DNA from: an uncultured Alphaproteobacteria bacterium | GTDB lineage: Bacteria; Pseudomonadota; Alphaproteobacteria; HIMB59; GCA-002718135 | Direction: 5' to 3' | NCBI GenBank assembly: GCA_902567855.1 | Contig: CACFOQ010000007.1 | Location: 1 to 64,000 of the forward strand | DNA length: 64,000 nt | Shown here: one piece after another, positions 1 to 64,000 of the stretch | Position numbering within the stretch: position 1 is the first letter of the stretch | How the letters are laid out: each line of letters opens with the position of its first letter | The notes under the pieces: model-generated | The model's input: the letters and a program-made list of their open reading frames with translations, nothing else | Told to the model about the DNA's origin: nothing | Databases searched by the model: none | Program-made: the position numbers and the translations under genes

Positions 1-699
1 ATCAACAATATTTCCTTCTTTAATTAATTCTGGTTTGAGTTTTTGAAGTAAATCTCTGTAAGATTTAGAATTTACAAAACATATATCTTGACTATCTGGT
101 TTATCTTTAACAGGTAGATTAAAATTTTTTGCCATATCTCTGATTTCTGATTTTAGAAAATTACCTAAAGGAAATCTAAGATAATCCAATTGATCTTGAA
201 GAGTAGCAAAAAGAAAATAGCTTTGATCTTTTTTTTCATCTTTAGCTTTAAACAATTTAGCATTAAAAATATCCTTTGAACGTATTACATAATGTCCAGT
301 AACTAATGTATCTGCGTTTAATTTTTTGGCTTCATTAAGCAAATCTCTGAATTTAACTGTTTGATTACATTGTATACAAGGAACAGGTGTTTCACCGCTT
401 GCGTAACTATCAACAAAATTTTCTATGACTCCCTCATAAAACTTATCTTGATAGTCCAAAGTTATATGGGGAAATCCGTATTGATTTGCAACTTCTTTGG
501 CATCATTAATATCTTTTCCAGCACAGCAAGATTTAGAGCTTTTAGAAGATGTTTGACTATATAAATTTAGAGTTATACCTGTCACATCAAAGCCTTCTTT
601 TTTAAGCATAACAGCAGCAACTGAGCTATCTACCCCTCCAGACATAGCCACTACAACTTTTGTATCCTTACATTCCTTATTAAATCCAAGACTATTCAT
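1..699 (-). CDS. mnmA: tRNA-specific 2-thiouridylase MnmA (3' end outside window)
   Basis: Uses sulfur relayed from cysteine desulfurase to thiolate U34 of Lys, Glu and Gln tRNAs in the cytoplasm. The first 233 codons are visible. The PP-loop ATP motif SGGVDSS is at residues 20-26, the catalytic Cys108 lies in PCIQCN, and the partner Cys207 lies in DSQDICF, the expected spacing for the transient disulfide. GHYV and DQSYFL are also conserved. The ATG at 699 is the first in-frame start and leaves a short extension before the P-loop. The remaining C-terminal beta-barrel part, roughly 130 residues in the family, lies beyond base 1. It is divergent from the alpha/beta hydrolase gene across about 60 nt. 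Confidence 0.95.
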   Translation of the reverse strand, partial: MNSLGFNKECKDTKVVVAMSGGVDSSVAAVMLKKEGFDVTGITLNLYSQTSSKSSKSCCAGKDINDAKEVANQYGFPHITLDYQDKFYEGVIENFVDSYASGETPVPCIQCNQTVKFRDLLNEAKKLNADTLVTGHYVIRSKDIFNAKLFKAKDEKKDQSYFLFATLQDQLDYLRFPLGNFLKSEIRDMAKNFNLPVKDKPDSQDICFVNSKSYRDLLQKLKPELIKEGNIVD

Positions 700-761
700 A
701 TAAAAATAAGTTTTAATCTATATTTACAAAATTGCTTTAGTTCAATAATACCATTATTTAA

Positions 762-1409
762 ATGGTAGATTTATTAATTCCTGGTCCGGAAGGTAAAATT
801 GAGGCTAAATATAGTCACAATAATAATGACAAATCTCCAATTGTATTAATTTTACATCCAGATCCCTCTAGAGGGGGGTCAATGAATACTAAAATAGTCT
901 TCAATTTATATAAACTTTTTGCAAATAATGGATTTTCAACAATTAGATTTAATTTTAGAGGTGTTGGAAAAAGTGAAGGAATATTTGATGATGGAGAGGG
1001 GGAGCTAAGTGATGCAGCCAGCGTATTAGATTGGTTACAACAATATAATACTAATTCTAAAATAGTATGGGTTGCTGGTTTTTCTTTTGGAGCCTGGGTT
1101 GCAATGCAGTTGCTAATGAGAAGACCAGAAATAAATGGTTTTATAAGTGTTTCTCCTCCAGCAAATTTAAGAGATTTTAGTTTTCTTGCTCCTTGCCCTT
1201 CTTCTGGTTTAATAATTCATGGAGACAAAGATACTATTGCTTCTTTTGACTCTGCTAAAATTTTATCAGAAAAACTTCAAAAGCAAAAAAAAGTTGATAT
1301 TCAGTTTAAATCTATCAAAGGAGCTGATCATTTTTATGAGAATTATGTTGATCAATTCTTATTGACAATTGATACTTATATCAAAAATTCTTTAGATGTA
1401 TTAAAGTGA
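762..1409 (+). CDS. alpha/beta hydrolase, serine esterase-like
   Basis: A 215-residue cytoplasmic alpha/beta hydrolase of the small type common in Alphaproteobacteria. The nucleophile elbow GFSFGAW places the Ser at residue 108. The acid is probably D157 in HGDKD, and the His is H190 in GADHF, giving a Ser-Asp-His order typical of the fold. The N-terminal LHPDPSRGGSM segment resembles the oxyanion region of this subfamily. There is no signal peptide. The substrate cannot be told from sequence. It lies 26 nt upstream of tyrS on the same strand and is probably co-transcribed with it. Confidence 0.85.
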   Translation: MVDLLIPGPEGKIEAKYSHNNNDKSPIVLILHPDPSRGGSMNTKIVFNLYKLFANNGFSTIRFNFRGVGKSEGIFDDGEGELSDAASVLDWLQQYNTNSKIVWVAGFSFGAWVAMQLLMRRPEINGFISVSPPANLRDFSFLAPCPSSGLIIHGDKDTIASFDSAKILSEKLQKQKKVDIQFKSIKGADHFYENYVDQFLLTIDTYIKNSLDVLK

Positions 1410-1435
1410 TTTTAAATATTAATTTAATTTTTTAA

Positions 1436-2680
1436 ATGAACTATAAATCTGATTTTTTAAATGAAATAAATTCAAGAGGATTTATATATCAAACAAGTGA
1501 TATAAATGATTTAGATATTAGATTATCTAAAAAAAAAATTACAGCATATATAGGATTTGATATAACAAATGATAGTCTGCATATAGGTAGTTTAGTTCAA
1601 TTAATGTTGCTTCATTGGTTGGATCATTATGGTCACAAAACTATTGCACTTATGGGAGGTGGAACAACATTAGTTGGAGATCCTTCTGGAAAAGATGAAG
1701 CTAGAAAAATACTTCAAATAAAAGATATAGAAAAAAATATTAATAAAATAGAATCAACTTTTAATAAATTTATTGATCTAAAAAGTAAAGGCAAACTAAT
1801 CAATAATTATGAATGGCTATCCAATTTAAATTATATTAATTTTTTAAGAGATATAGGATCGAAAATCACTATAAACAAAATGCTAACCTTTGATTCTGTA
1901 AAGAATAGACTTGATAGAGAGCAGCCACTTTCGTTTTTAGAATTTAATTATATGTTACTTCAAGCATATGATTTTTTTCACTTAAATAAAGAACATGAGT
2001 GCGAATTACAATTAGGAGGTTCTGATCAATGGGGAAATATAATAGCAGGTATTGATTTAATTCGCCGTCTAAATAATAAAAAAGCATTTGCTATAACTTC
2101 ACCTTTAATCACTAATAATGATGGGTCAAAGATGGGTAAAACAGCAGATGGGGCAATTTGGTTGGATGAAAAAAAATTATCAAACTATGATTTTTACCAA
2201 TTTTGGAGAAATGTAAATGACTCAGATGTTCCAAAATTTATTAATTTATTTACAAAGCTACCTATTGAAGAGAGAAAGAAACTTTCAAAACTTAAAGATC
2301 AAGAAATTAATGAAGCAAAAAAAATTTTAGCTTTTGAAGTAACTAAAATCACAAGGGGTGAGAAACAAGCAAAAGAAGCTGAAGAAATAAGTACAAATAT
2401 TTTTTTAAATAACAAAATAGATAATCGTATTAATTCTTTTGAAATAGAATCTAATAAGATTAAAGATTCTTCATTTTCAATAATCGATGCTATTGAAAAA
2501 CTTGAATTGGTTAAAAGCAGAAGTGAAGTAAAAAGATTAATTAAATCTAAAGGAATAAAAATAGATAACGAAAATTATAACAGAAGTGATTTTTCTTTAT
2601 CAAAATATTTTTCTAAAAATGAAATTAAAATTAGCGTTGGTAAAAAAAACTTTGGTATAATAAAAATTTCTAAAAAATAA
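1436..2680 (+). CDS. tyrS: tyrosyl-tRNA synthetase
   Basis: Charges tRNA-Tyr with tyrosine using ATP. The 414 residues match the bacterial TyrRS length. The class I HIGH-type motif is HIGS at residues 49-52 and the KMSKS-type motif is KMGKT at 232-236. GGSDQWGN around residue 194 is part of the tyrosine/tRNA site. A C-terminal S4-like RNA-binding domain is seen from about residue 350 (SRSEVKRLIKSKGIKI). It converges on prfB with about 30 nt between stops. Confidence 0.97.
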   Translation: MNYKSDFLNEINSRGFIYQTSDINDLDIRLSKKKITAYIGFDITNDSLHIGSLVQLMLLHWLDHYGHKTIALMGGGTTLVGDPSGKDEARKILQIKDIEKNINKIESTFNKFIDLKSKGKLINNYEWLSNLNYINFLRDIGSKITINKMLTFDSVKNRLDREQPLSFLEFNYMLLQAYDFFHLNKEHECELQLGGSDQWGNIIAGIDLIRRLNNKKAFAITSPLITNNDGSKMGKTADGAIWLDEKKLSNYDFYQFWRNVNDSDVPKFINLFTKLPIEERKKLSKLKDQEINEAKKILAFEVTKITRGEKQAKEAEEISTNIFLNNKIDNRINSFEIESNKIKDSSFSIIDAIEKLELVKSRSEVKRLIKSKGIKIDNENYNRSDFSLSKYFSKNEIKISVGKKNFGIIKISKK

Positions 2681-2711
2681 GATATTTACTTCAAATAATT
2701 TTAAATAAAAA

Positions 2712-3801
2712 TTAAAGTGTTAAAGATTTTTCTAAAAATTTATCTATATTACCATCTAATACGTCATTAACATTTGATGATTCATGATTGGTTCTCAAGT
2801 CTTTAATTAATTTGTATGGATGCAAAATATAAGATCTTATTTGATTACCCCAACCAATATCTTTTTTTTCACTATTAATCTTATTTTCTTCTTCTTTTCT
2901 TTTTTGAATTTCAAGTTCATAAAGTCTTGATTTGAGCATTCCCATAGCATTAGATTTATTTTTATGCTGAGATCTATCATTTTGACATTGCACAACAATA
3001 TTACTAGGAAAATGTGTAATTCTAACTGCGCTATCTGTTTTGTTTACATGCTGACCACCAGCACCAGACGCTCTGTAAGTATCAATTCTTATATCAGTTT
3101 CATTGATTGAAATATCTATATTCTCATCTATTTCAGGATATACCCAGACACTAGCAAAACTAGTATGCCTTCTTTTATTACTATCAAAAGGTGAGATTCT
3201 AACCAATCTATGAATTCCACTTTCTTTTTTTAACCATCCATAGGTAAAAGTTCCTATGATTTTCATAGTTGAAGATTTAATTCCTGCTTCTTCACCTTGT
3301 GATTCTTGTAATAAAACTACTTCTAAATTCTTATCTTCTGCCCACCTTATATACATGCGCTGTAGCATCATTGCCCAATCTTGACTTTCTGTTCCTCCTG
3401 CCCCGGCATGAATTTCTAAAAAAGCACTGTTTGAATCAGCCTCGTTATTCATTAAATTTAAATATCGCACTTTATTGGAATCCTTTAAAATTTTTTTAGA
3501 ATCATTAATTAGATATTTTAAAGTTTCCTCATCTTTTTCATTAATGGCTAATTTATAAAATTCTTCTAGATCTTTCAAAGATTGTTCAATTCTTTTAAAA
3601 TCACTTATTCTAGTTTCTAATAATTTAATTTCTTGAAAAAATATTTTTGCTTTAGGATTTTCCCATATCTTAGGATTGTTAGTTTTTGATTTTAGAGATT
3701 CCAGTTCTTCAGATAATTTTGTGTAGTCAAACACCCCTCCTTAAAAGATTAAAATTATCTTTTATTAATTCTATATTTTTTTCTATTTCTTCATTAATCA
3801 T
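2712..3801 (-). CDS. prfB: peptide chain release factor 2, made by programmed +1 frameshift
   Basis: RF2 ends translation at UGA and UAA. The main frame carries the codon-recognition motif SPF (in RISPFDS) and the peptidyl hydrolysis motif GGQ (in GAGGQHVNK). A GTG start at 3734 would leave the protein short at its N-terminus. The likely start is the ATG at 3801: it opens 24 codons that end at an in-frame UGA, preceded by AGGAGG in the same spacing as the E. coli site. A +1 slip at GTT-T joins this leader to the main frame and gives about 362 residues, close to the 365 of E. coli RF2. It starts two bases after the end of the mrcA tail. Regulation is expected to be autogenous: low RF2 slows termination at UGA and favours frameshifting. 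Confidence 0.95.
3726..3741 (-). promoter_or_regulatory. prfB programmed +1 frameshift site
   Basis: Read on the minus strand, the zero-frame codons are AGG AGG GGT GTT TGA followed by C. The internal Shine-Dalgarno AGGAGG sits three bases before the slip codon, as in E. coli (AGG GGG UAU CUU UGA C). The UGA-C stop context is also kept. The slip codon is GTT, so the P-site tRNA would be Val re-pairing from GUU to UUU, instead of the near-universal Leu CUU. The downstream frame resumes with GAC TAC ACA, encoding the conserved DYTKL start of RF2. Confidence 0.9.
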
Positions 3802-3803
3802 AA

Positions 3804-6162
3804 TTATTGTATTAATAAACTACCCGTACCAGAAATGGAATTATTATTAATTGAGCTAAGGCTATCTAATTTTATTATACTATTATTATAGGGTTCAGTA
3901 CCGACTATAAAAGGTTCTAAAATTCCATCTGAGTCTTTTGTCATCAATCCAGTGTTTTGATCAATTTTTACAAAACTAAGTCCAGAAGGAATTCTAAAAG
4001 GAACTTTATTTGAATTGATATTGGCCTCTTTCATAAATTTTTTTAAATATTGGTACAGCAACTGCTGAACCTGTTTGCTTATAACCTAAGGTTTTTGGTT
4101 TATCAAAACCTACAAATACTCCCAGAGCTAAATCTGGAGAAAACCCAATAAACCATGCATCTTTGTTTTCATTTGTAGTTCCCGTTTTTCCACCCAAAGG
4201 AATATTTAATGAAGATATTTTTTTCCCCGTCCCTCTTAATACGACTCCTTCAAGCATAGAGGTTATTTGAAAAGCAATTCTTGGGTCCAAAATATTTTTT
4301 TGTAAAGAAGAGATAATAGGTAAATTATAGTCTAATTTTTTTTTATTTTGTAAACAATTAATACATTTATTTATTTCATTATTAATTATTTGTTTCCCAT
4401 TTTTATCATGAACACTTAAAATTAATGTTGGCTTGATATCTTTTCCACCATTTACAATCATTGCATAAGCATTGGTTAAATCTATTAAATTTACTGATCC
4501 AGAACCTAGTGACATTGATAAATTTTCATCCATATAATCAGCTATTTTAAAATCTTTTGCAGTATCTAATATTTTTTTCATACCAATTTTATCAGACAAT
4601 CTTATAGTCATTAAATTCCTAGATTTTTCTATCCCAGTTCTCATAGTGCTTAATCCATAAAATTTATCAGTATAATTAGATGGCTTCCATTTAGGCAGTC
4701 CCGGACCTTGATCGACTACATATGGCGCGTCTAAAACAAGTGTAGAAGGACTATAGCCTTCTTTTAAAGCAGAAATATATACAAAAGGTTTAAATGCAGA
4801 TCCTGGCTGCCTATAAGCTTGAGTAGCTCTATTAAACTCACTTAATTCAAAACTAAAACCTCCAGATAATGCCAAAACTTTTCCAGTATGCGGATCTATT
4901 GCTACTATAGCACCATTTACCTCTGGAATTTGTCTAATAATTAAAGAGGAATTTACAAATTCAGCAAAAAAAACATCATCAAATAAAAACTTTTCATCTA
5001 AAAGCCATTTATTTTCTTCATGACTCAAATTTATTTGATATTTTTTTAAAGTTTCATCTACTACTGTCAAAAAATCTTTATCAACATTAATAACTTTAAA
5101 TTTTAACCATTTTTTTGGAAAAGGATTTTCAACATTTTCAGCAAAAGAATTATTAGTGCCGTTTTCATCATGTTTTGTTATTGAGCCTCTCCAACCATAT
5201 TTTTTATCCTGATTTATTAAGCTATCAATTAAAACTTGATCTAAAATTTTTTGCAAATTTGTATCTATAGATGTTTTTACAACTAAACCTTCTTCATAAA
5301 GCAATTGATTACCTAGGGTTTTCTTTAGTTGTTTTCTTACTTCTGCTTTATAATAATCTGCCTCTTCAAATCTTTCTTCAAATCTTTTCGAAGTTATAAG
5401 TGGCTTGCTGGATAATGATTGCATTTTTTTTAAATCTATAAAATTATTTATTTGCATTTTATTTAAAACCCAATTTCTTCTTTCTATTGCTTTTTTATAA
5501 TTACTTTTTGGATTATAATTATTTGGAGCCTTAGGAAGTGCGGCTAAAAAAGCACATTCATCAATAGTTAATTCATTTAAAGCTTTATTAAAATAATTCA
5601 TACTTGCAGAAGCAACTCCATAAGAGCCATAACCTAAATAAATATCATTTAGATAGAGTTCTAGAATATCTTTTTTACTTAGTATGTTTTCAATTCTAAT
5701 TGCTAAAACTACTTCTTTAAATTTTCTTTCAAGGCTTATTTCATTTGTTAGTAATAAGTTTTTAACAACCTGTTGAGAAATAGTAGAAGCTCCAATCATT
5801 CTTTTTTTTGTAAATTTATTAAATAAATTTGTATATATTGCTCTTGTAATAGCTAGAGGATCTATTCCTTTATGATAAAAAAAATTTTTATCTTCAGCAG
5901 AAATAAATGCATTAATTAAATTATTTGGTATTCTATCTATAGGGATAAAAAGTCTCTCTTCTATAAAATACTTATCCAATAAAATTCCATCTGAAGTAAA
6001 AACTCTTGATGATAAATTTGGATTATAATTTTTTAATTCATCATAACTTGGGAGCTCAGGTGTATATTTCCATAAAAAGAATAAAATTATTAAAAAGGAA
6101 AAAAAACCTAAAAAGAGGGAGATAAATATGATTTTTTTTAAAAAAATAAAGAAATATTTCAT
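3804..6162 (-). CDS. mrcA: penicillin-binding protein 1A, bifunctional; frame broken near C-terminus
   Basis: A class A PBP that polymerises and cross-links peptidoglycan. It has an N-terminal membrane anchor (about residues 8-30), then the GT51 glycosyltransferase with the catalytic Glu in ISAEDKNFF. The transpeptidase follows with SxxK (GSAFK), SxN (SRN) and KTG (GGKTGTT). The main frame runs 718 residues but ends in an unrelated tail, IYERGQYQFK, at 4006. The conserved continuation FMKEA...PFRIPSG is in another frame down to 3804. The switch is at a run of seven A (minus strand; 4038-4044). Reading six A instead gives a continuous protein of about 785 residues. This could be an assembly indel, transcriptional slippage or a true mutation. 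It is divergent from rne. Confidence 0.9.
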
Positions 6163-6315
6163 GAAAGTGATTTGTAGATTGTGAAAGAGTTAAAAATATG
6201 TCAATAGGCAAATACAAAAAAAATTAAATAATTTAAAACAAATAACACACACATTTACTAAAAAATAAGAAATAATGAATAATTCAATACTAAAAATTAA
6301 TGGAGTTTCAAAATT

Positions 6316-8220
6316 ATGGCCAAAAGAATACTTATTGATACATCAAAATCAGAGGAAACAAGAATTGCAGTTACAGTTGAAGAAAAGTTAGATGATTACG
6401 AAATAGAATCTGAAAAGAAACTTGCAGTAAAAGGGAATGTATATTTAGCAAAAATTACTAGAGTTGAGCCATCCTTGCAAGCAGCATTTGTTGATTTTGG
6501 TTCAAGCAGAAATGGCTTTCTTCCTTTAACAGAGATACATCCAGATTATTTTAAGATTCCAGTCGCTGATCAAGAAAAATTATCAATTCTATTAAAGAAT
6601 CTCCGCTCTGATAATGATGAGGAAGATAAACAAAATAAGGAAATCGATGAAAATAATAACAATAATATACCTGATGAATCTAATGAAGAAAAAAAAATAA
6701 ATTTAAAGGATTCTAAAAAAGAATATATTAATTTTTTTAGAAAATATAAGATTCAAGATGTTATTAAACCCAGACAGGTTCTTTTAGTTCAAGTCAATAA
6801 AGAAGAAAGGGGCTTTAAAGGAGCGGCTCTAACAACTTTTCTTTCTTTTGCAGGAAGATATTGTGTTTTGATGCCTAATAGTTTGAATAATGATGGAATT
6901 TCAAGAAAAATAGGCGACATAGAAGAAAGAAAGAAATTAAAAAATATTTTATCAAGTGTTAATGTGCCTGAAAATATGTCAGTAATAGTTAGAACAGCTG
7001 GAATTGGCAAAACAAAGAAAGAAATTTCAAAAGATTTATCTTATTTGACAAATCAATGGAACAAAATACGTGAAAATACTATTAAGTCTCAAGCTCCAAG
7101 CATTATTTATGAAGAAGGAAGTATTATTAAAAGAGCAATAAGAGATTTATTAACAGATGATGTAGAAGAAATTTTAGTAGAAGGTAAAGATGGTTATGAC
7201 ACTGCTAAGAAGTTAACTAAAAATATTGTTCCTACAAAAGTAACAAAAGTAAAGCTTTACAAAGGAAAAGATAAATCATTATTTAGTGAATATAATATTG
7301 AAAATCAAGTTAATGAATTATTTAGTTTATCTGTTAAATTACAATCTGGAGGTTCTATTGTAATAAATACCACCGAAGCATTGGTTGCAATAGATGTAAA
7401 TTCTGGAAAAAATACTTCTGAAAGGAATATTGAAAATACAGCCTTAAAAACCAATCTAGAAGCAGCCACAGAAGTTGCAAGACAACTAAGACTTAGAGAT
7501 TTGGGTGGATTAGTTGTTATTGACTTTATTGATATGGATGATTATCGAAATAATTTTAAAGTTGAAAAAGCTATTAAAAATGCTCTTTTTAAAGATAGGG
7601 CTAGGGTTCAGGTAGGTAGAATAAGCATGTTTGGATTACTTGAGCTTTCGAGACAACGTCTTCGCTCAAGCCTAATAGATAGATCTTTTGAAAAATGTCC
7701 CTATTGTAATGGTACAGGATTAATTTTGAATACAAACTCGATTAGTGAGCAAATTATTAAACTAATAAATGAAAAATTAATATCTAACAAAGGTCAAAAA
7801 ATTCAGGTTAAATGTAATTCAGCTCTTGCTGAAACATTAATGAATGAAAAAAGAATGGAAATTAATAAACTTGAAGAAAAATATAACTCAAAAATTCTTT
7901 TTGATTTTGATAATCATTATTCACTTCATGAGCCTGCCATTAATGAAATAGAAGAAATTAATATTACTAAAACAAAGAACAAAAATTCTGAGAAAAAATC
8001 TCTAAAAAAGAAATTACCAAATGCAAAAAAAGATATAAAGATTAAACCAAAAGTAAAAAAAAAGGTAATTAAAGAAAAGAAAGAAAAAATTAATAAATTA
8101 ATTAAAAAAAAGAAAAATAATAAAGATGCTGAAAAGGATGATATTTCATCTTCTTCAAAAAATATTAATGAAATGCCAAGTACTAATGATGATGAAAAAT
8201 CAGGTTGGTGGTCGCAATAA
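6316..8220 (+). CDS. rne: ribonuclease E/G family endoribonuclease
   Basis: A single-strand endonuclease for mRNA decay and rRNA/tRNA processing. It begins AKRILIDTSKSEETR, followed by the split S1 domain. An acidic Asn/Glu-rich insert of about 50 residues (residues 97-145) separates the S1 halves, as in alphaproteobacterial RNase E. The catalytic Mg-binding Asp residues are in AIDVNSGK and VVIDFIDMDD, and the zinc-link is CPYCNGTG. After the catalytic core comes a short Lys-rich tail (about residues 545-605) ending GWWSQ; the long degradosome scaffold is absent. A GGAG lies about 10 nt before the ATG. The next gene overlaps or abuts its stop. Confidence 0.95.
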   Translation: MAKRILIDTSKSEETRIAVTVEEKLDDYEIESEKKLAVKGNVYLAKITRVEPSLQAAFVDFGSSRNGFLPLTEIHPDYFKIPVADQEKLSILLKNLRSDNDEEDKQNKEIDENNNNNIPDESNEEKKINLKDSKKEYINFFRKYKIQDVIKPRQVLLVQVNKEERGFKGAALTTFLSFAGRYCVLMPNSLNNDGISRKIGDIEERKKLKNILSSVNVPENMSVIVRTAGIGKTKKEISKDLSYLTNQWNKIRENTIKSQAPSIIYEEGSIIKRAIRDLLTDDVEEILVEGKDGYDTAKKLTKNIVPTKVTKVKLYKGKDKSLFSEYNIENQVNELFSLSVKLQSGGSIVINTTEALVAIDVNSGKNTSERNIENTALKTNLEAATEVARQLRLRDLGGLVVIDFIDMDDYRNNFKVEKAIKNALFKDRARVQVGRISMFGLLELSRQRLRSSLIDRSFEKCPYCNGTGLILNTNSISEQIIKLINEKLISNKGQKIQVKCNSALAETLMNEKRMEINKLEEKYNSKILFDFDNHYSLHEPAINEIEEINITKTKNKNSEKKSLKKKLPNAKKDIKIKPKVKKKVIKEKKEKINKLIKKKKNNKDAEKDDISSSSKNINEMPSTNDDEKSGWWSQ

Positions 8221-9509
8221 TAAATGAAAAAAATTTTTTTTTTTATTTTTTTTTTATTTGTTCAAACCTGCAAGCAAATGTAGTATATGACTACGAAACA
8301 AATATTTTTTTTAAAGAAATTATAAAATCAATTACTGAAGTTAATAATTTTAAAAAAAATGTATCTTTTGCTGTAATTTTAGATGATGAACCTAATGCAT
8401 TTATTACTGAAAATAATAATTTAATTATCTCTTCTGGTTTAATAAAGTTTTCAGATTCTTATGAGGCAATTGTTGGAGTTATAGCACATGAAATAGGTCA
8501 TATTGATAAATTTCATATAACTAAAAGAAAGCAATCTATTGAAGATTTAACTAATTTAAATAATTTAACAAATATCTCTATTTTAGCTGGCTCGTTGATA
8601 TCAAATAACAACGAATATCTATTTAAATCATTAATAGGTAACAAATTAACTATTCAAAATTATTTTCAATCTTTTAGCAGAGAGCAAGAAAGAGAAGCTG
8701 ATTTTTATGCTATTGAAACATTGAATAAACTTAATTTATCTTCTACTCCTTTAAAAAATTTATTAAAAAAAATAGAAGAAGAATCAAGAAAAAAAGGAAT
8801 TAAAGATGAATTTTTTAGATTTTCTTCACATCCTATTTATAAAGAAAGATATGACATAATTAATAATGGGAACAATAATGATGACAATATTTTTGATGAA
8901 AAGCTTAATAATAGATTTAATTTTATACGAGGAAAATTTTTTGGTTATACCTCAAATGATATACATGAAATTGATGAATTCCTAGAAATACAATATTATA
9001 ATTATGCCTCTTCAATAATTCTATCAAAAAAAGGAAAGCTTAAAAAATCTCTATCAGGTTTAAATAATTTAATTAAAAATAATAAAGAAAATATACATTT
9101 AATAGAGACAAAAGCAGATATTTTATACTCTCATGGTTTTTTTTCAGAAGCTTTACTTTTTTATAATTTATCTATTAATAAAAATCACAAAAATTATTAC
9201 GTTAAAAAAAGGATTTTTGATATTAAATTTTCAATTTTAAACCCAGATGATAAAAATGAATCACAAGCTTTATTTAATGAATATAAGTTTTTATTAAATA
9301 TTTTTTATAATAATCAGGACTTAATTAAGAAATTAGCAGTTCTTGCTTCAGAAAATAATCTAACTTATTGGATAAGTTATTTTAATGTTCGACAATATCT
9401 TAATAATAATGAATATGATCAAAAAAGTCTGTTAAATGAGCTTAAAAAAATTAAAAAGAATACTTCTGATTATGATTTAATTAGATTAATTGATAAGATA
9501 ATTCTCTAA
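8205..9509 (+). CDS. M48-family zinc metalloprotease with TPR-like C-terminus (BepA-like); start uncertain
   Basis: A predicted periplasmic metalloprotease of the BepA/YfgC type. HEIGH (in GVIAHEIGHIDKFH) supplies the zinc His pair and catalytic Glu, and the third ligand is the Glu in EREADFYAIE. The C-terminal ~170 residues are helical and TPR-like. The frame is open from TTG 8205 or GTG 8208, inside the end of rne. A better start is ATG 8224, three bases after the rne stop, which encodes MKKIFFF; but it is out of frame because of T11 and T10 runs. One extra T would give a clean signal peptide ending LQA before NVVYDYE. Family members act in outer-membrane protein quality control; this specific role is inferred. 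Confidence 0.82.
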   Translation: MVVAIINEKNFFFYFFFICSNLQANVVYDYETNIFFKEIIKSITEVNNFKKNVSFAVILDDEPNAFITENNNLIISSGLIKFSDSYEAIVGVIAHEIGHIDKFHITKRKQSIEDLTNLNNLTNISILAGSLISNNNEYLFKSLIGNKLTIQNYFQSFSREQEREADFYAIETLNKLNLSSTPLKNLLKKIEEESRKKGIKDEFFRFSSHPIYKERYDIINNGNNNDDNIFDEKLNNRFNFIRGKFFGYTSNDIHEIDEFLEIQYYNYASSIILSKKGKLKKSLSGLNNLIKNNKENIHLIETKADILYSHGFFSEALLFYNLSINKNHKNYYVKKRIFDIKFSILNPDDKNESQALFNEYKFLLNIFYNNQDLIKKLAVLASENNLTYWISYFNVRQYLNNNEYDQKSLLNELKKIKKNTSDYDLIRLIDKIIL

Positions 9510-9512
9510 TTT

Positions 9513-10592
9513 ATGAATACATACAAAGGTTCACTGACTAATGAAGATTATCATCTACTGATAGAGAAAAAATATATATATTCGAAAAATTTTAATGAAA
9601 ATCAAATACAGCCTTCAAGTATTGATCTCACATTAAGTGACGAATGTTATGAGATAAGTGCAAGTTTTTTAAGTTTATCTGCAAATATAAGAGAAGATTT
9701 AAAAGATATTATGATTGATAAAATTGATTTAGGAAAAAAATATGTTTTTAAAAAAAATAGAATATACTTAGTAAGATTAAATGAAATAATAAACTTACCT
9801 CATGACATATTTGGTTTTTGTAATCCCAAAAGTAGTACAGGAAGATTAGATATTTTTTGTAGAACAATTTTAAATCATAATGATGAATATGAAAAAATTC
9901 CAAAGAATTATCAAGGAGAAATGTTTATAGAAATTACTTCACGTTCTTTTGATATTGAATTTCAAAAAGGAGATTCACTTAATCAAATGAGATTAATATA
10001 TAATAAGCATATGTATTTAGATGATGCGGATTTAAGAGAATATCATAATAAATTTTTTTTAACTTTAGATAATAATAATAATAAAATTCAACCTAATCTA
10101 AATAATGGCCTCAAAATAAGTGTCGATCTATCTTCTAAAAATGAAATAAATGCATTTGTAGCTAAAAAAAATACACCTCTACTTGTATTTAGAAAAGTCA
10201 AAAAACATAAAATAGAATTATATTGGGAATCATTAAAGCTACTTGATAAAAAATTAGTTATTAGAAAAGATAATTTTTATATTTTGAGATCTAAGGAAAA
10301 AATACAAATTCCTAAAAATATGGCCGGAGAAATGGTTCCATATGATACAAGTATTGGTGATTTTAGAGTACATTATGCAGGTTTTTTTGATCCTGGATTT
10401 GGTTATAAAAATGGCTCATATGCTGTTTTGGAAGTAAAAACAAATGAAGTTCCTTTTATATTAGAAGATGGTCAATCTATAGCTAGAATAAAATATGAAT
10501 CTCTTAATAAAGAATCAAATGTATTGTACGGTAAAGAAATAAATTCTAATTATCAGAATCAAGGTCTTGCTTTGAGCAAACACTTTGTTTAA
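9513..10592 (+). CDS. dcd: 2'-deoxycytidine 5'-triphosphate deaminase, two-domain form
   Basis: Deaminates dCTP to dUTP in the dTTP pathway. At 359 residues it is twice the length of classical Dcd (about 190) and matches the alphaproteobacterial tandem form, with two dUTPase-like halves. Conserved parts are IQPSSIDLTLS near residue 30, the NPKSSTGRLDIFCR substrate loop near 100, and in the second half the VHYAGFFDPGFGY motif near residue 290. It starts 3 nt after the protease stop, so the pair is probably co-transcribed. Confidence 0.88.
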   Translation: MNTYKGSLTNEDYHLLIEKKYIYSKNFNENQIQPSSIDLTLSDECYEISASFLSLSANIREDLKDIMIDKIDLGKKYVFKKNRIYLVRLNEIINLPHDIFGFCNPKSSTGRLDIFCRTILNHNDEYEKIPKNYQGEMFIEITSRSFDIEFQKGDSLNQMRLIYNKHMYLDDADLREYHNKFFLTLDNNNNKIQPNLNNGLKISVDLSSKNEINAFVAKKNTPLLVFRKVKKHKIELYWESLKLLDKKLVIRKDNFYILRSKEKIQIPKNMAGEMVPYDTSIGDFRVHYAGFFDPGFGYKNGSYAVLEVKTNEVPFILEDGQSIARIKYESLNKESNVLYGKEINSNYQNQGLALSKHFV

Positions 10593-10602
10593 AAATGTAA
10601 AA

Positions 10603-11043
10603 ATGAAGAAAATAATAATTATTAATGGACCCAATTTAAATCTTTTAGGAAATAGAGAGCAAAAAATATATGGTGACAAGTCTCTTGATGAAATAGAAAA
10701 AATTTCAAAAAAAAAATCTAGCTCTTTGAATATTGATTGTTTTTTTTGCCAAAGTAATGATGAAGGTGAAATAATAAATCATATACATTCTGTAGAATCT
10801 TCCTATGATGGCTTAATAATTAATCCAGCAGCTTTTACGCATACTTCAGTAGCGCTATTAGATGCTCTAAGATCTGTAAATAAACCTAAAATTGAAATTC
10901 ACTTATCCAATATATATACTAGAGAAGAATATAGAAAAAAAAGCATTACTTCAGAAGGAGTGGATGGCTTAATTTGTGGATTTGGGAGTTTAAGCTATAT
11001 TCTAGCTATAGAAGCATTAAGTAATTTGATCTATAATAAATAA
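10603..11043 (+). CDS. aroQ: 3-dehydroquinate dehydratase, type II
   Basis: Third step of the shikimate pathway (3-dehydroquinate to 3-dehydroshikimate). The type II dodecameric family is recognised by IINGPNLNLLGNRE at the N-terminus with the catalytic Tyr in KIYG, INPAAFTHTSVAL in the middle, and EIHLSNIYTREEYR with the catalytic His. I chose the ATG at 10603 because the family begins a few residues before the IINGPN motif; a TTG at 10585 would add six unneeded residues. It overlaps neither neighbour after that correction and sits 2 nt before accB, the usual alphaproteobacterial aroQ-accB-accC order. Confidence 0.95.
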   Translation: MKKIIIINGPNLNLLGNREQKIYGDKSLDEIEKISKKKSSSLNIDCFFCQSNDEGEIINHIHSVESSYDGLIINPAAFTHTSVALLDALRSVNKPKIEIHLSNIYTREEYRKKSITSEGVDGLICGFGSLSYILAIEALSNLIYNK

Positions 11044-11045
11044 TT

Positions 11046-11495
11046 ATGCCAAAAATAGACAAAACTGATTTAGATAATATTTCTTTAATAAAAAAAGAAT
11101 TTAAACTGAAGAATATTACTACTATAAAAATAAAAAAAGGTAATTATGAAATAGAATTATCTTCAGAAACTAAAGACATAACAAAAAGTGTTTTAAGTTC
11201 ACAAAATATAGAAGAAAAAATAAAAGATAAAAAATCTAATAAAGAAAATATTATAAAATCAGAAAATATAGTTAAATCTCCAATGGTTGGAGTAGCTTAT
11301 TTGTCTGCTGATCCAGCTTCTCAACCATATATAAAGATAGGTCAACATGTAAAACAAGGGGATACTCTACTTTTAATTGAAGCTATGAAAACTTTTAACG
11401 AAGTTAAAGCTCCTATCTCTGGTATAGTAAAAGAAATAATAGTTCTTAATAGTCAACCTGTGGAATTTGGTGACGATTTAATTATTTTCGAATAA
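11046..11495 (+). CDS. accB: biotin carboxyl carrier protein of acetyl-CoA carboxylase
   Basis: Carries biotin between the carboxylase and transferase halves of acetyl-CoA carboxylase. The 149 residues end in a biotinyl domain with EAMKTFNEV, placing the biotinylated Lys at 115. The N-terminal region is charged, followed by a Lys/Glu/Ser linker (about residues 40-75). The thumb region is present (SADPASQPYIKIG). Its stop is immediately followed by the accC ATG. Confidence 0.96.
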   Translation: MPKIDKTDLDNISLIKKEFKLKNITTIKIKKGNYEIELSSETKDITKSVLSSQNIEEKIKDKKSNKENIIKSENIVKSPMVGVAYLSADPASQPYIKIGQHVKQGDTLLLIEAMKTFNEVKAPISGIVKEIIVLNSQPVEFGDDLIIFE

Positions 11496-12824
11496 ATGTT
11501 TAAAAAAGTTTTAATCGCTAATAGAGGCGAAATAGCTTTAAGAATATTACGTGCTTGCAGAGAACTTGAAATAAAAACTGTAGCAATACATTCTGAAGCA
11601 GATGAGACTGCAATGCATGTAAGGATGGCTGACGAAAGTGTTTGCGTTGGTCCTGCTTCTGCTCAGTCAAGTTACTTAAATATTCCAGCAATTATAACAG
11701 CAGCAACCATATCTAATGTAGATGCTATACATCCTGGATATGGTTTTTTAAGTGAAAATAAAAGATTTGCAGAAATCATCGAAGAACATAATATAAAATT
11801 TATTGGTCCTAAATCAGAACATATTGAAATGATGGGGAATAAAATAGCTGCCAAAAAAATTATGGAGGATAACAAAGTGCCTACTGTACCAGGGCTAAAT
11901 GATCTTTCAGATATGAAAAAAACTTTAGATTTTATAGATAATATTAAACTACCAGTAATAATTAAAGCAGCTAGCGGTGGTGGAGGCAAAGGTATGAGGG
12001 TGGTTAATAAAATAGAAGATTTAGAAGAATCTATTAATGCAGCTAAAATAGAATCAAAAAAATCATTTAATGATGATACAGTTTATTTAGAAAAATTTTT
12101 TGTTAATCCTAAACATATAGAAATACAAATTCTTGCTGACAGTAATGGTAGTGTTTTAACATTAGGAGAAAGAGATTGTTCTATACAAAGAAAACATCAA
12201 AAAATTATTGAAGAAAGTCCAAGTATTGTCTTAACTAATGTTGAAAGAGAAAAAATTAGCAATCTATGTGTCAAAGCAATTAAATCAATAAAATATGAAG
12301 GTGTAGGCACACTCGAGTTTTTATACGAAAATAATAAATTTTATTTTATGGAGATGAATACTCGACTTCAAGTTGAACATCCTGTAACTGAAATGATAAC
12401 AGGACAAGATTTAGTTAAAGAACAAATTAAGGTTGCAAGTGGAAATAAAATTAAATTTAAACAAGAAGATATTAATTTTAATGGGCATTCAATTGAATGT
12501 AGAATTAATGCTGAGCATCCCGAAACATTCATTCCTTCACCAGGAAAAATAACTCAATATCATCAGCCTGGAGGATTAGGTGTCAGAGTGGATTCTGCAG
12601 TTTATCAAGGTTATATTATACCCGCTCATTATGATAGTATGATCGCTAAACTTATTGTTTATGGTGAAAATAGAAATGAATGTATTCAAAAAATGAAAAG
12701 AGCCCTAGAAGAATATGTGATTATTGGAATAGATACAAATATTCAACTACATCAAAAGATTATTCAATCAAATGAATTTTTGTCAGGAAAATACGATATA
12801 AATTATATGTCAAAATTTGAATAA
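11496..12824 (+). CDS. accC: acetyl-CoA carboxylase biotin carboxylase subunit
   Basis: Carboxylates biotin on AccB with ATP and bicarbonate, the first committed step of fatty acid synthesis. The 442 residues match AccC. It begins FKKVLIANRGEIALR; the ATP-grasp glycine loop is ASGGGGKGMRVV; the ERDCSIQRKHQK and EMNTRLQVEHPVTE motifs hold the metal and biotin sites. It is directly adjacent to accB without spacer and convergent with the DUF2155 gene. The 36-nt gap contains only A/T palindromes. Confidence 0.97.
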   Translation: MFKKVLIANRGEIALRILRACRELEIKTVAIHSEADETAMHVRMADESVCVGPASAQSSYLNIPAIITAATISNVDAIHPGYGFLSENKRFAEIIEEHNIKFIGPKSEHIEMMGNKIAAKKIMEDNKVPTVPGLNDLSDMKKTLDFIDNIKLPVIIKAASGGGGKGMRVVNKIEDLEESINAAKIESKKSFNDDTVYLEKFFVNPKHIEIQILADSNGSVLTLGERDCSIQRKHQKIIEESPSIVLTNVEREKISNLCVKAIKSIKYEGVGTLEFLYENNKFYFMEMNTRLQVEHPVTEMITGQDLVKEQIKVASGNKIKFKQEDINFNGHSIECRINAEHPETFIPSPGKITQYHQPGGLGVRVDSAVYQGYIIPAHYDSMIAKLIVYGENRNECIQKMKRALEEYVIIGIDTNIQLHQKIIQSNEFLSGKYDINYMSKFE

Positions 12825-12860
12825 AAATTTATTTTATTAATATAAAATTATCTAATATTT

Positions 12861-13238
12861 TTATTTACATTCAACTAACCACAAATCATAAATTGGATGT
12901 TCTAAAGGAGTTGTTGATGGACTTGAGGAAATCATCCAACCTTGATAGATAGCCTTATCCTCTGAATTAATAATTTTGTCATATATTTTTAAAAGAACAT
13001 AATTTTCAGGAATATCTTCAGGGAGATTTCTATAACAGGCAAATATTTCTATAAAAAGAGAATTAAAATTTATTGAATCATTCACTTTGATCTCAAAAGT
13101 TTCTACTTTTGTAGTTATTTTATCGAGTATTTTTATTTCAGCTTTTTTACTTTCAATGTATTGAGAAAACAAAGGTGGAGAAAAGCTTATAAATAGAAAA
13201 AAGAATAATGACTTAAGGGCTCCAAGATTCATATTCAT
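12861..13238 (-). CDS. DUF2155 domain protein, exported
   Basis: A 125-residue protein with an N-terminal hydrophobic signal (about residues 8-25, ending near PLFSQ). The DUF2155 signature is seen in AEIKILDKITTKVETF, a central ACYRNLPEDIPENYVLLKI, and the end GWMISSSPSTTPLEHPIYDLWLVEC. The family is almost restricted to Alphaproteobacteria and has no proven function. The ATG at 13238 lies inside the 3' end of the NDUFA12-like gene (26-nt overlap); this pairing is common in the class, so co-translation is likely. Confidence 0.88.
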   Translation of the reverse strand: MNMNLGALKSLFFFLFISFSPPLFSQYIESKKAEIKILDKITTKVETFEIKVNDSINFNSLFIEIFACYRNLPEDIPENYVLLKIYDKIINSEDKAIYQGWMISSSPSTTPLEHPIYDLWLVECK

Positions 13239-13566
13239 TTTTTTTTACTTTATTATGATTTGCTTTTGATAAAGGATGTTCATCAGGATAATAAGCTTTT
13301 TCAGTGCCAGTAAGATTTTCTTCATGGTTTTTTTGCCAAAAATACTTATGAGAATAATTTAAAGGTGGATCTTCAATTGTTTTATGCAACCAAGCATGCC
13401 AATGAGGAGGAACTTTAGTCGCTTCAATTTTGCCATTAAAAATAACCCATCGTTTAAAATCTTTATTAGAAAAATTTTTTGAATTACAATAATATTTATT
13501 ATTAAAATCATCTTGGCCAACAAATTTACCAAAAACCCAAGTATATAATAAAGTACTTAAACTCAT
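13213..13566 (-). CDS. NDUFA12/B17.2-like NADH:ubiquinone oxidoreductase accessory subunit
   Basis: A 117-residue homologue of the mitochondrial complex I subunit NDUFA12, found in bacteria chiefly in Alphaproteobacteria. Seen motifs: TWVFGKFVGQDDFNNKYY, RRW-type KRWVIFNG, and the hallmark PPHWHAWLH followed by a Pro-rich patch (EDPPLNYSH) and the C-terminal YYPDEHPL. It would bind the peripheral arm of complex I in the cytoplasm. It supports the alphaproteobacterial placement of this window. Confidence 0.93.
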   Translation of the reverse strand: MSLSTLLYTWVFGKFVGQDDFNNKYYCNSKNFSNKDFKRWVIFNGKIEATKVPPHWHAWLHKTIEDPPLNYSHKYFWQKNHEENLTGTEKAYYPDEHPLSKANHNKVKKNEYESWSP

Positions 13567-13584
13567 AAATATATCTTTATAATA

Positions 13585-14622
13585 TTATGCTTTAAGTTTC
13601 CAGTTTAATTCTTTTCCACCCATAAAATTTTTTATTTTAATTTCTTGATGAATTGTATATTCAGGTACAGTCCATCTTTCCTCTATTAATTCAATTTGAT
13701 CTGCATTTACTGGAAGTTTATAAAATTTAGGTCCATTTATTGAACAAAATTTTTCTAAATTATCTAGAGATTTTTCTTCATCAAATATTGATGCATAAAT
13801 TTCAATAGAACATGGTGCAGAAAAAATTCCAGGTTTAGATTTAAGATTTGGAACCTTAAATTCTATTGGATGAGGCGCTGAATCAGTCCCTAAAAAAAAC
13901 TTTTTATTTCCAGATGTAGCAAAATTTCTTAATGCAATTAAATCTTCTTCATTTTTTACAACAGGCATGCAAAAATGATGAGGATTTATAGATTTATCCA
14001 AAAATACATCTTTTTTTGTAAGCATCATGTGATGAGGAGTTATAGTCCCTGCTATATTTGGACTATAATTTACATACTCAGCACCATATTTAGATGAAAC
14101 ATGCTCTAAAACTATTCTTAAGTTAGGAAATGTTTTTCTTATAAGAGATAATTCTTGGTCAATATAGTATTTTTCTCTATCAAAAATATCAATTTCACTG
14201 TCCACTTTCTCTCCATGTATTAATAAAATTTTATCTTTTTTTTCTAATATTTCTAAAGCTGGATAAATTTTTTCAGTACTTGATATTCCATATTTTGAAT
14301 TTGTTGTAGCTTCATTAGGATATAGCTTAGCTCCTATAAATATATTCTCATCAAGACCTTTGCTAAAATCTATTAAGTCTAAATCTTCAGTTAAATAACA
14401 TGGCAATAAAGGAGAAAAGTTATTATTTGAAAGTAAATTAATCTTTTTTATATAATCAATGCCTTTTAAAGTAGTTGTAATAGGATCATTTAAATTAGGC
14501 ATGACAATACATCTTTGATTTACTCTTGTAGAATGATTAATAACAGCTTTTAATAAGTTGCCTTCTCTTAAATGAACATGCCAATCATCCGGTCTAGTAA
14601 TTTTCAAGGACTTAAAGGTCAT
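13585..14622 (-). CDS. pyrC: dihydroorotase, class II homodimeric
   Basis: Cyclises carbamoyl aspartate to dihydroorotate in pyrimidine synthesis. The 345 residues match E. coli PyrC. The zinc His pair is in DDWHVHLRE; the carboxylated Lys is in GAKLYPNEATT; further His ligands are in LIHGE and LEHVSS; the catalytic Asp is in FLGTDSAPH. The ATG overlaps the stop of the upstream glycosyltransferase (ATGA), so the two are translationally coupled. Confidence 0.96.
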   Translation of the reverse strand: MTFKSLKITRPDDWHVHLREGNLLKAVINHSTRVNQRCIVMPNLNDPITTTLKGIDYIKKINLLSNNNFSPLLPCYLTEDLDLIDFSKGLDENIFIGAKLYPNEATTNSKYGISSTEKIYPALEILEKKDKILLIHGEKVDSEIDIFDREKYYIDQELSLIRKTFPNLRIVLEHVSSKYGAEYVNYSPNIAGTITPHHMMLTKKDVFLDKSINPHHFCMPVVKNEEDLIALRNFATSGNKKFFLGTDSAPHPIEFKVPNLKSKPGIFSAPCSIEIYASIFDEEKSLDNLEKFCSINGPKFYKLPVNADQIELIEERWTVPEYTIHQEIKIKNFMGGKELNWKLKA

Positions 14623-15539
14623 AATAATTTATTTTCTATTATTAAATCTAATACTTTATTAGATTCTATTGAATTCATATAAGATTTTTTTGGATTTATA
14701 TCCATCTTATTAAAATCCCCAAAAGTTTCTTTAGTTCGAATAACAAAGCAGTCATTTTTACTGTGGCCATAAAGTTTATCATTGGTAGGTCCAAATAAAC
14801 TAATTGTTTTTAAGCCAGAAGCAAAAGACAAATGCATAAGTCCAGAATCATTTCCTATAAAAAGATTGCTTTTTTTCATATATGCTGAGGTTAAAGTTAT
14901 AGATTTACCAAAAAGATCAATAAAATAATTTTCATCAATATTTTTAGTTATTTCTTTATAATATTTATCTTTTTCTGATTGTGATCCAACAAGTATAAAT
15001 TTAATGTTACTAAATTTATTGGAAATTTTCTTTATCAAATCATTATACATTTCTGATGACCAAATTTTTGGTGTCCAATTGCCTCCTGGAAAAATAACAA
15101 TATATTTATTATTTAAACTTAAATCTTTTTTCACAATGTCTTCTTCTTCTTTATTTGTGTAAATATTAAGTGAGGTATTTTGTATTTTAAAGTATTTATT
15201 TAATTGATCAATATGGTGATATTTTTTATCTTTTTTAAAAATAAATCTTTTTTTTGTTTTTAACAAATAAGACAATAACGAACTTCTTAAATCTATAATG
15301 ATGTCCCATTTAGTTTTCTTGCATTGGCTATACATATCAAACCAATGAAGATTGAATTTTCTCTTTTTAATTACAATTATTCTCTCTAAAGCAGGGAAAT
15401 TCTTATAAATTTGAGAAGCGCTTGGGCCAATTATAAAAGTGAACTTGGAATTTTTGTTATTATTTTTAAAGTAATCTACAATACCCGTTGAAAGAATAGT
15501 ATCTCCTATTAAGTTTGATGATATAATTAGTATTTTCAC
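14619..15539 (-). CDS. glycosyltransferase family 9, LPS heptosyltransferase-like
   Basis: A 306-residue GT9 (GT-B fold) protein, the family that adds ADP-heptose to the lipopolysaccharide inner core. It opens with MKILIISSNLIGDTILSTG, the family's N-terminal acceptor loop with the catalytic Asp. IVIFPGGNWTPKIW marks the start of the second Rossmann domain. IGNDSGLMHLSFASGLKTISLFGPT is the ADP-sugar binding site. The sugar donor cannot be assigned, since heptose genes are not nearby. It precedes pyrC in a two-gene unit and is divergent from ygfZ. Confidence 0.85.
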   Translation of the reverse strand: MKILIISSNLIGDTILSTGIVDYFKNNNKNSKFTFIIGPSASQIYKNFPALERIIVIKKRKFNLHWFDMYSQCKKTKWDIIIDLRSSLLSYLLKTKKRFIFKKDKKYHHIDQLNKYFKIQNTSLNIYTNKEEEDIVKKDLSLNNKYIVIFPGGNWTPKIWSSEMYNDLIKKISNKFSNIKFILVGSQSEKDKYYKEITKNIDENYFIDLFGKSITLTSAYMKKSNLFIGNDSGLMHLSFASGLKTISLFGPTNDKLYGHSKNDCFVIRTKETFGDFNKMDINPKKSYMNSIESNKVLDLIIENKLL

Positions 15540-15590
15540 AAGTTGTTATTATATAAATTTATTATAAATAGAATATATATCACTTTATTT

Positions 15591-16424
15591 ATGAAAGAAG
15601 ACTTCTTTATATTAAATTCTTTTTCTAAATTTTTAGAAATTTCAGGAGAAGATAAGGCGGAATTCCTACAAGGCTTAATATCTAATGACATTTATAAATG
15701 TAAATCAGATAATCCTATATATTCTTGTATGCTATCACCTCAAGGTAAATTTCTAGCAGATTTTTTTATAATTCAAGAATCTGATAAATATTTAATTGAA
15801 ATTCATGAAAAATATTTAGAATCTTTTATTTCTAAAATACAAATTTACAAACTGAGATCTAAGGTAGATATTATTGAAAATAAAAACATATGTTCCATTA
15901 TTTTATTTTCTAAAAAGAATATTGATTTAAATAATATTATAAAAACCTTTGAAGATCCTAGAAATGAAAATATTGGTCATAAAATTTATATTGATAAATA
16001 TGAATTAAAAAAAATAAAAAATATGAAAACAAAGCCTTATGAAACCTATAAAGAAATATTAATGAAAAATTTAGTTCCAAATTCAACTGATGATTTAACA
16101 GTAGATAAATCTTTATTATTAGAAAATAACTTTGATAATTTAAATGCTATTGATTGGGACAAAGGATGTTATGTGGGACAAGAAATAACTGCAAGAATGA
16201 AATATAGGGCGCTATTAAAAAAACAACTTTATTCACTTGAAATAGTTAAAGGTGAAATCAATACAAATGATGATATTGTTTTAGATGAAATAAATTATGG
16301 CAAAGTCATATCTAAAGTAAATCAATACATACTATGTATGTTAAAAATAGAATTAGTAGAGAAAAAATTAAATAATAAAGAAAATTTTGAAATTAATAAT
16401 TCTATAATATTAAAAATTTTATAA
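15591..16424 (+). CDS. ygfZ: YgfZ/IBA57-like folate-binding protein
   Basis: A GcvT-fold protein that assists maturation or repair of Fe-S clusters. The family hallmark KGCYVGQEITARM, with the essential Cys, is near residue 202. The N-terminal EISGEDKAEFLQGLISNDI and SPQGKFLADF parts form the folate-binding core. I start at ATG 15591 because MKEDFFILN precedes the conserved domain directly, whereas the longer open frame from 15543 adds a non-conserved hydrophobic stretch. Its stop codon is entangled with that of the convergent MFS gene. Confidence 0.9.
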   Translation: MKEDFFILNSFSKFLEISGEDKAEFLQGLISNDIYKCKSDNPIYSCMLSPQGKFLADFFIIQESDKYLIEIHEKYLESFISKIQIYKLRSKVDIIENKNICSIILFSKKNIDLNNIIKTFEDPRNENIGHKIYIDKYELKKIKNMKTKPYETYKEILMKNLVPNSTDDLTVDKSLLLENNFDNLNAIDWDKGCYVGQEITARMKYRALLKKQLYSLEIVKGEINTNDDIVLDEINYGKVISKVNQYILCMLKIELVEKKLNNKENFEINNSIILKIL

Positions 16425-17561
16425 TTTAAATTCTTTTTTATAAATAATCATTGGTATAATTAATAATATAAATATTATTAATGTTGGAGTAAAAACATTA
16501 TTTACACCAAATGAATTGGCGAGTAATCCTAAACTTGCTGGGGCCCCTATGAAAGTTCCATAAACTGCAACTGATACAATTGTAATGCCTACCCCACTAT
16601 CAATTCCTTTAATTTTACCAGCCATACTATAGGAAATTGGCACAATTGAAGATCCTCCAATTCCTAATATAGCAAAACCAATAATAGATGAAAATACTGA
16701 ATTAAAATTAATAAGAATTAATAAGCTCAAAATAGTTAAGAAAAATAATATTGATAATAAATTAAATACACCTATTTTATCCCTAATCCGATCGCCATAA
16801 AGCCTACCAATAACCATAAAAATATTAAAACTTATTGTAGCTATACCTACCCTAAAACCATCTACTTGAATAAAATCTTTCATATAAAGCGCTCCCCACG
16901 AGTCAACACTACCTTCGGCCAAAGCATTTGACATTGCAATTACTGCTAACAATAATAACAAAATAGGCCATATAAAAAAAATATTCTTTTGCTCAGATGA
17001 AGAAGTTCTTTCGTCTTCCTGTAATTTAAAAGCAAAATAAAGATTAATTGGCAACATAATTATTACATAAATGAGCGTATTAATTAAAATAGAAATTTCT
17101 AATTGAAGAAAAATACTTGTAAAAAAAGATCCTATTAATACGCCCAAACTCCAAAAAGCATGGAAGCCAGACATCATAGATTTACCTTCGCGAGTTTCTA
17201 TTTTAGATGCTTTAAGATTAATACATATTTCAAAAAGTCCAAAACAAAATCCAAACATAAATGCTAGAATCATAAATGTTACTAAATCTTTTATAAAAGG
17301 AACAGGTAACCATAATAGCCACTGAACAATAACAATATAAATTATAATTTTTTTTGATGAACTCTTTTTAATAAAATAATTTGCACAAAGCATCATTATT
17401 ATTGACCCTATTGCAAATGTTGCCATGATATAGCCTATACCCAAGTAATCAGTTTGAATTTGATCTCTGATGGTTGGAATTCTTATTGTCCAAAGACCAA
17501 TTGAAAAAGCCATAATAAAAAAAAGAGCTTTACAAGCAAAAATATCATTAATTTTTTTCAT
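16419..17561 (-). CDS. MFS transporter, YbjJ-like
   Basis: A 380-residue inner-membrane protein with about 12 hydrophobic segments. The first starts near residue 8 (ALFFIMAFSIGLW) and the last ends in MIIYKKEFKL. FHAFWSLGVLIGSF near residue 132 is typical of the YbjJ/FucP-like branch of the major facilitator superfamily. The substrate is not predictable. The final codon and stop overlap ygfZ on the opposite strand (shared palindrome TTATAA). It lies about 45 nt downstream of the glycyl-tRNA synthetase on the same strand. Confidence 0.85.
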   Translation of the reverse strand: MKKINDIFACKALFFIMAFSIGLWTIRIPTIRDQIQTDYLGIGYIMATFAIGSIIMMLCANYFIKKSSSKKIIIYIVIVQWLLWLPVPFIKDLVTFMILAFMFGFCFGLFEICINLKASKIETREGKSMMSGFHAFWSLGVLIGSFFTSIFLQLEISILINTLIYVIIMLPINLYFAFKLQEDERTSSSEQKNIFFIWPILLLLLAVIAMSNALAEGSVDSWGALYMKDFIQVDGFRVGIATISFNIFMVIGRLYGDRIRDKIGVFNLLSILFFLTILSLLILINFNSVFSSIIGFAILGIGGSSIVPISYSMAGKIKGIDSGVGITIVSVAVYGTFIGAPASLGLLANSFGVNNVFTPTLIIFILLIIPMIIYKKEFKL

Positions 17562-17605
17562 AAGATTTTTAAAATTTTATTTGAAATAACTAATAATTGA
17601 TCAAG

Positions 17606-18967
17606 TTAATTAAAATAATCCCTATAATAATTTTCTAAACCATCTAAGTTAATTCTTTTTTGCTCCATTGTGTCTCTATCTCTTACAGTCACTGACTTAT
17701 CTTCTAATGTTTCAAAATCTACAGTAATACAAATAGGAGTTCCAATTTCATCATGTCTTCTATAATTTTTTCCAATATTCCCTGAATTTTCTAATACCAC
17801 TCTCCCTAATCCAAGTTTTTGCAAATTTGATTTAATTTCTTTAGATAAATTAACTAATTCGTTGTTATTCTTTTTAAGAGGAATAACAGCAGCTTTAATC
17901 GGTGAAAGATGTGGTCTTAAAGATAAAAGAATTCTTTTATTATCTTTATCAGTATTTTCTTCCTTATAAGCTTCATTTAGTAAAGCGAGAACACCCCTAT
18001 CAACACCAGCTGAAGGCTCAATCACATATGGGATATACCAATTCTTTTCTTCTAAATTTTGAACGGCCAATTTTGTTGTGGATGAAGAATTTTTCATGAC
18101 TTTTGACTCAATTTTAAATTCATTTTGATTTTTAGTATGAGATCCTAAGTCAAAATCAGTTCTATTCGCAATACCTTCAAGTTCCTCTTCACCGTGAGGA
18201 AATAAATAATTAATATCAACTGTTCTTTTTGAATAATGAGCAAGTTCACTTTTTTCGACTTCAATTGTTTTAAGATTTTCTTTATTAATTCCTTGATCTA
18301 CCCACCAATTTATTCTTTTATCTATCCAATATTCATGCCATTTATCATCCGTTCCAGGTACTACAAAAAATTCTAATTCCATTTGTTCAAATTCTCTTAC
18401 TCTGAAGATAAAATTACGAGGTGTAATTTCATTTCTAAATGCTTTTCCCATTTGAGCAATTCCAAATGGAACAGTCCTAGAAGTAGAATCTAAAATATTT
18501 TTAAAATTAGTAAAAATTTGCTGACATGTTTCTGGTCTTAAATATGCAAAAGAAGAGCCATCATCAACTGGTCCAATCGCAGTCTTAAACATTAAATTAA
18601 ATGGTCTTGGTTCAGTTAGATCTTCTGATTTACAGTTTGGGCATTTATTATTTTCTAGCAATTGATCTGCTCGCCATCTAGATTTACAAGACTTACAATC
18701 TACAAGAGGATCTGTAAATGTGTCTTCATGACCAGATTGTTTTAAAACAACTGGGGCACTTAGAATACTTGCATCTAAACCTTCAGTATCATCACGCTCA
18801 TAAACCATTGATTTCCACCAAGCTTGTTTAAGATTATTTTTTAGCTCAACACCCATAGGACCATAATCATATAGACCTTTAATACCGCCGTAGATATCGT
18901 TTGATTGAAACAGAAAACCCCTTCTTTTACAAAGAGAAACCAGTTCTTCCATTGTTTTAGCTGCCAT
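17606..18967 (-). CDS. glyQS: glycyl-tRNA synthetase, single-chain (alpha2) type
   Basis: Charges tRNA-Gly. It is a class II synthetase of the homodimeric type: [38 protein letters not shown], and a Cys4 patch (CKSC...CPNC) for zinc. Motif 2 is in [21 protein letters not shown], motif 3 in [14 protein letters not shown], and the anticodon-binding domain forms the last ~100 residues. At 453 residues it is at the short end of the family. Most Proteobacteria use the alpha2-beta2 enzyme (GlyQ plus GlyS), so this is an unusual type for the class. The start is the ATG at 18967, 3 nt past the stop of the small upstream gene. Confidence 0.93.
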
Positions 18968-18970
18968 CAA

Positions 18971-19138
18971 TTAATCCTTAGGTTTATATTGATTAGTCTT
19001 AGGATCTTTTTCCAAATCTACAACTTTCTCATCTTTTTTTGCTTCATAATTATTATTAAAATTAATTTTTTTAAGAAAACGTAAGCCATAAAATACTATC
19101 CCAAATACTAAAAGTGTAAGAACTATTTTAGTAATCAT
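18971..19138 (-). CDS. small single-span membrane protein (55 aa)
   Basis: A short gene between sppA and the glycyl-tRNA synthetase. It encodes 55 residues: one hydrophobic helix near the N-terminus (IVLTLLVFGIVFYGLRFL), then a charged cytosol-type tail rich in Lys, Asp and Asn (ending QYKPKD). The ATG overlaps the sppA stop as ATGA and the TAA is 3 nt before the synthetase ATG. That tight coupling on both sides supports a real gene. I do not recognise a family. Confidence 0.7.
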   Translation of the reverse strand: MITKIVLTLLVFGIVFYGLRFLKKINFNNNYEAKKDEKVVDLEKDPKTNQYKPKD

Positions 19139-19947
19139 AATCCAAATCTAGACCACATAGCTTTTTCTTCAATTTTTTGTAAAATTGTTTCGCTATCAAT
19201 TAACGAAGATGATAATTTTCTTTGAATAAAAGATTTTTTTTGATCTATTAATTTAATTTTGACTTTTTTTCCAAATTTTTGTCTCAAAACGTCATTGATG
19301 GATCCAATACCATCTGCTAAACCTAATTCTATTGCTTTGTGACCAACCCAAAACAATCCACTAAAAACTTCATCATAATTTTCTTCTTTAATTTTGTTGC
19401 CTCTTCTTGATTTAACATAGGATATAAAATTTTCATGTATTTGCTCTTGAATTTTTTTTAATCGATTTATATCTTCTTCTTTTTCTTCTTTAAATGGATC
19501 TAAAAAACTTTTACTTTTTCCAGAAGTATAAACCCTTCTTTCAATACCTGCTTTTTTTAATAGTTCTACAAATCCAAAACCTGGCGAAATAACTCCAATA
19601 GAACCTAAGATTGAGTTAGTATCTACATAAATTTCTTCACTCGCGCAAGCTAGCCAATATCCTCCTGAAGCAGCAACATCTTCTACAAAGGAAAAAACTT
19701 TTTTATTTTTTTCTTTTGATTTTTTAATTATTTTATCTGCAATTAAAGATGATTGAGTGGGAGATCCGCCTGGAGAATTAACAATTAAACATACAGCTGG
19801 GCTTTTTTTATCCGCAAATAATTTTTCAATTAATTTATCTAAAGCAGATATATTTAAGCCAGATCTCATAAAACCAGCCTGACCAATAACGCCGGATAAA
19901 CGTAATGTTGGAATATTTATACTCTTAGAAAAAAAAGATTTTAACAT
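19135..19947 (-). CDS. sppA: signal peptide peptidase SppA-type S49 serine protease
   Basis: A Ser-Lys dyad protease that degrades leftover signal peptides. Seen are NSPGGSPTQSSLIADKI, the nucleophile region EDVAASGGYWLACA (Ser in AASGG) and the general-base Lys in YTSGKSKSFLDPF. At 270 residues it is the short single-domain form. I start at ATG 19947 (MLKSFFSKS); the frame could extend five codons to a TTG. No clear N-terminal membrane anchor is visible, unlike E. coli SppA, so it may be cytoplasmic or peripheral. It is the first gene of a coupled unit with the 55-residue protein and the glycyl-tRNA synthetase. Confidence 0.9.
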   Translation of the reverse strand: MLKSFFSKSINIPTLRLSGVIGQAGFMRSGLNISALDKLIEKLFADKKSPAVCLIVNSPGGSPTQSSLIADKIIKKSKEKNKKVFSFVEDVAASGGYWLACASEEIYVDTNSILGSIGVISPGFGFVELLKKAGIERRVYTSGKSKSFLDPFKEEKEEDINRLKKIQEQIHENFISYVKSRRGNKIKEENYDEVFSGLFWVGHKAIELGLADGIGSINDVLRQKFGKKVKIKLIDQKKSFIQRKLSSSLIDSETILQKIEEKAMWSRFGL

Positions 19948-20074
19948 AGCTTCTCTTATCAAATCTTATATTGACTAGAAAGCCAATTATTCAATCTTTT
20001 TTTATTCAAAATGGACTGTTTTTTTCAAAAAAAACTTGTATCTAATAATATATTATTGATAAGCATTAATAAAT

Positions 20075-21103
20075 ATGGCTCAAATCTTAAATTTAAAAAA
20101 AACAAATGATGATTTCAATACAGAAATTAGAAAAATGTTGTTGTTGTGCCAGGAAGATATTGAATCTACCAATACCTTAATACTTGAAAAATTGGATAGT
20201 AATGTGCCTCTTGTTAAAGAAATAGCTTCATATTTAGTTCTTTCAGGAGGTAAAAGACTTCGCCCCCTTTTAACTTCATGTAGTTATCATCTTTTAACTA
20301 ATGATTTAGATAAAAATAAAAAACATATAGGTCTAGCTGCAGCTGTAGAATTTATTCATGCCGCAACCCTCCTTCACGATGATGTTATCGATGAAAGTCA
20401 ACGAAGAAGAGGTAATCTTAGTGCTAATGAAGTATGGGGAAATAAAACTAGTGTTTTAGTAGGTGATTTTCTATTTAGTCGAGCATTTCAATTAATGGCA
20501 AAATATGGAGATATTGGAACTTTAAAAATTTTATCGGACACTAGTGTAGTTATTGCAGAAGGAGAAGTATTAGAATTAAGTAATGATAGAGACCCTACTA
20601 TCAATGAAGATTTATATTTCAAAGTTATAAATGCCAAGACTGCTTCACTATTTAGTGCTGCATGTCAAGTTGGAGGTATAAGTGCTAAGGCAACTAATAA
20701 AGAAATTGAATCACTCAAATCTTTTGGCACTAACTTTGGAATGGCATTTCAGCTTATTGACGATGCTATAGACTATGCTTCAGATAAGAATTCTTTAGGA
20801 AAAAATATTGGAGATGATTTTAAGGAAGGTAAAATTACATTACCAGTAATTCTTGCCTATATTAGATCTAATAAAAAAGAAAAAGAATTTTGGAAAAGAA
20901 CAATTATAGAATTAGATCAAAAAGAAAATGATTTCTATGAAGCATTTTTAATTATGACAAAATATAAATGCATTACTGACACTATAGAACGTGCAAAACA
21001 TTTTGCCAATGTTGCAATAGATAGTTTAGGAATATTTAATGAAAATGAATATAAAAGTGCATTAATGAATTTAATTTACTCAAGTCTTAATCGATTAAGT
21101 TAA
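20075..21103 (+). CDS. ispB: all-trans polyprenyl diphosphate synthase (ubiquinone side chain)
   Basis: Makes the C40-C50 isoprenoid tail of ubiquinone from farnesyl and isopentenyl diphosphate. The first Asp-rich motif is LLHDDVIDESQRRRG and the second is LIDDAIDYASD; GGKRLRPLL binds isopentenyl diphosphate. The 342 residues fit octaprenyl or decaprenyl synthases; chain length cannot be read reliably here. It is divergent from sppA across about 125 nt of AT-rich DNA and shares stop-codon bases with the convergent DUF6165 gene. Confidence 0.92.
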   Translation: MAQILNLKKTNDDFNTEIRKMLLLCQEDIESTNTLILEKLDSNVPLVKEIASYLVLSGGKRLRPLLTSCSYHLLTNDLDKNKKHIGLAAAVEFIHAATLLHDDVIDESQRRRGNLSANEVWGNKTSVLVGDFLFSRAFQLMAKYGDIGTLKILSDTSVVIAEGEVLELSNDRDPTINEDLYFKVINAKTASLFSAACQVGGISAKATNKEIESLKSFGTNFGMAFQLIDDAIDYASDKNSLGKNIGDDFKEGKITLPVILAYIRSNKKEKEFWKRTIIELDQKENDFYEAFLIMTKYKCITDTIERAKHFANVAIDSLGIFNENEYKSALMNLIYSSLNRLS

Positions 21104-21483
21104 TATTTTTCATATGATTTAACTTCAACTAAAGTTGATCCAAAAAATTCATTAATTTCTAATTTAATTTCAGATCTTTTATCATTTGTTTGGTAAACTG
21201 CTCGCGCAAGGTCAATAAATTTTTGATCAAATGCCTTATCTTTTTCACATTTTCGGATATCATCTTCTATCTTCCATAGAGTAGAATTTATTTCTATCAA
21301 ACTATCTCTAAATTCTTTGACTTTTTTGTCGTTAACTGATTCAGATAAAGTTGACTCTAATAAAGATAATTCTTTTTCTATATGTCTAAGCTTATGAACA
21401 TCTGTTATATTTTTCTTTTTAATAATTAAAATTGATATTTTATCTATCAATTCCCCAATGGATATAGGTGTATTAACTAACAT
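21100..21483 (-). CDS. DUF6165-like protein
   Basis: A 127-residue protein, mostly alpha-helical and charged, starting MLVNTPISIGELIDKISIL and including WKIEDDIRKCEKDKAFDQKFIDLARAVYQTNDKR. This matches the DUF6165 pattern as I remember it; its function is not known. It follows the stand-alone cupin by 5 nt, and in other bacteria such proteins occur near surface polysaccharide genes. A role tied to the cupin is inference. Its stop overlaps that of the convergent ispB. Confidence 0.65.
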   Translation of the reverse strand: MLVNTPISIGELIDKISILIIKKKNITDVHKLRHIEKELSLLESTLSESVNDKKVKEFRDSLIEINSTLWKIEDDIRKCEKDKAFDQKFIDLARAVYQTNDKRSEIKLEINEFFGSTLVEVKSYEKY

Positions 21484-21488
21484 GAATT

Positions 21489-21830
21489 TTATCTATTATA
21501 TATATCTTCATATCTAATTATATCTTCTTCATCAAGCTGATCTCCAAACCAAAGTTCTATAACGACAAGTTCTTCAGATTGACGATTTGCTAGACGATGC
21601 TTAGCTTTTAAGGGAATAAAAATATTTTCGTTTTCTTTACGTTCAAACACATCGTCATTGATTGTTATTTCTGCAATACCCTTTACTACAACCCAATGTT
21701 CAGATCTAAATTTATGACTTTGTAAAGAGAGTAGACCACCTGGCTGAACAATAATTTTTTTAATAGCATAATTATCACCTGTATGGAGAACTTCATACGA
21801 ACCCCAAGGCTTTGAAACAATTGATGTCAT
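21489..21830 (-). CDS. cupin, phosphomannose isomerase type II C-terminal-like
   Basis: A 113-residue single-domain cupin resembling the isomerase half of bifunctional mannose-1-phosphate guanylyltransferase/phosphomannose isomerase. It has SKPWGSYEVLHTGDNYAIKKI, the metal-binding LSLQSHKFRSEHWVVVKG and FIPLKAKHRLAN, and ends VIELWFGDQLDEEDIIRYED, all typical of that domain. The nucleotidyltransferase half is absent. It could isomerise mannose 6-phosphate or another sugar phosphate; the neighbour gives no firm clue. It is divergent from rpe. Confidence 0.82.
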   Translation of the reverse strand: MTSIVSKPWGSYEVLHTGDNYAIKKIIVQPGGLLSLQSHKFRSEHWVVVKGIAEITINDDVFERKENENIFIPLKAKHRLANRQSEELVVIELWFGDQLDEEDIIRYEDIYNR

Positions 21831-21880
21831 AATTGAATAAATGGTATATATTATTATTTTAAATTTCTTATAATTTTTTT

Positions 21881-22537
21881 ATGGTCAAAATAGCTCCTTC
21901 TATACTTGCTGCGGACTTATTAGATATTAAAAATGAAGTGATTAATGTAGATGATGCTGGAGCTGAATTCATTCATATTGATATAATGGATGGTCATTTT
22001 GTTCCAAATCTTTCTTTTGGTTATAATATGGTTAAAACTCTTAGGCCTATTACTAAAAAAATTTTAGATGTTCATTTAATGATAAGTCCAGTAGAGCCAT
22101 TTATTAAAGAATTTATAGATGCGGGTTCTGATATTATAAGCTTTCACCCAGAAGCAGATAAAAATACAAAAGAAATTATATCAATAATAAAAAAATCTAA
22201 TTGCAAAGTTGGAATAGCTATTCATCCAAATATAAAAATAGAAGAAATAAAAGAGTTTCTTAATGATATAGATTTAGTCATTATAATGACTGTGATCCCA
22301 GGTTTTGGAGGTCAAAAATTTTTAGAGGATCAAGTACAAAAAATTTCTGAATTAAAAGAAATTCGAAAAAATATAAATGCAAATTATGAAATAGAAATTG
22401 ATGGTGGAATTAATTATCAAACAAGTAAAATCTGCATAGATAAAGGTGCAGATATTCTTGTTGCAGGATCATATGTATATGGTGCCTCAAAAGAAGAATA
22501 TAAAGATAAAATTAATTCAATTAGACATTTGACTTAA
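21881..22537 (+). CDS. rpe: ribulose-phosphate 3-epimerase
   Basis: Interconverts ribulose 5-phosphate and xylulose 5-phosphate in the pentose phosphate pathway. The 218-residue TIM barrel starts VKIAPSILAADLLDI, with metal and catalytic residues in HIDIMDGHFVPNLSFG, DVHLMI, TVIPGFGGQKF and EIDGGIN. Phosphate is bound by the last Gly-rich loop (ILVAGSYVYG). It would also serve pentoses that enter through the sugar island further along. Confidence 0.95.
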   Translation: MVKIAPSILAADLLDIKNEVINVDDAGAEFIHIDIMDGHFVPNLSFGYNMVKTLRPITKKILDVHLMISPVEPFIKEFIDAGSDIISFHPEADKNTKEIISIIKKSNCKVGIAIHPNIKIEEIKEFLNDIDLVIIMTVIPGFGGQKFLEDQVQKISELKEIRKNINANYEIEIDGGINYQTSKICIDKGADILVAGSYVYGASKEEYKDKINSIRHLT

Positions 22538-22569
22538 TTTGTTAATTTTGTATATGTAAGTTCATTATT

Positions 22570-22653
22570 ATGGGATATCCTAAAAAACATAGAGGAAGAC
22601 GTAAAAGAGGCTCTAAATATAGAAGAAACAAAAGACGTCAAAAGAAAAAATAA
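22570..22653 (+). CDS. candidate very small, highly basic protein (27 aa)
   Basis: A short open frame of 27 residues in the gap between rpe and the carboxymuconolactone decarboxylase-family gene. It contains 8 Lys and 8 Arg, one His and no acidic residue. It begins MGYPKKHRGRRKRG and ends RRQKKK. Size and composition resemble tiny ribosomal proteins such as bTHX, or the mS38/COX24-like peptides, but I cannot assign a family by motif. The upstream Shine-Dalgarno match is weak (GTAAG about 10 nt before ATG). A purine-rich strand can give Lys/Arg by chance; the complete absence of Glu codons speaks against that. Confidence 0.5.
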   Translation: MGYPKKHRGRRKRGSKYRRNKRRQKKK

Positions 22654-22734
22654 TAATATTTTCTATCTAAAATTATAATTTTATTTTATCATTAGTTTAA
22701 TAGTTTTATGTTTTTTATAACTAATGGAGGAAAT

Positions 22735-23127
22735 ATGTCTATTCTAAAACCAATTACGGAAAAAAAAGCTAAGGGCAAAGTAAAAAAAATTTATGAAGAT
22801 ATCAAGTCAAAAAGAAAAATAGCTAAAATACCTAATTTTTGGAAATCACTAGCTAATGATCCAGATACACTGGAGCGTACCTGGAATTCATTACAACAAG
22901 TCATGCAAAAAGGTGCTTTAGATCCTTTAACAAAAGAAATGCTTTATGTTGCTGTTTCTATGACTAATAGTTGTGAATATTGTATTCGCTCTCATACAAA
23001 AGCAGCTCAAAAAAAAGGCTTAACTGATAAAATGTTAAAAGAGTTAATTGCAGTTGTGGCTATGGCAAATGAAACCAATAGGCTAGTTGAATCTTATCAA
23101 GTAGAGGTTGATTCTTTTTTAAAATAA
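22735..23127 (+). CDS. carboxymuconolactone decarboxylase/AhpD-like protein
   Basis: A 130-residue helical protein with the AhpD-type redox motif CEYCIRSH (Cys-x-x-Cys-x-x-x-His) near residue 75, within VAVSMTNSCEYCIRSHTKA. Members are thiol-dependent peroxidase partners or decarboxylases; the CxxC favours a redox role. The ATG at 22735 is preceded by a good GGAGGAA, which decides it over the ATG at 22708. It is convergent with the MFS gene with only 6 nt between stops. Confidence 0.85.
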   Translation: MSILKPITEKKAKGKVKKIYEDIKSKRKIAKIPNFWKSLANDPDTLERTWNSLQQVMQKGALDPLTKEMLYVAVSMTNSCEYCIRSHTKAAQKKGLTDKMLKELIAVVAMANETNRLVESYQVEVDSFLK

Positions 23128-23133
23128 AAAAAA

Positions 23134-24348
23134 TTAAGTTTTTTGATTTTGTAGTCTTTCAACTGGTTTTTCTATTATAGGCATATGAAGTAATGCGGCT
23201 ACAATTCCTAAGATTACGCAAATCCACCACATTAAATCATAGGATCCATAAATATCAAAAAGTCTACCTCCAAACCAAGAACCAAAAAATGAACCTATTT
23301 GATGAACAAAGAATGCCCAACCATAAAGCATAGACATATAATATGGGCCAAAAAAAACAGTTATTATACCACTGGTTAATGGGACGGTAGATAACCAAAG
23401 AATTCCTAAAAGACTGGCAAAAATTAAAACTGTTAATTCTGTTTTTGGAATAAAAATAAATAAAAGAAATAACAATCCCCTTAATCCATATAAAAGTGCA
23501 AGAAGATTTTTTTTTGATAGTCTATCTCCTAAGTATCCAAAATAAATTGTACCAATAACATTAAAAATTCCAATTAAAGCTAATGCCCAGCCTCCTACCC
23601 AAAAAGGTAAATTTTCATCTTTAACAAATGCTGGTAAATGTACAGCCACAAAAGTAACATGAAAACCACAAACAAAGAATCCTAATGATAAAAGATTAAA
23701 ACTTTTACTCTTAAAAGCTTCTTTAATTGCCTCAGTTAAAGTTTGACTAGTACCTGATTTTGAAGATTCAGATTTTTCAGAAAAATTTAAAAAGAAAGAA
23801 AAAATAATCATTATTGAAGCTACAAAAGACAATAAAAAAAGAGAATATGACCAACCAAATATTTCTATTAAATAACTAATTGAAGGCACCATTATAAATT
23901 GACCAAATGAACCAGCGGCCATTACTATCCCTAGCGACAGAGTTCTATTAGCTGAATGAACTGATCTTCCAACAGCGCCTAATACTACTGCAGTCCCACA
24001 TCCAGCACTTCCTAAACCAAAAAGGGTTTGGCTTCCGATGATACTAAATGCACCTTCGACATTAGCCATCCAAAATAAACTTATTATTACTAATATTATT
24101 CCAAGTATTGATGCTTTTCCTGAACCGTATTTATCAGATAATGCTCCAAACAACGGAGATCCGATACCTATCATCAATACATTCAAAGCAGAGGCAAAAG
24201 AAAAAAGCTCTCTTCCTGTATTTAAATATTCTGATACTGGGACAAGATACAAGCCAAAAGAATGTCTCAATCCAAATGAAATTAGCAATAATGCACTTCC
24301 ACCAATAATTACTAAAAGGGGAATTAAATTTTTGTTTGAAGATGTCAT
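23134..24348 (-). CDS. MFS transporter, monocarboxylate/oxalate-formate antiporter-like
   Basis: A 404-residue carrier with about 12 membrane helices. FGLYLVPVSEYLNTGRELFSFA and GSPLFGALSDKYGSGKASILG (loop 2-3 signature) resemble the MCT/OFA branch of the major facilitator superfamily, as does the Gly-rich GLGSAGCGTAVVLGAVG in helix 4. An organic-acid substrate is likely but not proven. Its start overlaps the stop of the 82-residue membrane protein upstream (4 nt), so the two may work together. Confidence 0.85.
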   Translation of the reverse strand: MTSSNKNLIPLLVIIGGSALLLISFGLRHSFGLYLVPVSEYLNTGRELFSFASALNVLMIGIGSPLFGALSDKYGSGKASILGIILVIISLFWMANVEGAFSIIGSQTLFGLGSAGCGTAVVLGAVGRSVHSANRTLSLGIVMAAGSFGQFIMVPSISYLIEIFGWSYSLFLLSFVASIMIIFSFFLNFSEKSESSKSGTSQTLTEAIKEAFKSKSFNLLSLGFFVCGFHVTFVAVHLPAFVKDENLPFWVGGWALALIGIFNVIGTIYFGYLGDRLSKKNLLALLYGLRGLLFLLFIFIPKTELTVLIFASLLGILWLSTVPLTSGIITVFFGPYYMSMLYGWAFFVHQIGSFFGSWFGGRLFDIYGSYDLMWWICVILGIVAALLHMPIIEKPVERLQNQKT

Positions 24349-24593
24349 TTAATAATTCCTAGACAGTACTCAATTGCTTCTAAAAACTTATCATTTTGAA
24401 AATTGTACATATATGCTGTAGTAAACATAAATAACAGAATAGCTATTATTCTTAAATTTTTTATAAATTTATTATAGCTAATTATACCTGCTGTAGAAGT
24501 AGATTTAAAATTTTTATTTGCAAGAAAAAGGGTTATTTCAATAAAAAACCATGTTAAAATGAATGCTAAAAAAACAATTATATAAACCATCAA
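24345..24593 (-). CDS. small two-span membrane protein (82 aa)
   Basis: Not recognised. It has two hydrophobic segments, about residues 3-24 (VYIIVFLAFILTWFFIEITLFL) split by a polar loop from about residues 49-66 (IIAILLFMFTTAYMYNF). The stop overlaps the start of the MFS gene by 4 nt. This suggests either an accessory subunit of the carrier or simply operon packing. The first two codons are both ATG, so the start is uncertain by one residue. Confidence 0.6.
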   Translation of the reverse strand: MMVYIIVFLAFILTWFFIEITLFLANKNFKSTSTAGIISYNKFIKNLRIIAILLFMFTTAYMYNFQNDKFLEAIEYCLGIIK

Positions 24594-24612
24594 AATTTAA
24601 GAAAAGATAACT

Positions 24613-25614
24613 ATGTTTAGATTTTTTACAACTAGAAAATGGGCTTTATGGGGCTGGTTGGGTTCAGCTCTCATATTATCGACTCTATGGATACAAGTTA
24701 AAATTGATGTAATGATCAATGAATGGTTTGGTGAATTTTATGATATGATTCAAAAGGCATTAGGCGCACCAAATTCAATTACAATATCTGAATATTGGGC
24801 AAGTTTATTTTCATTTATTACACTAGCTGGAATTTATGTTGCTGTTTTTGTTGTAATAAGTTTTTTTACTCAACATTTTTTATTTAGATGGCGGACTTCA
24901 ATGGTAGAATGGTATCATAGTGTATATGACAAAGCGAGAAAAATAGAAGGGGCCGCTCAAAGAGTTCAAGAGGATACTGTAAAGTTTTCACGTTTTTTAG
25001 AATCATTAGGCACAAGTTTAATTGAATCAATTATGGTATTAATTCAATTTATTCCAATATTGTTGGGATTATCAATTGGTATTCCAATTTTCTTTTTTGG
25101 TGATTGGCAATACGGTTTAATTACGGGAGCATTAATATGGACAATAGGCGGTACTATATTCCTAATAGCTCTAGGATGGATATTGCGGCTTGTTGGTATA
25201 GAATATGATATACAAAAAAAAGAAGCAGCATATAGAAAATTACTTGTTATAGCAGAAGATGATGGAACCGTTAGACCAAAAACAATAGAAGAGTTATTTG
25301 GTGAAGTTCGATCTATTTATTTTTTAGCTTATCTACGATATTTATATTTTAATATTGGTCGTATGGCCTATTTACAAGCCAATGTATTATCTGCTTATGT
25401 TTTTTTAGCTCCAGCGATAGTAGCAGGAGTTGTTACTCTTGGTGTAATGCAACAAATCATTAGAGCATTTGGAAGAGTAGAAGGTTCAATGCAATATTTA
25501 TTAAAATCATGGCCTGCAATTATCGAATTAGCTAGTGTTTATCGCCGTTTAAGAGAATTTGAAAATCAAATAAAAATAAATGATTCAGAAGAAAAAATTA
25601 ATCAAGATATTTAA
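24613..25614 (+). CDS. sbmA: SbmA/BacA-like peptide transporter
   Basis: Resembles the SbmA/BacA inner-membrane family, which imports proline-rich and other antimicrobial peptides with proton motive force and in rhizobia is needed for symbiosis. The 333 residues start MFRFFTTRKWALWGWLGSALIL and contain the family's WIQVKIDVMINEWFGEFYDMIQ and FRWRTSMVEWYHS. Six to seven helices are visible, including a central pair and GVMQQIIRAFGRVEGSMQYLL. E. coli SbmA is longer (about 406). It lies 3 nt before fxsA. Confidence 0.85.
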   Translation: MFRFFTTRKWALWGWLGSALILSTLWIQVKIDVMINEWFGEFYDMIQKALGAPNSITISEYWASLFSFITLAGIYVAVFVVISFFTQHFLFRWRTSMVEWYHSVYDKARKIEGAAQRVQEDTVKFSRFLESLGTSLIESIMVLIQFIPILLGLSIGIPIFFFGDWQYGLITGALIWTIGGTIFLIALGWILRLVGIEYDIQKKEAAYRKLLVIAEDDGTVRPKTIEELFGEVRSIYFLAYLRYLYFNIGRMAYLQANVLSAYVFLAPAIVAGVVTLGVMQQIIRAFGRVEGSMQYLLKSWPAIIELASVYRRLREFENQIKINDSEEKINQDI

Positions 25615-25617
25615 TTT

Positions 25618-25977
25618 ATGATTTTTCTAGCGTTTATATTTATTCCAATTTTAGAAATCTTTATCTTTATGACTGTAGGATCTTATTTAGGAAAATTAAA
25701 TACTATTTCAATAATTTTAATTACTGCTTTAACAGGTGTATTTTTAGTTCGAAGAAGAGGAATAAAATTATTATTTGACTCTCAAAGAAATCTATCTCAA
25801 GGTGTGCTGCCTACAGAAGAAATTAAAGGAGGAATATTTTTGTTAATTTCTGGACTGCTTTTAATTACTCCAGGATTTTTTACAGATTGTATTGGGTTTG
25901 CGATGTTTTTAAAACCAGTTCAAAATTTTGTAGCTCTAAAAGCTAAAAATTTTTTTCAATCACGAAGACGGTATTAA
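25618..25977 (+). CDS. fxsA: FxsA family membrane protein
   Basis: A 119-residue inner-membrane protein, named for the E. coli gene that relieves phage T7 exclusion by F plasmid. Start: FLAFIFIPILEIFIFMTVGSYLG. The conserved LITALTGVFLVRRRGIKLL and the TPGFFTDCIGF segment near residue 83 mark the family. Four hydrophobic stretches are visible, with a basic tail (FFQSRRRY). Its last 18 nt overlap the end of the convergent DapA-family gene. Confidence 0.88.
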   Translation: MIFLAFIFIPILEIFIFMTVGSYLGKLNTISIILITALTGVFLVRRRGIKLLFDSQRNLSQGVLPTEEIKGGIFLLISGLLLITPGFFTDCIGFAMFLKPVQNFVALKAKNFFQSRRRY

Positions 25978-26889
25978 TTCATCCATTTTATTTGTTAATT
26001 CAATAAGTCTAATAATCGTTTTATTATTAGAGGGATTATCTAAAGATTTTAAAGGTGGCATTACCTTATTCCAGTCTGGATTATTATTAATAATTGAAAA
26101 ATATGCCTTCATAACACTTATAGGCTCTTCTAATGTTATAGTTTCTCTAATTTTTTCTAATAAAGCTTGATAACTATTAAAATCCTCGATCTCTTTTTCT
26201 TTGTTGATATTATTAATTATAAAACAAAGTAGTCTTCCAGCTATATTTGTTCCAGCAGTAATGGCTCCAGCACCACCTCTTTTATATATTTTTAAAGCTA
26301 AACTATCATGACCACAAAATAATGCTAAATCTTGAAAATACTTAACTGTTTTCAGCATACTATCTATATTACCACTTGAGTCTTTAATCCCTACAATATT
26401 GTTTGGATATAATTTTAATAATGTCTCAATAATATTAAAGTTTAGTACTACAGAGGTTGTTTGAGGAATATTATACAATAAATAGTGAAAATCAGATGAA
26501 CCAACTGTTTCAATAATTTTTCTAAAATAATTTATTATTCCCTCATCGCTAACATTTTTATAATAAAAAGGTGGCAATATAAGGACAGCGCGGCTTTTAT
26601 TTTTTTCAGCAAATTTTTTTAATTGAATTGCATCTTCAATAGAAGAGGATCCGGTTCCTGGAATTAGTAAATTAGAGTCTAGGTTATTTGAAAGTAAAAA
26701 ATCAATTGCATCACATTTTTCTTTTATACTAAAACTATTTGCTTCTCCTGTCGTTCCAAAAATTGCCAAACCATCATGACCTTGTTTCATCAAATATTGA
26801 CAATGCTCAAGATATAAATTTTTATTTATTGATAAATCATCATTTATAGGCGTTAAAGCTGCACTATAAATACCATTAATTTTATGCAT
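25960..26889 (-). CDS. DapA/NAL-family class I aldolase
   Basis: A 309-residue TIM-barrel aldolase of the dihydrodipicolinate synthase/N-acetylneuraminate lyase superfamily. GTTGEANSFS binds the carboxylate of the keto acid; the Tyr is in LLYNIPQTTSV and the Schiff-base Lys in GIKDSSGN. True DapA usually has YNVPGRT at the Tyr site, so a catabolic keto-acid aldolase or dehydratase is at least as likely as lysine biosynthesis. It overlaps uppP by 8 nt upstream. Confidence 0.8.
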   Translation of the reverse strand: MHKINGIYSAALTPINDDLSINKNLYLEHCQYLMKQGHDGLAIFGTTGEANSFSIKEKCDAIDFLLSNNLDSNLLIPGTGSSSIEDAIQLKKFAEKNKSRAVLILPPFYYKNVSDEGIINYFRKIIETVGSSDFHYLLYNIPQTTSVVLNFNIIETLLKLYPNNIVGIKDSSGNIDSMLKTVKYFQDLALFCGHDSLALKIYKRGGAGAITAGTNIAGRLLCFIINNINKEKEIEDFNSYQALLEKIRETITLEEPISVMKAYFSIINNNPDWNKVMPPLKSLDNPSNNKTIIRLIELTNKMDELIPSS

Positions 26890-27679
26890 AAATTGATAAT
26901 AGAGTAATACCGAGTATAATTCTATAGATTATAAAAATATTAAAGTTCGTATAATGCAATATTCTCATCATAAAATGAATAGATATGAAAGCTGTTATAA
27001 AAGAAACGATTGTTGCCACTAGTGGACCTATCAAATTAAGTTCACTGTTATTTGATGTATATATATCTATTACACTTAGAGCTAAAGAAGCAATAATAAT
27101 AGGAATGGATAACAACATAGAAAAAATTGCTGCTGATTCTCTTTTTACATTTAATATTCTTGCACCTGTAATGGTAACTCCTGCCCTGCTAGCTCCAGGT
27201 ATAAAAGCTAAAACCTGAAAAAAACCTATAATGATTGCTTCCAAAAAATTTAAATCATCCCATTTTTTAGTTGAATTTTTTTTTCTATCAGCAAAATATA
27301 AAATAATACCAAAAATTATACTGGACCAGGCTATAACTATAATATTTCTTAAATAATCCATTAAATATTCATAAACAATGAAACCAACTACAAGTGCAGG
27401 AATAGTAGCGATAATAATTTTAATTCCCCATAAATGATTTTTCGTAAAATAATTTTTTTTAAAAGAAAAAAAATCAATAATAATATTTTTAATGTATTTA
27501 CGAAGATACATCACTACAGCTCCCAATGTTCCTACATGTACAGCTATATCAGTAAATATTCCTTGATCACTCCAGTCTGTTAATGCTGAAATTAAAATTA
27601 AATGACCAGAAGAGCTGATTGGTAAAAATTCAGTTATTCCCTGAACTAAGCCAATAACAATGTATTGAATTTCAAACAC
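26882..27679 (-). CDS. uppP: undecaprenyl-diphosphate phosphatase
   Basis: Recycles the undecaprenyl lipid carrier for peptidoglycan and O-antigen synthesis (BacA/UppP family). The 265 residues form about eight helices. The first active-site motif QGITEFLPISSSGHL is at residues 14-28 and the second is PGASRAGVTITGARI. The usual PGxSRSG has Ala in place of the second Ser here, a mild change. Its start overlaps the end of exonuclease I by one base. Confidence 0.93.
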   Translation of the reverse strand: MFEIQYIVIGLVQGITEFLPISSSGHLILISALTDWSDQGIFTDIAVHVGTLGAVVMYLRKYIKNIIIDFFSFKKNYFTKNHLWGIKIIIATIPALVVGFIVYEYLMDYLRNIIVIAWSSIIFGIILYFADRKKNSTKKWDDLNFLEAIIIGFFQVLAFIPGASRAGVTITGARILNVKRESAAIFSMLLSIPIIIASLALSVIDIYTSNNSELNLIGPLVATIVSFITAFISIHFMMRILHYTNFNIFIIYRIILGITLLSIYA

Positions 27680-29193
27680 TATTCAAAAATTTGTTTAACC
27701 AATGCAGGTCCTGTTTTAAGTGGCTTTGCATTCTTATCTTGAAAATACTTTTCTAAAAAAACTAAATATTTATTATAATCATTTAAAATTTGTAATTTTT
27801 CATCTTTTAACTCATCTTCACTATCTTCTAAATTGGAAAGTTCAGTATCAATTTGCATCATCGCTTCTGGAATAGTGGTAAAAGGTCTTTCTTGATTAAT
27901 TACTAGTCTATCATGAAGTTCGCGGTGAACATTTCTAAAATCATCCTCTGATAACGTGTTTGGACTTTCATCAAATATTAATCTTTTTAAAATAAAACTA
28001 GCTCTTTCGTCACGTATAGTAAGAGCCACTTTATATTTTTCTTCCCAAGTTTTTTTATCATGGAATTCTCTTAATACTTCCCCTTGACCAAACTTTGTAA
28101 AGAAATTTGCTTTACTTTCAGGAAAAATATTATCTTGAGATGATTCATCTTCTTTTTCAATTTGACGGTCAATTTCCATATGTTTAAATTTATCTGCTAG
28201 AACTTTGTTCTTATAAACTTTTTTAGCCCGCTCATTTAATATTTCAGCACCTAGTTCATTATAAGGCTCATAATTGATAGCTAATTTTCCTGAAAGTAAT
28301 ATTGGATGTTGATTACATATCACATATCTATTTTTCTTTTTAATAAGCTTTTTAAATTCCTCATGATTTGCTTCTATTAATGGATCAGGATCATGAGCTA
28401 AATCAATTGTATGAAACCAACCACTATATTGTGATTCACATACCATGGAGAGTGCTTGAAGCTTAACTTTTCCTGCAAAGCTTGTCATATAACAAAAACC
28501 TTTGTTGTCATTAACATATTTAATGGCGTTTTCTTTATTCATGGTCATTTGTAACTGCTGCCAATTCTCTTGATCCATATCATGAACAAATTTAGTCAAA
28601 GCTATTGATGTTTTTACATCACTAAATGCATCATGAGCGAAGTCAACAGGCAAATTATTTAACTCTGCTAACTGATCAAGCTTAAAACTTGGATTTCCCC
28701 GTGCTGTTATCGGAGTTTTGATACTTGATGGATTTAAAGCATATAGTGCTCTTGCTAAACTTAAAGTATCTCCTCTATTCTTACGAGTAATATAAGGAAA
28801 AAATAAATTATTAAATAAATTATATTCTAATACTGACTCATCAAACTCAATAATATTATGGCCAATAAAAACAGTTTCATCATTATCTTTTTTCCATTCA
28901 TCAAAAGTTGAATTAATTTTAGTTATAAGTTCATAAGAAGATAATTTTGCACTTAATGATTCTTTAATACCTTTTCTGGTAGTAATTAATGCTCCTGGTT
29001 GGGCAATGATAGATGTTCTAGGCCTACAAAATTCATTAATATTTTTATTTGTAGGTCGAAAATTTTCATCTGTGACAATTGCTGCAATTTGTAATATTTG
29101 TTCCCATTTTGGCGTTGTACCAAAAGCATTGCGGCTTTCTTTTTTACCTCTTCCAGTAGTTTCTAAATCATAAAAAATATATTTTCCAGCCAT
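27679..29193 (-). CDS. sbcB: exodeoxyribonuclease I
   Basis: A 3'-5' single-strand DNA exonuclease of the DEDD family. The ExoI sequence has the first acidic motif FYDLETTG at residues 7-14, a second in FIGHNIIEFDESVL, and a third in DFAHDAFSDVKTSIAL. At 504 residues it carries the C-terminal SH3-like and helical ExoI domains, longer than a plain DnaQ-type exonuclease. The last ~120 residues are acidic and helical. It probably acts in recombination and mismatch repair. Confidence 0.85.
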   Translation of the reverse strand: MAGKYIFYDLETTGRGKKESRNAFGTTPKWEQILQIAAIVTDENFRPTNKNINEFCRPRTSIIAQPGALITTRKGIKESLSAKLSSYELITKINSTFDEWKKDNDETVFIGHNIIEFDESVLEYNLFNNLFFPYITRKNRGDTLSLARALYALNPSSIKTPITARGNPSFKLDQLAELNNLPVDFAHDAFSDVKTSIALTKFVHDMDQENWQQLQMTMNKENAIKYVNDNKGFCYMTSFAGKVKLQALSMVCESQYSGWFHTIDLAHDPDPLIEANHEEFKKLIKKKNRYVICNQHPILLSGKLAINYEPYNELGAEILNERAKKVYKNKVLADKFKHMEIDRQIEKEDESSQDNIFPESKANFFTKFGQGEVLREFHDKKTWEEKYKVALTIRDERASFILKRLIFDESPNTLSEDDFRNVHRELHDRLVINQERPFTTIPEAMMQIDTELSNLEDSEDELKDEKLQILNDYNKYLVFLEKYFQDKNAKPLKTGPALVKQIFE

Positions 29194-29325
29194 AAAATAT
29201 TACTTTTACTTTATTGTTATCAATTTGAAATAATAAAGATTCTGGATTTGTTATTTTTTTGCCTAGAAATACTAAAGTTTTTAAAAAAACAATTTCCTTA
29301 TTTTATAGATGATATAATCGTAGAG

Positions 29326-30105
29326 ATGACTAATTTTAACAATATCAAAGCATTATTAATTGATCTTGAAGGCGTTCTTTATAGTGATAATAAATTAATA
29401 CCTGGATCTGTTGAAACTATAAAAAAATTTAGAAAACTAGGCCTGAAATTAAGATTTCTGACAAATACAACGACGGCTCCGAGAAAATTTATATTAGAAA
29501 AAATATTAAATTTTGGCTTTGATATTGATGAATTAGAAATCTTTACTCCGATAATAGCTACAAAAAATTATCTAAGAGATAATGCTGTCAAAAAAATATC
29601 TTTATTTACTAATATTGAAATTATTGAAGAGTTTAAGGATTATGAAATTACACAAAAAAATCCTGAAGCTGTAGTTATGGGAGATATTTATAAAAATTTT
29701 AATTGGGAAATTTTAGACCAAATATTTAAATTAGTGTATTTAGATAATTCTGCACTTATTGCTTTACATCAAAATAAATATTGCATGCGAGATGATAAAG
29801 TGTCTCTTGATCTTGGTCCTTTTGTAAAGGCAGTAGAATATGCAAGTAATAAAAAATCTATTTTAATGGGAAAGCCTGAAAAAAAATTTTTTGAATTAGC
29901 TGTGAAAGATGTAGAAGAAAGTAATAAAGATATTTTAATGGTAGGTGATGATATTAGCTCTGATATAGAGGGGTCAATAAATGCTAGCCTAAAGGCCATT
30001 CAGGTAAAATCAGGAAAATTTCAAAAAAAAGATTTAGAAAATGTTATTCAACCTCATCATCGAATTGAGTCAATTGCTGACTTGCCAAAATTACTAGGAA
30101 TGTAG
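29326..30105 (+). CDS. HAD hydrolase, subfamily IIA (LHPP-like phosphatase)
   Basis: A 259-residue HAD phosphatase with a type IIA cap. Motif I reads LIDLEGVLY, so the usual second Asp (DxD) is Glu here; motif II is FLTNTT; the Lys is in GKPEKKFF; motif III is MVGDDISSDIEGS. The order and cap length resemble LHPP/phospholysine-phosphohistidine phosphatases and NagD relatives. I use ATG 29326, directly before the conserved domain, with a GAG 3 nt upstream; the open frame extends to 29248. It converges on the 58-residue gene with no spacer. Confidence 0.82.
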   Translation: MTNFNNIKALLIDLEGVLYSDNKLIPGSVETIKKFRKLGLKLRFLTNTTTAPRKFILEKILNFGFDIDELEIFTPIIATKNYLRDNAVKKISLFTNIEIIEEFKDYEITQKNPEAVVMGDIYKNFNWEILDQIFKLVYLDNSALIALHQNKYCMRDDKVSLDLGPFVKAVEYASNKKSILMGKPEKKFFELAVKDVEESNKDILMVGDDISSDIEGSINASLKAIQVKSGKFQKKDLENVIQPHHRIESIADLPKLLGM

Positions 30106-30282
30106 TTAATCTCCTTTTGCCCAATAAAAGTGATAAAAAGCAGCTCCAGCTATAGCTATAAATAATGAAATAAAGGCAACATATATTATTGTAGAAATTG
30201 CCCACCAGGCGACAACAATTAACAACCCAATAGCAGTAATAGCTGCCCAAAAATATAGTAATCTTTCAAGAAATAACTGCAT
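30106..30282 (-). CDS. small two-span membrane protein (58 aa)
   Basis: A short gene in the gap between the HAD phosphatase and the ribokinase. It encodes 58 residues beginning MQLFLERLLYFW, with two hydrophobic segments (AAITAIGLLIVVAWW and IIYVAFISLFIAIAGAAF) and the tail YHFYWAKGD. The abrupt stop directly against the convergent HAD gene and the good helix pattern favour a real gene. I do not recognise a family. It probably shares the transcript reading from the ribokinase, about 20 nt upstream. Confidence 0.6.
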   Translation of the reverse strand: MQLFLERLLYFWAAITAIGLLIVVAWWAISTIIYVAFISLFIAIAGAAFYHFYWAKGD

Positions 30283-30300
30283 TAACTCATTCTATAGTAT

Positions 30301-31215
30301 TTAAAGTAATTTATCAATTTCCTCACGCGTTGGCATTGATTTTGCTGTTCCAACTCTTGTTGTAGAAATGCCCGCAAAAGTATTGGCAAATATCAATGAG
30401 TCTTTAATATTTTTATCTTCACAAAGAGCGGTTGCAAAAGCACCGTTAAATGCATCTCCTGCCCCAGATGTATCAACTACTTTATTGCCTAAATCTAAAG
30501 GAGGAACATAAAGACTATCATCTTTGTTTTGAAAATAAACTCCTTTTTCACCTAAAGTTATTACTACATTTTTTATACCAAGATCTAATAAATCTTTGGA
30601 TGAATTTTTTGCATCTTCTTCATTCGTAATTTCTTGATTTAAATAAAAACTTGCTTCCGTTTCATTTGGTGTAAAATAATCAATTAATGGAAATACTTCT
30701 TTTTCAAGTTTTGCTGCAGGTGCTGGATTAAGTATCGTTGTCACATTATTATCTTTTGCTAATTTTAAAGCATAAATAACTGGATCAATAGGTAATTCTA
30801 AATTTGTTAAAAAGAATGAAGCATTTTTTATTTCATCTTCAGCTTTTTTAACATCATCAATTGTAAGAGCTCCTGCTGCTCCCGTAACTACAGAAATAGC
30901 ATTGTCTCCTGTTTCTTTATTTATAAGTATTGCTGCTACGCCGGTATTATTATCATCAGTAACAAACAAATTTTTTGTGCCAACATTAGATTCAGCATAA
31001 ATTTTTGTAGCCATTTTGCCATAATCATCATTTCCTATCTTTGAAATAAAACTCACATTAGCCCCAGCCTTGCCAGCAGCTACTGCTTGATTGGAACCTT
31101 TGCCTCCTGGACCAGTAACAAATTCTTCACCCATCACTGTTTCACCCTTTACTGGAATTCTTCCAAAAAAAGCCAAATCAACAACAAAGATTCCTAAAAT
31201 ACTTAAATTTTTCAT
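30301..31215 (-). CDS. rbsK: ribokinase (PfkB family)
   Basis: Phosphorylates ribose, or a related pentose or deoxyribose, at O5. The 304 residues hold the family's N-terminal GPGGKGSNQAVAAGKAG motif at about residues 35-51, NPAPAAKL near 156, and the anion hole/catalytic motif DTSGAGDAFNGAF near 250, with the base Asp in GAGDAF. The start ATG gives MKNLSILG. It is the last sugar gene of a minus-strand set with a second PfkB kinase and a sugar isomerase. Confidence 0.88.
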   Translation of the reverse strand: MKNLSILGIFVVDLAFFGRIPVKGETVMGEEFVTGPGGKGSNQAVAAGKAGANVSFISKIGNDDYGKMATKIYAESNVGTKNLFVTDDNNTGVAAILINKETGDNAISVVTGAAGALTIDDVKKAEDEIKNASFFLTNLELPIDPVIYALKLAKDNNVTTILNPAPAAKLEKEVFPLIDYFTPNETEASFYLNQEITNEEDAKNSSKDLLDLGIKNVVITLGEKGVYFQNKDDSLYVPPLDLGNKVVDTSGAGDAFNGAFATALCEDKNIKDSLIFANTFAGISTTRVGTAKSMPTREEIDKLL

Positions 31216-31283
31216 TAGATTGTTTTCATTTAAAGATTTTAATTAAACTAAATTTTTTTTTAATAACTTTCAAGCACCTTTTA

Positions 31284-32144
31284 TTAATTTGAAATAAATT
31301 CTGCAGCCTTTTTGTTTGCTATAATGATAGATTCATTCACATTATTACCTGATATCCAAGCAGCGCAAAAAGTACCTGCAAAAGTATCTCCAGCTCCGTG
31401 AGTGCTTTTTACCTTAACCTTAATACCTTCAAAATGTATTGGTTGTTTATTTTTTTCACACAAGACTACTCCTTGTTCACCTGCAGATATAATAACATTA
31501 GAAAAACTATTTGATAAAGATTGAGAGCTTTTTAAAATTTCCTCTAATTTAGTAATTTTCATTCCAGTAATATCCTCTGCTTCGATTATATTGACCAAAA
31601 AAATATCTACATATTGATATAAATCAGTATGTATTTTTTTAGCAGGAGCAGCATTATAAAAAACTTTAATTCCTTTTTCTTTTGCTTTTTTGGCTGCTAA
31701 AAAATTTATTTGTTCATCCACTTCGTTTTGAATCATTAATATTCCTATATTTTTCCATAAATCATTATTTAAAAGAGCATCTTGATCTATATGAAGATTA
31801 GATCCAGAAACAATTATAGCACCATAATCTCCTTCATTATTTGAAATAGCTACACTCATACCAGAATTATGATTATCTAATTGTTGGATATATGAAGTAT
31901 CAACATTAGTTTCTTGTAAATTTTTTAAAATATAATTTGCAAAATCATCCTTGCCAATAGCACTTAAGATCTTTGTTGGGACAGGATAAAGAGAGGCAGC
32001 AACTGCCTGATTACCTCCTTTTCCTCCTAATTTTGGATACCATTTTTGACCACTTATTGTTTCCCCTATACGAGGTAATTGTTGTGATTCTAAAAAAATA
32101 TCATAATGCAAACTTCCAATAACTAATACTTCTTTTAAAGACAT
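31284..32144 (-). CDS. PfkB-family carbohydrate kinase, second copy
   Basis: A 286-residue ribokinase-like sugar kinase with LGGKGGNQAVAASLYP near residue 38, NAAPAKK near 163 and the catalytic THGAGDTFAGTFCAAW. It is only distantly like the neighbouring ribokinase (about 30 percent by eye), so the two probably phosphorylate different sugars; one candidate is deoxyribose, given deoC in the island. The stop of the isomerase gene is one base before its ATG. Confidence 0.85.
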   Translation of the reverse strand: MSLKEVLVIGSLHYDIFLESQQLPRIGETISGQKWYPKLGGKGGNQAVAASLYPVPTKILSAIGKDDFANYILKNLQETNVDTSYIQQLDNHNSGMSVAISNNEGDYGAIIVSGSNLHIDQDALLNNDLWKNIGILMIQNEVDEQINFLAAKKAKEKGIKVFYNAAPAKKIHTDLYQYVDIFLVNIIEAEDITGMKITKLEEILKSSQSLSNSFSNVIISAGEQGVVLCEKNKQPIHFEGIKVKVKSTHGAGDTFAGTFCAAWISGNNVNESIIIANKKAAEFISN

Positions 32145-32145
32145 T

Positions 32146-33138
32146 CTAGCTAGAATTTAAATTGTATAAAGCTTTATTAAATATTTGATTAGAGGTTATA
32201 GAATCTTGATTGGCAATTGCATGCGTTAAATTATTGTCTCCAGATAACTTTTTTACCACCTCTAACATTTTCTTAACAGTTCCAATATTTGCTTCACATT
32301 CTTTAACAGGATCTAAACCTGTTGAATCAGGAAAAGTATCGAAGTAAATTACACCATCGTAGCCATCTTTATAAACCTGGTATAATAATTCCATAGTTGC
32401 TAATTGGTGTACTGATCCAACCATAAGGCCATCATCTCTTTTTGAATATCCATCATTTAAATGCAAACCTAATATTTTTGAATTTTTAGAAATCATAGCT
32501 GCTGAAAAAGCTGGCTGTTCATCAGCATACAACACATGAGCAAAATCAAGAGTAACTCCTAAATTAGGAAGATCTACTTCTTTAATAGCTAATAAAGTGG
32601 AAAAAAGATTTGATAAAAGAGAGTATGCTCTTGGTTCATTAGGCTTATATTCAATGCTTATCTGACATTCCTTATCATGTAATGCCACTTCTCGAATTCC
32701 ATCAATTTCATCTTGCCATAATTTTTTATAATCAGCTTGAAAACCATAATCAAAACCATCTTGTCCAAGCCATAGGGTCATTAAATTTGAATTAGACTGT
32801 CTGGCAATATCAATACCTTTTTTAGTTAAATCAATTGCTTCTTGTCGGATTTTTTTATCTGGATTGGTAAAGGCACCTAATTTGAAAGCAGGATTAGTAT
32901 AATAACGCATAGCAAAACCATTAATTCCAAGATCATTCGAATTCATAATTTTGAGAATTTCGCTAAGATTGTCTTCTGAGTGGTCTGGATAATTTAAATC
33001 TAAATTAGTAAGGCCATTTACAGTGGCTGCTCTTTCAATGAGTTTTTCAGGAGTAAGGTTCGGAATGCCACTTTTCCAAAAGATTTCGGGTTTAGAAGCA
33101 AATGAGTTCAATCTAGTTGCAAATTTTTCACCCAACAT
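32146..33138 (-). CDS. TIM-barrel sugar isomerase/epimerase
   Basis: A 330-residue member of the xylose isomerase-like TIM-barrel superfamily. Likely metal ligands lie in SIEYKPNEPRAYS (Glu), TLDFAHVLYA (Asp, His), LHLNDGYSKRDD (His, Asp) and YFDTFPDS (Asp). TLWLGQDGFDYGFQ near residue 120 resembles rhamnose isomerase-type proteins. It would convert an aldose to a ketose or epimerise a ketose; the exact sugar is not readable. The start is ATG 33138. It is divergent from the binding-protein gene across about 150 nt, the probable control region of the island. Confidence 0.75.
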   Translation of the reverse strand: MLGEKFATRLNSFASKPEIFWKSGIPNLTPEKLIERAATVNGLTNLDLNYPDHSEDNLSEILKIMNSNDLGINGFAMRYYTNPAFKLGAFTNPDKKIRQEAIDLTKKGIDIARQSNSNLMTLWLGQDGFDYGFQADYKKLWQDEIDGIREVALHDKECQISIEYKPNEPRAYSLLSNLFSTLLAIKEVDLPNLGVTLDFAHVLYADEQPAFSAAMISKNSKILGLHLNDGYSKRDDGLMVGSVHQLATMELLYQVYKDGYDGVIYFDTFPDSTGLDPVKECEANIGTVKKMLEVVKKLSGDNNLTHAIANQDSITSNQIFNKALYNLNSS

Positions 33139-33230
33139 CAATCTTTTTCCTTAATTTTTTTAATAAATATAGGATTTTTGTTATTGTTCATATGCCTCAG
33201 TTATGTATATTAATTTTATATAAAAAATAT

Positions 33231-33260
33231 ATTTTATTGGTTTTATATCCAGTAATATAT
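33231..33260. promoter_or_regulatory. possible operator: imperfect inverted repeat between divergent sugar genes
   Basis: TATTGG (33235-33240) and CCAGTA (33249-33254) form a 5-of-6 inverted repeat with an 8-base spacer, flanked by ATATAT-type arms. It lies about 40 nt before the binding-protein ATG in the only sizeable divergent gap of the island. It could bind a regulator, but no regulator gene is in the window and AT-rich DNA makes such repeats common. Confidence 0.2.
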
Positions 33261-33292
33261 GTTTTTTTTTGTAATTTTTCATAGGAGGGAAA

Positions 33293-34957
33293 ATGAAAAA
33301 ATCACTATATGAATATGCCATAGCTAAAAGCAAAGCTTCTAGACGTACTTTTCTAAAAGGTGCTGCTGGTGCTGGTGCTGTTGCAGCTATGAGTGGCGGT
33401 TTATCTTCAGTTGCAAGCAGTGCTTTTGCTTCAAGTGATCTTAGATCAGCTATTCTGAAAATACCAGGCGTAGGCGTTGGTTCTCCAGGTGATGCAGATT
33501 GGCAAAAAGTTGGAGAAATGTGCTTAGGCGGAACTAAAGAAAGAGTTAAAGAAGGTGAGTTTAATGGTGTAGAAATAAGCTTTTTAGGTTTAGACAGCTT
33601 AAATCTTCACAATATGCTTCATAGAGGTTTTTTAAAACCTTGGGAAAAATACACTGGAGCAAAAATTAAATGGATTGATTTAGCTCAAGCTGATTACAAT
33701 GCAAGACTTCAACAATCGATTGCTACAGGTACTGTTGACTTTGATATTGTTCAATCAGGAGCTCCTTATGAAGGAGATCTTTGTGGTAAAGGTTTAACAT
33801 CTGAAATGCCAGGATGGGTTGCTGATCAAATTGATTTAGCAGACTATGTTGGATATCTTCAAGCTCCAACTGGAACTTGGGATGGTAAAACTTACAGAAT
33901 TTCAATTGATGGAGACTGTCATAATTTCAACTATAGAACTGATTACTTCGAAAATGAAGATTTAGCTAAAGCTTGGAAAGATGAAGGTCATTCTGGTAAT
34001 TGGGAAGTTCCAACAACTTGGCAAAAAGTTACAGAAGTATCAAAATTCTTAAAAGGTAAGAAGCATGCTGGCTTCCCAGCTTATGGATATCTAGATGTCC
34101 AAAAAGGTTGGGGTGGATTTGGTTTTTATTTCTTAGGAAGTATTGCTACTGCTTATGCAAAGCATCCAGATAGTCCTGCTTTCTTATTTGAGCCTGATAC
34201 GATGAAACCTATGGTTAATAATCCAGCTTGGGTAAGAGCTATTCAAGATGTTCTAGATAGAAGAGACTGTCAACCACCAGATCAAATTAATGCTGATCCT
34301 GGTGTAACTGGATTTAGTCAATTCTTAGCTGGAACAGGATCTATGGTATCTTGGTGGGGAGACGTTGGATCTAATGCCAACACTTCTGATGAATCACTAG
34401 TTCAAGGTAATGTAGGTTTTGACATCTTGCCAGGTTCAGATGATGTATACAATTGGAAAACTGGAAAATGGGAAACATTATCTAGTGGTCCAAACTATGC
34501 TCCTAATATGGCTTATATTGGCTGGGGTTTATACTGCATGAAAACTGTAGATATGGACACAACTAAAAGAAAAGCAGCTTGGTCTGCATGTGCACATATT
34601 GGCGGAAAAGATCTATCATTATGGATGTCTATGTATCCATCAGGATTCCAACCGTATCGAAACAGTCATTTCAATATTGATGAATGGGTTGGAGCTGGTT
34701 ACACTAATGCATTTGCTTCAGATTATCTTGCATCAGAAGCTGATTCTTATAATCATCCAAATGCAGCTATTGAACCACGAATTCCTGGTATATTCCAATA
34801 TTACAGCATAGCGGAAGATGAATTGTCTAAAATTTATGCTGGTGAATATGATGCTCAAACTGGTGCAGATAATATCGCTGCAGCTTGGGATAAAATTACA
34901 GACCAAATTGGTAGAGAAAACCAAATAAAGCTTTATAAAGCTTCATTAGGTCTTTAA
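33293..34957 (+). CDS. Tat-exported ABC sugar-binding protein
   Basis: A family 1 extracellular solute-binding protein of 554 residues, among the longer of its type. The twin-arginine signal is SRRTFLKGAAGAGAVAAM, with Arg at 17-18 and probable cleavage after SAFA at residue 46. The mature part is Trp/Gly-rich (WKVT-like WQKVTEVSKFLKGK, SWWGDVGSN), consistent with a sugar or polyol ligand. A strong AGGAGGG lies about 5 nt before ATG. Codons are richer in G and C than in the neighbours, suggesting high expression. The two permeases follow after a hairpin. Confidence 0.9.
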   Translation: MKKSLYEYAIAKSKASRRTFLKGAAGAGAVAAMSGGLSSVASSAFASSDLRSAILKIPGVGVGSPGDADWQKVGEMCLGGTKERVKEGEFNGVEISFLGLDSLNLHNMLHRGFLKPWEKYTGAKIKWIDLAQADYNARLQQSIATGTVDFDIVQSGAPYEGDLCGKGLTSEMPGWVADQIDLADYVGYLQAPTGTWDGKTYRISIDGDCHNFNYRTDYFENEDLAKAWKDEGHSGNWEVPTTWQKVTEVSKFLKGKKHAGFPAYGYLDVQKGWGGFGFYFLGSIATAYAKHPDSPAFLFEPDTMKPMVNNPAWVRAIQDVLDRRDCQPPDQINADPGVTGFSQFLAGTGSMVSWWGDVGSNANTSDESLVQGNVGFDILPGSDDVYNWKTGKWETLSSGPNYAPNMAYIGWGLYCMKTVDMDTTKRKAAWSACAHIGGKDLSLWMSMYPSGFQPYRNSHFNIDEWVGAGYTNAFASDYLASEADSYNHPNAAIEPRIPGIFQYYSIAEDELSKIYAGEYDAQTGADNIAAAWDKITDQIGRENQIKLYKASLGL

Positions 34958-34972
34958 TTTTTATTAAAATTT

Positions 34973-34998
34973 CTAGCGGCTTTATTTAAAGCCGCTAG
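34973..34998 (+). terminator. stem-loop between binding protein and permeases
   Basis: Perfect 11-base-pair stem CTAGCGGCTTT / AAAGCCGCTAG with the loop ATTT, starting 16 nt after the binding-protein stop. The downstream T-run is poor (TTCTAATATT), so it is more likely an attenuator or a 3' stability element that keeps binding-protein mRNA more abundant than permease mRNA. Confidence 0.75.
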
Positions 34999-35025
34999 TT
35001 CTAATATTATAAATTAACTTTAGTA

Positions 35026-36144
35026 ATGACTAAACCTACTTCAATTGAACGCGATCCTTTGTATGTTGTAGCTCCGCCTATAGTTACAGATAAAACTAAA
35101 AGATTTGGCCATATTATTGTTTGGGGAACATTTACCTTAATGTTTCTATTAGCAATTATACAATTTCTTAATACCAATGAACATATAACTTTTGGTTTCA
35201 AAACATGGAGACCTGTTCTTTATGCTTACATACTTTGGGCTTGTGCAATTGGATATTCAAGAGTTTTAATTTATGGAGAAAAAGGAAAGCGCACACTATT
35301 TGTTTTCCCTGCAGTAATGTTTATTTTATCAATTGTTATTTTTCCAATGCTTTTTGGTCTTTATATTTCTTTTACTGATTGGAATTTAAGCTCCATAGAT
35401 GGAAGAGAATTTAATGGGCTAGATAATTTCTATCAAATGATTTCTGATCCATACTATTGGAATGCTCTAAAGAATATGATTTATTATGTTCTTGCTGTTT
35501 TAGTAGAATTTGCAATAGCTTTTTTATTAGCGCTATTATTGAATTCACAGATTAGAGGTAGAAAATTTTTTAGAATTGCTTTCTTAATTCCTCTAATGTT
35601 AAGTCCAGTAGCAGTAAGCTGGATGGTTGGCAAATCTATGTTAGAACAACGCTTTGGTCCAGTAGCAAATTTAGGAAGATTTTTAGGTTGGGAAACTCCT
35701 ACTTTCTTTAGTAGCCCTGAAATAGCAAGATTGACTATGATGTGCATGGATGCTTGGACATTTATTCCTTTAATGATCATCATGTTACTTGCTGGACTTC
35801 AAGCTTTGCCTAAAGAAGTGCTTGAAGCTGCAAAAGTTGATGGAGCTAATAAATGGACAATGTTTAAAAATATAATATTCCCAATAATGCTTCCGGTATC
35901 CTTAACAACATTAGTAATTAGAATAATTTTTAAGTTAAAACTTGCAGACATAATAATTATAGTAACTGCAGGTGGTCCTGGAGGTGCAACTGATAGCGTA
36001 ACAAGCTTTATAGTTAGAGAATACAGAGATAGATCAAATGTTGGTTATGGAACATTGCTATCTTTTGTATATTTAATTTTGATAATCATATTTATGACCA
36101 TTTTAATTCGTTTTGTTAATAGATGGTTGCAGAGGGCAGCTTAA
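35026..36144 (+). CDS. sugar ABC transporter permease (MalF-like) with N-terminal extension
   Basis: Inner-membrane permease of 372 residues. The EAA loop EVLEAAKVDGANKWTMFKNIIFP, which docks the ATPase, lies near residue 265. The usual six helices are preceded by about 85 extra residues with two hydrophobic stretches (IIVWGTFTLMFLLAIIQFL and VLYAYILWACAIGYSRVLI). SFTDWNL and NPYYW-like DPYYWNAL are typical of MalF/UgpA relatives. It ends in TAATG, so the second permease starts on the last base of its stop. Confidence 0.9.
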   Translation: MTKPTSIERDPLYVVAPPIVTDKTKRFGHIIVWGTFTLMFLLAIIQFLNTNEHITFGFKTWRPVLYAYILWACAIGYSRVLIYGEKGKRTLFVFPAVMFILSIVIFPMLFGLYISFTDWNLSSIDGREFNGLDNFYQMISDPYYWNALKNMIYYVLAVLVEFAIAFLLALLLNSQIRGRKFFRIAFLIPLMLSPVAVSWMVGKSMLEQRFGPVANLGRFLGWETPTFFSSPEIARLTMMCMDAWTFIPLMIIMLLAGLQALPKEVLEAAKVDGANKWTMFKNIIFPIMLPVSLTTLVIRIIFKLKLADIIIIVTAGGPGGATDSVTSFIVREYRDRSNVGYGTLLSFVYLILIIIFMTILIRFVNRWLQRAA

Positions 36145-37019
36145 TGAAAAGTAGTTTTAGTGAAAAAATTTTAATTTATGGAATCCTTTTATTATGGACT
36201 TTTATTTGTCTTTTTCCAATTTATTGGACGGCCACTACATCTTTTAAAACTGCCGCAAGCGTTACTCAAGGACTATTAATACCTTGGATTGATTTTGAAC
36301 CTTCATGGAAAGGTTGGCGCAACCTTGGATTTTCTCCTGATACTATTTTTACTGAATCAAATCCTAGAGAGGAATTTTTAGCTCGTTTTTTTAATACAGC
36401 AATTATATCTTCCTCAGCATCAGCATTAGCTGTTATTCTTGGATCTTTTGCAGCTTATGGATTAAGTAGATTTAATTATAAATTTGGATTTATGAGAAAT
36501 CCTGACATATCATTTTTCTTTTTATCACAATTAATATTGCCTCCAGTAGTTTTAGCTTTACCTGTATTAGTTTTGTATAGAGAGCTTGATTTATTAGATA
36601 CGCATATTGGAATGATTTTACTATATACGTTGACTGTCCTTCCAATTGTTATTTGGATTATGCGAGATCAATTTAATGCAGTGCCTATTGAACTGGAAGA
36701 GGCAGCATTAGTTGATGGTGCAAGTGTTTGGGTTAGTTTTTTTAAAATTGTTTTACCTATTGTTTTACCAGGAATAGCTAGTGCTTTTATATTATGTTTA
36801 ATTTTATGTTGGAATGAATATTTTTTAGCAGCATTAATTACTAGCACTGATGCTAAAACAATGCCTGTTATGGTGGCATCGCAAATTTCCTCACAAAGTA
36901 TAAAGTGGTGGAACATGGCAGCTATTTCAGCTGCTTTGTGTCTTCCATTAATTATAGTGGCAATTTTTTTAGAGAGATATATTGTAAAAGGAATGGCAGC
37001 TGGAGCAGTAAAACAATAA
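36144..37019 (+). CDS. sugar ABC transporter permease (MalG-like)
   Basis: Second permease, 291 residues from ATG 36144, six helices. Its EAA loop is PIELEEAALVDGASVWVSFFKIVLP. The longer frame from ATG 36123 lies within the first permease and adds MVAEGSL; TAATG coupling and a GAGGGC just upstream favour 36144. Typical MalG opening: FICLFPIYWTATTSFKT. No ATPase gene follows; the next gene is the convergent FGGY kinase, one base away. Confidence 0.9.
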   Translation: MKSSFSEKILIYGILLLWTFICLFPIYWTATTSFKTAASVTQGLLIPWIDFEPSWKGWRNLGFSPDTIFTESNPREEFLARFFNTAIISSSASALAVILGSFAAYGLSRFNYKFGFMRNPDISFFFLSQLILPPVVLALPVLVLYRELDLLDTHIGMILLYTLTVLPIVIWIMRDQFNAVPIELEEAALVDGASVWVSFFKIVLPIVLPGIASAFILCLILCWNEYFLAALITSTDAKTMPVMVASQISSQSIKWWNMAAISAALCLPLIIVAIFLERYIVKGMAAGAVKQ

Positions 37020-37020
37020 T

Positions 37021-38523
37021 TTAATCGTCCATCTCTTTCATTAAATCTTTTGTACTTTCATACAATTTTCGAAAATTTTTATACCCTTTAGAATAAATAT
37101 CTTGATCATTAGTTTTGGCTTCAATTTCATAATCTACAGCATTCCAATTATTGATGTCATCTTTTTTTAAATCTCCACAAGCATGAGCAGCCAAAAAAGC
37201 ATCCCCGTATGAGGCACCTAGAGTAGTTTTGCGTAAAATTTGATTTAAACCAATAATATCTGATGTGGTTTGAGACCAAATTTTATTTTTTGTTCCTCCT
37301 CCAACACTATAAAGCTTACTTGGAACATAATTTAATTCTTTAAAAGTATCAAAAACATGTTTTGTTCCATAAGCAATACCTTCAAATATAGATCTATACA
37401 TATCAGAGCGATTATGAGTTAAATCCAATCCAAAAAAACTTCCTTTCGCATGAGTATCATGAATAGGAGTTCTTTCTCCTGAAAAATATGGAAGAAATAT
37501 TATTCCTTTTGCTCCTGGAGGAGATTGTTCAGCTTCCTTTGCAAGCTTAATGAATATATCATCACCTTGTAAATCTTTTGCAAAATTATTTTTAAACCAA
37601 TGAGTCAAAGTTCCACTTGTTGCTAGACCTCCCATTAAGCTATGTTCTCCTTTAAAAAGCCATGGGGCATACCATAATCTTGAGTCAGATAAAATTGAGT
37701 CAGTAATAGATATAAAAAACATTGTGGAACCATACATCATCATCATATCACCTGATCCTGTAACGCCAACACTCAAAGCTTCTGCTGCAGCATCAATTGT
37801 ACCTGAGCTAACTATCGTGCCTTCAGCCAATCCAGTCTCTTTAGACGCTTTAGCTGAAACTTCTCCAATCACTTCATCAGTCCAAACTAGTTTAGGTAAC
37901 TGTTCTAGATCAATTAAATCATTGATAAGCTCATTGCTCCAATCTTGTTTATTAATATCATAAAATGGACTAACAAAAGCAGCGGAAAAATGATCAGTTG
38001 TATAATTCCCAGTTAATTTAGAATTGATAAAGGCTGTACCATTAACGATTTTAAAAGTTTTATTAAAAATTTCTGGACGATTGTTTTTTAGCCACAAGAT
38101 CTTAGGACCTACTTGTTGAGAAGTAAGCGCATTGCCATTGAATTCAAAAATTTTTTCTTCTCCAATATTATTATTCAAGTAATCAATTTCTTTATAAGCT
38201 CTGGTATCTACTCCATACAATACTGCATTCATTAATGGTTCACCGTCTTTATCAACTGGTAACATGCAAGGACCAATGGTACTTGCTGATACCGCTTTAA
38301 TATCTTTGGGATTACATCCAGACTTGTTAATTAATTCATTAGATACAAAAGTAAAATCACCCCACCAGTCTTCATTCGGTCTATGTTCTGCCCATCCACT
38401 TTGAGGAACTATCATTTCATGTTTTTTTGCTGATTGAGCTATTACTTCTCCTTTTATATTTACCAGAACTCCTTTTGTCTCATAAGTTCCTATGTCTATT
38501 CCTAAATAATATTTTTCAGTCAT
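37021..38523 (-). CDS. FGGY-family carbohydrate kinase
   Basis: A 500-residue sugar kinase of the xylulokinase/glycerol kinase family. ATP-phosphate loop: YYLGIDIGTYETKGVLV at residues 5-21; SGTIDAAAEALSVG (catalytic Asp) near 241; adenosine-binding GGGTKNKIWSQTTSDIIG near 412. The length fits xylulokinase-like enzymes. With the isomerase of this island it would suit an aldose-to-ketulose-to-phosphate route. It is 2 nt downstream of the M42 gene. Confidence 0.9.
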   Translation of the reverse strand: MTEKYYLGIDIGTYETKGVLVNIKGEVIAQSAKKHEMIVPQSGWAEHRPNEDWWGDFTFVSNELINKSGCNPKDIKAVSASTIGPCMLPVDKDGEPLMNAVLYGVDTRAYKEIDYLNNNIGEEKIFEFNGNALTSQQVGPKILWLKNNRPEIFNKTFKIVNGTAFINSKLTGNYTTDHFSAAFVSPFYDINKQDWSNELINDLIDLEQLPKLVWTDEVIGEVSAKASKETGLAEGTIVSSGTIDAAAEALSVGVTGSGDMMMMYGSTMFFISITDSILSDSRLWYAPWLFKGEHSLMGGLATSGTLTHWFKNNFAKDLQGDDIFIKLAKEAEQSPPGAKGIIFLPYFSGERTPIHDTHAKGSFFGLDLTHNRSDMYRSIFEGIAYGTKHVFDTFKELNYVPSKLYSVGGGTKNKIWSQTTSDIIGLNQILRKTTLGASYGDAFLAAHACGDLKKDDINNWNAVDYEIEAKTNDQDIYSKGYKNFRKLYESTKDLMKEMDD

Positions 38524-38525
38524 TA

Positions 38526-39620
38526 CTAATTTCTTTTTAAAGAAAAATTCTCATCAATACTAGTAATTGAATGAAAAAGTAGATTTTCTAAATTGAATAA
38601 ATCTCTTAAATCACAAACCTCTTTAGAAGAATGGGAATAACGCATTGGAAATCCTAAATCTATACACGCAATTCCTTTATCAACCAATTGAACATAAGAA
38701 GAATCCGTTAAAATTCCAGACGTAGCACTTCGTTGTAAATTAATATTGTTTTTTTTAGCGTTTTCGTCAAATAAATTCACTAAAGATGGATGCGGTATAA
38801 GTCCATTTAAAGTTCCTCTGCCATGAAAGGAGTATAAACTCATACATGGACCTTTCCCTAAAAATATATCTCCTTGATTTATCATATCAGGTGTATCGCT
38901 TGAAAGCATAAGATCAATTTGAATAGCAACATCAGGCTTTAAATTTTGAGCTACAGGAAGAACGCCTCTTAAATTAAATTCTTCTTGAACTGAAAAAACT
39001 ATATGAACCGTAGGTCGATTTTTTTCATGTAATAATCTTTTAGCTATATTTAAGACTACTGCACACCCTGCCCTATCATCAATTGCTGTGCCAGCAACAC
39101 AATTAGACCCTATGTCATTAAATGAAGGTAAATAGGTTATAGGCGATCCAATATTAATACCATTTTCTAGAACCTCCTTTTTATTTGAAAATCCTGCATC
39201 TAAAAACAAATCTTTTACTAAAGAAACTTTATATTTTTCATCTATAGTTGTTGCATGATGGGATTTATTTCCAATAACAGCATTAATATATTGTCCTTTA
39301 TTATTAACAATAACCATTTCTTGTGATGTTAAAGCTTTTTCAGGAACGCCTCCCAATCTCTCAATTCTTATAAATCCATTATCTTCAATTTTTTTGATAA
39401 CAAACCCTAGTTGATCCATATGTGCAAATAACATTACAGAAGGTAAATTATCATTGCCTGATAAAGTACAAATCAAATTACCAAGAACATCAGTAGTGTT
39501 TTTCAATTTATTGGTATCTAATTGTGAAGATAAATATTTTCTTACCTCATCCTCATAGCCAGATAGTCCTGAAATCAAACATAGATCATGTAAATATTTT
39601 TTAATTTGATCTACGTTCAT
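38526..39620 (-). CDS. M42-family peptidase-like protein (SgcX/FrvX type)
   Basis: A 364-residue dinuclear metalloenzyme-like protein. Metal sites: FAHMDQLG (His), GTAIDDRAGCAVVLN (bridging Asp), VQEEFNLRGV (Glu pair) and IDLMLSSDTPDM (Asp), with the last His in MRYSHSSKEV. M42 proteins are aminopeptidases, but FrvX and SgcX members sit in sugar operons with no peptide role shown. Here it lies directly between an FGGY kinase and a BtpA/SgcQ protein, the same SgcX-SgcQ pair as in the E. coli sgc operon. Confidence 0.85.
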   Translation of the reverse strand: MNVDQIKKYLHDLCLISGLSGYEDEVRKYLSSQLDTNKLKNTTDVLGNLICTLSGNDNLPSVMLFAHMDQLGFVIKKIEDNGFIRIERLGGVPEKALTSQEMVIVNNKGQYINAVIGNKSHHATTIDEKYKVSLVKDLFLDAGFSNKKEVLENGINIGSPITYLPSFNDIGSNCVAGTAIDDRAGCAVVLNIAKRLLHEKNRPTVHIVFSVQEEFNLRGVLPVAQNLKPDVAIQIDLMLSSDTPDMINQGDIFLGKGPCMSLYSFHGRGTLNGLIPHPSLVNLFDENAKKNNINLQRSATSGILTDSSYVQLVDKGIACIDLGFPMRYSHSSKEVCDLRDLFNLENLLFHSITSIDENFSLKRN

Positions 39621-39622
39621 CT

Positions 39623-40429
39623 TTATCGAATTGATTTTACTTTATTCATAAAATCTTTAGCTCTATTTGGATCAACTTGATTCCAAGTATATCCATTAAC
39701 TTTTAAAGATGAACCTATAATAACTCCATCAGCAATACCTAAAGTCTCTTCAACATTTTTCAAATTCACTCCAGTATTTGCAAGCACAGGTGTTTTGGGA
39801 ATAATTTTTTTTACTGCATATAAATCGCTTAATTTTGCAGACTCGCCAGTGATCTGTCCTGAAACCAAGATTGCATCAGGAATAGAAGAAAATACAACAC
39901 TTTTAGATCTGTCAGCAACTGAACGCTTATCAAGTGAAAAGGCAAATTCAGCACTGATATTATAAAACATAAGTAAATCTTCTCTATTTAAACTATTTCT
40001 ATATCGCATTGCTTTTCCAGCATCAGGATTCCAAAATCCCATATCTGAAGCATATGTTCCAGTAAATATCTCTCTAACAAAGTGAGCTCCTGTTGAAGCA
40101 GCTACGGCAATAGTGCTCATTGGGTCCCATAAGATATTTACTCCAAAAGGAATTTTAATTTTATTTTTTAAATTTCCAATTACATAGGCCATAGTAGATG
40201 ACGAAGCTTGATTAACATTAAATTCATAAGGTCTATCATTTTCATTACCAAACATAACAGCATCCACACCTGCATCTTGAAGAGAGATTAAATCTTTTTC
40301 AGCCACTTGAATAATATGATCTAAACCTAATTTAGAATCATATAAAGGAGATCCTGGTAAAGCAGGAAGATGCACCATTGCAATAATTGGTTTACTTGTA
40401 TTGAATAAATCTTTAAATTTTTTACTCAT
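39623..40429 (-). CDS. BtpA/SgcQ family protein
   Basis: A 268-residue TIM-barrel protein of the BtpA family. Start motif: PIIAMVHLPALPGSPLYDS; DAGVDAVMFGNENDRPY near residue 51; PFGVNILWDP near 96; VSGQITGESAKLSDLYAVKK near 190; and VIIGSSLKVNG near 240. BtpA was first linked to photosystem I stability in cyanobacteria, while bacterial members occur in sugar operons (SgcQ). The function is not known. Only 2 nt separate it from the M42 gene. Confidence 0.88.
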   Translation of the reverse strand: MSKKFKDLFNTSKPIIAMVHLPALPGSPLYDSKLGLDHIIQVAEKDLISLQDAGVDAVMFGNENDRPYEFNVNQASSSTMAYVIGNLKNKIKIPFGVNILWDPMSTIAVAASTGAHFVREIFTGTYASDMGFWNPDAGKAMRYRNSLNREDLLMFYNISAEFAFSLDKRSVADRSKSVVFSSIPDAILVSGQITGESAKLSDLYAVKKIIPKTPVLANTGVNLKNVEETLGIADGVIIGSSLKVNGYTWNQVDPNRAKDFMNKVKSIR

Positions 40430-40459
40430 AATTATAACGCTTCTACTAAAAAAATTTTT

Positions 40460-40912
40460 TTAGATCATCCAAACGCTGCCATCAGGCTTAAGTACGCCTT
40501 TTGTAAATATAAAACAACCATAAGGTCTGGTGTCACTTGTAGTAATAACGGCAAAAGTTTCTTTAGCCTCTAAATAAAATTGTTGACGTTCAATAGAGCC
40601 TATTTTCCAATTTGGACCAGATACTTTGTGCACAGTATCAATTAAATCTTGATGAACATCATTTATTTCATCAGGCTTTCCATCAATTTCCATTCTATTT
40701 ACAGGCTCTGCTATAAAACTATCCAAAGGAAAAACAGATAAAAGCGCTTCGGCTGCTTGAGGAATATTTAATCCATCCATTCTTAAAAGATTATCTGTAT
40801 GTGAAAATGAGGGAAAATTTGCATCGCTTAAAACAAATCTATCTCCATGACCCATTGATCGAAGAGTTGCCAAAATATCAGGACTTAATAGAGGATTTAC
40901 GTTAATTAACAT
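40460..40912 (-). CDS. RbsD/FucU-family sugar mutarotase
   Basis: A 150-residue protein that interconverts sugar anomers, normally pyranose/furanose ribose or fucose. Family marks are MLINVNPLLSPDILATLRSMGHGDRFVLSDANFP (read in parts: catalytic His in SMGHGD, Asp in SDANFP) and the end FAVITTSDTRPYGCFIFTKGV. The start ATG 40912 fits the family; a longer frame from 40951 overlaps the aldehyde dehydrogenase gene. It suggests that a free sugar enters the cell in mixed anomers before phosphorylation. Confidence 0.9.
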   Translation of the reverse strand: MLINVNPLLSPDILATLRSMGHGDRFVLSDANFPSFSHTDNLLRMDGLNIPQAAEALLSVFPLDSFIAEPVNRMEIDGKPDEINDVHQDLIDTVHKVSGPNWKIGSIERQQFYLEAKETFAVITTSDTRPYGCFIFTKGVLKPDGSVWMI

Positions 40913-40929
40913 ATGAGCAATATAGCATA

Positions 40930-43287
40930 TTATTCTCCATAAGGAATCCAAATGTTTTTAATTTGAGTACTTTGATATAAAAATTCATTAAGAAATTGAT
41001 TATTATTAGAAAACCAATCAATATTTTTTTCATCTGGACACCAAAATCTTTTAAGATTTGAAATAGAATTCTTCTTAACTATACTTTTTTGTGAATGTTC
41101 GTGTCCAAAATACCAAATTCCATCAATATTTTCATGAAGAGAAAGAGTTGCAGTTAAGTCATTTTGTTTAGCTGTCAAAATATTAATGTATCCACCAGGA
41201 ATATCAGAAGTATCTAAAACTTGATAAAGCTCAGTTGCTATAAGAGATGTTTTTTCACCTGGTACAATAATATTTGTATTACCAGTAGAAAATATAGAGC
41301 CTAATACAGTGATTAAATTTAATAAAGGCAAATCATCATTAAGTAAGGAAGTTATAACTCCCAGAGGTTCTTTTACAGCTAAAGTTAATCCTCTCATTGG
41401 AGGGTTATGAATATTTCCTTCGAACTTATCTGCCATTGAAGCATAATAAAATAACCTCTCACAAGATGCGTCGAATTCTTTATTGGCATTTGATAAAGTA
41501 GAACCTGATAAAGCAACTATAAGTTCAATAAATGTATTTTTACGTATCTGCAAATTTTCTGCCAAATAAAATAAGAGTTGTGATCTATTAAAATTATTAA
41601 GTTGTTTTAAAAAAGTCTTAGCTGCTATTTCAACACAATCTCTTACATCTTTTCTATTAGATTGAGCTATATCACAAATAAAAGTACCATTTGTTGAATT
41701 TAATCCAAATGAATAACCTCCATCTGGTCTTTTTTGTTTTCCACCAATATATAACTTTGGTGTACGATCAATTATCGGTAAATTATATTTAGTTTTATTA
41801 TTTACTTTATTATTAATTTTTTTCTCAGGAAGTTTATTTTTAGTATAGGCTCTAATCCCTTCACTTCCTCCCTCTCTTCCAAAACCACTTTCTTTAAAAC
41901 CACCAAAACCACATGAAGCATCAAATAAATTTGTTGAATTTATCCATATTACTCCCGCTTTAATTTTAGGAGCAATATCTAAAGCTAAGTTAATATTTTC
42001 GGACCAAATACTTGCTGCCAATCCATATGGAGTATTATTTGCAATTGCAACAGCCTCACTTGGTTTTCTGAAAGTTAAACTAGTTAGTACTGGACCAAAA
42101 ATTTCTACTTGGGCTATAAATGATGCAGGTGTAACATTTGTAAATAATGAAGGAGGGTAAAATAAACCTTCTTTTGGACATGACCAAGAAGGTTGCCACA
42201 ATTTAGCTCCATCTTTAATGCCTTTTTTAACAAGTGAATTTATTTTTTGTAATTGCACAGGTGCAACTATGGCACCTATATCTATTGATTTATCTAATGG
42301 GTTGCCAATTCTTAATTTTTCCATTCTTTGTTTAAGTTTTTTAATAAATTTTTTTTCTATACTCTCTTGTATTAACAATCTTGACCCTGCACAGCAAACC
42401 TGTCCTTGATTAAACCATATTGCATCAACTACTCCTTCAACAGCGCTATCAAGATCAGCATCTTCAAAAACAATAAAAGGAGATTTTCCTCCTAATTCCA
42501 TTGTTAATTTTTTATTTGTAGAGGATGTTGATTGAATAATTTTTTTTCCAATTTCAGTTGAGCCTGTAAATGCTATCTTTTGTATCTCTGGATGTGATGT
42601 GATAAGTTCACCAGTAGATCCATCTCCTGTAATAATATTGATAACACCATTGGGTAAATTAGCTTTAGTACATAGTTCGGCAAAATATAAAGCTGTAAGA
42701 GAAGTATATTCAGCTGGTTTTAAAACTACAGTATTTCCACAAGCAATTGCAGGTGCTATTTTCCAAGCAAGCATTAATAATGGAAAATTCCAAGGTATAA
42801 TTTGTCCTACAACACCAATTGGTTTTAAATTCTTATCTAATTTTTCTGCCCAACCTGCATGATAATAAAAATGCCTTGCTACTAAAGGAATATCAATATC
42901 TCTAGTTTCTCTAATTGGTTTTCCGTTATCAATTGATTCTAATACAGCTAAGAAACGAGAATGCTTTTGTATTAATCTTGCAAGAGCATATAAATATTTT
43001 GATCTTTGAAAAGGACTTATAGATGACCATTTTTTTTGAGCTTTTTTTGCAGAATTAACAGCAAGATCAACATCTTTTTTCGTGCTTATTGTTAAATTAA
43101 ATAATTTTTTATTAGTTGAAGGATTAATAACCTTAATCTTTTTTGATACTCTAGAAGTATTCCATTTTCCATTAATATAATTTTTATTTGGAGAAGAAAT
43201 TTTATTAATCCAATTAATTACTTCAGTGTCATCCTCTGGCGCTGGACCATATTTAATATTTTTAAAATTTTTAATTATTTTATTCAT
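40930..43287 (-). CDS. double-length aldehyde dehydrogenase
   Basis: A 785-residue protein. The first half (about residues 30-480) is a complete NAD(P)-dependent ALDH: IPWNFPLLMLAWKIAPA, FTGSTEIGKKI, the general base in ELGGKSP and the nucleophile Cys in NQGQVCCAGSRL. The second half repeats the fold but lacks the Cys and Glu motifs; it keeps only EPLGVITSLLN, SIFSTGNTNIIVPGEK and similar pieces. Such fused ALDHs sit next to deoC in other Alphaproteobacteria and are expected to oxidise acetaldehyde released by DeoC. The start follows deoC directly (43288/43287). Confidence 0.9.
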   Translation of the reverse strand: MNKIIKNFKNIKYGPAPEDDTEVINWINKISSPNKNYINGKWNTSRVSKKIKVINPSTNKKLFNLTISTKKDVDLAVNSAKKAQKKWSSISPFQRSKYLYALARLIQKHSRFLAVLESIDNGKPIRETRDIDIPLVARHFYYHAGWAEKLDKNLKPIGVVGQIIPWNFPLLMLAWKIAPAIACGNTVVLKPAEYTSLTALYFAELCTKANLPNGVINIITGDGSTGELITSHPEIQKIAFTGSTEIGKKIIQSTSSTNKKLTMELGGKSPFIVFEDADLDSAVEGVVDAIWFNQGQVCCAGSRLLIQESIEKKFIKKLKQRMEKLRIGNPLDKSIDIGAIVAPVQLQKINSLVKKGIKDGAKLWQPSWSCPKEGLFYPPSLFTNVTPASFIAQVEIFGPVLTSLTFRKPSEAVAIANNTPYGLAASIWSENINLALDIAPKIKAGVIWINSTNLFDASCGFGGFKESGFGREGGSEGIRAYTKNKLPEKKINNKVNNKTKYNLPIIDRTPKLYIGGKQKRPDGGYSFGLNSTNGTFICDIAQSNRKDVRDCVEIAAKTFLKQLNNFNRSQLLFYLAENLQIRKNTFIELIVALSGSTLSNANKEFDASCERLFYYASMADKFEGNIHNPPMRGLTLAVKEPLGVITSLLNDDLPLLNLITVLGSIFSTGNTNIIVPGEKTSLIATELYQVLDTSDIPGGYINILTAKQNDLTATLSLHENIDGIWYFGHEHSQKSIVKKNSISNLKRFWCPDEKNIDWFSNNNQFLNEFLYQSTQIKNIWIPYGE

Positions 43288-44235
43288 TTATGCTATCGCC
43301 AATTTATCATGCGTTGCATATCTGCCAAAAGCATGATGATATAATTGTCTTTCTATATCGATTAATAAACTAGATGCACCAATTCGCAATAAATTTGGAT
43401 TTAGCCAATCTTCACCCAACTCCTCCATAACAAGAATTAAGAATTCTAAAACAGATTTTGCAGTTGATATTCCGCCAGCTGGTTTAAAACCAATTTTTTT
43501 TCCAGAAAATTCATGAAATTCCCTAATCATTCTTAACATTACCAAACTATTATTTAGATTAGCATTAATACTTTCTTTACCTGTAGAAGTTTTGATAAAG
43601 TCTGCTCCTGCCATCATGCAGACTAATGAAGCTTTTGCAACATTACGCATTGTTTCTAAATCTCCAACTCCTAAAATAGCTTTTATCTTGGTTTTATTCG
43701 CTGCCAATTTAAAACTTTTCACCTCGTCATAAAGTTTTTTCCAATTATTTTGAATTACAAAACCTCTATTAATAACTATATCTATTTCGTTAGCGCCTGA
43801 TTTTATTGAATCAACAACTTCTTTTTTTCTAGTTGAAAATGATGATAATCCTGCTGGAAAACCAGTTGATACAGCAGCTATAGGTAATTGACCTTTTAAT
43901 TGATTTTTAGCCTGACTAACTAAATGATGGTAAACACATACTGCCCCTACTTTTACCACATCTTCATTTATCTCTAACTTACTTAAAATATTATTAGCTA
44001 TAGGGTTTAATGCTTTTTTACAAAGACGATCAACTTTACCAAAAGTATCATCACCACTAAGAGTAGTTAAATCTATTAATGTAATAGCTTTTAATAACCA
44101 AGAAGCTTGATATTCTTTTTTTACTGATCTTCTTTTAACTAATGTTAAAGTTCTTCTCTCTACAGCACTTAAGTTAACATTAATATTATTGATCCAATTT
44201 AAATCTAAATCAAAAAAAATTTTATTTAATTTCAT
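43288..44235 (-). CDS. deoC: deoxyribose-phosphate aldolase
   Basis: Cleaves 2-deoxyribose 5-phosphate to glyceraldehyde 3-phosphate and acetaldehyde. The Schiff-base Lys is in ADFIKTSTGKESI and the second Lys in IGFKPAGGIST; the Asp is in EIDIVINRGF. At 315 residues it is about 60 longer than E. coli DeoC (259), with an N-terminal extension (NVNLSAVERRTLTLVKRRSV) of the kind seen in the longer alphaproteobacterial form. It overlaps gpsA by 14 nt and abuts the aldehyde dehydrogenase, so the three are likely one transcript. Confidence 0.94.
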   Translation of the reverse strand: MKLNKIFFDLDLNWINNINVNLSAVERRTLTLVKRRSVKKEYQASWLLKAITLIDLTTLSGDDTFGKVDRLCKKALNPIANNILSKLEINEDVVKVGAVCVYHHLVSQAKNQLKGQLPIAAVSTGFPAGLSSFSTRKKEVVDSIKSGANEIDIVINRGFVIQNNWKKLYDEVKSFKLAANKTKIKAILGVGDLETMRNVAKASLVCMMAGADFIKTSTGKESINANLNNSLVMLRMIREFHEFSGKKIGFKPAGGISTAKSVLEFLILVMEELGEDWLNPNLLRIGASSLLIDIERQLYHHAFGRYATHDKLAIA

Positions 44236-45202
44236 CTTTAATTGGTCTTTCTAATAAATTATTAATTACATCCTTAATATTGTATTGATTATATAAAATA
44301 TTATATATTGCATTCATTATAGGCATTTCAATTTTTTTATCATCCGCAATATTTTTTACAGCTTTTACAGTATAATAACCTTCTGTAATTTGCTGAGATT
44401 TTAATATGTCATCAATGTCAGGATTATTTGTGCTTGAAATTAACTGACCAAATTTTGTATTTCTAGATTTCAATGAACTACAAGTTAAAATCAAATCTCC
44501 CAAGCCTGACAAACCAAAAATTGTTTGTTTTTTTGCGCCCATGGATTCACCAAATCTACTAATTTCTACAAACGATCTTGTTATTAATGCACTTTTTGCA
44601 TTTTCTCCTAAATTTAATCCTAAGGTTATACCAGCAGCAATAGCATAAATATTTTTTAGCGCTCCTCCTATCTGGCATCCGATTAAATCATCTGAATAAT
44701 AAATCCTAAAGTTTTTATTATGAAACAAAGAATTTATATTTTCAAAAGATTTTTTATTGCTTGAAGCAAAGGTAACAGCTGTCGGTAAGTTCTGAGAAAC
44801 TTCTTCTGAAAAGCATGGACCTGAAAGTATATTAATATTTTTATTTTTTGTAACTTCTTTTACTACATCACTTAAAAAAGAACATGATTCGATCTCTATT
44901 CCTTTTGAAGCTATAATTATTTCTTGATTTTTTTTTGATAGTTTGACTTTTGATAAAACATTTCTAATTTTTTGAGAAGGTAATGTTAAAAATAAATAAT
45001 CCATATCTTTAGCTTCATTTAAGTCAGCTGTAGCAGAGACATTTTCATTAAAAACAGCATATTTTAATCTTGGATTAAAACGATGTTCATTAATTGAAGT
45101 AGCTATTTTTGTATCTCTAGTGATAATACAGACTTTATTATTGCTAAGGAGTTTTGCTATTGCACTTCCCCATACTCCACCACCGATTATTCCGATTTTC
45201 AT
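44222..45202 (-). CDS. gpsA: NAD(P)H-dependent glycerol-3-phosphate dehydrogenase
   Basis: Reduces dihydroxyacetone phosphate to sn-glycerol 3-phosphate for phospholipids. Rossmann motif IGIIGGGVWGSAIAKLL at the N-terminus; LSGPCFSEEV near residue 137; the catalytic Lys in GGALKNIYAIAAGI; C-terminal GLSGLGDLILTC. 326 residues fit the family. I start at ATG 45202; an upstream GTG adds two codons. Its place at the head of the deoC unit may simply reflect packing, or route triose phosphate from deoxyribose to lipid. Confidence 0.95.
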   Translation of the reverse strand: MKIGIIGGGVWGSAIAKLLSNNKVCIITRDTKIATSINEHRFNPRLKYAVFNENVSATADLNEAKDMDYLFLTLPSQKIRNVLSKVKLSKKNQEIIIASKGIEIESCSFLSDVVKEVTKNKNINILSGPCFSEEVSQNLPTAVTFASSNKKSFENINSLFHNKNFRIYYSDDLIGCQIGGALKNIYAIAAGITLGLNLGENAKSALITRSFVEISRFGESMGAKKQTIFGLSGLGDLILTCSSLKSRNTKFGQLISSTNNPDIDDILKSQQITEGYYTVKAVKNIADDKKIEMPIMNAIYNILYNQYNIKDVINNLLERPIKDEIK

Positions 45203-45369
45203 ACACACACCAAGATTAGATGTATATTTAGCTAATTCTGACTAAAAATCAGCTTTTATTTCAAATTTTAAGTAAAATAATAAGAAAAACATACTAATTA
45301 CTACTACACCTCGATTTTAAATTAGATTATAGGGAAGCTATATAATTATATAATTTTCTTGGAGGAAAT

Positions 45370-46551
45370 ATGAAAAAATTACTTCTTGCAGCTATTATCA
45401 GCTTGTCAACTATTTCGACTGCTGCTGTAGCTGAAATTAAAGTAGGAATTATTCTTGGGTTCACAGGACCTATTGAATCTTTAACTCCTGCTATGAGAGA
45501 TGGTGCAAGATTAGCTTTTCTTGAAGCATCTAACTCAGGAAATTTACTAGATGGCGAAACATTCACTATTCTAGAAGGCGATTCAACATGTGTTGATTCT
45601 GCTGCTGCTACTGCTGCTGCAGAAGGTCTTGTAGCTGATGGTGTTGCTGCAATTATGGGAGCTGATTGTTCTGGTGTTACTGGCGCAATTAATGCTAACG
45701 TTGCAGTACCTAATGGAGTACTAATGGTATCTCCTTCTGCTACTTCACCAGGTCTAAGCAAAATTGCTGATAGTGGAACTTTTTGGAGAACAGCTCCTTC
45801 AGATGCAATGGGTGGTAAAGTACTTGCTAACCTTGCTCTTAGCAGAGGAGTTAATAGTATTGCTATAACTTATACAAACAATGACTATGGAAAAGGTCTT
45901 GCAGATGTTTTTGAAGCTGCATTTAAATCAGGTGGTGGAGAAGTAACTGCAGTTGCTTCACATGAAGATGGAAAAGCTGACTACTCTTCTGAAGTTGGTG
46001 TATTAGCATCAGCTGGTGGAGACGCTTTACTTGTTATTGGTTACTTAGACCAAGGTGGTAAAGGAATGATCGAAGCTTCACTTGATTCTGGAGCATTTGA
46101 TTTATTTGTTTTATCTGATGGAATGATTGGTCAATCTATTGTTGATGCTATAGGCAGTGACTTAGAAGGATCTTTTGGCTCAATGCCAGGAGCTATTTCT
46201 AAAGGTTCAGCAAAATTTGGTGAACTAGCTGCTGCTAATGGTATGGATGGAAGTGCACCTTATGTAGGAGAATCTTATGATGCTGCTGCAATTATTGCGC
46301 TTGCAATTCAACGTGGTGGATCTGCTGATAGAAAATCAATCCTTTCTAACATTTCCCAAGTTTCTAATGCGCCTGGAATTAAAATTCAACCAGGTCAATT
46401 ATCGTATGGGTTACAAATGTTAGCTGAAGGAAATGAAATTAATTACGAAGGTGCAACAGATGTAGAATTTAATGCATTTGGTGATGCTGCTGGTGCTTTT
46501 AAAGAACTAGAAGTAAGCGGTGGTGCTTTTGTAACTGTTGGTCCTTTATAA
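45370..46551 (+). CDS. livK: branched-chain-amino-acid-type ABC binding protein (LivK-like)
   Basis: A periplasmic type I binding protein of 393 residues with a Sec signal (MKKLLLAAIISLSTISTAAVA, cleavage near residue 22). It opens IKVGIILGFTGPIESLTP, typical of Leu/Ile/Val-binding relatives, and has SPSATSPGLSKI and TNNDYGKGLADVFEAAF. The ligand pocket is not diagnostic: members bind amino acids, amides, urea or aromatic acids. GGAGGAAAT gives a strong ribosome site and two TATAAT-like boxes lie at 45341-45354. Its codons are GC-richer than nearby genes. It stands alone; the likely permease/ATPase partners are livGFHM 9-13 kb away. Confidence 0.9.
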   Translation: MKKLLLAAIISLSTISTAAVAEIKVGIILGFTGPIESLTPAMRDGARLAFLEASNSGNLLDGETFTILEGDSTCVDSAAATAAAEGLVADGVAAIMGADCSGVTGAINANVAVPNGVLMVSPSATSPGLSKIADSGTFWRTAPSDAMGGKVLANLALSRGVNSIAITYTNNDYGKGLADVFEAAFKSGGGEVTAVASHEDGKADYSSEVGVLASAGGDALLVIGYLDQGGKGMIEASLDSGAFDLFVLSDGMIGQSIVDAIGSDLEGSFGSMPGAISKGSAKFGELAAANGMDGSAPYVGESYDAAAIIALAIQRGGSADRKSILSNISQVSNAPGIKIQPGQLSYGLQMLAEGNEINYEGATDVEFNAFGDAAGAFKELEVSGGAFVTVGPL

Positions 46552-46576
46552 GACTAATAAGAATATATATTTTATT

Positions 46577-46605
46577 AAAACCCCAGTTTATCTGGGGTTT
46601 TTTTA
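46577..46605 (+). terminator. rho-independent terminator after livK
   Basis: Stem AAAACCCCAG / CTGGGGTTTT (10 bp) with the loop TTTAT, followed by TTTTTTATTTT, beginning 25 nt after the livK stop. A clear intrinsic terminator that makes livK a single-gene unit. Confidence 0.92.
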
Positions 46606-46721
46606 TTTTCAATTATACCTATCCTCTAGATTGTTAATCCGTTGTCCTAGTACAAGATTAAAATTTAAATGATTTTTAGAAAAATTGAAATATATAAAAG
46701 ATTAGATATTTATTAAATGAA

Positions 46722-47330
46722 ATGAAAAAAATTTGTATTATATTTGGACATCATAATTCTAAAGATTCTTTTAACGCTGCAATTAGAGACACATTTATAG
46801 GTGAGGCTGAAAAATGTGGTCATCATATAGATTTAATAAATTTATTTGAAGAAAAAGAGCAGCTACCTTTTTACAATTCTAATGTTAATCCACCTCCTAA
46901 TATAGTTTTGGAATATAGAAAAAGATTAGAAGATGCTGATATTATGTTTTTAATAGGCTCTTGTCATAATTTAAGACTCAATGCAATTTTGGAAAATTGG
47001 ATAGATTGGGTTCTTCATCCTAAATGGTTCTTTACTTATAGATCAATAATCCCTGAAAGTAAGTTTTTTAAAAATTATGGATTTCCAGTACCTGGAGCAA
47101 TGAAAGGCAAACTTGGAATAGTTTCAATTACTTATGGCGGTCCTATGATCACTTATTTTAATTTTTCTCTTTTTGATAATATTCCTTATAGAAGAATCAA
47201 GAAATCAGTTTTTCAATTAGGTGGATTAAAAACCAAATACATAAGATTTTATTCAGTTTTGCCTACAATGAAAAAAAAAGAATTTGAACAACATATGAAA
47301 AAAGTTAAAAAGTTAGCAAAAAATTTATAA
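46722..47330 (+). CDS. flavodoxin-fold NAD(P)H:quinone reductase-like protein
   Basis: A 202-residue protein of the Flavodoxin_2/NQO-MdaB type. CIIFGHHNSKDSFNAAIRDTFI is the FMN/FAD phosphate-binding start; ADIMFLIGSCHNLRLNAILENWIDWVL and GKLGIVSITYGGP follow the fold. It may be a two-electron quinone reductase or a general flavin reductase; the acceptor is not predictable. It sits alone between the livK terminator and the MATE gene on the same strand. Confidence 0.78.
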   Translation: MKKICIIFGHHNSKDSFNAAIRDTFIGEAEKCGHHIDLINLFEEKEQLPFYNSNVNPPPNIVLEYRKRLEDADIMFLIGSCHNLRLNAILENWIDWVLHPKWFFTYRSIIPESKFFKNYGFPVPGAMKGKLGIVSITYGGPMITYFNFSLFDNIPYRRIKKSVFQLGGLKTKYIRFYSVLPTMKKKEFEQHMKKVKKLAKNL

Positions 47331-47388
47331 TATATTGTTAATTAGTAAATTAACTCATTTCTTGTTACTGGTGTTAAAATAATCTTAT

Positions 47389-48702
47389 ATGCCTTCGAAA
47401 TCATCCATTACAAATCTTTTATATTTATCAATACCAATTTTTTTTGCCAATCTTGCCTTACCTTTAGTTGCTATTGTTGATACGGGGTTAATGGGCAATC
47501 AAGATAATGCAAGCTATCTCACTGCAACAAGTATTGCTTCTAGTTTGTTCTCTATGATTTTTTTGAGTTTTGGATTTTTACGAATGGGTACAGTAGGAAT
47601 GGTGGCTCAGGCCTATGGATCAAACCAATATAATGAAATAATAGATTTAGTTTTTAGGAATATTACTTTTGTAATTGTTATATCATTACTTTTAATTTGC
47701 TTTCAGCATTTCATTTTTAATTTGGGTTTACAAATCTTTGATTTATCAAATGATACAGAAAAATATTTTAATGATTATTTTTATATAAGAATTTATTCAT
47801 CTTTTGGTGAATTATCCATCTATGTCATAACAGGATTGTTTATTGGCCTGCAAAAAACAAAAACCTCAAGTTTAATGGTTGGCTTCTTTTCTATTACAAA
47901 TATAATTTTTAGTCTATTTTTTGTCTTATATTTAAAGTTGAATGTAACAGGTGTTGCCTTAGGTACATTAGTCTCATCAACCCTAACTTCTTTTATATTT
48001 TTAATTTATACTTTCTTTGAATTAAAAAAATTAACAATTATTAATTTTGATATCAAAAAAATTTTTAATATTAAAAAAATTAAAAATATATTTAATATTA
48101 ACTTCAATATTTTTATCAGGTCAGTTCTTCTAACTTTCTCTTTCTTATTTTTTACCTATTTAGGAAATACAATCAGTGAAGATATTGTTGCTGCTAATAC
48201 TATTTTAATTAATCTTATTTTTTTATCTGCCTTTGTTCTTGATGCCTATGCCTTTTCTACAGAAGGTATTGTTGGCTATTCAATAGGGTCAAAAAATATT
48301 ACATTATTAAGAAATGTTATTAAGAATTCTTTTATTTTAAGTGTTTTTACAAGTTTGTTAATTTCCCTATTATATTTTTCTAGTAAGAACTATTTTATTT
48401 CTTTGATGACTGATCTGCCTAATATTGAAATAATTAGTTTATCTTACTCCTATTGGGTTGTTATTATTCCTTTGATTTCTTCATTTTGTTATCAGTTTGA
48501 CGGAATTTTTGTAGGCGCATCTCAAACAAAAGAATTAAGAAATGCCATGATTATTTCTGTATGTATCTATATCATAAGTGCCGTATACCTAATCGGTAAT
48601 TTTGGTAATTTAGGATTATGGATATCATTCAGTATCTTCTTTATCGCAAGAGCATTAACCCTATTTGCTTATGTTGGGAGAATTTACAAAAAAATAGAAT
48701 AA
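47389..48702 (+). CDS. MATE-family efflux transporter
   Basis: A 437-residue, 12-helix antiporter of the DinF/NorM superfamily. ANLALPLVAIVDTGLMGNQD at the N-terminus has the family Asp in helix 1-2; FGFLRMGTVGMVAQAYG and AFVLDAYAFSTEGIVGYSIG mark the two repeats. It would export drugs or metabolites with a Na+ or H+ gradient. The DinF-like branch is favoured by these motifs. There are no signs of coupling to the sox genes. Confidence 0.9.
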   Translation: MPSKSSITNLLYLSIPIFFANLALPLVAIVDTGLMGNQDNASYLTATSIASSLFSMIFLSFGFLRMGTVGMVAQAYGSNQYNEIIDLVFRNITFVIVISLLLICFQHFIFNLGLQIFDLSNDTEKYFNDYFYIRIYSSFGELSIYVITGLFIGLQKTKTSSLMVGFFSITNIIFSLFFVLYLKLNVTGVALGTLVSSTLTSFIFLIYTFFELKKLTIINFDIKKIFNIKKIKNIFNINFNIFIRSVLLTFSFLFFTYLGNTISEDIVAANTILINLIFLSAFVLDAYAFSTEGIVGYSIGSKNITLLRNVIKNSFILSVFTSLLISLLYFSSKNYFISLMTDLPNIEIISLSYSYWVVIIPLISSFCYQFDGIFVGASQTKELRNAMIISVCIYIISAVYLIGNFGNLGLWISFSIFFIARALTLFAYVGRIYKKIE

Positions 48703-48786
48703 ATATTATGATTTTTAAGTCACACATTGTTAATAAGCAAATTAACCCATTGACAAATCAAATCTGAATTGTTTTAAAACATAAAA

Positions 48787-49125
48787 ATGAAAATATTATT
48801 ATTTTTGATCTTTTTACTAACATCTTTTTGCAAATTTGCATTTTCAGAAGAGCATTCAGATGAGCAACAAATTATTGAAATGGGCGATATAGAATATGGA
48901 CAATATTTAGGTGCTGAATGTGCATCATGTCATCAACAGACAGGAGCAAGTGAGGGTATTCCTGCAATTAATGGTATGGATGCCGAGGTTTTCGTTGCTT
49001 TAATGCTTGCTTACCGATCAAAAGAGATGGAGAATCCTGTTATGCAAATGATCGCTGGGAGACTTGATGATGAACAAATTGGCTCATTAGCTCTTTATTT
49101 TAGTCAATTAGAGCCACCAAAATGA
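48787..49125 (+). CDS. soxE: cytochrome c, probable partner of flavocytochrome c
   Basis: A 112-residue periplasmic c-type cytochrome with a signal peptide (MKILLFLIFLLTSFCKFAFS). Haem is bound at C45-A-S-C48-H49, and the sixth ligand is probably the Met in NPVMQMIAGRL. It ends YFSQLEPPK. Similar short cytochromes lie next to the flavoprotein as SoxE or FccA and accept its electrons. The flavoprotein gene starts 70 nt downstream. SoxE is assigned by context. Confidence 0.78.
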   Translation: MKILLFLIFLLTSFCKFAFSEEHSDEQQIIEMGDIEYGQYLGAECASCHQQTGASEGIPAINGMDAEVFVALMLAYRSKEMENPVMQMIAGRLDDEQIGSLALYFSQLEPPK

Positions 49126-49195
49126 TCATATTTTCATTTACTTAAGTCTAAAAGCTGATAACGTCTTCTCATTTTATTAATTTGGGGAGGACAAA

Positions 49196-50461
49196 ATGTC
49201 AAAAATTTCAAGACGTCTTTTTACAGGTCTTGCCGCTGCCTCAGTTGGAACACTTGCATTTCCATCTATTTCACTTGGTGCCGTACCAAGAGTTGTAGTT
49301 ATTGGAGGTGGTGCAGGTGGTGCAACCGCTGCAAGATATATTGCTAAAGATTCTGGTGGAGCAGTTGATGTTACACTAGTTGAGGCATCAAAGCGATATT
49401 ACACGTGCTTTTTTTCTAATATTTATCTAGGTGGATTTCGAAATTATGGTTCAATAGGGCATAATTACTATGGTCTATCTGTAAACCAAGGTGTTAATGT
49501 TGTTCATGAGTGGGCTGTTTCAGTTGATCCAGCTAATAGAATCGTCAAGTTAGGTTCTGGAAATACTCTTTATTATGATAAACTTGTTGTTTCACCGGGA
49601 ATTGATCTTAAATATGATTCTATCAATGGATATTCTGCTGCAGTCCAAGATAAAATGCCTCATGCATGGAAGTCTGGTACTCAGGTTCAGTTATTGAGAA
49701 ATCAGGTTATGAATATGAAACAAGGTGGGACTTTTGTAATGGTTCCTCCGCCTAATCCATATAGATGTCCTCCTGGACCATATGAAAGAGTGTCTATGAT
49801 CGCTCATCAATTTAAACAATCTAATCCTACAGCAAAAATTGTTATCTTAGATCCTAAACCTAAATTTTCGAAACAAGGTTTATTTGAAGCAGGATGGCAA
49901 AAGCATTATCCAGGAATGATAGAGTGGATTAGCTCTGAGGATCATGGTGGGATTAAAAATGTAAATGCTACTAAAATGGAGTTTGTAACAGATTTAGATA
50001 CATTTAAAGCTGACGCTGCATGTGTTGTTCCAGCTCAAAAAGCTGGTGCTATTGCAATGGCAGCAGGTGTTAATGATGGTGACTGGTGTCCTATCCAGCC
50101 TGCATCTATGCAATCTAAAGCAGATGAAAATATTTATGTTTTAGGTGATGCATCTATGGCTAAATCAATGCCTAAGTCTGGTTTTTCAGCCAACAGCCAA
50201 GCCAAAGTAGCAGCTAATCATATCAGAGGTGCTTTGACAGGAAGTAAAGTATTTGATGCTCGTTATTCAAATACCTGCTGGTCACTAATTGCACCCGATG
50301 ATGATGTTAAAGTTGGTGCTAGTTATGTTGCTGGTGCAGAACTTATTGATGTTGAAAGCAAATTTATTTCACAAGCTGATGACAGTAGTGAAACAAGAGC
50401 AGCTAACTATCAGGAATCTATAGATTGGTATAATGGTATAACTGCTGATATGTTTTCTTAA
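49196..50461 (+). CDS. soxF: flavocytochrome c sulfide dehydrogenase flavoprotein (SoxF/FccB)
   Basis: Oxidises sulfide or polysulfide in the periplasm and passes electrons to a cytochrome c. It is 421 residues, with a Tat signal (ISRRLFTGLAAASVGTLAF, Arg 6-7). The FAD motif GGGAGGA is at residues 37-43. The active-site cysteines match C191 in YRCPPGPYER and the Cys in SNTCWSL; C71 is in YYTCFFSN. A strong GGGGAGGA precedes ATG. A shared terminator separates it from the convergent soxB. Confidence 0.9.
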   Translation: MSKISRRLFTGLAAASVGTLAFPSISLGAVPRVVVIGGGAGGATAARYIAKDSGGAVDVTLVEASKRYYTCFFSNIYLGGFRNYGSIGHNYYGLSVNQGVNVVHEWAVSVDPANRIVKLGSGNTLYYDKLVVSPGIDLKYDSINGYSAAVQDKMPHAWKSGTQVQLLRNQVMNMKQGGTFVMVPPPNPYRCPPGPYERVSMIAHQFKQSNPTAKIVILDPKPKFSKQGLFEAGWQKHYPGMIEWISSEDHGGIKNVNATKMEFVTDLDTFKADAACVVPAQKAGAIAMAAGVNDGDWCPIQPASMQSKADENIYVLGDASMAKSMPKSGFSANSQAKVAANHIRGALTGSKVFDARYSNTCWSLIAPDDDVKVGASYVAGAELIDVESKFISQADDSSETRAANYQESIDWYNGITADMFS

Positions 50462-50484
50462 AACTGTTTAATTAATAAAAACAA

Positions 50485-50514
50485 ATAAAAGGCGGCTTTT
50501 AGCCGCCTTTTTTA
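50485..50514. terminator. bidirectional terminator between soxF and soxB
   Basis: AAAAGGCGGC / GCCGCCTTTT stem with the loop TTTTA and a T-run on both strands. It starts 24 nt after the soxF stop and overlaps the soxB stop at its other end, so it can end both convergent transcripts. Confidence 0.9.
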
Positions 50515-52197
50515 AATTCCTTTAATTGTTACTGGATTGTTATGTTTTGGTTTGATAATTTTTTCACCTGATACATAATCTTCTAATAGTTTATAAATAG
50601 GAGGCCCTTTAACTTCAGGATTTATTGATCCCCAGCCTCCAATAGTATATTTTTTTTGCGATTCAATTTTTTCACCATTAGATAATTTTAAATCACTTAT
50701 TCTATTCCCCATTGTTTCCTTAGGCTGACAAGTATATGTCATTCCTCCAACTCTAACCATATCACCACCTTGTTGGAAAAAAGGGTCAGGATTAAAAATA
50801 TTATCACATACGTCTTCTAAAAGATTTTTTATGGTCTCACCACTCATTTCAGTTCGATATACTTCTGGATAATTCATTGAAGTTTGAGAATAAATATCGT
50901 CAATAGTTATTTTTTGCCCCGGCAATAAAGTTGTTCCCCATCTGAAACCTGGGCTTAATGAAATTTCTGTATCTCTTTCCTGAATAATTGCGTCACAAAT
51001 CACACTATCCCAAGGTCCGCCAAAATTTCCTCTTCTGTACAGTAAGGTTTCAGCTTCCCCAACCACACGGTTACACTCTTTTTCATATGGTTCTCTAATT
51101 TTATCAATCAATCTTGTCATTTCTGGATCAGGTTGAATGACATCTGAAAAAATAGGTATTAAATTTGATGAGAAATCAACAACTTTGCCATTATCAACTT
51201 TTAAGTCAATCCTGCCTAAATATTTGCCATGAGACCCTGATGAAAGAAGTAAAGTATTTTTAATTTTAATTGCTCTTGGAATTGCATCATGAGTATGTCC
51301 AGTTAATATAACATCAACATTATCTAGAATAGACGCTAATTTCTGATCTACGTCGAACCCATTATGCGATAATAAAACCACTACTTCAGCACCATTCTTT
51401 TTTGCTTTACTTATATTTTTTTGAATGGTTTCTGGTCTTATTCCAAAGGACCAACCATCAACTAAGTAACTTGGATTAGCAATAGGCGTATATGGGAAGT
51501 GTTGTCCAATAACTGCAACTTTAACACCTCCTTTTTCAAAATAAGAGGTGCTTTCAAAGACAGGTTCTTCCCATTCAGTATCAAAAACATTTCCACCTAG
51601 AAATGGAAAATCTATTTTATCAATTAGTTCACTAAGACGTTCTTTGCCAAGCGTAAACTCCCAATGCCCTACCATAGCATCTGGTTTTAAGAGGTTCATT
51701 GCTTCTAACATATCCTCCCCTTGAGTTTTTAGAGAAGTGTATGAACCTTGCCATGTGTCACCACCATCTAATAAAAGTACTTTGTCCTCTCCTCTTTCTG
51801 CTCTGATATTTTTAATCAAGGTGGCTGTTCTATCTAAGCCTCCCAGCTTGCCGTACTCTCTGGCTAATGGTACATAATCCAGCATAGTATGTGCATAAGC
51901 GAGTGGTGTGTTGGGCTTAATACCAAAATGGTCTAAAAAAACTTTTCCAACAAGATGAGGAGGAATACCTTCAAATTTCCCAATACCAAAATTTTCTGAT
52001 GGCGGCCTAAAAAAAACAGGTTTAAGTTGGCCATGTATATCAGTTATGTGAAGTAAAGTAATTTGACCTTTTGAATCAAATTTCAAAAGATCATTTTCAG
52101 AAATTTCTTGTTTAGCAGCAACAGCACTCCAACTTTTGCCACCAATCAACATTGCTGTAATTGAAGCTAATTGAAGAAACTCTCGTCTTGATTGCAT
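50512..52197 (-). CDS. soxB: thiosulfohydrolase SoxB
   Basis: Hydrolyses the sulfonate from the SoxY-bound thiosulfate, releasing sulfate; a dimanganese enzyme of the 5'-nucleotidase family. The 561 residues carry a Tat signal (SRREFLQLASITAMLIGGKSW). Metal-binding motifs: LLHITDIHGQ at 48-57, LLDGGDTWQGS near 145, VGHWEFTLG near 178, VVLLSHNGFDVD and ILTGHTHDAIP. C-terminal SoxB marks SPGFRWGTTLLPGQ and PDPFFQQGGDMVRVGG are intact. It is the last gene of the sox transcript, 25 nt past soxD. Confidence 0.96.
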   Translation of the reverse strand: MQSRREFLQLASITAMLIGGKSWSAVAAKQEISENDLLKFDSKGQITLLHITDIHGQLKPVFFRPPSENFGIGKFEGIPPHLVGKVFLDHFGIKPNTPLAYAHTMLDYVPLAREYGKLGGLDRTATLIKNIRAERGEDKVLLLDGGDTWQGSYTSLKTQGEDMLEAMNLLKPDAMVGHWEFTLGKERLSELIDKIDFPFLGGNVFDTEWEEPVFESTSYFEKGGVKVAVIGQHFPYTPIANPSYLVDGWSFGIRPETIQKNISKAKKNGAEVVVLLSHNGFDVDQKLASILDNVDVILTGHTHDAIPRAIKIKNTLLLSSGSHGKYLGRIDLKVDNGKVVDFSSNLIPIFSDVIQPDPEMTRLIDKIREPYEKECNRVVGEAETLLYRRGNFGGPWDSVICDAIIQERDTEISLSPGFRWGTTLLPGQKITIDDIYSQTSMNYPEVYRTEMSGETIKNLLEDVCDNIFNPDPFFQQGGDMVRVGGMTYTCQPKETMGNRISDLKLSNGEKIESQKKYTIGGWGSINPEVKGPPIYKLLEDYVSGEKIIKPKHNNPVTIKGI

Positions 52198-52222
52198 TGT
52201 GTTGCCCTAAAAATTGCCTTTA

Positions 52223-52864
52223 TTAATTATCGTCTTCAGGAGTTACATCAATATCTCTAGCTTTTCCAATAATTTTTGTAGATACTTGACAATTACTCAT
52301 ACAAGGATCCCCTTGTGTATTCTTGATGTCAGGTCTTGGATCAGGCAATAAAAAACCATCTTTATTTGGCATCTCTATTTCACCAATATTTTTATTAGAT
52401 AAAACAAAATCTTCTTCGATTATGTCACTCATATATAAGAGATAGGCTACAATTTCATAAGTTTCATCATAAGATAGGGATTGCGCATCACCATATGGCA
52501 TTGCTCTGTAAATATAATCATATATTGTAGATGCATAGGGCCAGTAACTTCCAGTTGTTTTTTCTGGATCATGTGAAGCTAAACTGCCTTCACCTCCAAC
52601 AAGTGGGGGCCACCTATCTGCCCCTTCACCAAAATCACCATGGCATCCTGCACATCCTTCAGTGTATATTTCCTCTCCAAGTAAAGCAGTTCCACTTCCA
52701 ATTGGTGCGCCTAATCCATCAGGCCTGACATCAATATCCCATCCTGCAACTTCTTCTTTAGTAGCAATCTGCCCTAAATTGAATTTTCTCTCACTAGCAA
52801 AAGTTGTATTTACTAAAAATATTATTAATGAAAAGCTTAGTATGCATCTAACCAAGCCTGACAT
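52223..52864 (-). CDS. soxD: SoxD-like cytochrome c, short mono-haem form
   Basis: The cytochrome subunit of sulfane dehydrogenase SoxCD. It has a signal peptide (ends near TTFAS) and one haem site, GCAGCHGDFGEG, followed by AMPYGDAQSL with the likely Met ligand. Typical SoxD of Paracoccus has about 384 residues and two haems; this one has only 213 and no second CxxCH (CMSNC lacks the His), so the C-terminal haem domain is missing. I start at ATG 52864, inside the end of soxC (17-nt overlap). Confidence 0.88.
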   Translation of the reverse strand: MSGLVRCILSFSLIIFLVNTTFASERKFNLGQIATKEEVAGWDIDVRPDGLGAPIGSGTALLGEEIYTEGCAGCHGDFGEGADRWPPLVGGEGSLASHDPEKTTGSYWPYASTIYDYIYRAMPYGDAQSLSYDETYEIVAYLLYMSDIIEEDFVLSNKNIGEIEMPNKDGFLLPDPRPDIKNTQGDPCMSNCQVSTKIIGKARDIDVTPEDDN

Positions 52865-54137
52865 TATCAACCTTTCCGTTTTTAGAAACTAGCCAGGTTG
52901 CTATTGAATTATTATGATAAATTGAATTTACACCTCTGATTTTTTGAAGTTCACCAATAGTTGGTTGGACATAATTTGTCTCATCAATTGCTCTTGATTG
53001 TAATAATAATTCCTCATCATTCCATTCAAATGGTAAGGTAAATCTAGTTAATGATTTACTTAAAATGGGTGAATGAAGTTGAGCAGTTTTCCAATTCTTA
53101 CCACCATCAATAGAAACATCTACACGTTTAATTTTACCTCTACCTGACCAAGCAAGACCTCTTAATTGATGCACTCCTTTTGAAAGTATTGGTTTTTCGG
53201 GACTTGGAGAAGTTATAACCGACTTAGCATCCATAACCCATGTAAACATTCTAGCTTTTCCACTTGTTAACAAATCTGTATATTTAGAGGTTTCCTCTCT
53301 AGTCAAGTAAGGTTTGTCACCAAACTCTAATCTTCTAATCCATTTGACCCACATATTACCTTCCCAACCAGGAACTACGAGGCGCGCCGGATAACCTTGC
53401 TCAGGCCTTAATGCTTCTCCATTCATTGCCCATGCAATGATACAATCATCTAAAATTTTTTCTATGGGAATAGAACGTGTCATTCCTGATGAATCACTTC
53501 CTTCAGCTAAAACCCACTTTGCTTTATCTTTTAACCCTGTCTCTAAAAGAAGGTCTGATAATTTTACACCTGTGTATTGAACATTATGAACCATCCCAAA
53601 TGTGTATTGGCAGCCATTTAATTGAGATCCTTTCCATTCCATACCACCATTTGCAGCACACTCAAGAAAGTAAAATTTATTTGTTTGAGGAAAGCGTTTT
53701 AAGTCATCAAGAGTAAATATCATTTCTCGATCTACCAAACCATTAATCATCAATCTAAAGTCTTGTGGATTAATAACTGCAACACCTCCATGATGTCTTT
53801 CAAAGCATAGGCCATTAGGTGTTACAAATCCTTCAAGATCTTGTAATGGAGTAAAATTGACTGAAGATTCAGCACTTGCTGTAAGCCACTCAACATTTCT
53901 TCTGATGACATGTCCTTCAAACTCAGAAGGCATACCGTAAGGATTTACATCAACTCCATCTCCAAGGTATTGTGTCCACTCCGGAAGGTTGGGTGGTAAG
54001 TTTTCAGGATTTGCCTCTTGTGACAAAAGGTTTTTTGAAGCCAATGAAATCGCTCCAATACTTGAAGCACCAATTAATAACTTTCTGCGATTAATTTTTT
54101 TAGAGTTAGACACTTCATTTTTTTTATTTTTTTTCAT
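52848..54137 (-). CDS. soxC: sulfane dehydrogenase SoxC, molybdenum subunit
   Basis: Oxidises the sulfane sulfur bound to SoxY, using a Mo-molybdopterin centre of the sulfite oxidase fold. It is 429 residues, with a Tat signal (NRRKLLIGASSIGAISLAS). The Mo-ligating Cys160 is in FLECAANGGMEWKG. C-terminal dimerisation domain: GVHQLRGLAWSGRGKIKRV and GGKNWKTAQL. SoxC with SoxD here argues for complete oxidation instead of sulfur-globule storage. It is 2 nt after soxZ. Confidence 0.94.
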   Translation of the reverse strand: MKKNKKNEVSNSKKINRRKLLIGASSIGAISLASKNLLSQEANPENLPPNLPEWTQYLGDGVDVNPYGMPSEFEGHVIRRNVEWLTASAESSVNFTPLQDLEGFVTPNGLCFERHHGGVAVINPQDFRLMINGLVDREMIFTLDDLKRFPQTNKFYFLECAANGGMEWKGSQLNGCQYTFGMVHNVQYTGVKLSDLLLETGLKDKAKWVLAEGSDSSGMTRSIPIEKILDDCIIAWAMNGEALRPEQGYPARLVVPGWEGNMWVKWIRRLEFGDKPYLTREETSKYTDLLTSGKARMFTWVMDAKSVITSPSPEKPILSKGVHQLRGLAWSGRGKIKRVDVSIDGGKNWKTAQLHSPILSKSLTRFTLPFEWNDEELLLQSRAIDETNYVQPTIGELQKIRGVNSIYHNNSIATWLVSKNGKVDNVRLG

Positions 54138-54139
54138 TA

Positions 54140-54466
54140 TTAAGAAACAGTCATTTCTTTTGAAATATAATATTTTTCCCCGTTATCGTCTATCCATTCA
54201 AAATCAAATGTACCACTTTCTTTAACTTTATATTGAAAAACAATAAATGGATTAGTTGATATAGACGGCTCAAGATCCATCTGGAAAACCTCTTTTCCAT
54301 TAAATTTAGCACTAAAAGAATTAATTATCTGTCTTGGTATTATTTGACCATTATTATCTTTCATTCTTCCACTATGCATGGGGTGTCTAATTAAAGTTTT
54401 AATTTCGATAATCTCATCAATAGAGACTTCCTTAGGTACTTTTACTCTTGGTTTAATTGAAGACAT
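54140..54466 (-). CDS. soxZ: sulfur-carrier complex subunit SoxZ
   Basis: Partner of SoxY in the SoxYZ carrier of the periplasmic sulfur cycle. It is 108 residues, an all-beta protein without its own signal peptide, as expected, since it is carried with SoxY by Tat. Family marks: KVPKEVSIDEIIEIKTLIRHPMHSGRM (conserved HPMxxG) and the central FNGKEVFQMDLEPSISTNPF, with the C-terminal FEWIDDNGE. AGGAGT precedes the ATG. Next to soxY (14 nt). Confidence 0.95.
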   Translation of the reverse strand: MSSIKPRVKVPKEVSIDEIIEIKTLIRHPMHSGRMKDNNGQIIPRQIINSFSAKFNGKEVFQMDLEPSISTNPFIVFQYKVKESGTFDFEWIDDNGEKYYISKEMTVS

Positions 54467-54480
54467 AATTACTCCTTATA

Positions 54481-54945
54481 TTATCCGCCACATCCGCCAA
54501 TTGTGACTTTTACTTTTGCGTTGGTCATGAGAAATTGACCATTATTATTTTCAGCTAATAAATAAACATTTTGCGTTTTTGATAATCGCATTCTTGTTGC
54601 TGCAGAACATGATCCCATTTCTGGTGTGAAAGAGAATTTCGCAACATTTGGTGAAGGGTTTCCGTCTGCTAAAATATAAACAGTTTTAATATGATCAGTC
54701 TCAGTCATAGGGCTTTCTATTTCAAAAGTAACTTTTACCTGATTACCATTTTCTGCAATTTCTGGTAAGTCAAAATAAATGTCACTTTCAGTTGCTCCCA
54801 ATCCCTTTGTAATTTCATTTATTCTATCAAAGGCTTGGCTAGATTGAGCAAATGATATTGAAGGAAAAATTGCTGTCCCTGTAAAGCCTGCAATAAGTAG
54901 CAAAGCATTTCTTCTTGAAATTTTTCTTAATTTTTTTAACTTCAT
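54481..54945 (-). CDS. soxY: sulfur-carrier protein SoxY
   Basis: Carries sulfur intermediates on a C-terminal Cys. It is 154 residues with a Tat signal (SRRNALLLIAGFTGTAIF) and the defining C-terminal motif GGCGG (Cys152). The body is the usual immunoglobulin-like fold (KVTFEIESPMTETDHIKTV, PEMGSCSAATRMRL). A strong GAGGAG sits before the ATG. It heads the SoxYZCDB group, downstream of the SoxS-like gene across a 78-nt gap that may hold its own promoter. Confidence 0.95.
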   Translation of the reverse strand: MKLKKLRKISRRNALLLIAGFTGTAIFPSISFAQSSQAFDRINEITKGLGATESDIYFDLPEIAENGNQVKVTFEIESPMTETDHIKTVYILADGNPSPNVAKFSFTPEMGSCSAATRMRLSKTQNVYLLAENNNGQFLMTNAKVKVTIGGCGG

Positions 54946-55023
54946 TTATACTCTCCTCGTCATAAAGAACGTAAATATACAATATATTATTTAATAATGA
55001 ATTTATTCAAATCAATCAAATAC

Positions 55024-55386
55024 TTAATCAAGACCAAGAATTTCATCCACTTGCCACCAAAACATTTCTGCACTTGAATATCCTATAATTCGTCCAATTT
55101 CTTCTTTTTCCTTAAAAAAAACAAATGTTGGAGTAATTTTTGTTTCATAATTGTCTGAATCATTACTTAATGAGTATTTATCAAGCTCAATTCTTTCCAA
55201 AGGGAAGCTTTTGGCAATATCAGTCTTAGGGTAAATTTCACCAATTTCTTTTTCCCAAATTTGACAGTAAACACAATAATCAGCAGTTATCATCAGAAGT
55301 TTATTTTCAGCAAATGATGATTTTAATGGTAATAAAAAAAATACTATTAAAAGCAGCAATAGATCTCTTTTTTTTGATTTAAGCAT
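55024..55386 (-). CDS. soxS: periplasmic thioredoxin-like protein, SoxS-like
   Basis: A 120-residue protein with an N-terminal export signal (DLLLLLIVFFLLPLKSSFA) and the redox motif C38-V-Y-C41 in TADYCVYCQIW. ITPTFVFFKEKEEIGRI is the cis-Pro loop. In Paracoccus, SoxS is a periplasmic thiol-disulfide protein that keeps SoxY active; gene order and fold agree. It begins 2 nt after livM ends, so its translation is linked to the liv genes. Confidence 0.85.
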   Translation of the reverse strand: MLKSKKRDLLLLLIVFFLLPLKSSFAENKLLMITADYCVYCQIWEKEIGEIYPKTDIAKSFPLERIELDKYSLSNDSDNYETKITPTFVFFKEKEEIGRIIGYSSAEMFWWQVDEILGLD

Positions 55387-55388
55387 AT

Positions 55389-56759
55389 TTACGAATGCCT
55401 GACTTTCTCTGGAATAATTCCTTTAGGTCGGTATCGTAATATTAGGAGTAAAACCATCCCCATCAATAAATACCTAAAATATGGAACGCTATCTAATAAA
55501 TGTAAACGAATGGCATTTTGAGGGTCTAATCCTGAAGTAAATAAATTAATTAAAAATGTTGTCAAAGGTGCTACTTCGATCCACGCAAACCAAATGACAA
55601 ATCCTCCAAAGATAGCCCCTAGATTATTCCCACTTCCTCCAACTATTACCATGATCCAAATAATAAATGTAAAACGAAGTGGTCTATAACTAGAAGGTGT
55701 GAACAAGCCATCTAACGTTACAAGCATCGCCCCTGCTACACCAACTATCGCTGCCCCTATGACAAAAATGATTAAGTGTTGCTTCACAATATCTTTTCCC
55801 ATCGCATTTGCAGAAACTTCATTATCACGAATAGCGCGCATCATGCGACCCCAGGGAGAAATTTGTGCTTTATTGGCAAAATAATAAATTACAATCATGA
55901 CAGTAAAAAATAATATCGTATAATTCAGCTTCACAAATAAACTGGAACTATCAATTATTAATTTATTCAGTATTTCTTGTTTTTGATCAGCATCTATTAT
56001 TTGATTAAGTTTTGATGAGTTAAACCACATAACCATATTAATAAACCAATCAGAGGTTTGTAAATTAATTTCATAAGGCACAGGTCTTTTAAGACCAATC
56101 ACGTTTTTAACTCCTCTGGATAACCACTCTTCATGTTTGAGAACACTGACAACAATCTCGGAGATACCAAGTGTAACAATTGCTAAATAATCTGAGCGTA
56201 ATCCAAGGGCTACTTTTCCAATAACAAAAGCAACGCCCCCAGCAAAGAGACCTCCTACTACCCAGGAAAAGATGATAGGTAAATTAGCACCACCCAAAAA
56301 TCCTGCTAAAGCTGGATCAACTTCTTCAATTCTATCTGTTGCATTAAGGAAAAAATATCTAATGATAATTAAACCAAAGAAAATTACTAAACCATTTAAC
56401 CAATATTTATGGGATTTTTTTTCTACTAATTTGGTAATAAAATATACAACTGTTACTAATGCTACTAATAAAATAAAACTAATTCCGAGCCCTGATCCAC
56501 CAACGTGCCATGCTTCTTTTACAGGAGGATACGATACTAATACTGCTGCTAAACCTCCCATCGCTAAAAATCCCATCACACCAAAATTAATGACACCCGC
56601 ATATCCCCATGAAATATTAACACCCATGGTCATGATAGCAGATATGATGCACATATTCAGAATAACTAAACTAACTGACCATCCTTGAATAAAACCTACT
56701 AAAATAAATAATAACACCATGATAGATATTGCTGTCCACTCGTATTTATCAAATTTCAT
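55389..56759 (-). CDS. livM: Liv-type ABC transporter permease (LivM-like)
   Basis: Second membrane subunit of the Liv-type importer. It is 456 residues, longer than typical LivM (300-425), with about ten hydrophobic segments and a periplasmic-side loop (residues ~210-275) carrying SRGVKNVIGLKRPV, seen in LivM relatives. The EAA-like loop RMMRAIRDNEVSANAMGKD docks the ATPase. VINFGVMGFLAMGG and the C-terminal LRYRPKGIIPEKV are family marks. Its ATG overlaps the end of livH by one base. Confidence 0.9.
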   Translation of the reverse strand: MKFDKYEWTAISIMVLLFILVGFIQGWSVSLVILNMCIISAIMTMGVNISWGYAGVINFGVMGFLAMGGLAAVLVSYPPVKEAWHVGGSGLGISFILLVALVTVVYFITKLVEKKSHKYWLNGLVIFFGLIIIRYFFLNATDRIEEVDPALAGFLGGANLPIIFSWVVGGLFAGGVAFVIGKVALGLRSDYLAIVTLGISEIVVSVLKHEEWLSRGVKNVIGLKRPVPYEINLQTSDWFINMVMWFNSSKLNQIIDADQKQEILNKLIIDSSSLFVKLNYTILFFTVMIVIYYFANKAQISPWGRMMRAIRDNEVSANAMGKDIVKQHLIIFVIGAAIVGVAGAMLVTLDGLFTPSSYRPLRFTFIIWIMVIVGGSGNNLGAIFGGFVIWFAWIEVAPLTTFLINLFTSGLDPQNAIRLHLLDSVPYFRYLLMGMVLLLILRYRPKGIIPEKVRHS

Positions 56760-57772
56760 TATAATACCTTTCCTCTAAAGATACCGGAGGGTCTGATTAA
56801 AAGCACTATCACAAGAATAGTAAAAGAGACGGCAAATTTATAATCAGTAGAGAGTAATTGCACTAGACTCGATGGCTCTAAGTTTTCTGGTAATAAATAC
56901 TTAAAGAATTTTTTATACGCGTAGGTGACCATGATTTCTGAAAAGGCAATCACATATCCACCAACAACTGCTCCAAAAGGACTTCCTATACCTCCTACAA
57001 TTGCAGAAGCAAATATAGGTAATACAAGATTCAAATAAATGATGGGCTGATAACTTTTATCCAAGCCGTATAATGTTCCTGCGACACAAGCTAATGTTCC
57101 CACAATTAACCACGTAATAAATACTACGCGGTCAGGATTGATGCCTGATAATAGTGCTAAATCTTCATTATCTGAAAAAGCACGCATTGATTTTCCTGTC
57201 TTCGTTTTTTGTAAAAACCAAAAAGTAAAAGTTAATAGCGCGATAGTAATAAGAATAGTAATAACTTGAGAAGATTTTAAGGCTAGCCCCTCATTTAATC
57301 CTGTTATTTCTTTAAACTGTCTTGCTTTAATTATAAATTTTTGACCATCTAAAAACTTCTTATCACCAGGACCAATTATGATTCTTACTATGGCATTAAT
57401 GACGAACATAACGCCAATCGAAACCATAGCCAATACAACGGGAACACTCTTTTGTTTTCGGTAATATTTAAAAACAAATTTATCGGAGAGTAAACCGAGA
57501 ACAATTGTAGCTAAAATTCCAAATGGTAATGCAATTAGTGCTGTAGGAAGAATACCTAAACCAATATTTTGTGATTGAAAAAACCATGTAAATAATATTG
57601 TAATCATGGCACCAAATGACATGAGTTCACCGTGCGCAAAGTTAGCAAATCTTAATATGGCATAAACAAATGTAACACCTAATGCACCTAATGCTAATTG
57701 AGAGCCATAAGACAACCCTGGTACAATAACAAAATTAAGGAGAACAACAATAGAATTAATAAAATCAACCAT
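56759..57772 (-). CDS. livH: Liv-type ABC transporter permease (LivH-like)
   Basis: First membrane subunit, 337 residues, about nine helices. FANFAHGELMSFGAM at residue 42 and MRAFSDNEDLALLSGINPDRVVF (EAA-like loop) are typical of LivH. C-terminal LIRPSGIFRGKVL is the family end. It follows livF by one base and shares a base with livM. As with the rest of the system, the substrate is not fixed by sequence. Confidence 0.93.
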   Translation of the reverse strand: MVDFINSIVVLLNFVIVPGLSYGSQLALGALGVTFVYAILRFANFAHGELMSFGAMITILFTWFFQSQNIGLGILPTALIALPFGILATIVLGLLSDKFVFKYYRKQKSVPVVLAMVSIGVMFVINAIVRIIIGPGDKKFLDGQKFIIKARQFKEITGLNEGLALKSSQVITILITIALLTFTFWFLQKTKTGKSMRAFSDNEDLALLSGINPDRVVFITWLIVGTLACVAGTLYGLDKSYQPIIYLNLVLPIFASAIVGGIGSPFGAVVGGYVIAFSEIMVTYAYKKFFKYLLPENLEPSSLVQLLSTDYKFAVSFTILVIVLLIRPSGIFRGKVL

Positions 57773-57773
57773 T

Positions 57774-58478
57774 TTAACCTCCTAAAAAAGATTTTCTTAC
57801 TTCAGGATTATTTAGTAAATCTTGCCCACTGCCTTCTCTACTGTGTTTTCCATTAACTAATACGTAACCTCTATCAGCAATATTAAGAGCTTGTTTTGCA
57901 TTTTGTTCAACCATTAAAATTCCAACACCTGTTTTACCTACTTCTATAATTCGTGCAAAAAGCTCATCCATCACAATAGGTGATACACCAGCAGTTGGCT
58001 CATCTAGCATTAAAATTTTTGGTTTTGTCATTAAGGCTCTTCCAAAAGCAACTTGTTGACGTTGACCTCCTGATAATTCACCTGCATTCTGATTTCTTTT
58101 TTCTTTTAGTATGGGAAAAAGATTGTAAATATCTTCAATGGTATGTTTAATATCATCAGATCTTATAAATCCACCCATCTCTAAATTTTCTTCTACAGTC
58201 ATCCCTGTAAAAACATTGTTCGTCTGCGGAACAAAAGCTATTCCTAAATTAACACGGTCTTGAGGAAGCATCAAAGTTATATCATCTTTTGAAAAACTCA
58301 CTGATCCATCCGTTAATTTTAACATTCCTAATAAGGCTTTCATCGCTGTAGATTTTCCTGCTCCATTAGGGCCAACTATAACTACTATCTCACCTTCATT
58401 GACAAAAAGGTTAAGATTCTTAATTATATCAACGCCTCCATAGCCAGCTGTTATATTGTTTGCTTTTAAACTAATCAT
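57774..58478 (-). CDS. livF: Liv-type ABC transporter ATPase (LivF-like)
   Basis: A 234-residue ATPase. Walker A is GPNGAGKSTAMK, the signature LSGGQRQQVAFG and Walker B ILMLDEPTAGVSP; the switch His is Gln (MVEQNAKQAL), as is common in LivF. It overlaps livG by 8 nt at its start and lies one base before livH. It pairs with LivG as a heterodimeric motor. Confidence 0.95.
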   Translation of the reverse strand: MISLKANNITAGYGGVDIIKNLNLFVNEGEIVVIVGPNGAGKSTAMKALLGMLKLTDGSVSFSKDDITLMLPQDRVNLGIAFVPQTNNVFTGMTVEENLEMGGFIRSDDIKHTIEDIYNLFPILKEKRNQNAGELSGGQRQQVAFGRALMTKPKILMLDEPTAGVSPIVMDELFARIIEVGKTGVGILMVEQNAKQALNIADRGYVLVNGKHSREGSGQDLLNNPEVRKSFLGG

Positions 58479-59253
58479 TTTGAGTATTTTTAACCTTTAA
58501 ACCTCTTCCTAAATAAGCTTCAATAACTTCTTCATTTGATTTTACTTCATCAAATTTTCCTTCAAATAAAACACTGCCCTCAGCCATTACTATTACTGGA
58601 TCACATATTTTTTCAATTAAATCCATGTCATGTTCTATAACAAAAAAAGTATAGTTTTTTTCTTTATTTAATCTTAATATTGCATCACTAATATCATTTA
58701 ATAATGTTCTATTAACTCCTGCTCCAACTTCATCAAGTAAGACTAATTTTGAGTCAACCATCATTGTTCTTCCTAACTCAAGTAATTTTTTTTGACCTCC
58801 TGATAAATTACCTGCAAGTTCTTGAGTGAGGTGATTTAAATTTAGAAATTCTATCACTTCAATTGCTTTTGTTCGAATTGCTTCTTCTTGTTTTTTTACA
58901 TCATTGTTTCGAAACCATGCATAAATCAAATTTTCTCCATATTGATTTGGAGGTACCATCATTAAATTTTCTAGTACTGTTAAAGTTGAAAATTCATGAG
59001 CTATTTGAAAAGTTCTTAAAACACCTTTGTTAAAAAGATTATGGGGCTTTAATCCTGTAATATTTTGATTTTCTAAAAATATTTCTCCTTCATCTGGAGA
59101 ATAAACTCCAGCTATAGTATTAAATAGTGTTGTTTTCCCTGCTCCATTTGGTCCAATTAACCCTGTGATAGAACCTTTTTCAATCTTCATAGAAGCATTA
59201 TTAACTGCTCTCAACCCACCAAAATTTTTATTAATATTTTTAATTTCTAACAT
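58471..59253 (-). CDS. livG: Liv-type ABC transporter ATPase (LivG-like)
   Basis: A 260-residue ATPase. Walker A GPNGAGKTTLFN; signature LSGGQKKLLELG; Walker B LVLLDEVGAGVN; switch His in VIEHDMDLI. The DEPxxG Pro after Walker B is Val here (DEVGAG), which is common in LivG-type ATPases of this branch. The ATG overlaps the rodA stop by one base (TAATG), placing the liv-sox genes at the end of the cell-shape operon. Confidence 0.95.
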   Translation of the reverse strand: MLEIKNINKNFGGLRAVNNASMKIEKGSITGLIGPNGAGKTTLFNTIAGVYSPDEGEIFLENQNITGLKPHNLFNKGVLRTFQIAHEFSTLTVLENLMMVPPNQYGENLIYAWFRNNDVKKQEEAIRTKAIEVIEFLNLNHLTQELAGNLSGGQKKLLELGRTMMVDSKLVLLDEVGAGVNRTLLNDISDAILRLNKEKNYTFFVIEHDMDLIEKICDPVIVMAEGSVLFEGKFDEVKSNEEVIEAYLGRGLKVKNTQND

Positions 59254-60353
59254 TACGTTTCTAATTTTTTATTATTATAATTTATATCAATGTTTAGTAA
59301 TAAGCCAAAAGATATCATTACGGCAAGCATAGCAGTTCCTCCATATGAAATAAGAGGTAAAGGGATTCCTACTACTGGCATTAAGCCAGTTACCATAGAC
59401 ATATTTAATAACACATATAAAAATATATTACATGCTATGCCAAGACTTAACACTCTTCCAAAAATATGAAATGATCTAAAACTTATATAAAAACAAATTA
59501 AAATTATTAATGAAAATAAAATCAAAACAAAAATAGTCCCTATAAAACCAAATTCCTCTCCAATTAATGTAAATATAAAATCTGTTTGTTTTTCAGGAAG
59601 GAATTCTAGATATGATTGCGTTCCTTGCAAAAAACCTTTTCCAGCAAAGCCTCCAGAACCTAAGGCTATTTTTGATTGAATCAATTGATATCCTTGCCCA
59701 AGAGGATCATTTTCAGGATTTAAGAAAGATAAAATTCTTTTTTGTTGGTAAGGTTTAATATAATTCCACAAAAAGGGAATCAAAATTAACACAGAAATAG
59801 AGCCAACTATAAATTTCCATATTTTAACACCAGAAATAAACATCACCATTATTCCCAGAATTAATATAGTTAATGCTGTACCTAAGTCAGGTTGCAATAA
59901 CGTAAGCACAAAAGGTATGCCTATAATTAGTATAGGAAAAAATAAATATATTATATTGCCAATATTTTCATATTTAATATTATTATAATACTTAGCTAAA
60001 CTTAAAAGTATTCCAATTTTTATTATTTCTGATGGCTGAATACTAATACCAAAAATTTTGATCCATCTTTCAGCTCCCTTACCTAACGATCCAATAACTT
60101 CAACAGAAAGTAATAAAATTAAACAAAGCAATAAAAATGGATATGCATATTTATAAATTAATTTTATGTCAATTAATGCAATGAATAACATAAAAATAAA
60201 AAGTGTACTAAATCTTACTAAATGTCTTACTGACCAAGGATAAAAATTCCCATCTGCAGCTGAATACAAAGCTGCAAAGCCAATACAGGATATTAATATA
60301 ATTAGAAAAACAAGTAGAAAATTTATTTTAAAAAAATTATTAAGGATAATCAT
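59253..60353 (-). CDS. rodA: rod-shape peptidoglycan polymerase RodA
   Basis: SEDS glycosyltransferase that polymerises peptidoglycan in the elongasome with PBP2. It is 366 residues with about ten helices. The catalytic region is LLQPDLGTALTILILG (Asp in QPDLG). KGFLQGTQSYLEFLPEKQTDFIF and the C-terminal VVGIPLPLISYGGTAM are classical SEDS motifs. Its start overlaps the stop of mrdA by one base. Confidence 0.95.
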   Translation of the reverse strand: MIILNNFFKINFLLVFLIILISCIGFAALYSAADGNFYPWSVRHLVRFSTLFIFMLFIALIDIKLIYKYAYPFLLLCLILLLSVEVIGSLGKGAERWIKIFGISIQPSEIIKIGILLSLAKYYNNIKYENIGNIIYLFFPILIIGIPFVLTLLQPDLGTALTILILGIMVMFISGVKIWKFIVGSISVLILIPFLWNYIKPYQQKRILSFLNPENDPLGQGYQLIQSKIALGSGGFAGKGFLQGTQSYLEFLPEKQTDFIFTLIGEEFGFIGTIFVLILFSLIILICFYISFRSFHIFGRVLSLGIACNIFLYVLLNMSMVTGLMPVVGIPLPLISYGGTAMLAVMISFGLLLNIDINYNNKKLET

Positions 60354-62152
60354 TATATTGTATCCTTAATGAATTGAAATACATCTCTAGCGATTGGTGC
60401 AGCTGTTGAAGCACCAGATCCTCCATGTTCAATTACTACAGATAAAGAATATCTAGGTTTTTCTGAAGGCATATAACCAACAAATAACGCATGATCTCTA
60501 TTTTTCCACTCAATTTCTTTTTTTCTAAAATTATCACTTTCTCTCTCTGCCATTGTAATCTTTTTTACTTGCGACGTTCCTGTTTTGCCTGAAAAATTAA
60601 AATTACTTGCTTTTGAATTAATCGCAGTTCCTTTTGACTCATTAACAACTTTAAACATAGCTTCATTTATGATTTTTAAAGACTCTGCGTATTTGTTCAT
60701 ATTATTAAAACTTGTTTTCTTAGAAATTTTTAAAATTGAAGGATCAATTTTTTTTCCACCAGATGCAATTCTTGCTGTCATGATGGCTAGTTGAAGAGGA
60801 GATGTTAAAACATATCCTTGTCCAATTGCTGCATTTAAAGTTTCTCCTCCATACCAACTTTCTTTATATGTATTTTTCTTCCATTTTTTATTTGGAATAA
60901 TTCCTTCTTTTTGATTTAATAATTCAACGTTATAAGTTTGACCTAAACCAAAATCTTTTGCTACTTCTGCAATTCTGTCGATGCCCACTTTAATGGATAA
61001 ATTATAAAAGAAAACATCACATGATTCTTGTATAGCTGACACAATGTCCATATTGCCATGTCCTTTGGTTTTCCAACAATGGAAAAACCTATCACCAAAC
61101 TCTATTTTACCTTCACAAAAAACTTTATCATTTTTATCAATTAATCCATCTTTTAAAGCTGCTATAGCTACTATCATTTTAAAAGTTGATCCAGGAGCAT
61201 ACAATCCTTGGATAGACCTATTGGTTAGAGGAGATAGAGAATTATTTAATAGAGAATTCCAATAATCTACATTGGGTTTTTGAATTATTAAATTAGAGTT
61301 AAAATTAGGAGTAGAAACCATAGATAATATTTCTCCTGTTTCTATATCCAATAAAACAATTGAACCTGCTTTATGTTCAACAATTATACTAGTTAAATAT
61401 TTTTGTATTTTTGAATCTATAGATAGATTTAGTTCTTTTCCTTTAGTACTTAATTTTTTTGAAATTTCTCTAATTATTCTTCCAGATGAATTTACTTCTA
61501 CTTCTCTATTGCCTGGTTGACCAACTAATAATTCATTAAAGGTTTTTTCTAAACCTTGCTTGCCTATATTTAATAATGGCATATTCGAGATATAGGGTAA
61601 ATTTAAATCTTTTTTTGATGGTTTATTAACATAACCTAATAAATGGGAGAAAGATTCATTTTGAGGATAAATTCTTTGAAAATCTTCTACTAAAGAGATT
61701 CCTTCTAAATAATTTTTATTCGTCTCTAGCATTTCTAAAGTTTTCCAATCTAAATTCTCTAGAACTTTAATCTTTTCAAATTTTTTAACAGTCTTACTTA
61801 AATTTATAATTTGTCTCTTAGTTTTAAAATCTAAATCAATAAAATTTGATAAATCATTTAATGCTTTATTTAAGTTTTTTGTTTGTTCTGGTATTATATA
61901 CAAATCAAAAACTTTTAAATTTGAAGCTATAATATTACCTTTTCTATCTTTTATTATTCCTCTCACGGGATATAAAATCTCAACATTTATTTGATTGTTT
62001 TTTGATAACGTTTTATATTTTGAAGAATTAGTAATTTGAATATCAAATAATCTATAAGATATTGCTGAAAATAAACTAAGTTTAGTTAATAATAAAAAAA
62101 ATGATCTTCTATTTAAATTTTTTATCTGTTTTTTTTGATCAAAATATTGCAT
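60353..62152 (-). CDS. mrdA: penicillin-binding protein 2
   Basis: Monofunctional transpeptidase of the elongasome, 599 residues. A membrane anchor at about residues 16-34, a dimerisation domain beginning NNQINVEILYPVRGIIKDR, then the transpeptidase with SxxK in GLYAPGSTFKMIVA, SxN-type ESCDVFFYNLS and KTG in FSGKTGTSQV. Overlaps both neighbours by one base, so PBP2 and RodA are coupled in translation, as they work as a pair. Confidence 0.96.
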   Translation of the reverse strand: MQYFDQKKQIKNLNRRSFFLLLTKLSLFSAISYRLFDIQITNSSKYKTLSKNNQINVEILYPVRGIIKDRKGNIIASNLKVFDLYIIPEQTKNLNKALNDLSNFIDLDFKTKRQIINLSKTVKKFEKIKVLENLDWKTLEMLETNKNYLEGISLVEDFQRIYPQNESFSHLLGYVNKPSKKDLNLPYISNMPLLNIGKQGLEKTFNELLVGQPGNREVEVNSSGRIIREISKKLSTKGKELNLSIDSKIQKYLTSIIVEHKAGSIVLLDIETGEILSMVSTPNFNSNLIIQKPNVDYWNSLLNNSLSPLTNRSIQGLYAPGSTFKMIVAIAALKDGLIDKNDKVFCEGKIEFGDRFFHCWKTKGHGNMDIVSAIQESCDVFFYNLSIKVGIDRIAEVAKDFGLGQTYNVELLNQKEGIIPNKKWKKNTYKESWYGGETLNAAIGQGYVLTSPLQLAIMTARIASGGKKIDPSILKISKKTSFNNMNKYAESLKIINEAMFKVVNESKGTAINSKASNFNFSGKTGTSQVKKITMAERESDNFRKKEIEWKNRDHALFVGYMPSEKPRYSLSVVIEHGGSGASTAAPIARDVFQFIKDTI

Positions 62153-62643
62153 TATTTTATTAAATCAATTTTGGAAAATATTATAAATAAAGGATAAGAT
62201 AATACTAAAGATAAAACAAAAAGTTTAATCATAAAAAGTAAATTTATTGGATTGTTAAATAAAATAAATGTTAAAAATATTTCAATAAAAATCATTAATA
62301 TCTGAAGCAAAATTAAAAAAAAATAAATTCTTAAATAATTAAAACTTATGATATATTTTTTAAAAAACTGCAATATTAACAACAGAAATACAAAAGTTAA
62401 TAGATGAGGGCCTATTTCATTAATCCATAATAAATCTAAGCCTAAACCATATAAAAAAAAAATAATATAAAGACTTTTTCTAAAATGATAAATCCCAAGA
62501 TAAATTATTAAAAAGTGAAAAATGCAATATAGAGAATAATATAATATTAATAGATCATTAATTGGGTTTACAATAATTGCAAATATAACTAACAAAATAA
62601 CATTATAAACTTGAAAGGAAGTTAGATGCAAAAAAGATCGCAT
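62152..62643 (-). CDS. mreD: rod shape-determining protein MreD
   Basis: A 163-residue, very hydrophobic protein with about five helices, located between mreC and mrdA as in most rod-shaped bacteria. Sequence conservation in MreD is low; FLYGLGLDLLWINEIGPHLLTFVFLLL (read as two parts, GLGLDLLW and IGPHLL) matches the conserved core. It links the periplasmic MreC to the elongasome. Confidence 0.85.
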   Translation of the reverse strand: MRSFLHLTSFQVYNVILLVIFAIIVNPINDLLILYYSLYCIFHFLIIYLGIYHFRKSLYIIFFLYGLGLDLLWINEIGPHLLTFVFLLLILQFFKKYIISFNYLRIYFFLILLQILMIFIEIFLTFILFNNPINLLFMIKLFVLSLVLSYPLFIIFSKIDLIK

Positions 62644-63468
62644 CTATTTTGATTTTACAACTTGCAAATAGTTAAGATTATTAAAATCAACATAAGGTAA
62701 GGCTATAAAGTGATCTGCATTAACTTTTATTACTTTTGCCACCAATATATCTCTTGGAAATATTTTTGCATTTCCACTTGTTACTAGTAAATCACCGAGT
62801 CTAGGTAGCTGATTATTTTGAGTGTAACTACTAATTAAAAACTTGCCATCTGCTGAACCGGTAAGTATAGAATAAGAATTATCTGATAATGTTTTTACAG
62901 GAATTGAAGATGAGGAATCATTTATTAATAATACTTTTGAGTTAGAGTTGGTAGATAATATAGTTTTTCCCACTAAACCTTTTTCGTTAATAACAGCTAG
63001 ATCTTTTACAATATTATAATTTAAACCAGCATTAATAATAACTTGTTTTGTATATAAACCAGGAGTTTGATTAATTACAGAAGCTGTTTTAATAATATCA
63101 ACCTGATGAGAAGTAGAATTTAATAATTTTTTAAAAACTCTATTTTCTCTAGAGTTTTTTATAGCTAAAGTTTGCCATTTTTTTAAACGTATAATTTCTT
63201 CTTTTAGTTGTAAATTTTCATTTTCTAAATATTGAATATTTTGAATACGTAAACTTATATTGCTAATAGTTGTAACTGGAGAAGAAATAACTTTTGTTAC
63301 TGGCAATAAATAATCAACTCCATAACCCTTGATTTTATCTATGAGAAAATAATCTGTTTTATTGAAGATAATTAAAAAAAAAGTTAATAAAAATAATAAA
63401 GGTAATAAAAAGCTTGGTATTGATTTTTTTTTAGCAGATGAACTAGTATTAAATCTCTTAAACATCAT
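62644..63468 (-). CDS. mreC: rod shape-determining protein MreC
   Basis: A 274-residue bitopic protein with an N-terminal anchor (FLLPLLFLLTFFLIIF), a coiled coil (about residues 75-100, NEN-LQLKEEIIRLKKW) and a periplasmic double beta-barrel: TPGLYTKQVIINAGLNYNI, AVINEKGLVGKTI and GDLLVTSGNAKIFPRDILVAKV. It scaffolds PBP2. The ATG abuts the mreB stop. Confidence 0.93.
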   Translation of the reverse strand: MMFKRFNTSSSAKKKSIPSFLLPLLFLLTFFLIIFNKTDYFLIDKIKGYGVDYLLPVTKVISSPVTTISNISLRIQNIQYLENENLQLKEEIIRLKKWQTLAIKNSRENRVFKKLLNSTSHQVDIIKTASVINQTPGLYTKQVIINAGLNYNIVKDLAVINEKGLVGKTILSTNSNSKVLLINDSSSSIPVKTLSDNSYSILTGSADGKFLISSYTQNNQLPRLGDLLVTSGNAKIFPRDILVAKVIKVNADHFIALPYVDFNNLNYLQVVKSK

Positions 63469-64000
63469 TAATCAGAGGCAAAAACATCACTCAGTTTTAC
63501 TTTTTCTTCAAGGGCTTTCCCTGTTCCCATAACGACACATAATAAAGGGTCTTCAGCTATTGAAACAGGTAAACTTGTTGATCTACGAAGTACTTTGTCT
63601 AGATTTCCTAGCAAAGAACCTCCACCAGTTAACATAATACCTCTTTCAACTATATCTGCAGCCAATTCTGCAGGAGTTTGCTCTAAAGCTCTCTTGATAG
63701 TATCAATAATCTGAGCAACAGGTTCGGCTAAAGCTTCGGCTATTTGTCTTTGTGATATACTAATCTCTTTTGGTAAACCAGTAATTAAATCTCTTCCTTT
63801 TACATGCATAGTTGTTCCGTCTCCATCATCAGGCGGGCAAGCTGATCCTATTTCTTTTTTCATTCTTTCTGCTGTTGTTTCGCCTATAGCTAATTTATGT
63901 GTAGTTCGCATATATTCTACAATTGCGTCATCAAATTTATCTCCTGCTGACTTTACAGAAGTACATAAAACTACTCCACCTAATGATAATACTGCAACTT
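63468..64000 (-). CDS. mreB: rod shape-determining protein MreB (5' part outside window)
   Basis: Bacterial actin homologue that guides lateral wall synthesis. Only the last 177 codons are visible; the frame is open to the window edge. Seen: LGGVVLCTSVKSAGDKFDDAIVEYMRT (phosphate 2/hinge region), HKLAIGETTAERMKKEIGSA, VKGRDLITGLPKEI and the adenosine motif MLTGGGSLLGNLDKVL. A start at the Met at 63911 would be internal. First of the shape operon in this window. Confidence 0.95.
   Translation of the reverse strand, partial: VAVLSLGGVVLCTSVKSAGDKFDDAIVEYMRTTHKLAIGETTAERMKKEIGSACPPDDGDGTTMHVKGRDLITGLPKEISISQRQIAEALAEPVAQIIDTIKRALEQTPAELAADIVERGIMLTGGGSLLGNLDKVLRRSTSLPVSIAEDPLLCVVMGTGKALEEKVKLSDVFASD

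Follow-up and report, generated by a model that had tools for sequence, protein, structure and literature searches.

The window, a stretch of 64,000 nucleotides from an uncultured alphaproteobacterium, carries a cluster of sox genes from which soxXA is missing, a true absence that extends across its lineage. Canonically, thiosulfate is joined to SoxY by SoxXA in a two-electron oxidation, and SoxCD takes six more electrons; soxB is widely taken as a marker of thiosulfate oxidation. The inference from soxB to thiosulfate is probably wrong in the clade of open-ocean bacteria that lacks SoxXA, with sulfide as the likely substrate. The reading that we favor, and consider rather likely, is a sulfide-fed Sox pathway that operates without SoxXA and in which SoxEF takes its place as the two-electron entry. 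Loci, genomes and proteins without and with SoxXA are referred to as XA-less and XA+ in the following.

The window corresponds to contig C7 of a 1.35-Mb genome in 36 contigs (G000, 81.9% complete). Its GC content is 29%, and a value of 29.1% has been given for the family GCA002718135 of the HIMB59 order (PMC10734472); the lineage appears to be of the HIMB59/AEGEAN-169 type. The eight-gene sox set claimed in the original prediction is present at 48787-55386, as judged from open reading frames and NCBIfam/Pfam matches, with soxE-like and soxF on the forward strand and soxB, soxD, soxC, soxZ, soxY and soxS on the reverse strand, convergent with soxF. As had also been claimed, unrelated genes lie on both flanks, namely a MATE transporter (47389-48702) and, at the opposite end from 55389 onward, an ABC operon for branched-chain amino acids. 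The soxE-like gene (48787-49125, forward) encodes a monoheme c-type cytochrome of 112 amino acids, the presumed cytochrome subunit of flavocytochrome c sulfide dehydrogenase (FCSD); the protein matches no Pfam or NCBIfam family model, and it is named SoxE-like on the basis of its one CXXCH motif, an N-terminus resembling a signal peptide, and a location next to soxF that is constant among all relatives. The adjacent soxF (49196-50461, forward) encodes the FCSD flavoprotein (Pfam FCSD_central, 2.5e-45; FCSD-flav_bind). The gap between the convergent soxF and soxB holds a bidirectional terminator-like hairpin, AAAAGGCGGCTAAAAGCCGCCTTTT (50487-50511, without strand), which is kept across the XA-less clade with a varying stem sequence.

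On the reverse strand, the thiosulfohydrolase gene soxB (50512-52197) scores 807 bits against TIGR04486 (cut-off 550), and its product matches 2wdc. Sulfane dehydrogenase is represented by soxD (52223-52870, reverse), encoding the monoheme cytochrome c subunit (Pfam Cytochrom_C/Cytochrome_CBB3, with position and CXXCH conserved), and by soxC (52848-54137, reverse), encoding the molybdoprotein subunit, which scores 617 bits against TIGR04555 (cut-off 420), contains the cysteine in the motif ECAANGG, and matches 2xts. The carrier is encoded by soxZ (54140-54466, reverse; TIGR04490, 103 bits, cut-off 76) and soxY (54481-54945, reverse; TIGR04488, 128 bits, cut-off 125); SoxY has the C-terminal GGCGG arm with Cys152 as well as an extra cysteine, Cys113, and its AlphaFold model matches the SoxY of 2oxg. 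The set is completed by a soxS-like gene for a periplasmic thioredoxin with the motif CVYC (55024-55386, reverse; Pfam Thioredoxin_2). A consensus promoter scan gave no excess over shuffled sequences.

The absence of soxXA from the window was correctly recognized in the original prediction, which had left room for the pair elsewhere in the genome; searches of the window's own genome and of the family genomes with SoxA, SoxX and SoxA/TsdA profiles did not bear this out. SoxA was found neither in the own genome nor in any of 110 family genomes, 15 of which have SoxB (one of these cut by a contig end). The 15 sox-carrying family genomes gave no credible match to SoxX, with three controls clearly positive, and no SoxA/TsdA-type cytochrome domain was detected in them or in the own genome, which also rules out a TsdA-type replacement of SoxXA. 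In a class-wide control, SoxA scored above the cut-off in 24 of the 27 genomes with SoxB above the cut-off, the three others being the window's own genome, G176, and G341. Likewise, a genome-wide search of the 36 genomes behind related loci found SoxA above the cut-off missing from 33, and the three positives are one XA+ SAR116 genome (Puniceispirillum) and two outside controls. It could be argued that SoxXA is present elsewhere and was missed through genome gaps or extreme divergence, since the family genomes are drafts, many of them well under 90% complete, and a highly divergent form could escape the SoxA profile. However, SoxA is lacking in all of the sox-bearing family genomes and in the 33 related genomes alike, the broader SoxA/TsdA and SoxX profiles find none either, the SoxA proteins of close SAR116 relatives score 235-244 bits, and the X and A slots of the operon are empty, so that this explanation is highly improbable. 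The chance that soxA is missing from all 15 sox-carrying genomes through incompleteness is about 4e-10, calculated as the product of their incompleteness under the assumption of independence.

The genes that remain are maintained under purifying selection, and every active-site motif that was checked is intact. Linkage of soxF is seen in 52 of 53 XA-less loci; the remaining locus is truncated at a contig end. Alignment with 1fcd and 5n1t identifies Cys71 of SoxF as the FAD-linking position and Cys191 and Cys361 as the redox disulfide positions, and these three catalytic cysteines are invariant in the XA-less clade (52/52). The SoxE-like protein retains CXXCH in 50/50 XA-less homologues, the C-terminus of SoxY reads GGCGG in 47/47 XA-less sequences, and ECAANGG is kept in every full-length XA-less SoxC. 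Values of dN/dS over the cassette genes range from 0.02 to about 0.42, with those of soxB and soxC lowest (0.04-0.11). SoxY Ala122 to Ser (Ala in all 32 XA+ sequences, Ser in 44/46 XA-less ones), SoxZ Ala68 to Ser (Ala in all 32 XA+ sequences, Ser in 48/48 XA-less ones) and a few other substitutions were considered as signatures of XA loss, and all of them were set aside, as they represent one branch only and allow no inference.

The XA-less clusters nearest to that of the window occur in SAR116, in the HIMB59-type lineage, and in a few other marine Alphaproteobacteria. Where their flanks are complete, the gene order is S-Y-Z-C-D-B with F and E adjacent, and the operon of XA+ SAR116 reads S-X-Y-Z-A-(CcdA-like)-(thioredoxin)-C-D-(metallo-beta-lactamase)-B. 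In a tree of SoxB and SoxC, 51 XA-less loci, mainly from SAR116, form one well-supported clade, inside which the window's group is nested; its sister is a pair holding the XA+ Puniceispirillum, and the other row of this pair, L099, bears the label XA-less solely owing to a contig end upstream of soxC. Since the XA-less clade is sister to an XA+ pair and the window's group lies within it, the tree is most simply read as a single, ancient loss of X and A together with the SoxV/W-like and lactamase-like genes, after which the cassette would have reached the window's lineage by lateral spread, already without X and A. A second, distant XA-less cluster is found in G176, a GC-rich alphaproteobacterium with an estimated completeness of 100%; it is arranged as Y-Z-B-C-D-cytochrome-F (L140), with SoxF present and SoxA absent. 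Another genome of the class with an estimated completeness of 100%, G341, has an S-Y-Z-B cluster (L139) whose surroundings lack C, D, X, A, and F.

Within the window's family, the cassette moves as a unit. All 15 sox-bearing genomes share the eight genes and their order, except at contig ends, with identities to the window of mostly 82-99% (soxS, 76-92%), and soxS is linked in nearly all cassettes that are uncut by a contig end. Their neighborhoods differ: the cassette is flanked by MATE and liv genes in G000 and G106 and by urease genes in G063, lies in the groEL region in G036, G103, and G044, between DUF721 and mutY in G033, and at other sites elsewhere. An empty site is preserved in G035, in which DUF721 and mutY are about 50 bp apart and uninterrupted (L030:543-640). 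The cassette of G033 has an 86-bp direct repeat (94%) on both sides (L039:7086-7171 and 13861-13946); such repeats were seen in G033 only and not in the window, and are thus not taken as general insertion marks. Several further observations concern the neighbors of the cassette. The livM, livH, and livF genes beside it (window 55389-58478) are 66-85% identical to those of G106, with flanking genes at 95-99%, which looks like local replacement by recombination. A flavodoxin-fold oxidoreductase gene (window 46722-47330), 91% identical to one beside the G103 cassette, is not at the locus in G106, a closer relative than G103, and may have travelled with the cassette. A pseudoazurin gene lies about 35 bp upstream of soxS in L029, L032, L034-L038, L042, and L069, and about 29 bp before soxB in L097, L098, and L111. 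The product of this gene, which does not adjoin the cassette in the window, is perhaps an electron acceptor of XA-less clusters.

In the sulfide-fed pathway, SoxEF would oxidize periplasmic sulfide by two electrons, giving rise to a cysteine persulfide on SoxF or to a short polysulfide, and the sulfane sulfur would then pass, directly or via polysulfide, to Cys152 on the swinging arm of SoxY. SoxCD would take six electrons from the SoxY-bound sulfur to form an S-sulfonate, SoxB would hydrolyze the latter to release sulfate, and SoxS would keep the arm cysteine of SoxY reduced. The total of eight electrons would remain unchanged, and the substrate would shift from thiosulfate to sulfide. We infer every chemical step of this scheme, above all the transfer from SoxF to SoxY, from sequence. 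Loading of SoxYZ by SoxEF is suggested by the fixed linkage of SoxEF in XA-less loci, in conjunction with the report that the Sox system can draw electrons from persulfurated or polysulfurated SoxYZ (PMC5336275), and the presence of SoxF in the unrelated XA-less cluster of G176 lends support to SoxEF as the entry. The suggestion in the original prediction that SoxF might load the carrier from sulfide or polysulfide thus describes the best-supported route, given the linkage and the three invariant cysteines, and is retained here as a proposal.

Several lines of evidence weigh against the sulfide-fed pathway. SoxAX of Paracoccus is needed in vitro even for the oxidation of already persulfurated SoxYZ (PMC5336275), and with recombinant Paracoccus Sox proteins all components, SoxAX included, are needed for H2S degradation (PMC5371076). 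Omission of SoxXA should therefore block the pathway, unless the proteins of the XA-less clade differ. SoxEF is also no speciality of XA-less clusters: SoxF occurs in nine of ten SoxA-bearing SAR116 genomes, mostly unlinked, which rules out that SoxEF was newly gained to replace XA, and SoxEF is therefore better seen as making XA dispensable. Moreover, sulfide is very low in the surface ocean (PMC12262181). Its formation from methanethiol by methanethiol oxidase (SBP56) is rejected for this family, as the enzyme is found in none of the 110 family genomes, and sulfide must consequently be supplied externally or arise in a different reaction. Accordingly, of the two substrate shifts that had been envisaged at the outset, the one to sulfide stands as the best reading, as an inferred one, and the one to organic sulfur finds no support in this family.

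A more specific variant would have the persulfide of SoxF transferred directly to SoxY, so that SoxXA is not needed at all, and would assign a role to Cys113, which lies 39 residues before the arm cysteine Cys152 among varying neighbors: an internal disulfide of Cys113 could provide the leaving group needed to accept sulfide, which is otherwise missing from free SoxY. Cys113 is present in 47/47 XA-less SoxY sequences versus 1/23 XA+ ones. However, it is also found in 10/10 of the XA+ SAR116 SoxY sequences that were read and is missing in the independent XA-less G176, which rules out Cys113 as a consequence of XA loss; the residue is invariant across SAR116/HIMB59-type SoxY and is not at that place in the other XA+ SoxY proteins examined. 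Cys113 is best taken as a marker of lineage. We regard this variant as unlikely; if it is true, sulfur would enter the Sox cycle by a biochemically distinct route, and one that has been passed laterally between bacteria of the surface ocean.

Two further explanations depart from the sulfide-fed pathway more fundamentally. Thiosulfate might still be used if a periplasmic rhodanese moved its sulfane sulfur to SoxY and freed sulfite, in which case a sulfurtransferase and not SoxEF would replace SoxXA. A candidate, a single-domain rhodanese with a CRTGRR active-site loop and a signal-peptide-like N-terminus, is encoded in the own genome (G000:C5, L209:1081-1497) and in several sox-bearing relatives, and AG-422-K21 has a similar gene at a distance of about 1.4 kb from soxS. 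This route seems improbable to us, as the rhodanese gene lies apart from sox in all family genomes with flanks read, the sulfite would have to be handled, and the fixed linkage of SoxEF would be left without an account. Alternatively, the cluster could be a decaying or repurposed remnant that serves, for example, sulfite or sulfane detoxification and not the gain of energy from sulfide. The loss of a component thought essential, SoxXA, would fit such a remnant, as would that of the SoxV-like, SoxW-like, and metallo-beta-lactamase-like genes of XA+ SAR116 operons, but purifying selection on all retained genes, intact motifs, and the transfer and retention of the whole cassette as a unit make it a doubtful explanation. 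Detoxification of sulfide or sulfane is a possible function that overlaps with the sulfide-fed pathway.

The XA-less clade provides a natural test of the unexplained in vitro requirement for SoxAX with sulfane-loaded SoxYZ in Paracoccus. Given that selection maintains the remaining pathway in dozens of genomes that lack SoxXA, either this requirement is not universal, or it is met by SoxEF or a sulfurtransferase.

Compared to the canonical (Kelly-Friedrich) Sox system of Paracoccus pantotrophus, the window has homologues of SoxYZ, SoxB, SoxCD, SoxS, and SoxEF with conserved motifs, but no SoxXA and, at the locus, no SoxV or SoxW, and its SoxD and SoxE-like proteins are short and monoheme. SoxF of the window can be aligned over almost its whole length with FccB of FccAB (1fcd, 5n1t) and keeps the three key cysteines, whereas the candidate for the cytochrome partner, encoded next to it, is a short monoheme CXXCH protein outside the family models. 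Truncated Sox systems without SoxCD, as in the soxCD deletion of Cupriavidus (PMC9959259), are likewise partial systems with one module missing, but there the opposite module is gone, while the window keeps SoxCD and loses the entry enzyme. The closest counterpart was published in 2025 for SAR116 subclades II and III, which have soxCDBYZ and fccAB without soxAX, and for which sulfide was proposed as the source (PMC12262181). The cassette of the window belongs to this kind: soxCDBYZ and flavocytochrome c genes are present, soxAX is absent genome-wide, and SoxB and SoxC nest in the tree of that group. In contrast to the published cases, the window comes from another order, that of the HIMB59/AEGEAN-169 type, for which two papers on this lineage mention no sox genes in the main text (PMC10308909; PMC10734472); the cassette is patchy in its family (15/110) and sits at several chromosomal sites; and methanethiol oxidase, a proposed source of sulfide in SAR116, is absent from the window's family. 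The present analysis thus extends the SAR116 report to another order and adds a mobile cassette of patchy distribution, together with an empty site, a tree that points to one loss, a second, independent XA-less case, and the removal of methanethiol as a source of sulfide here.
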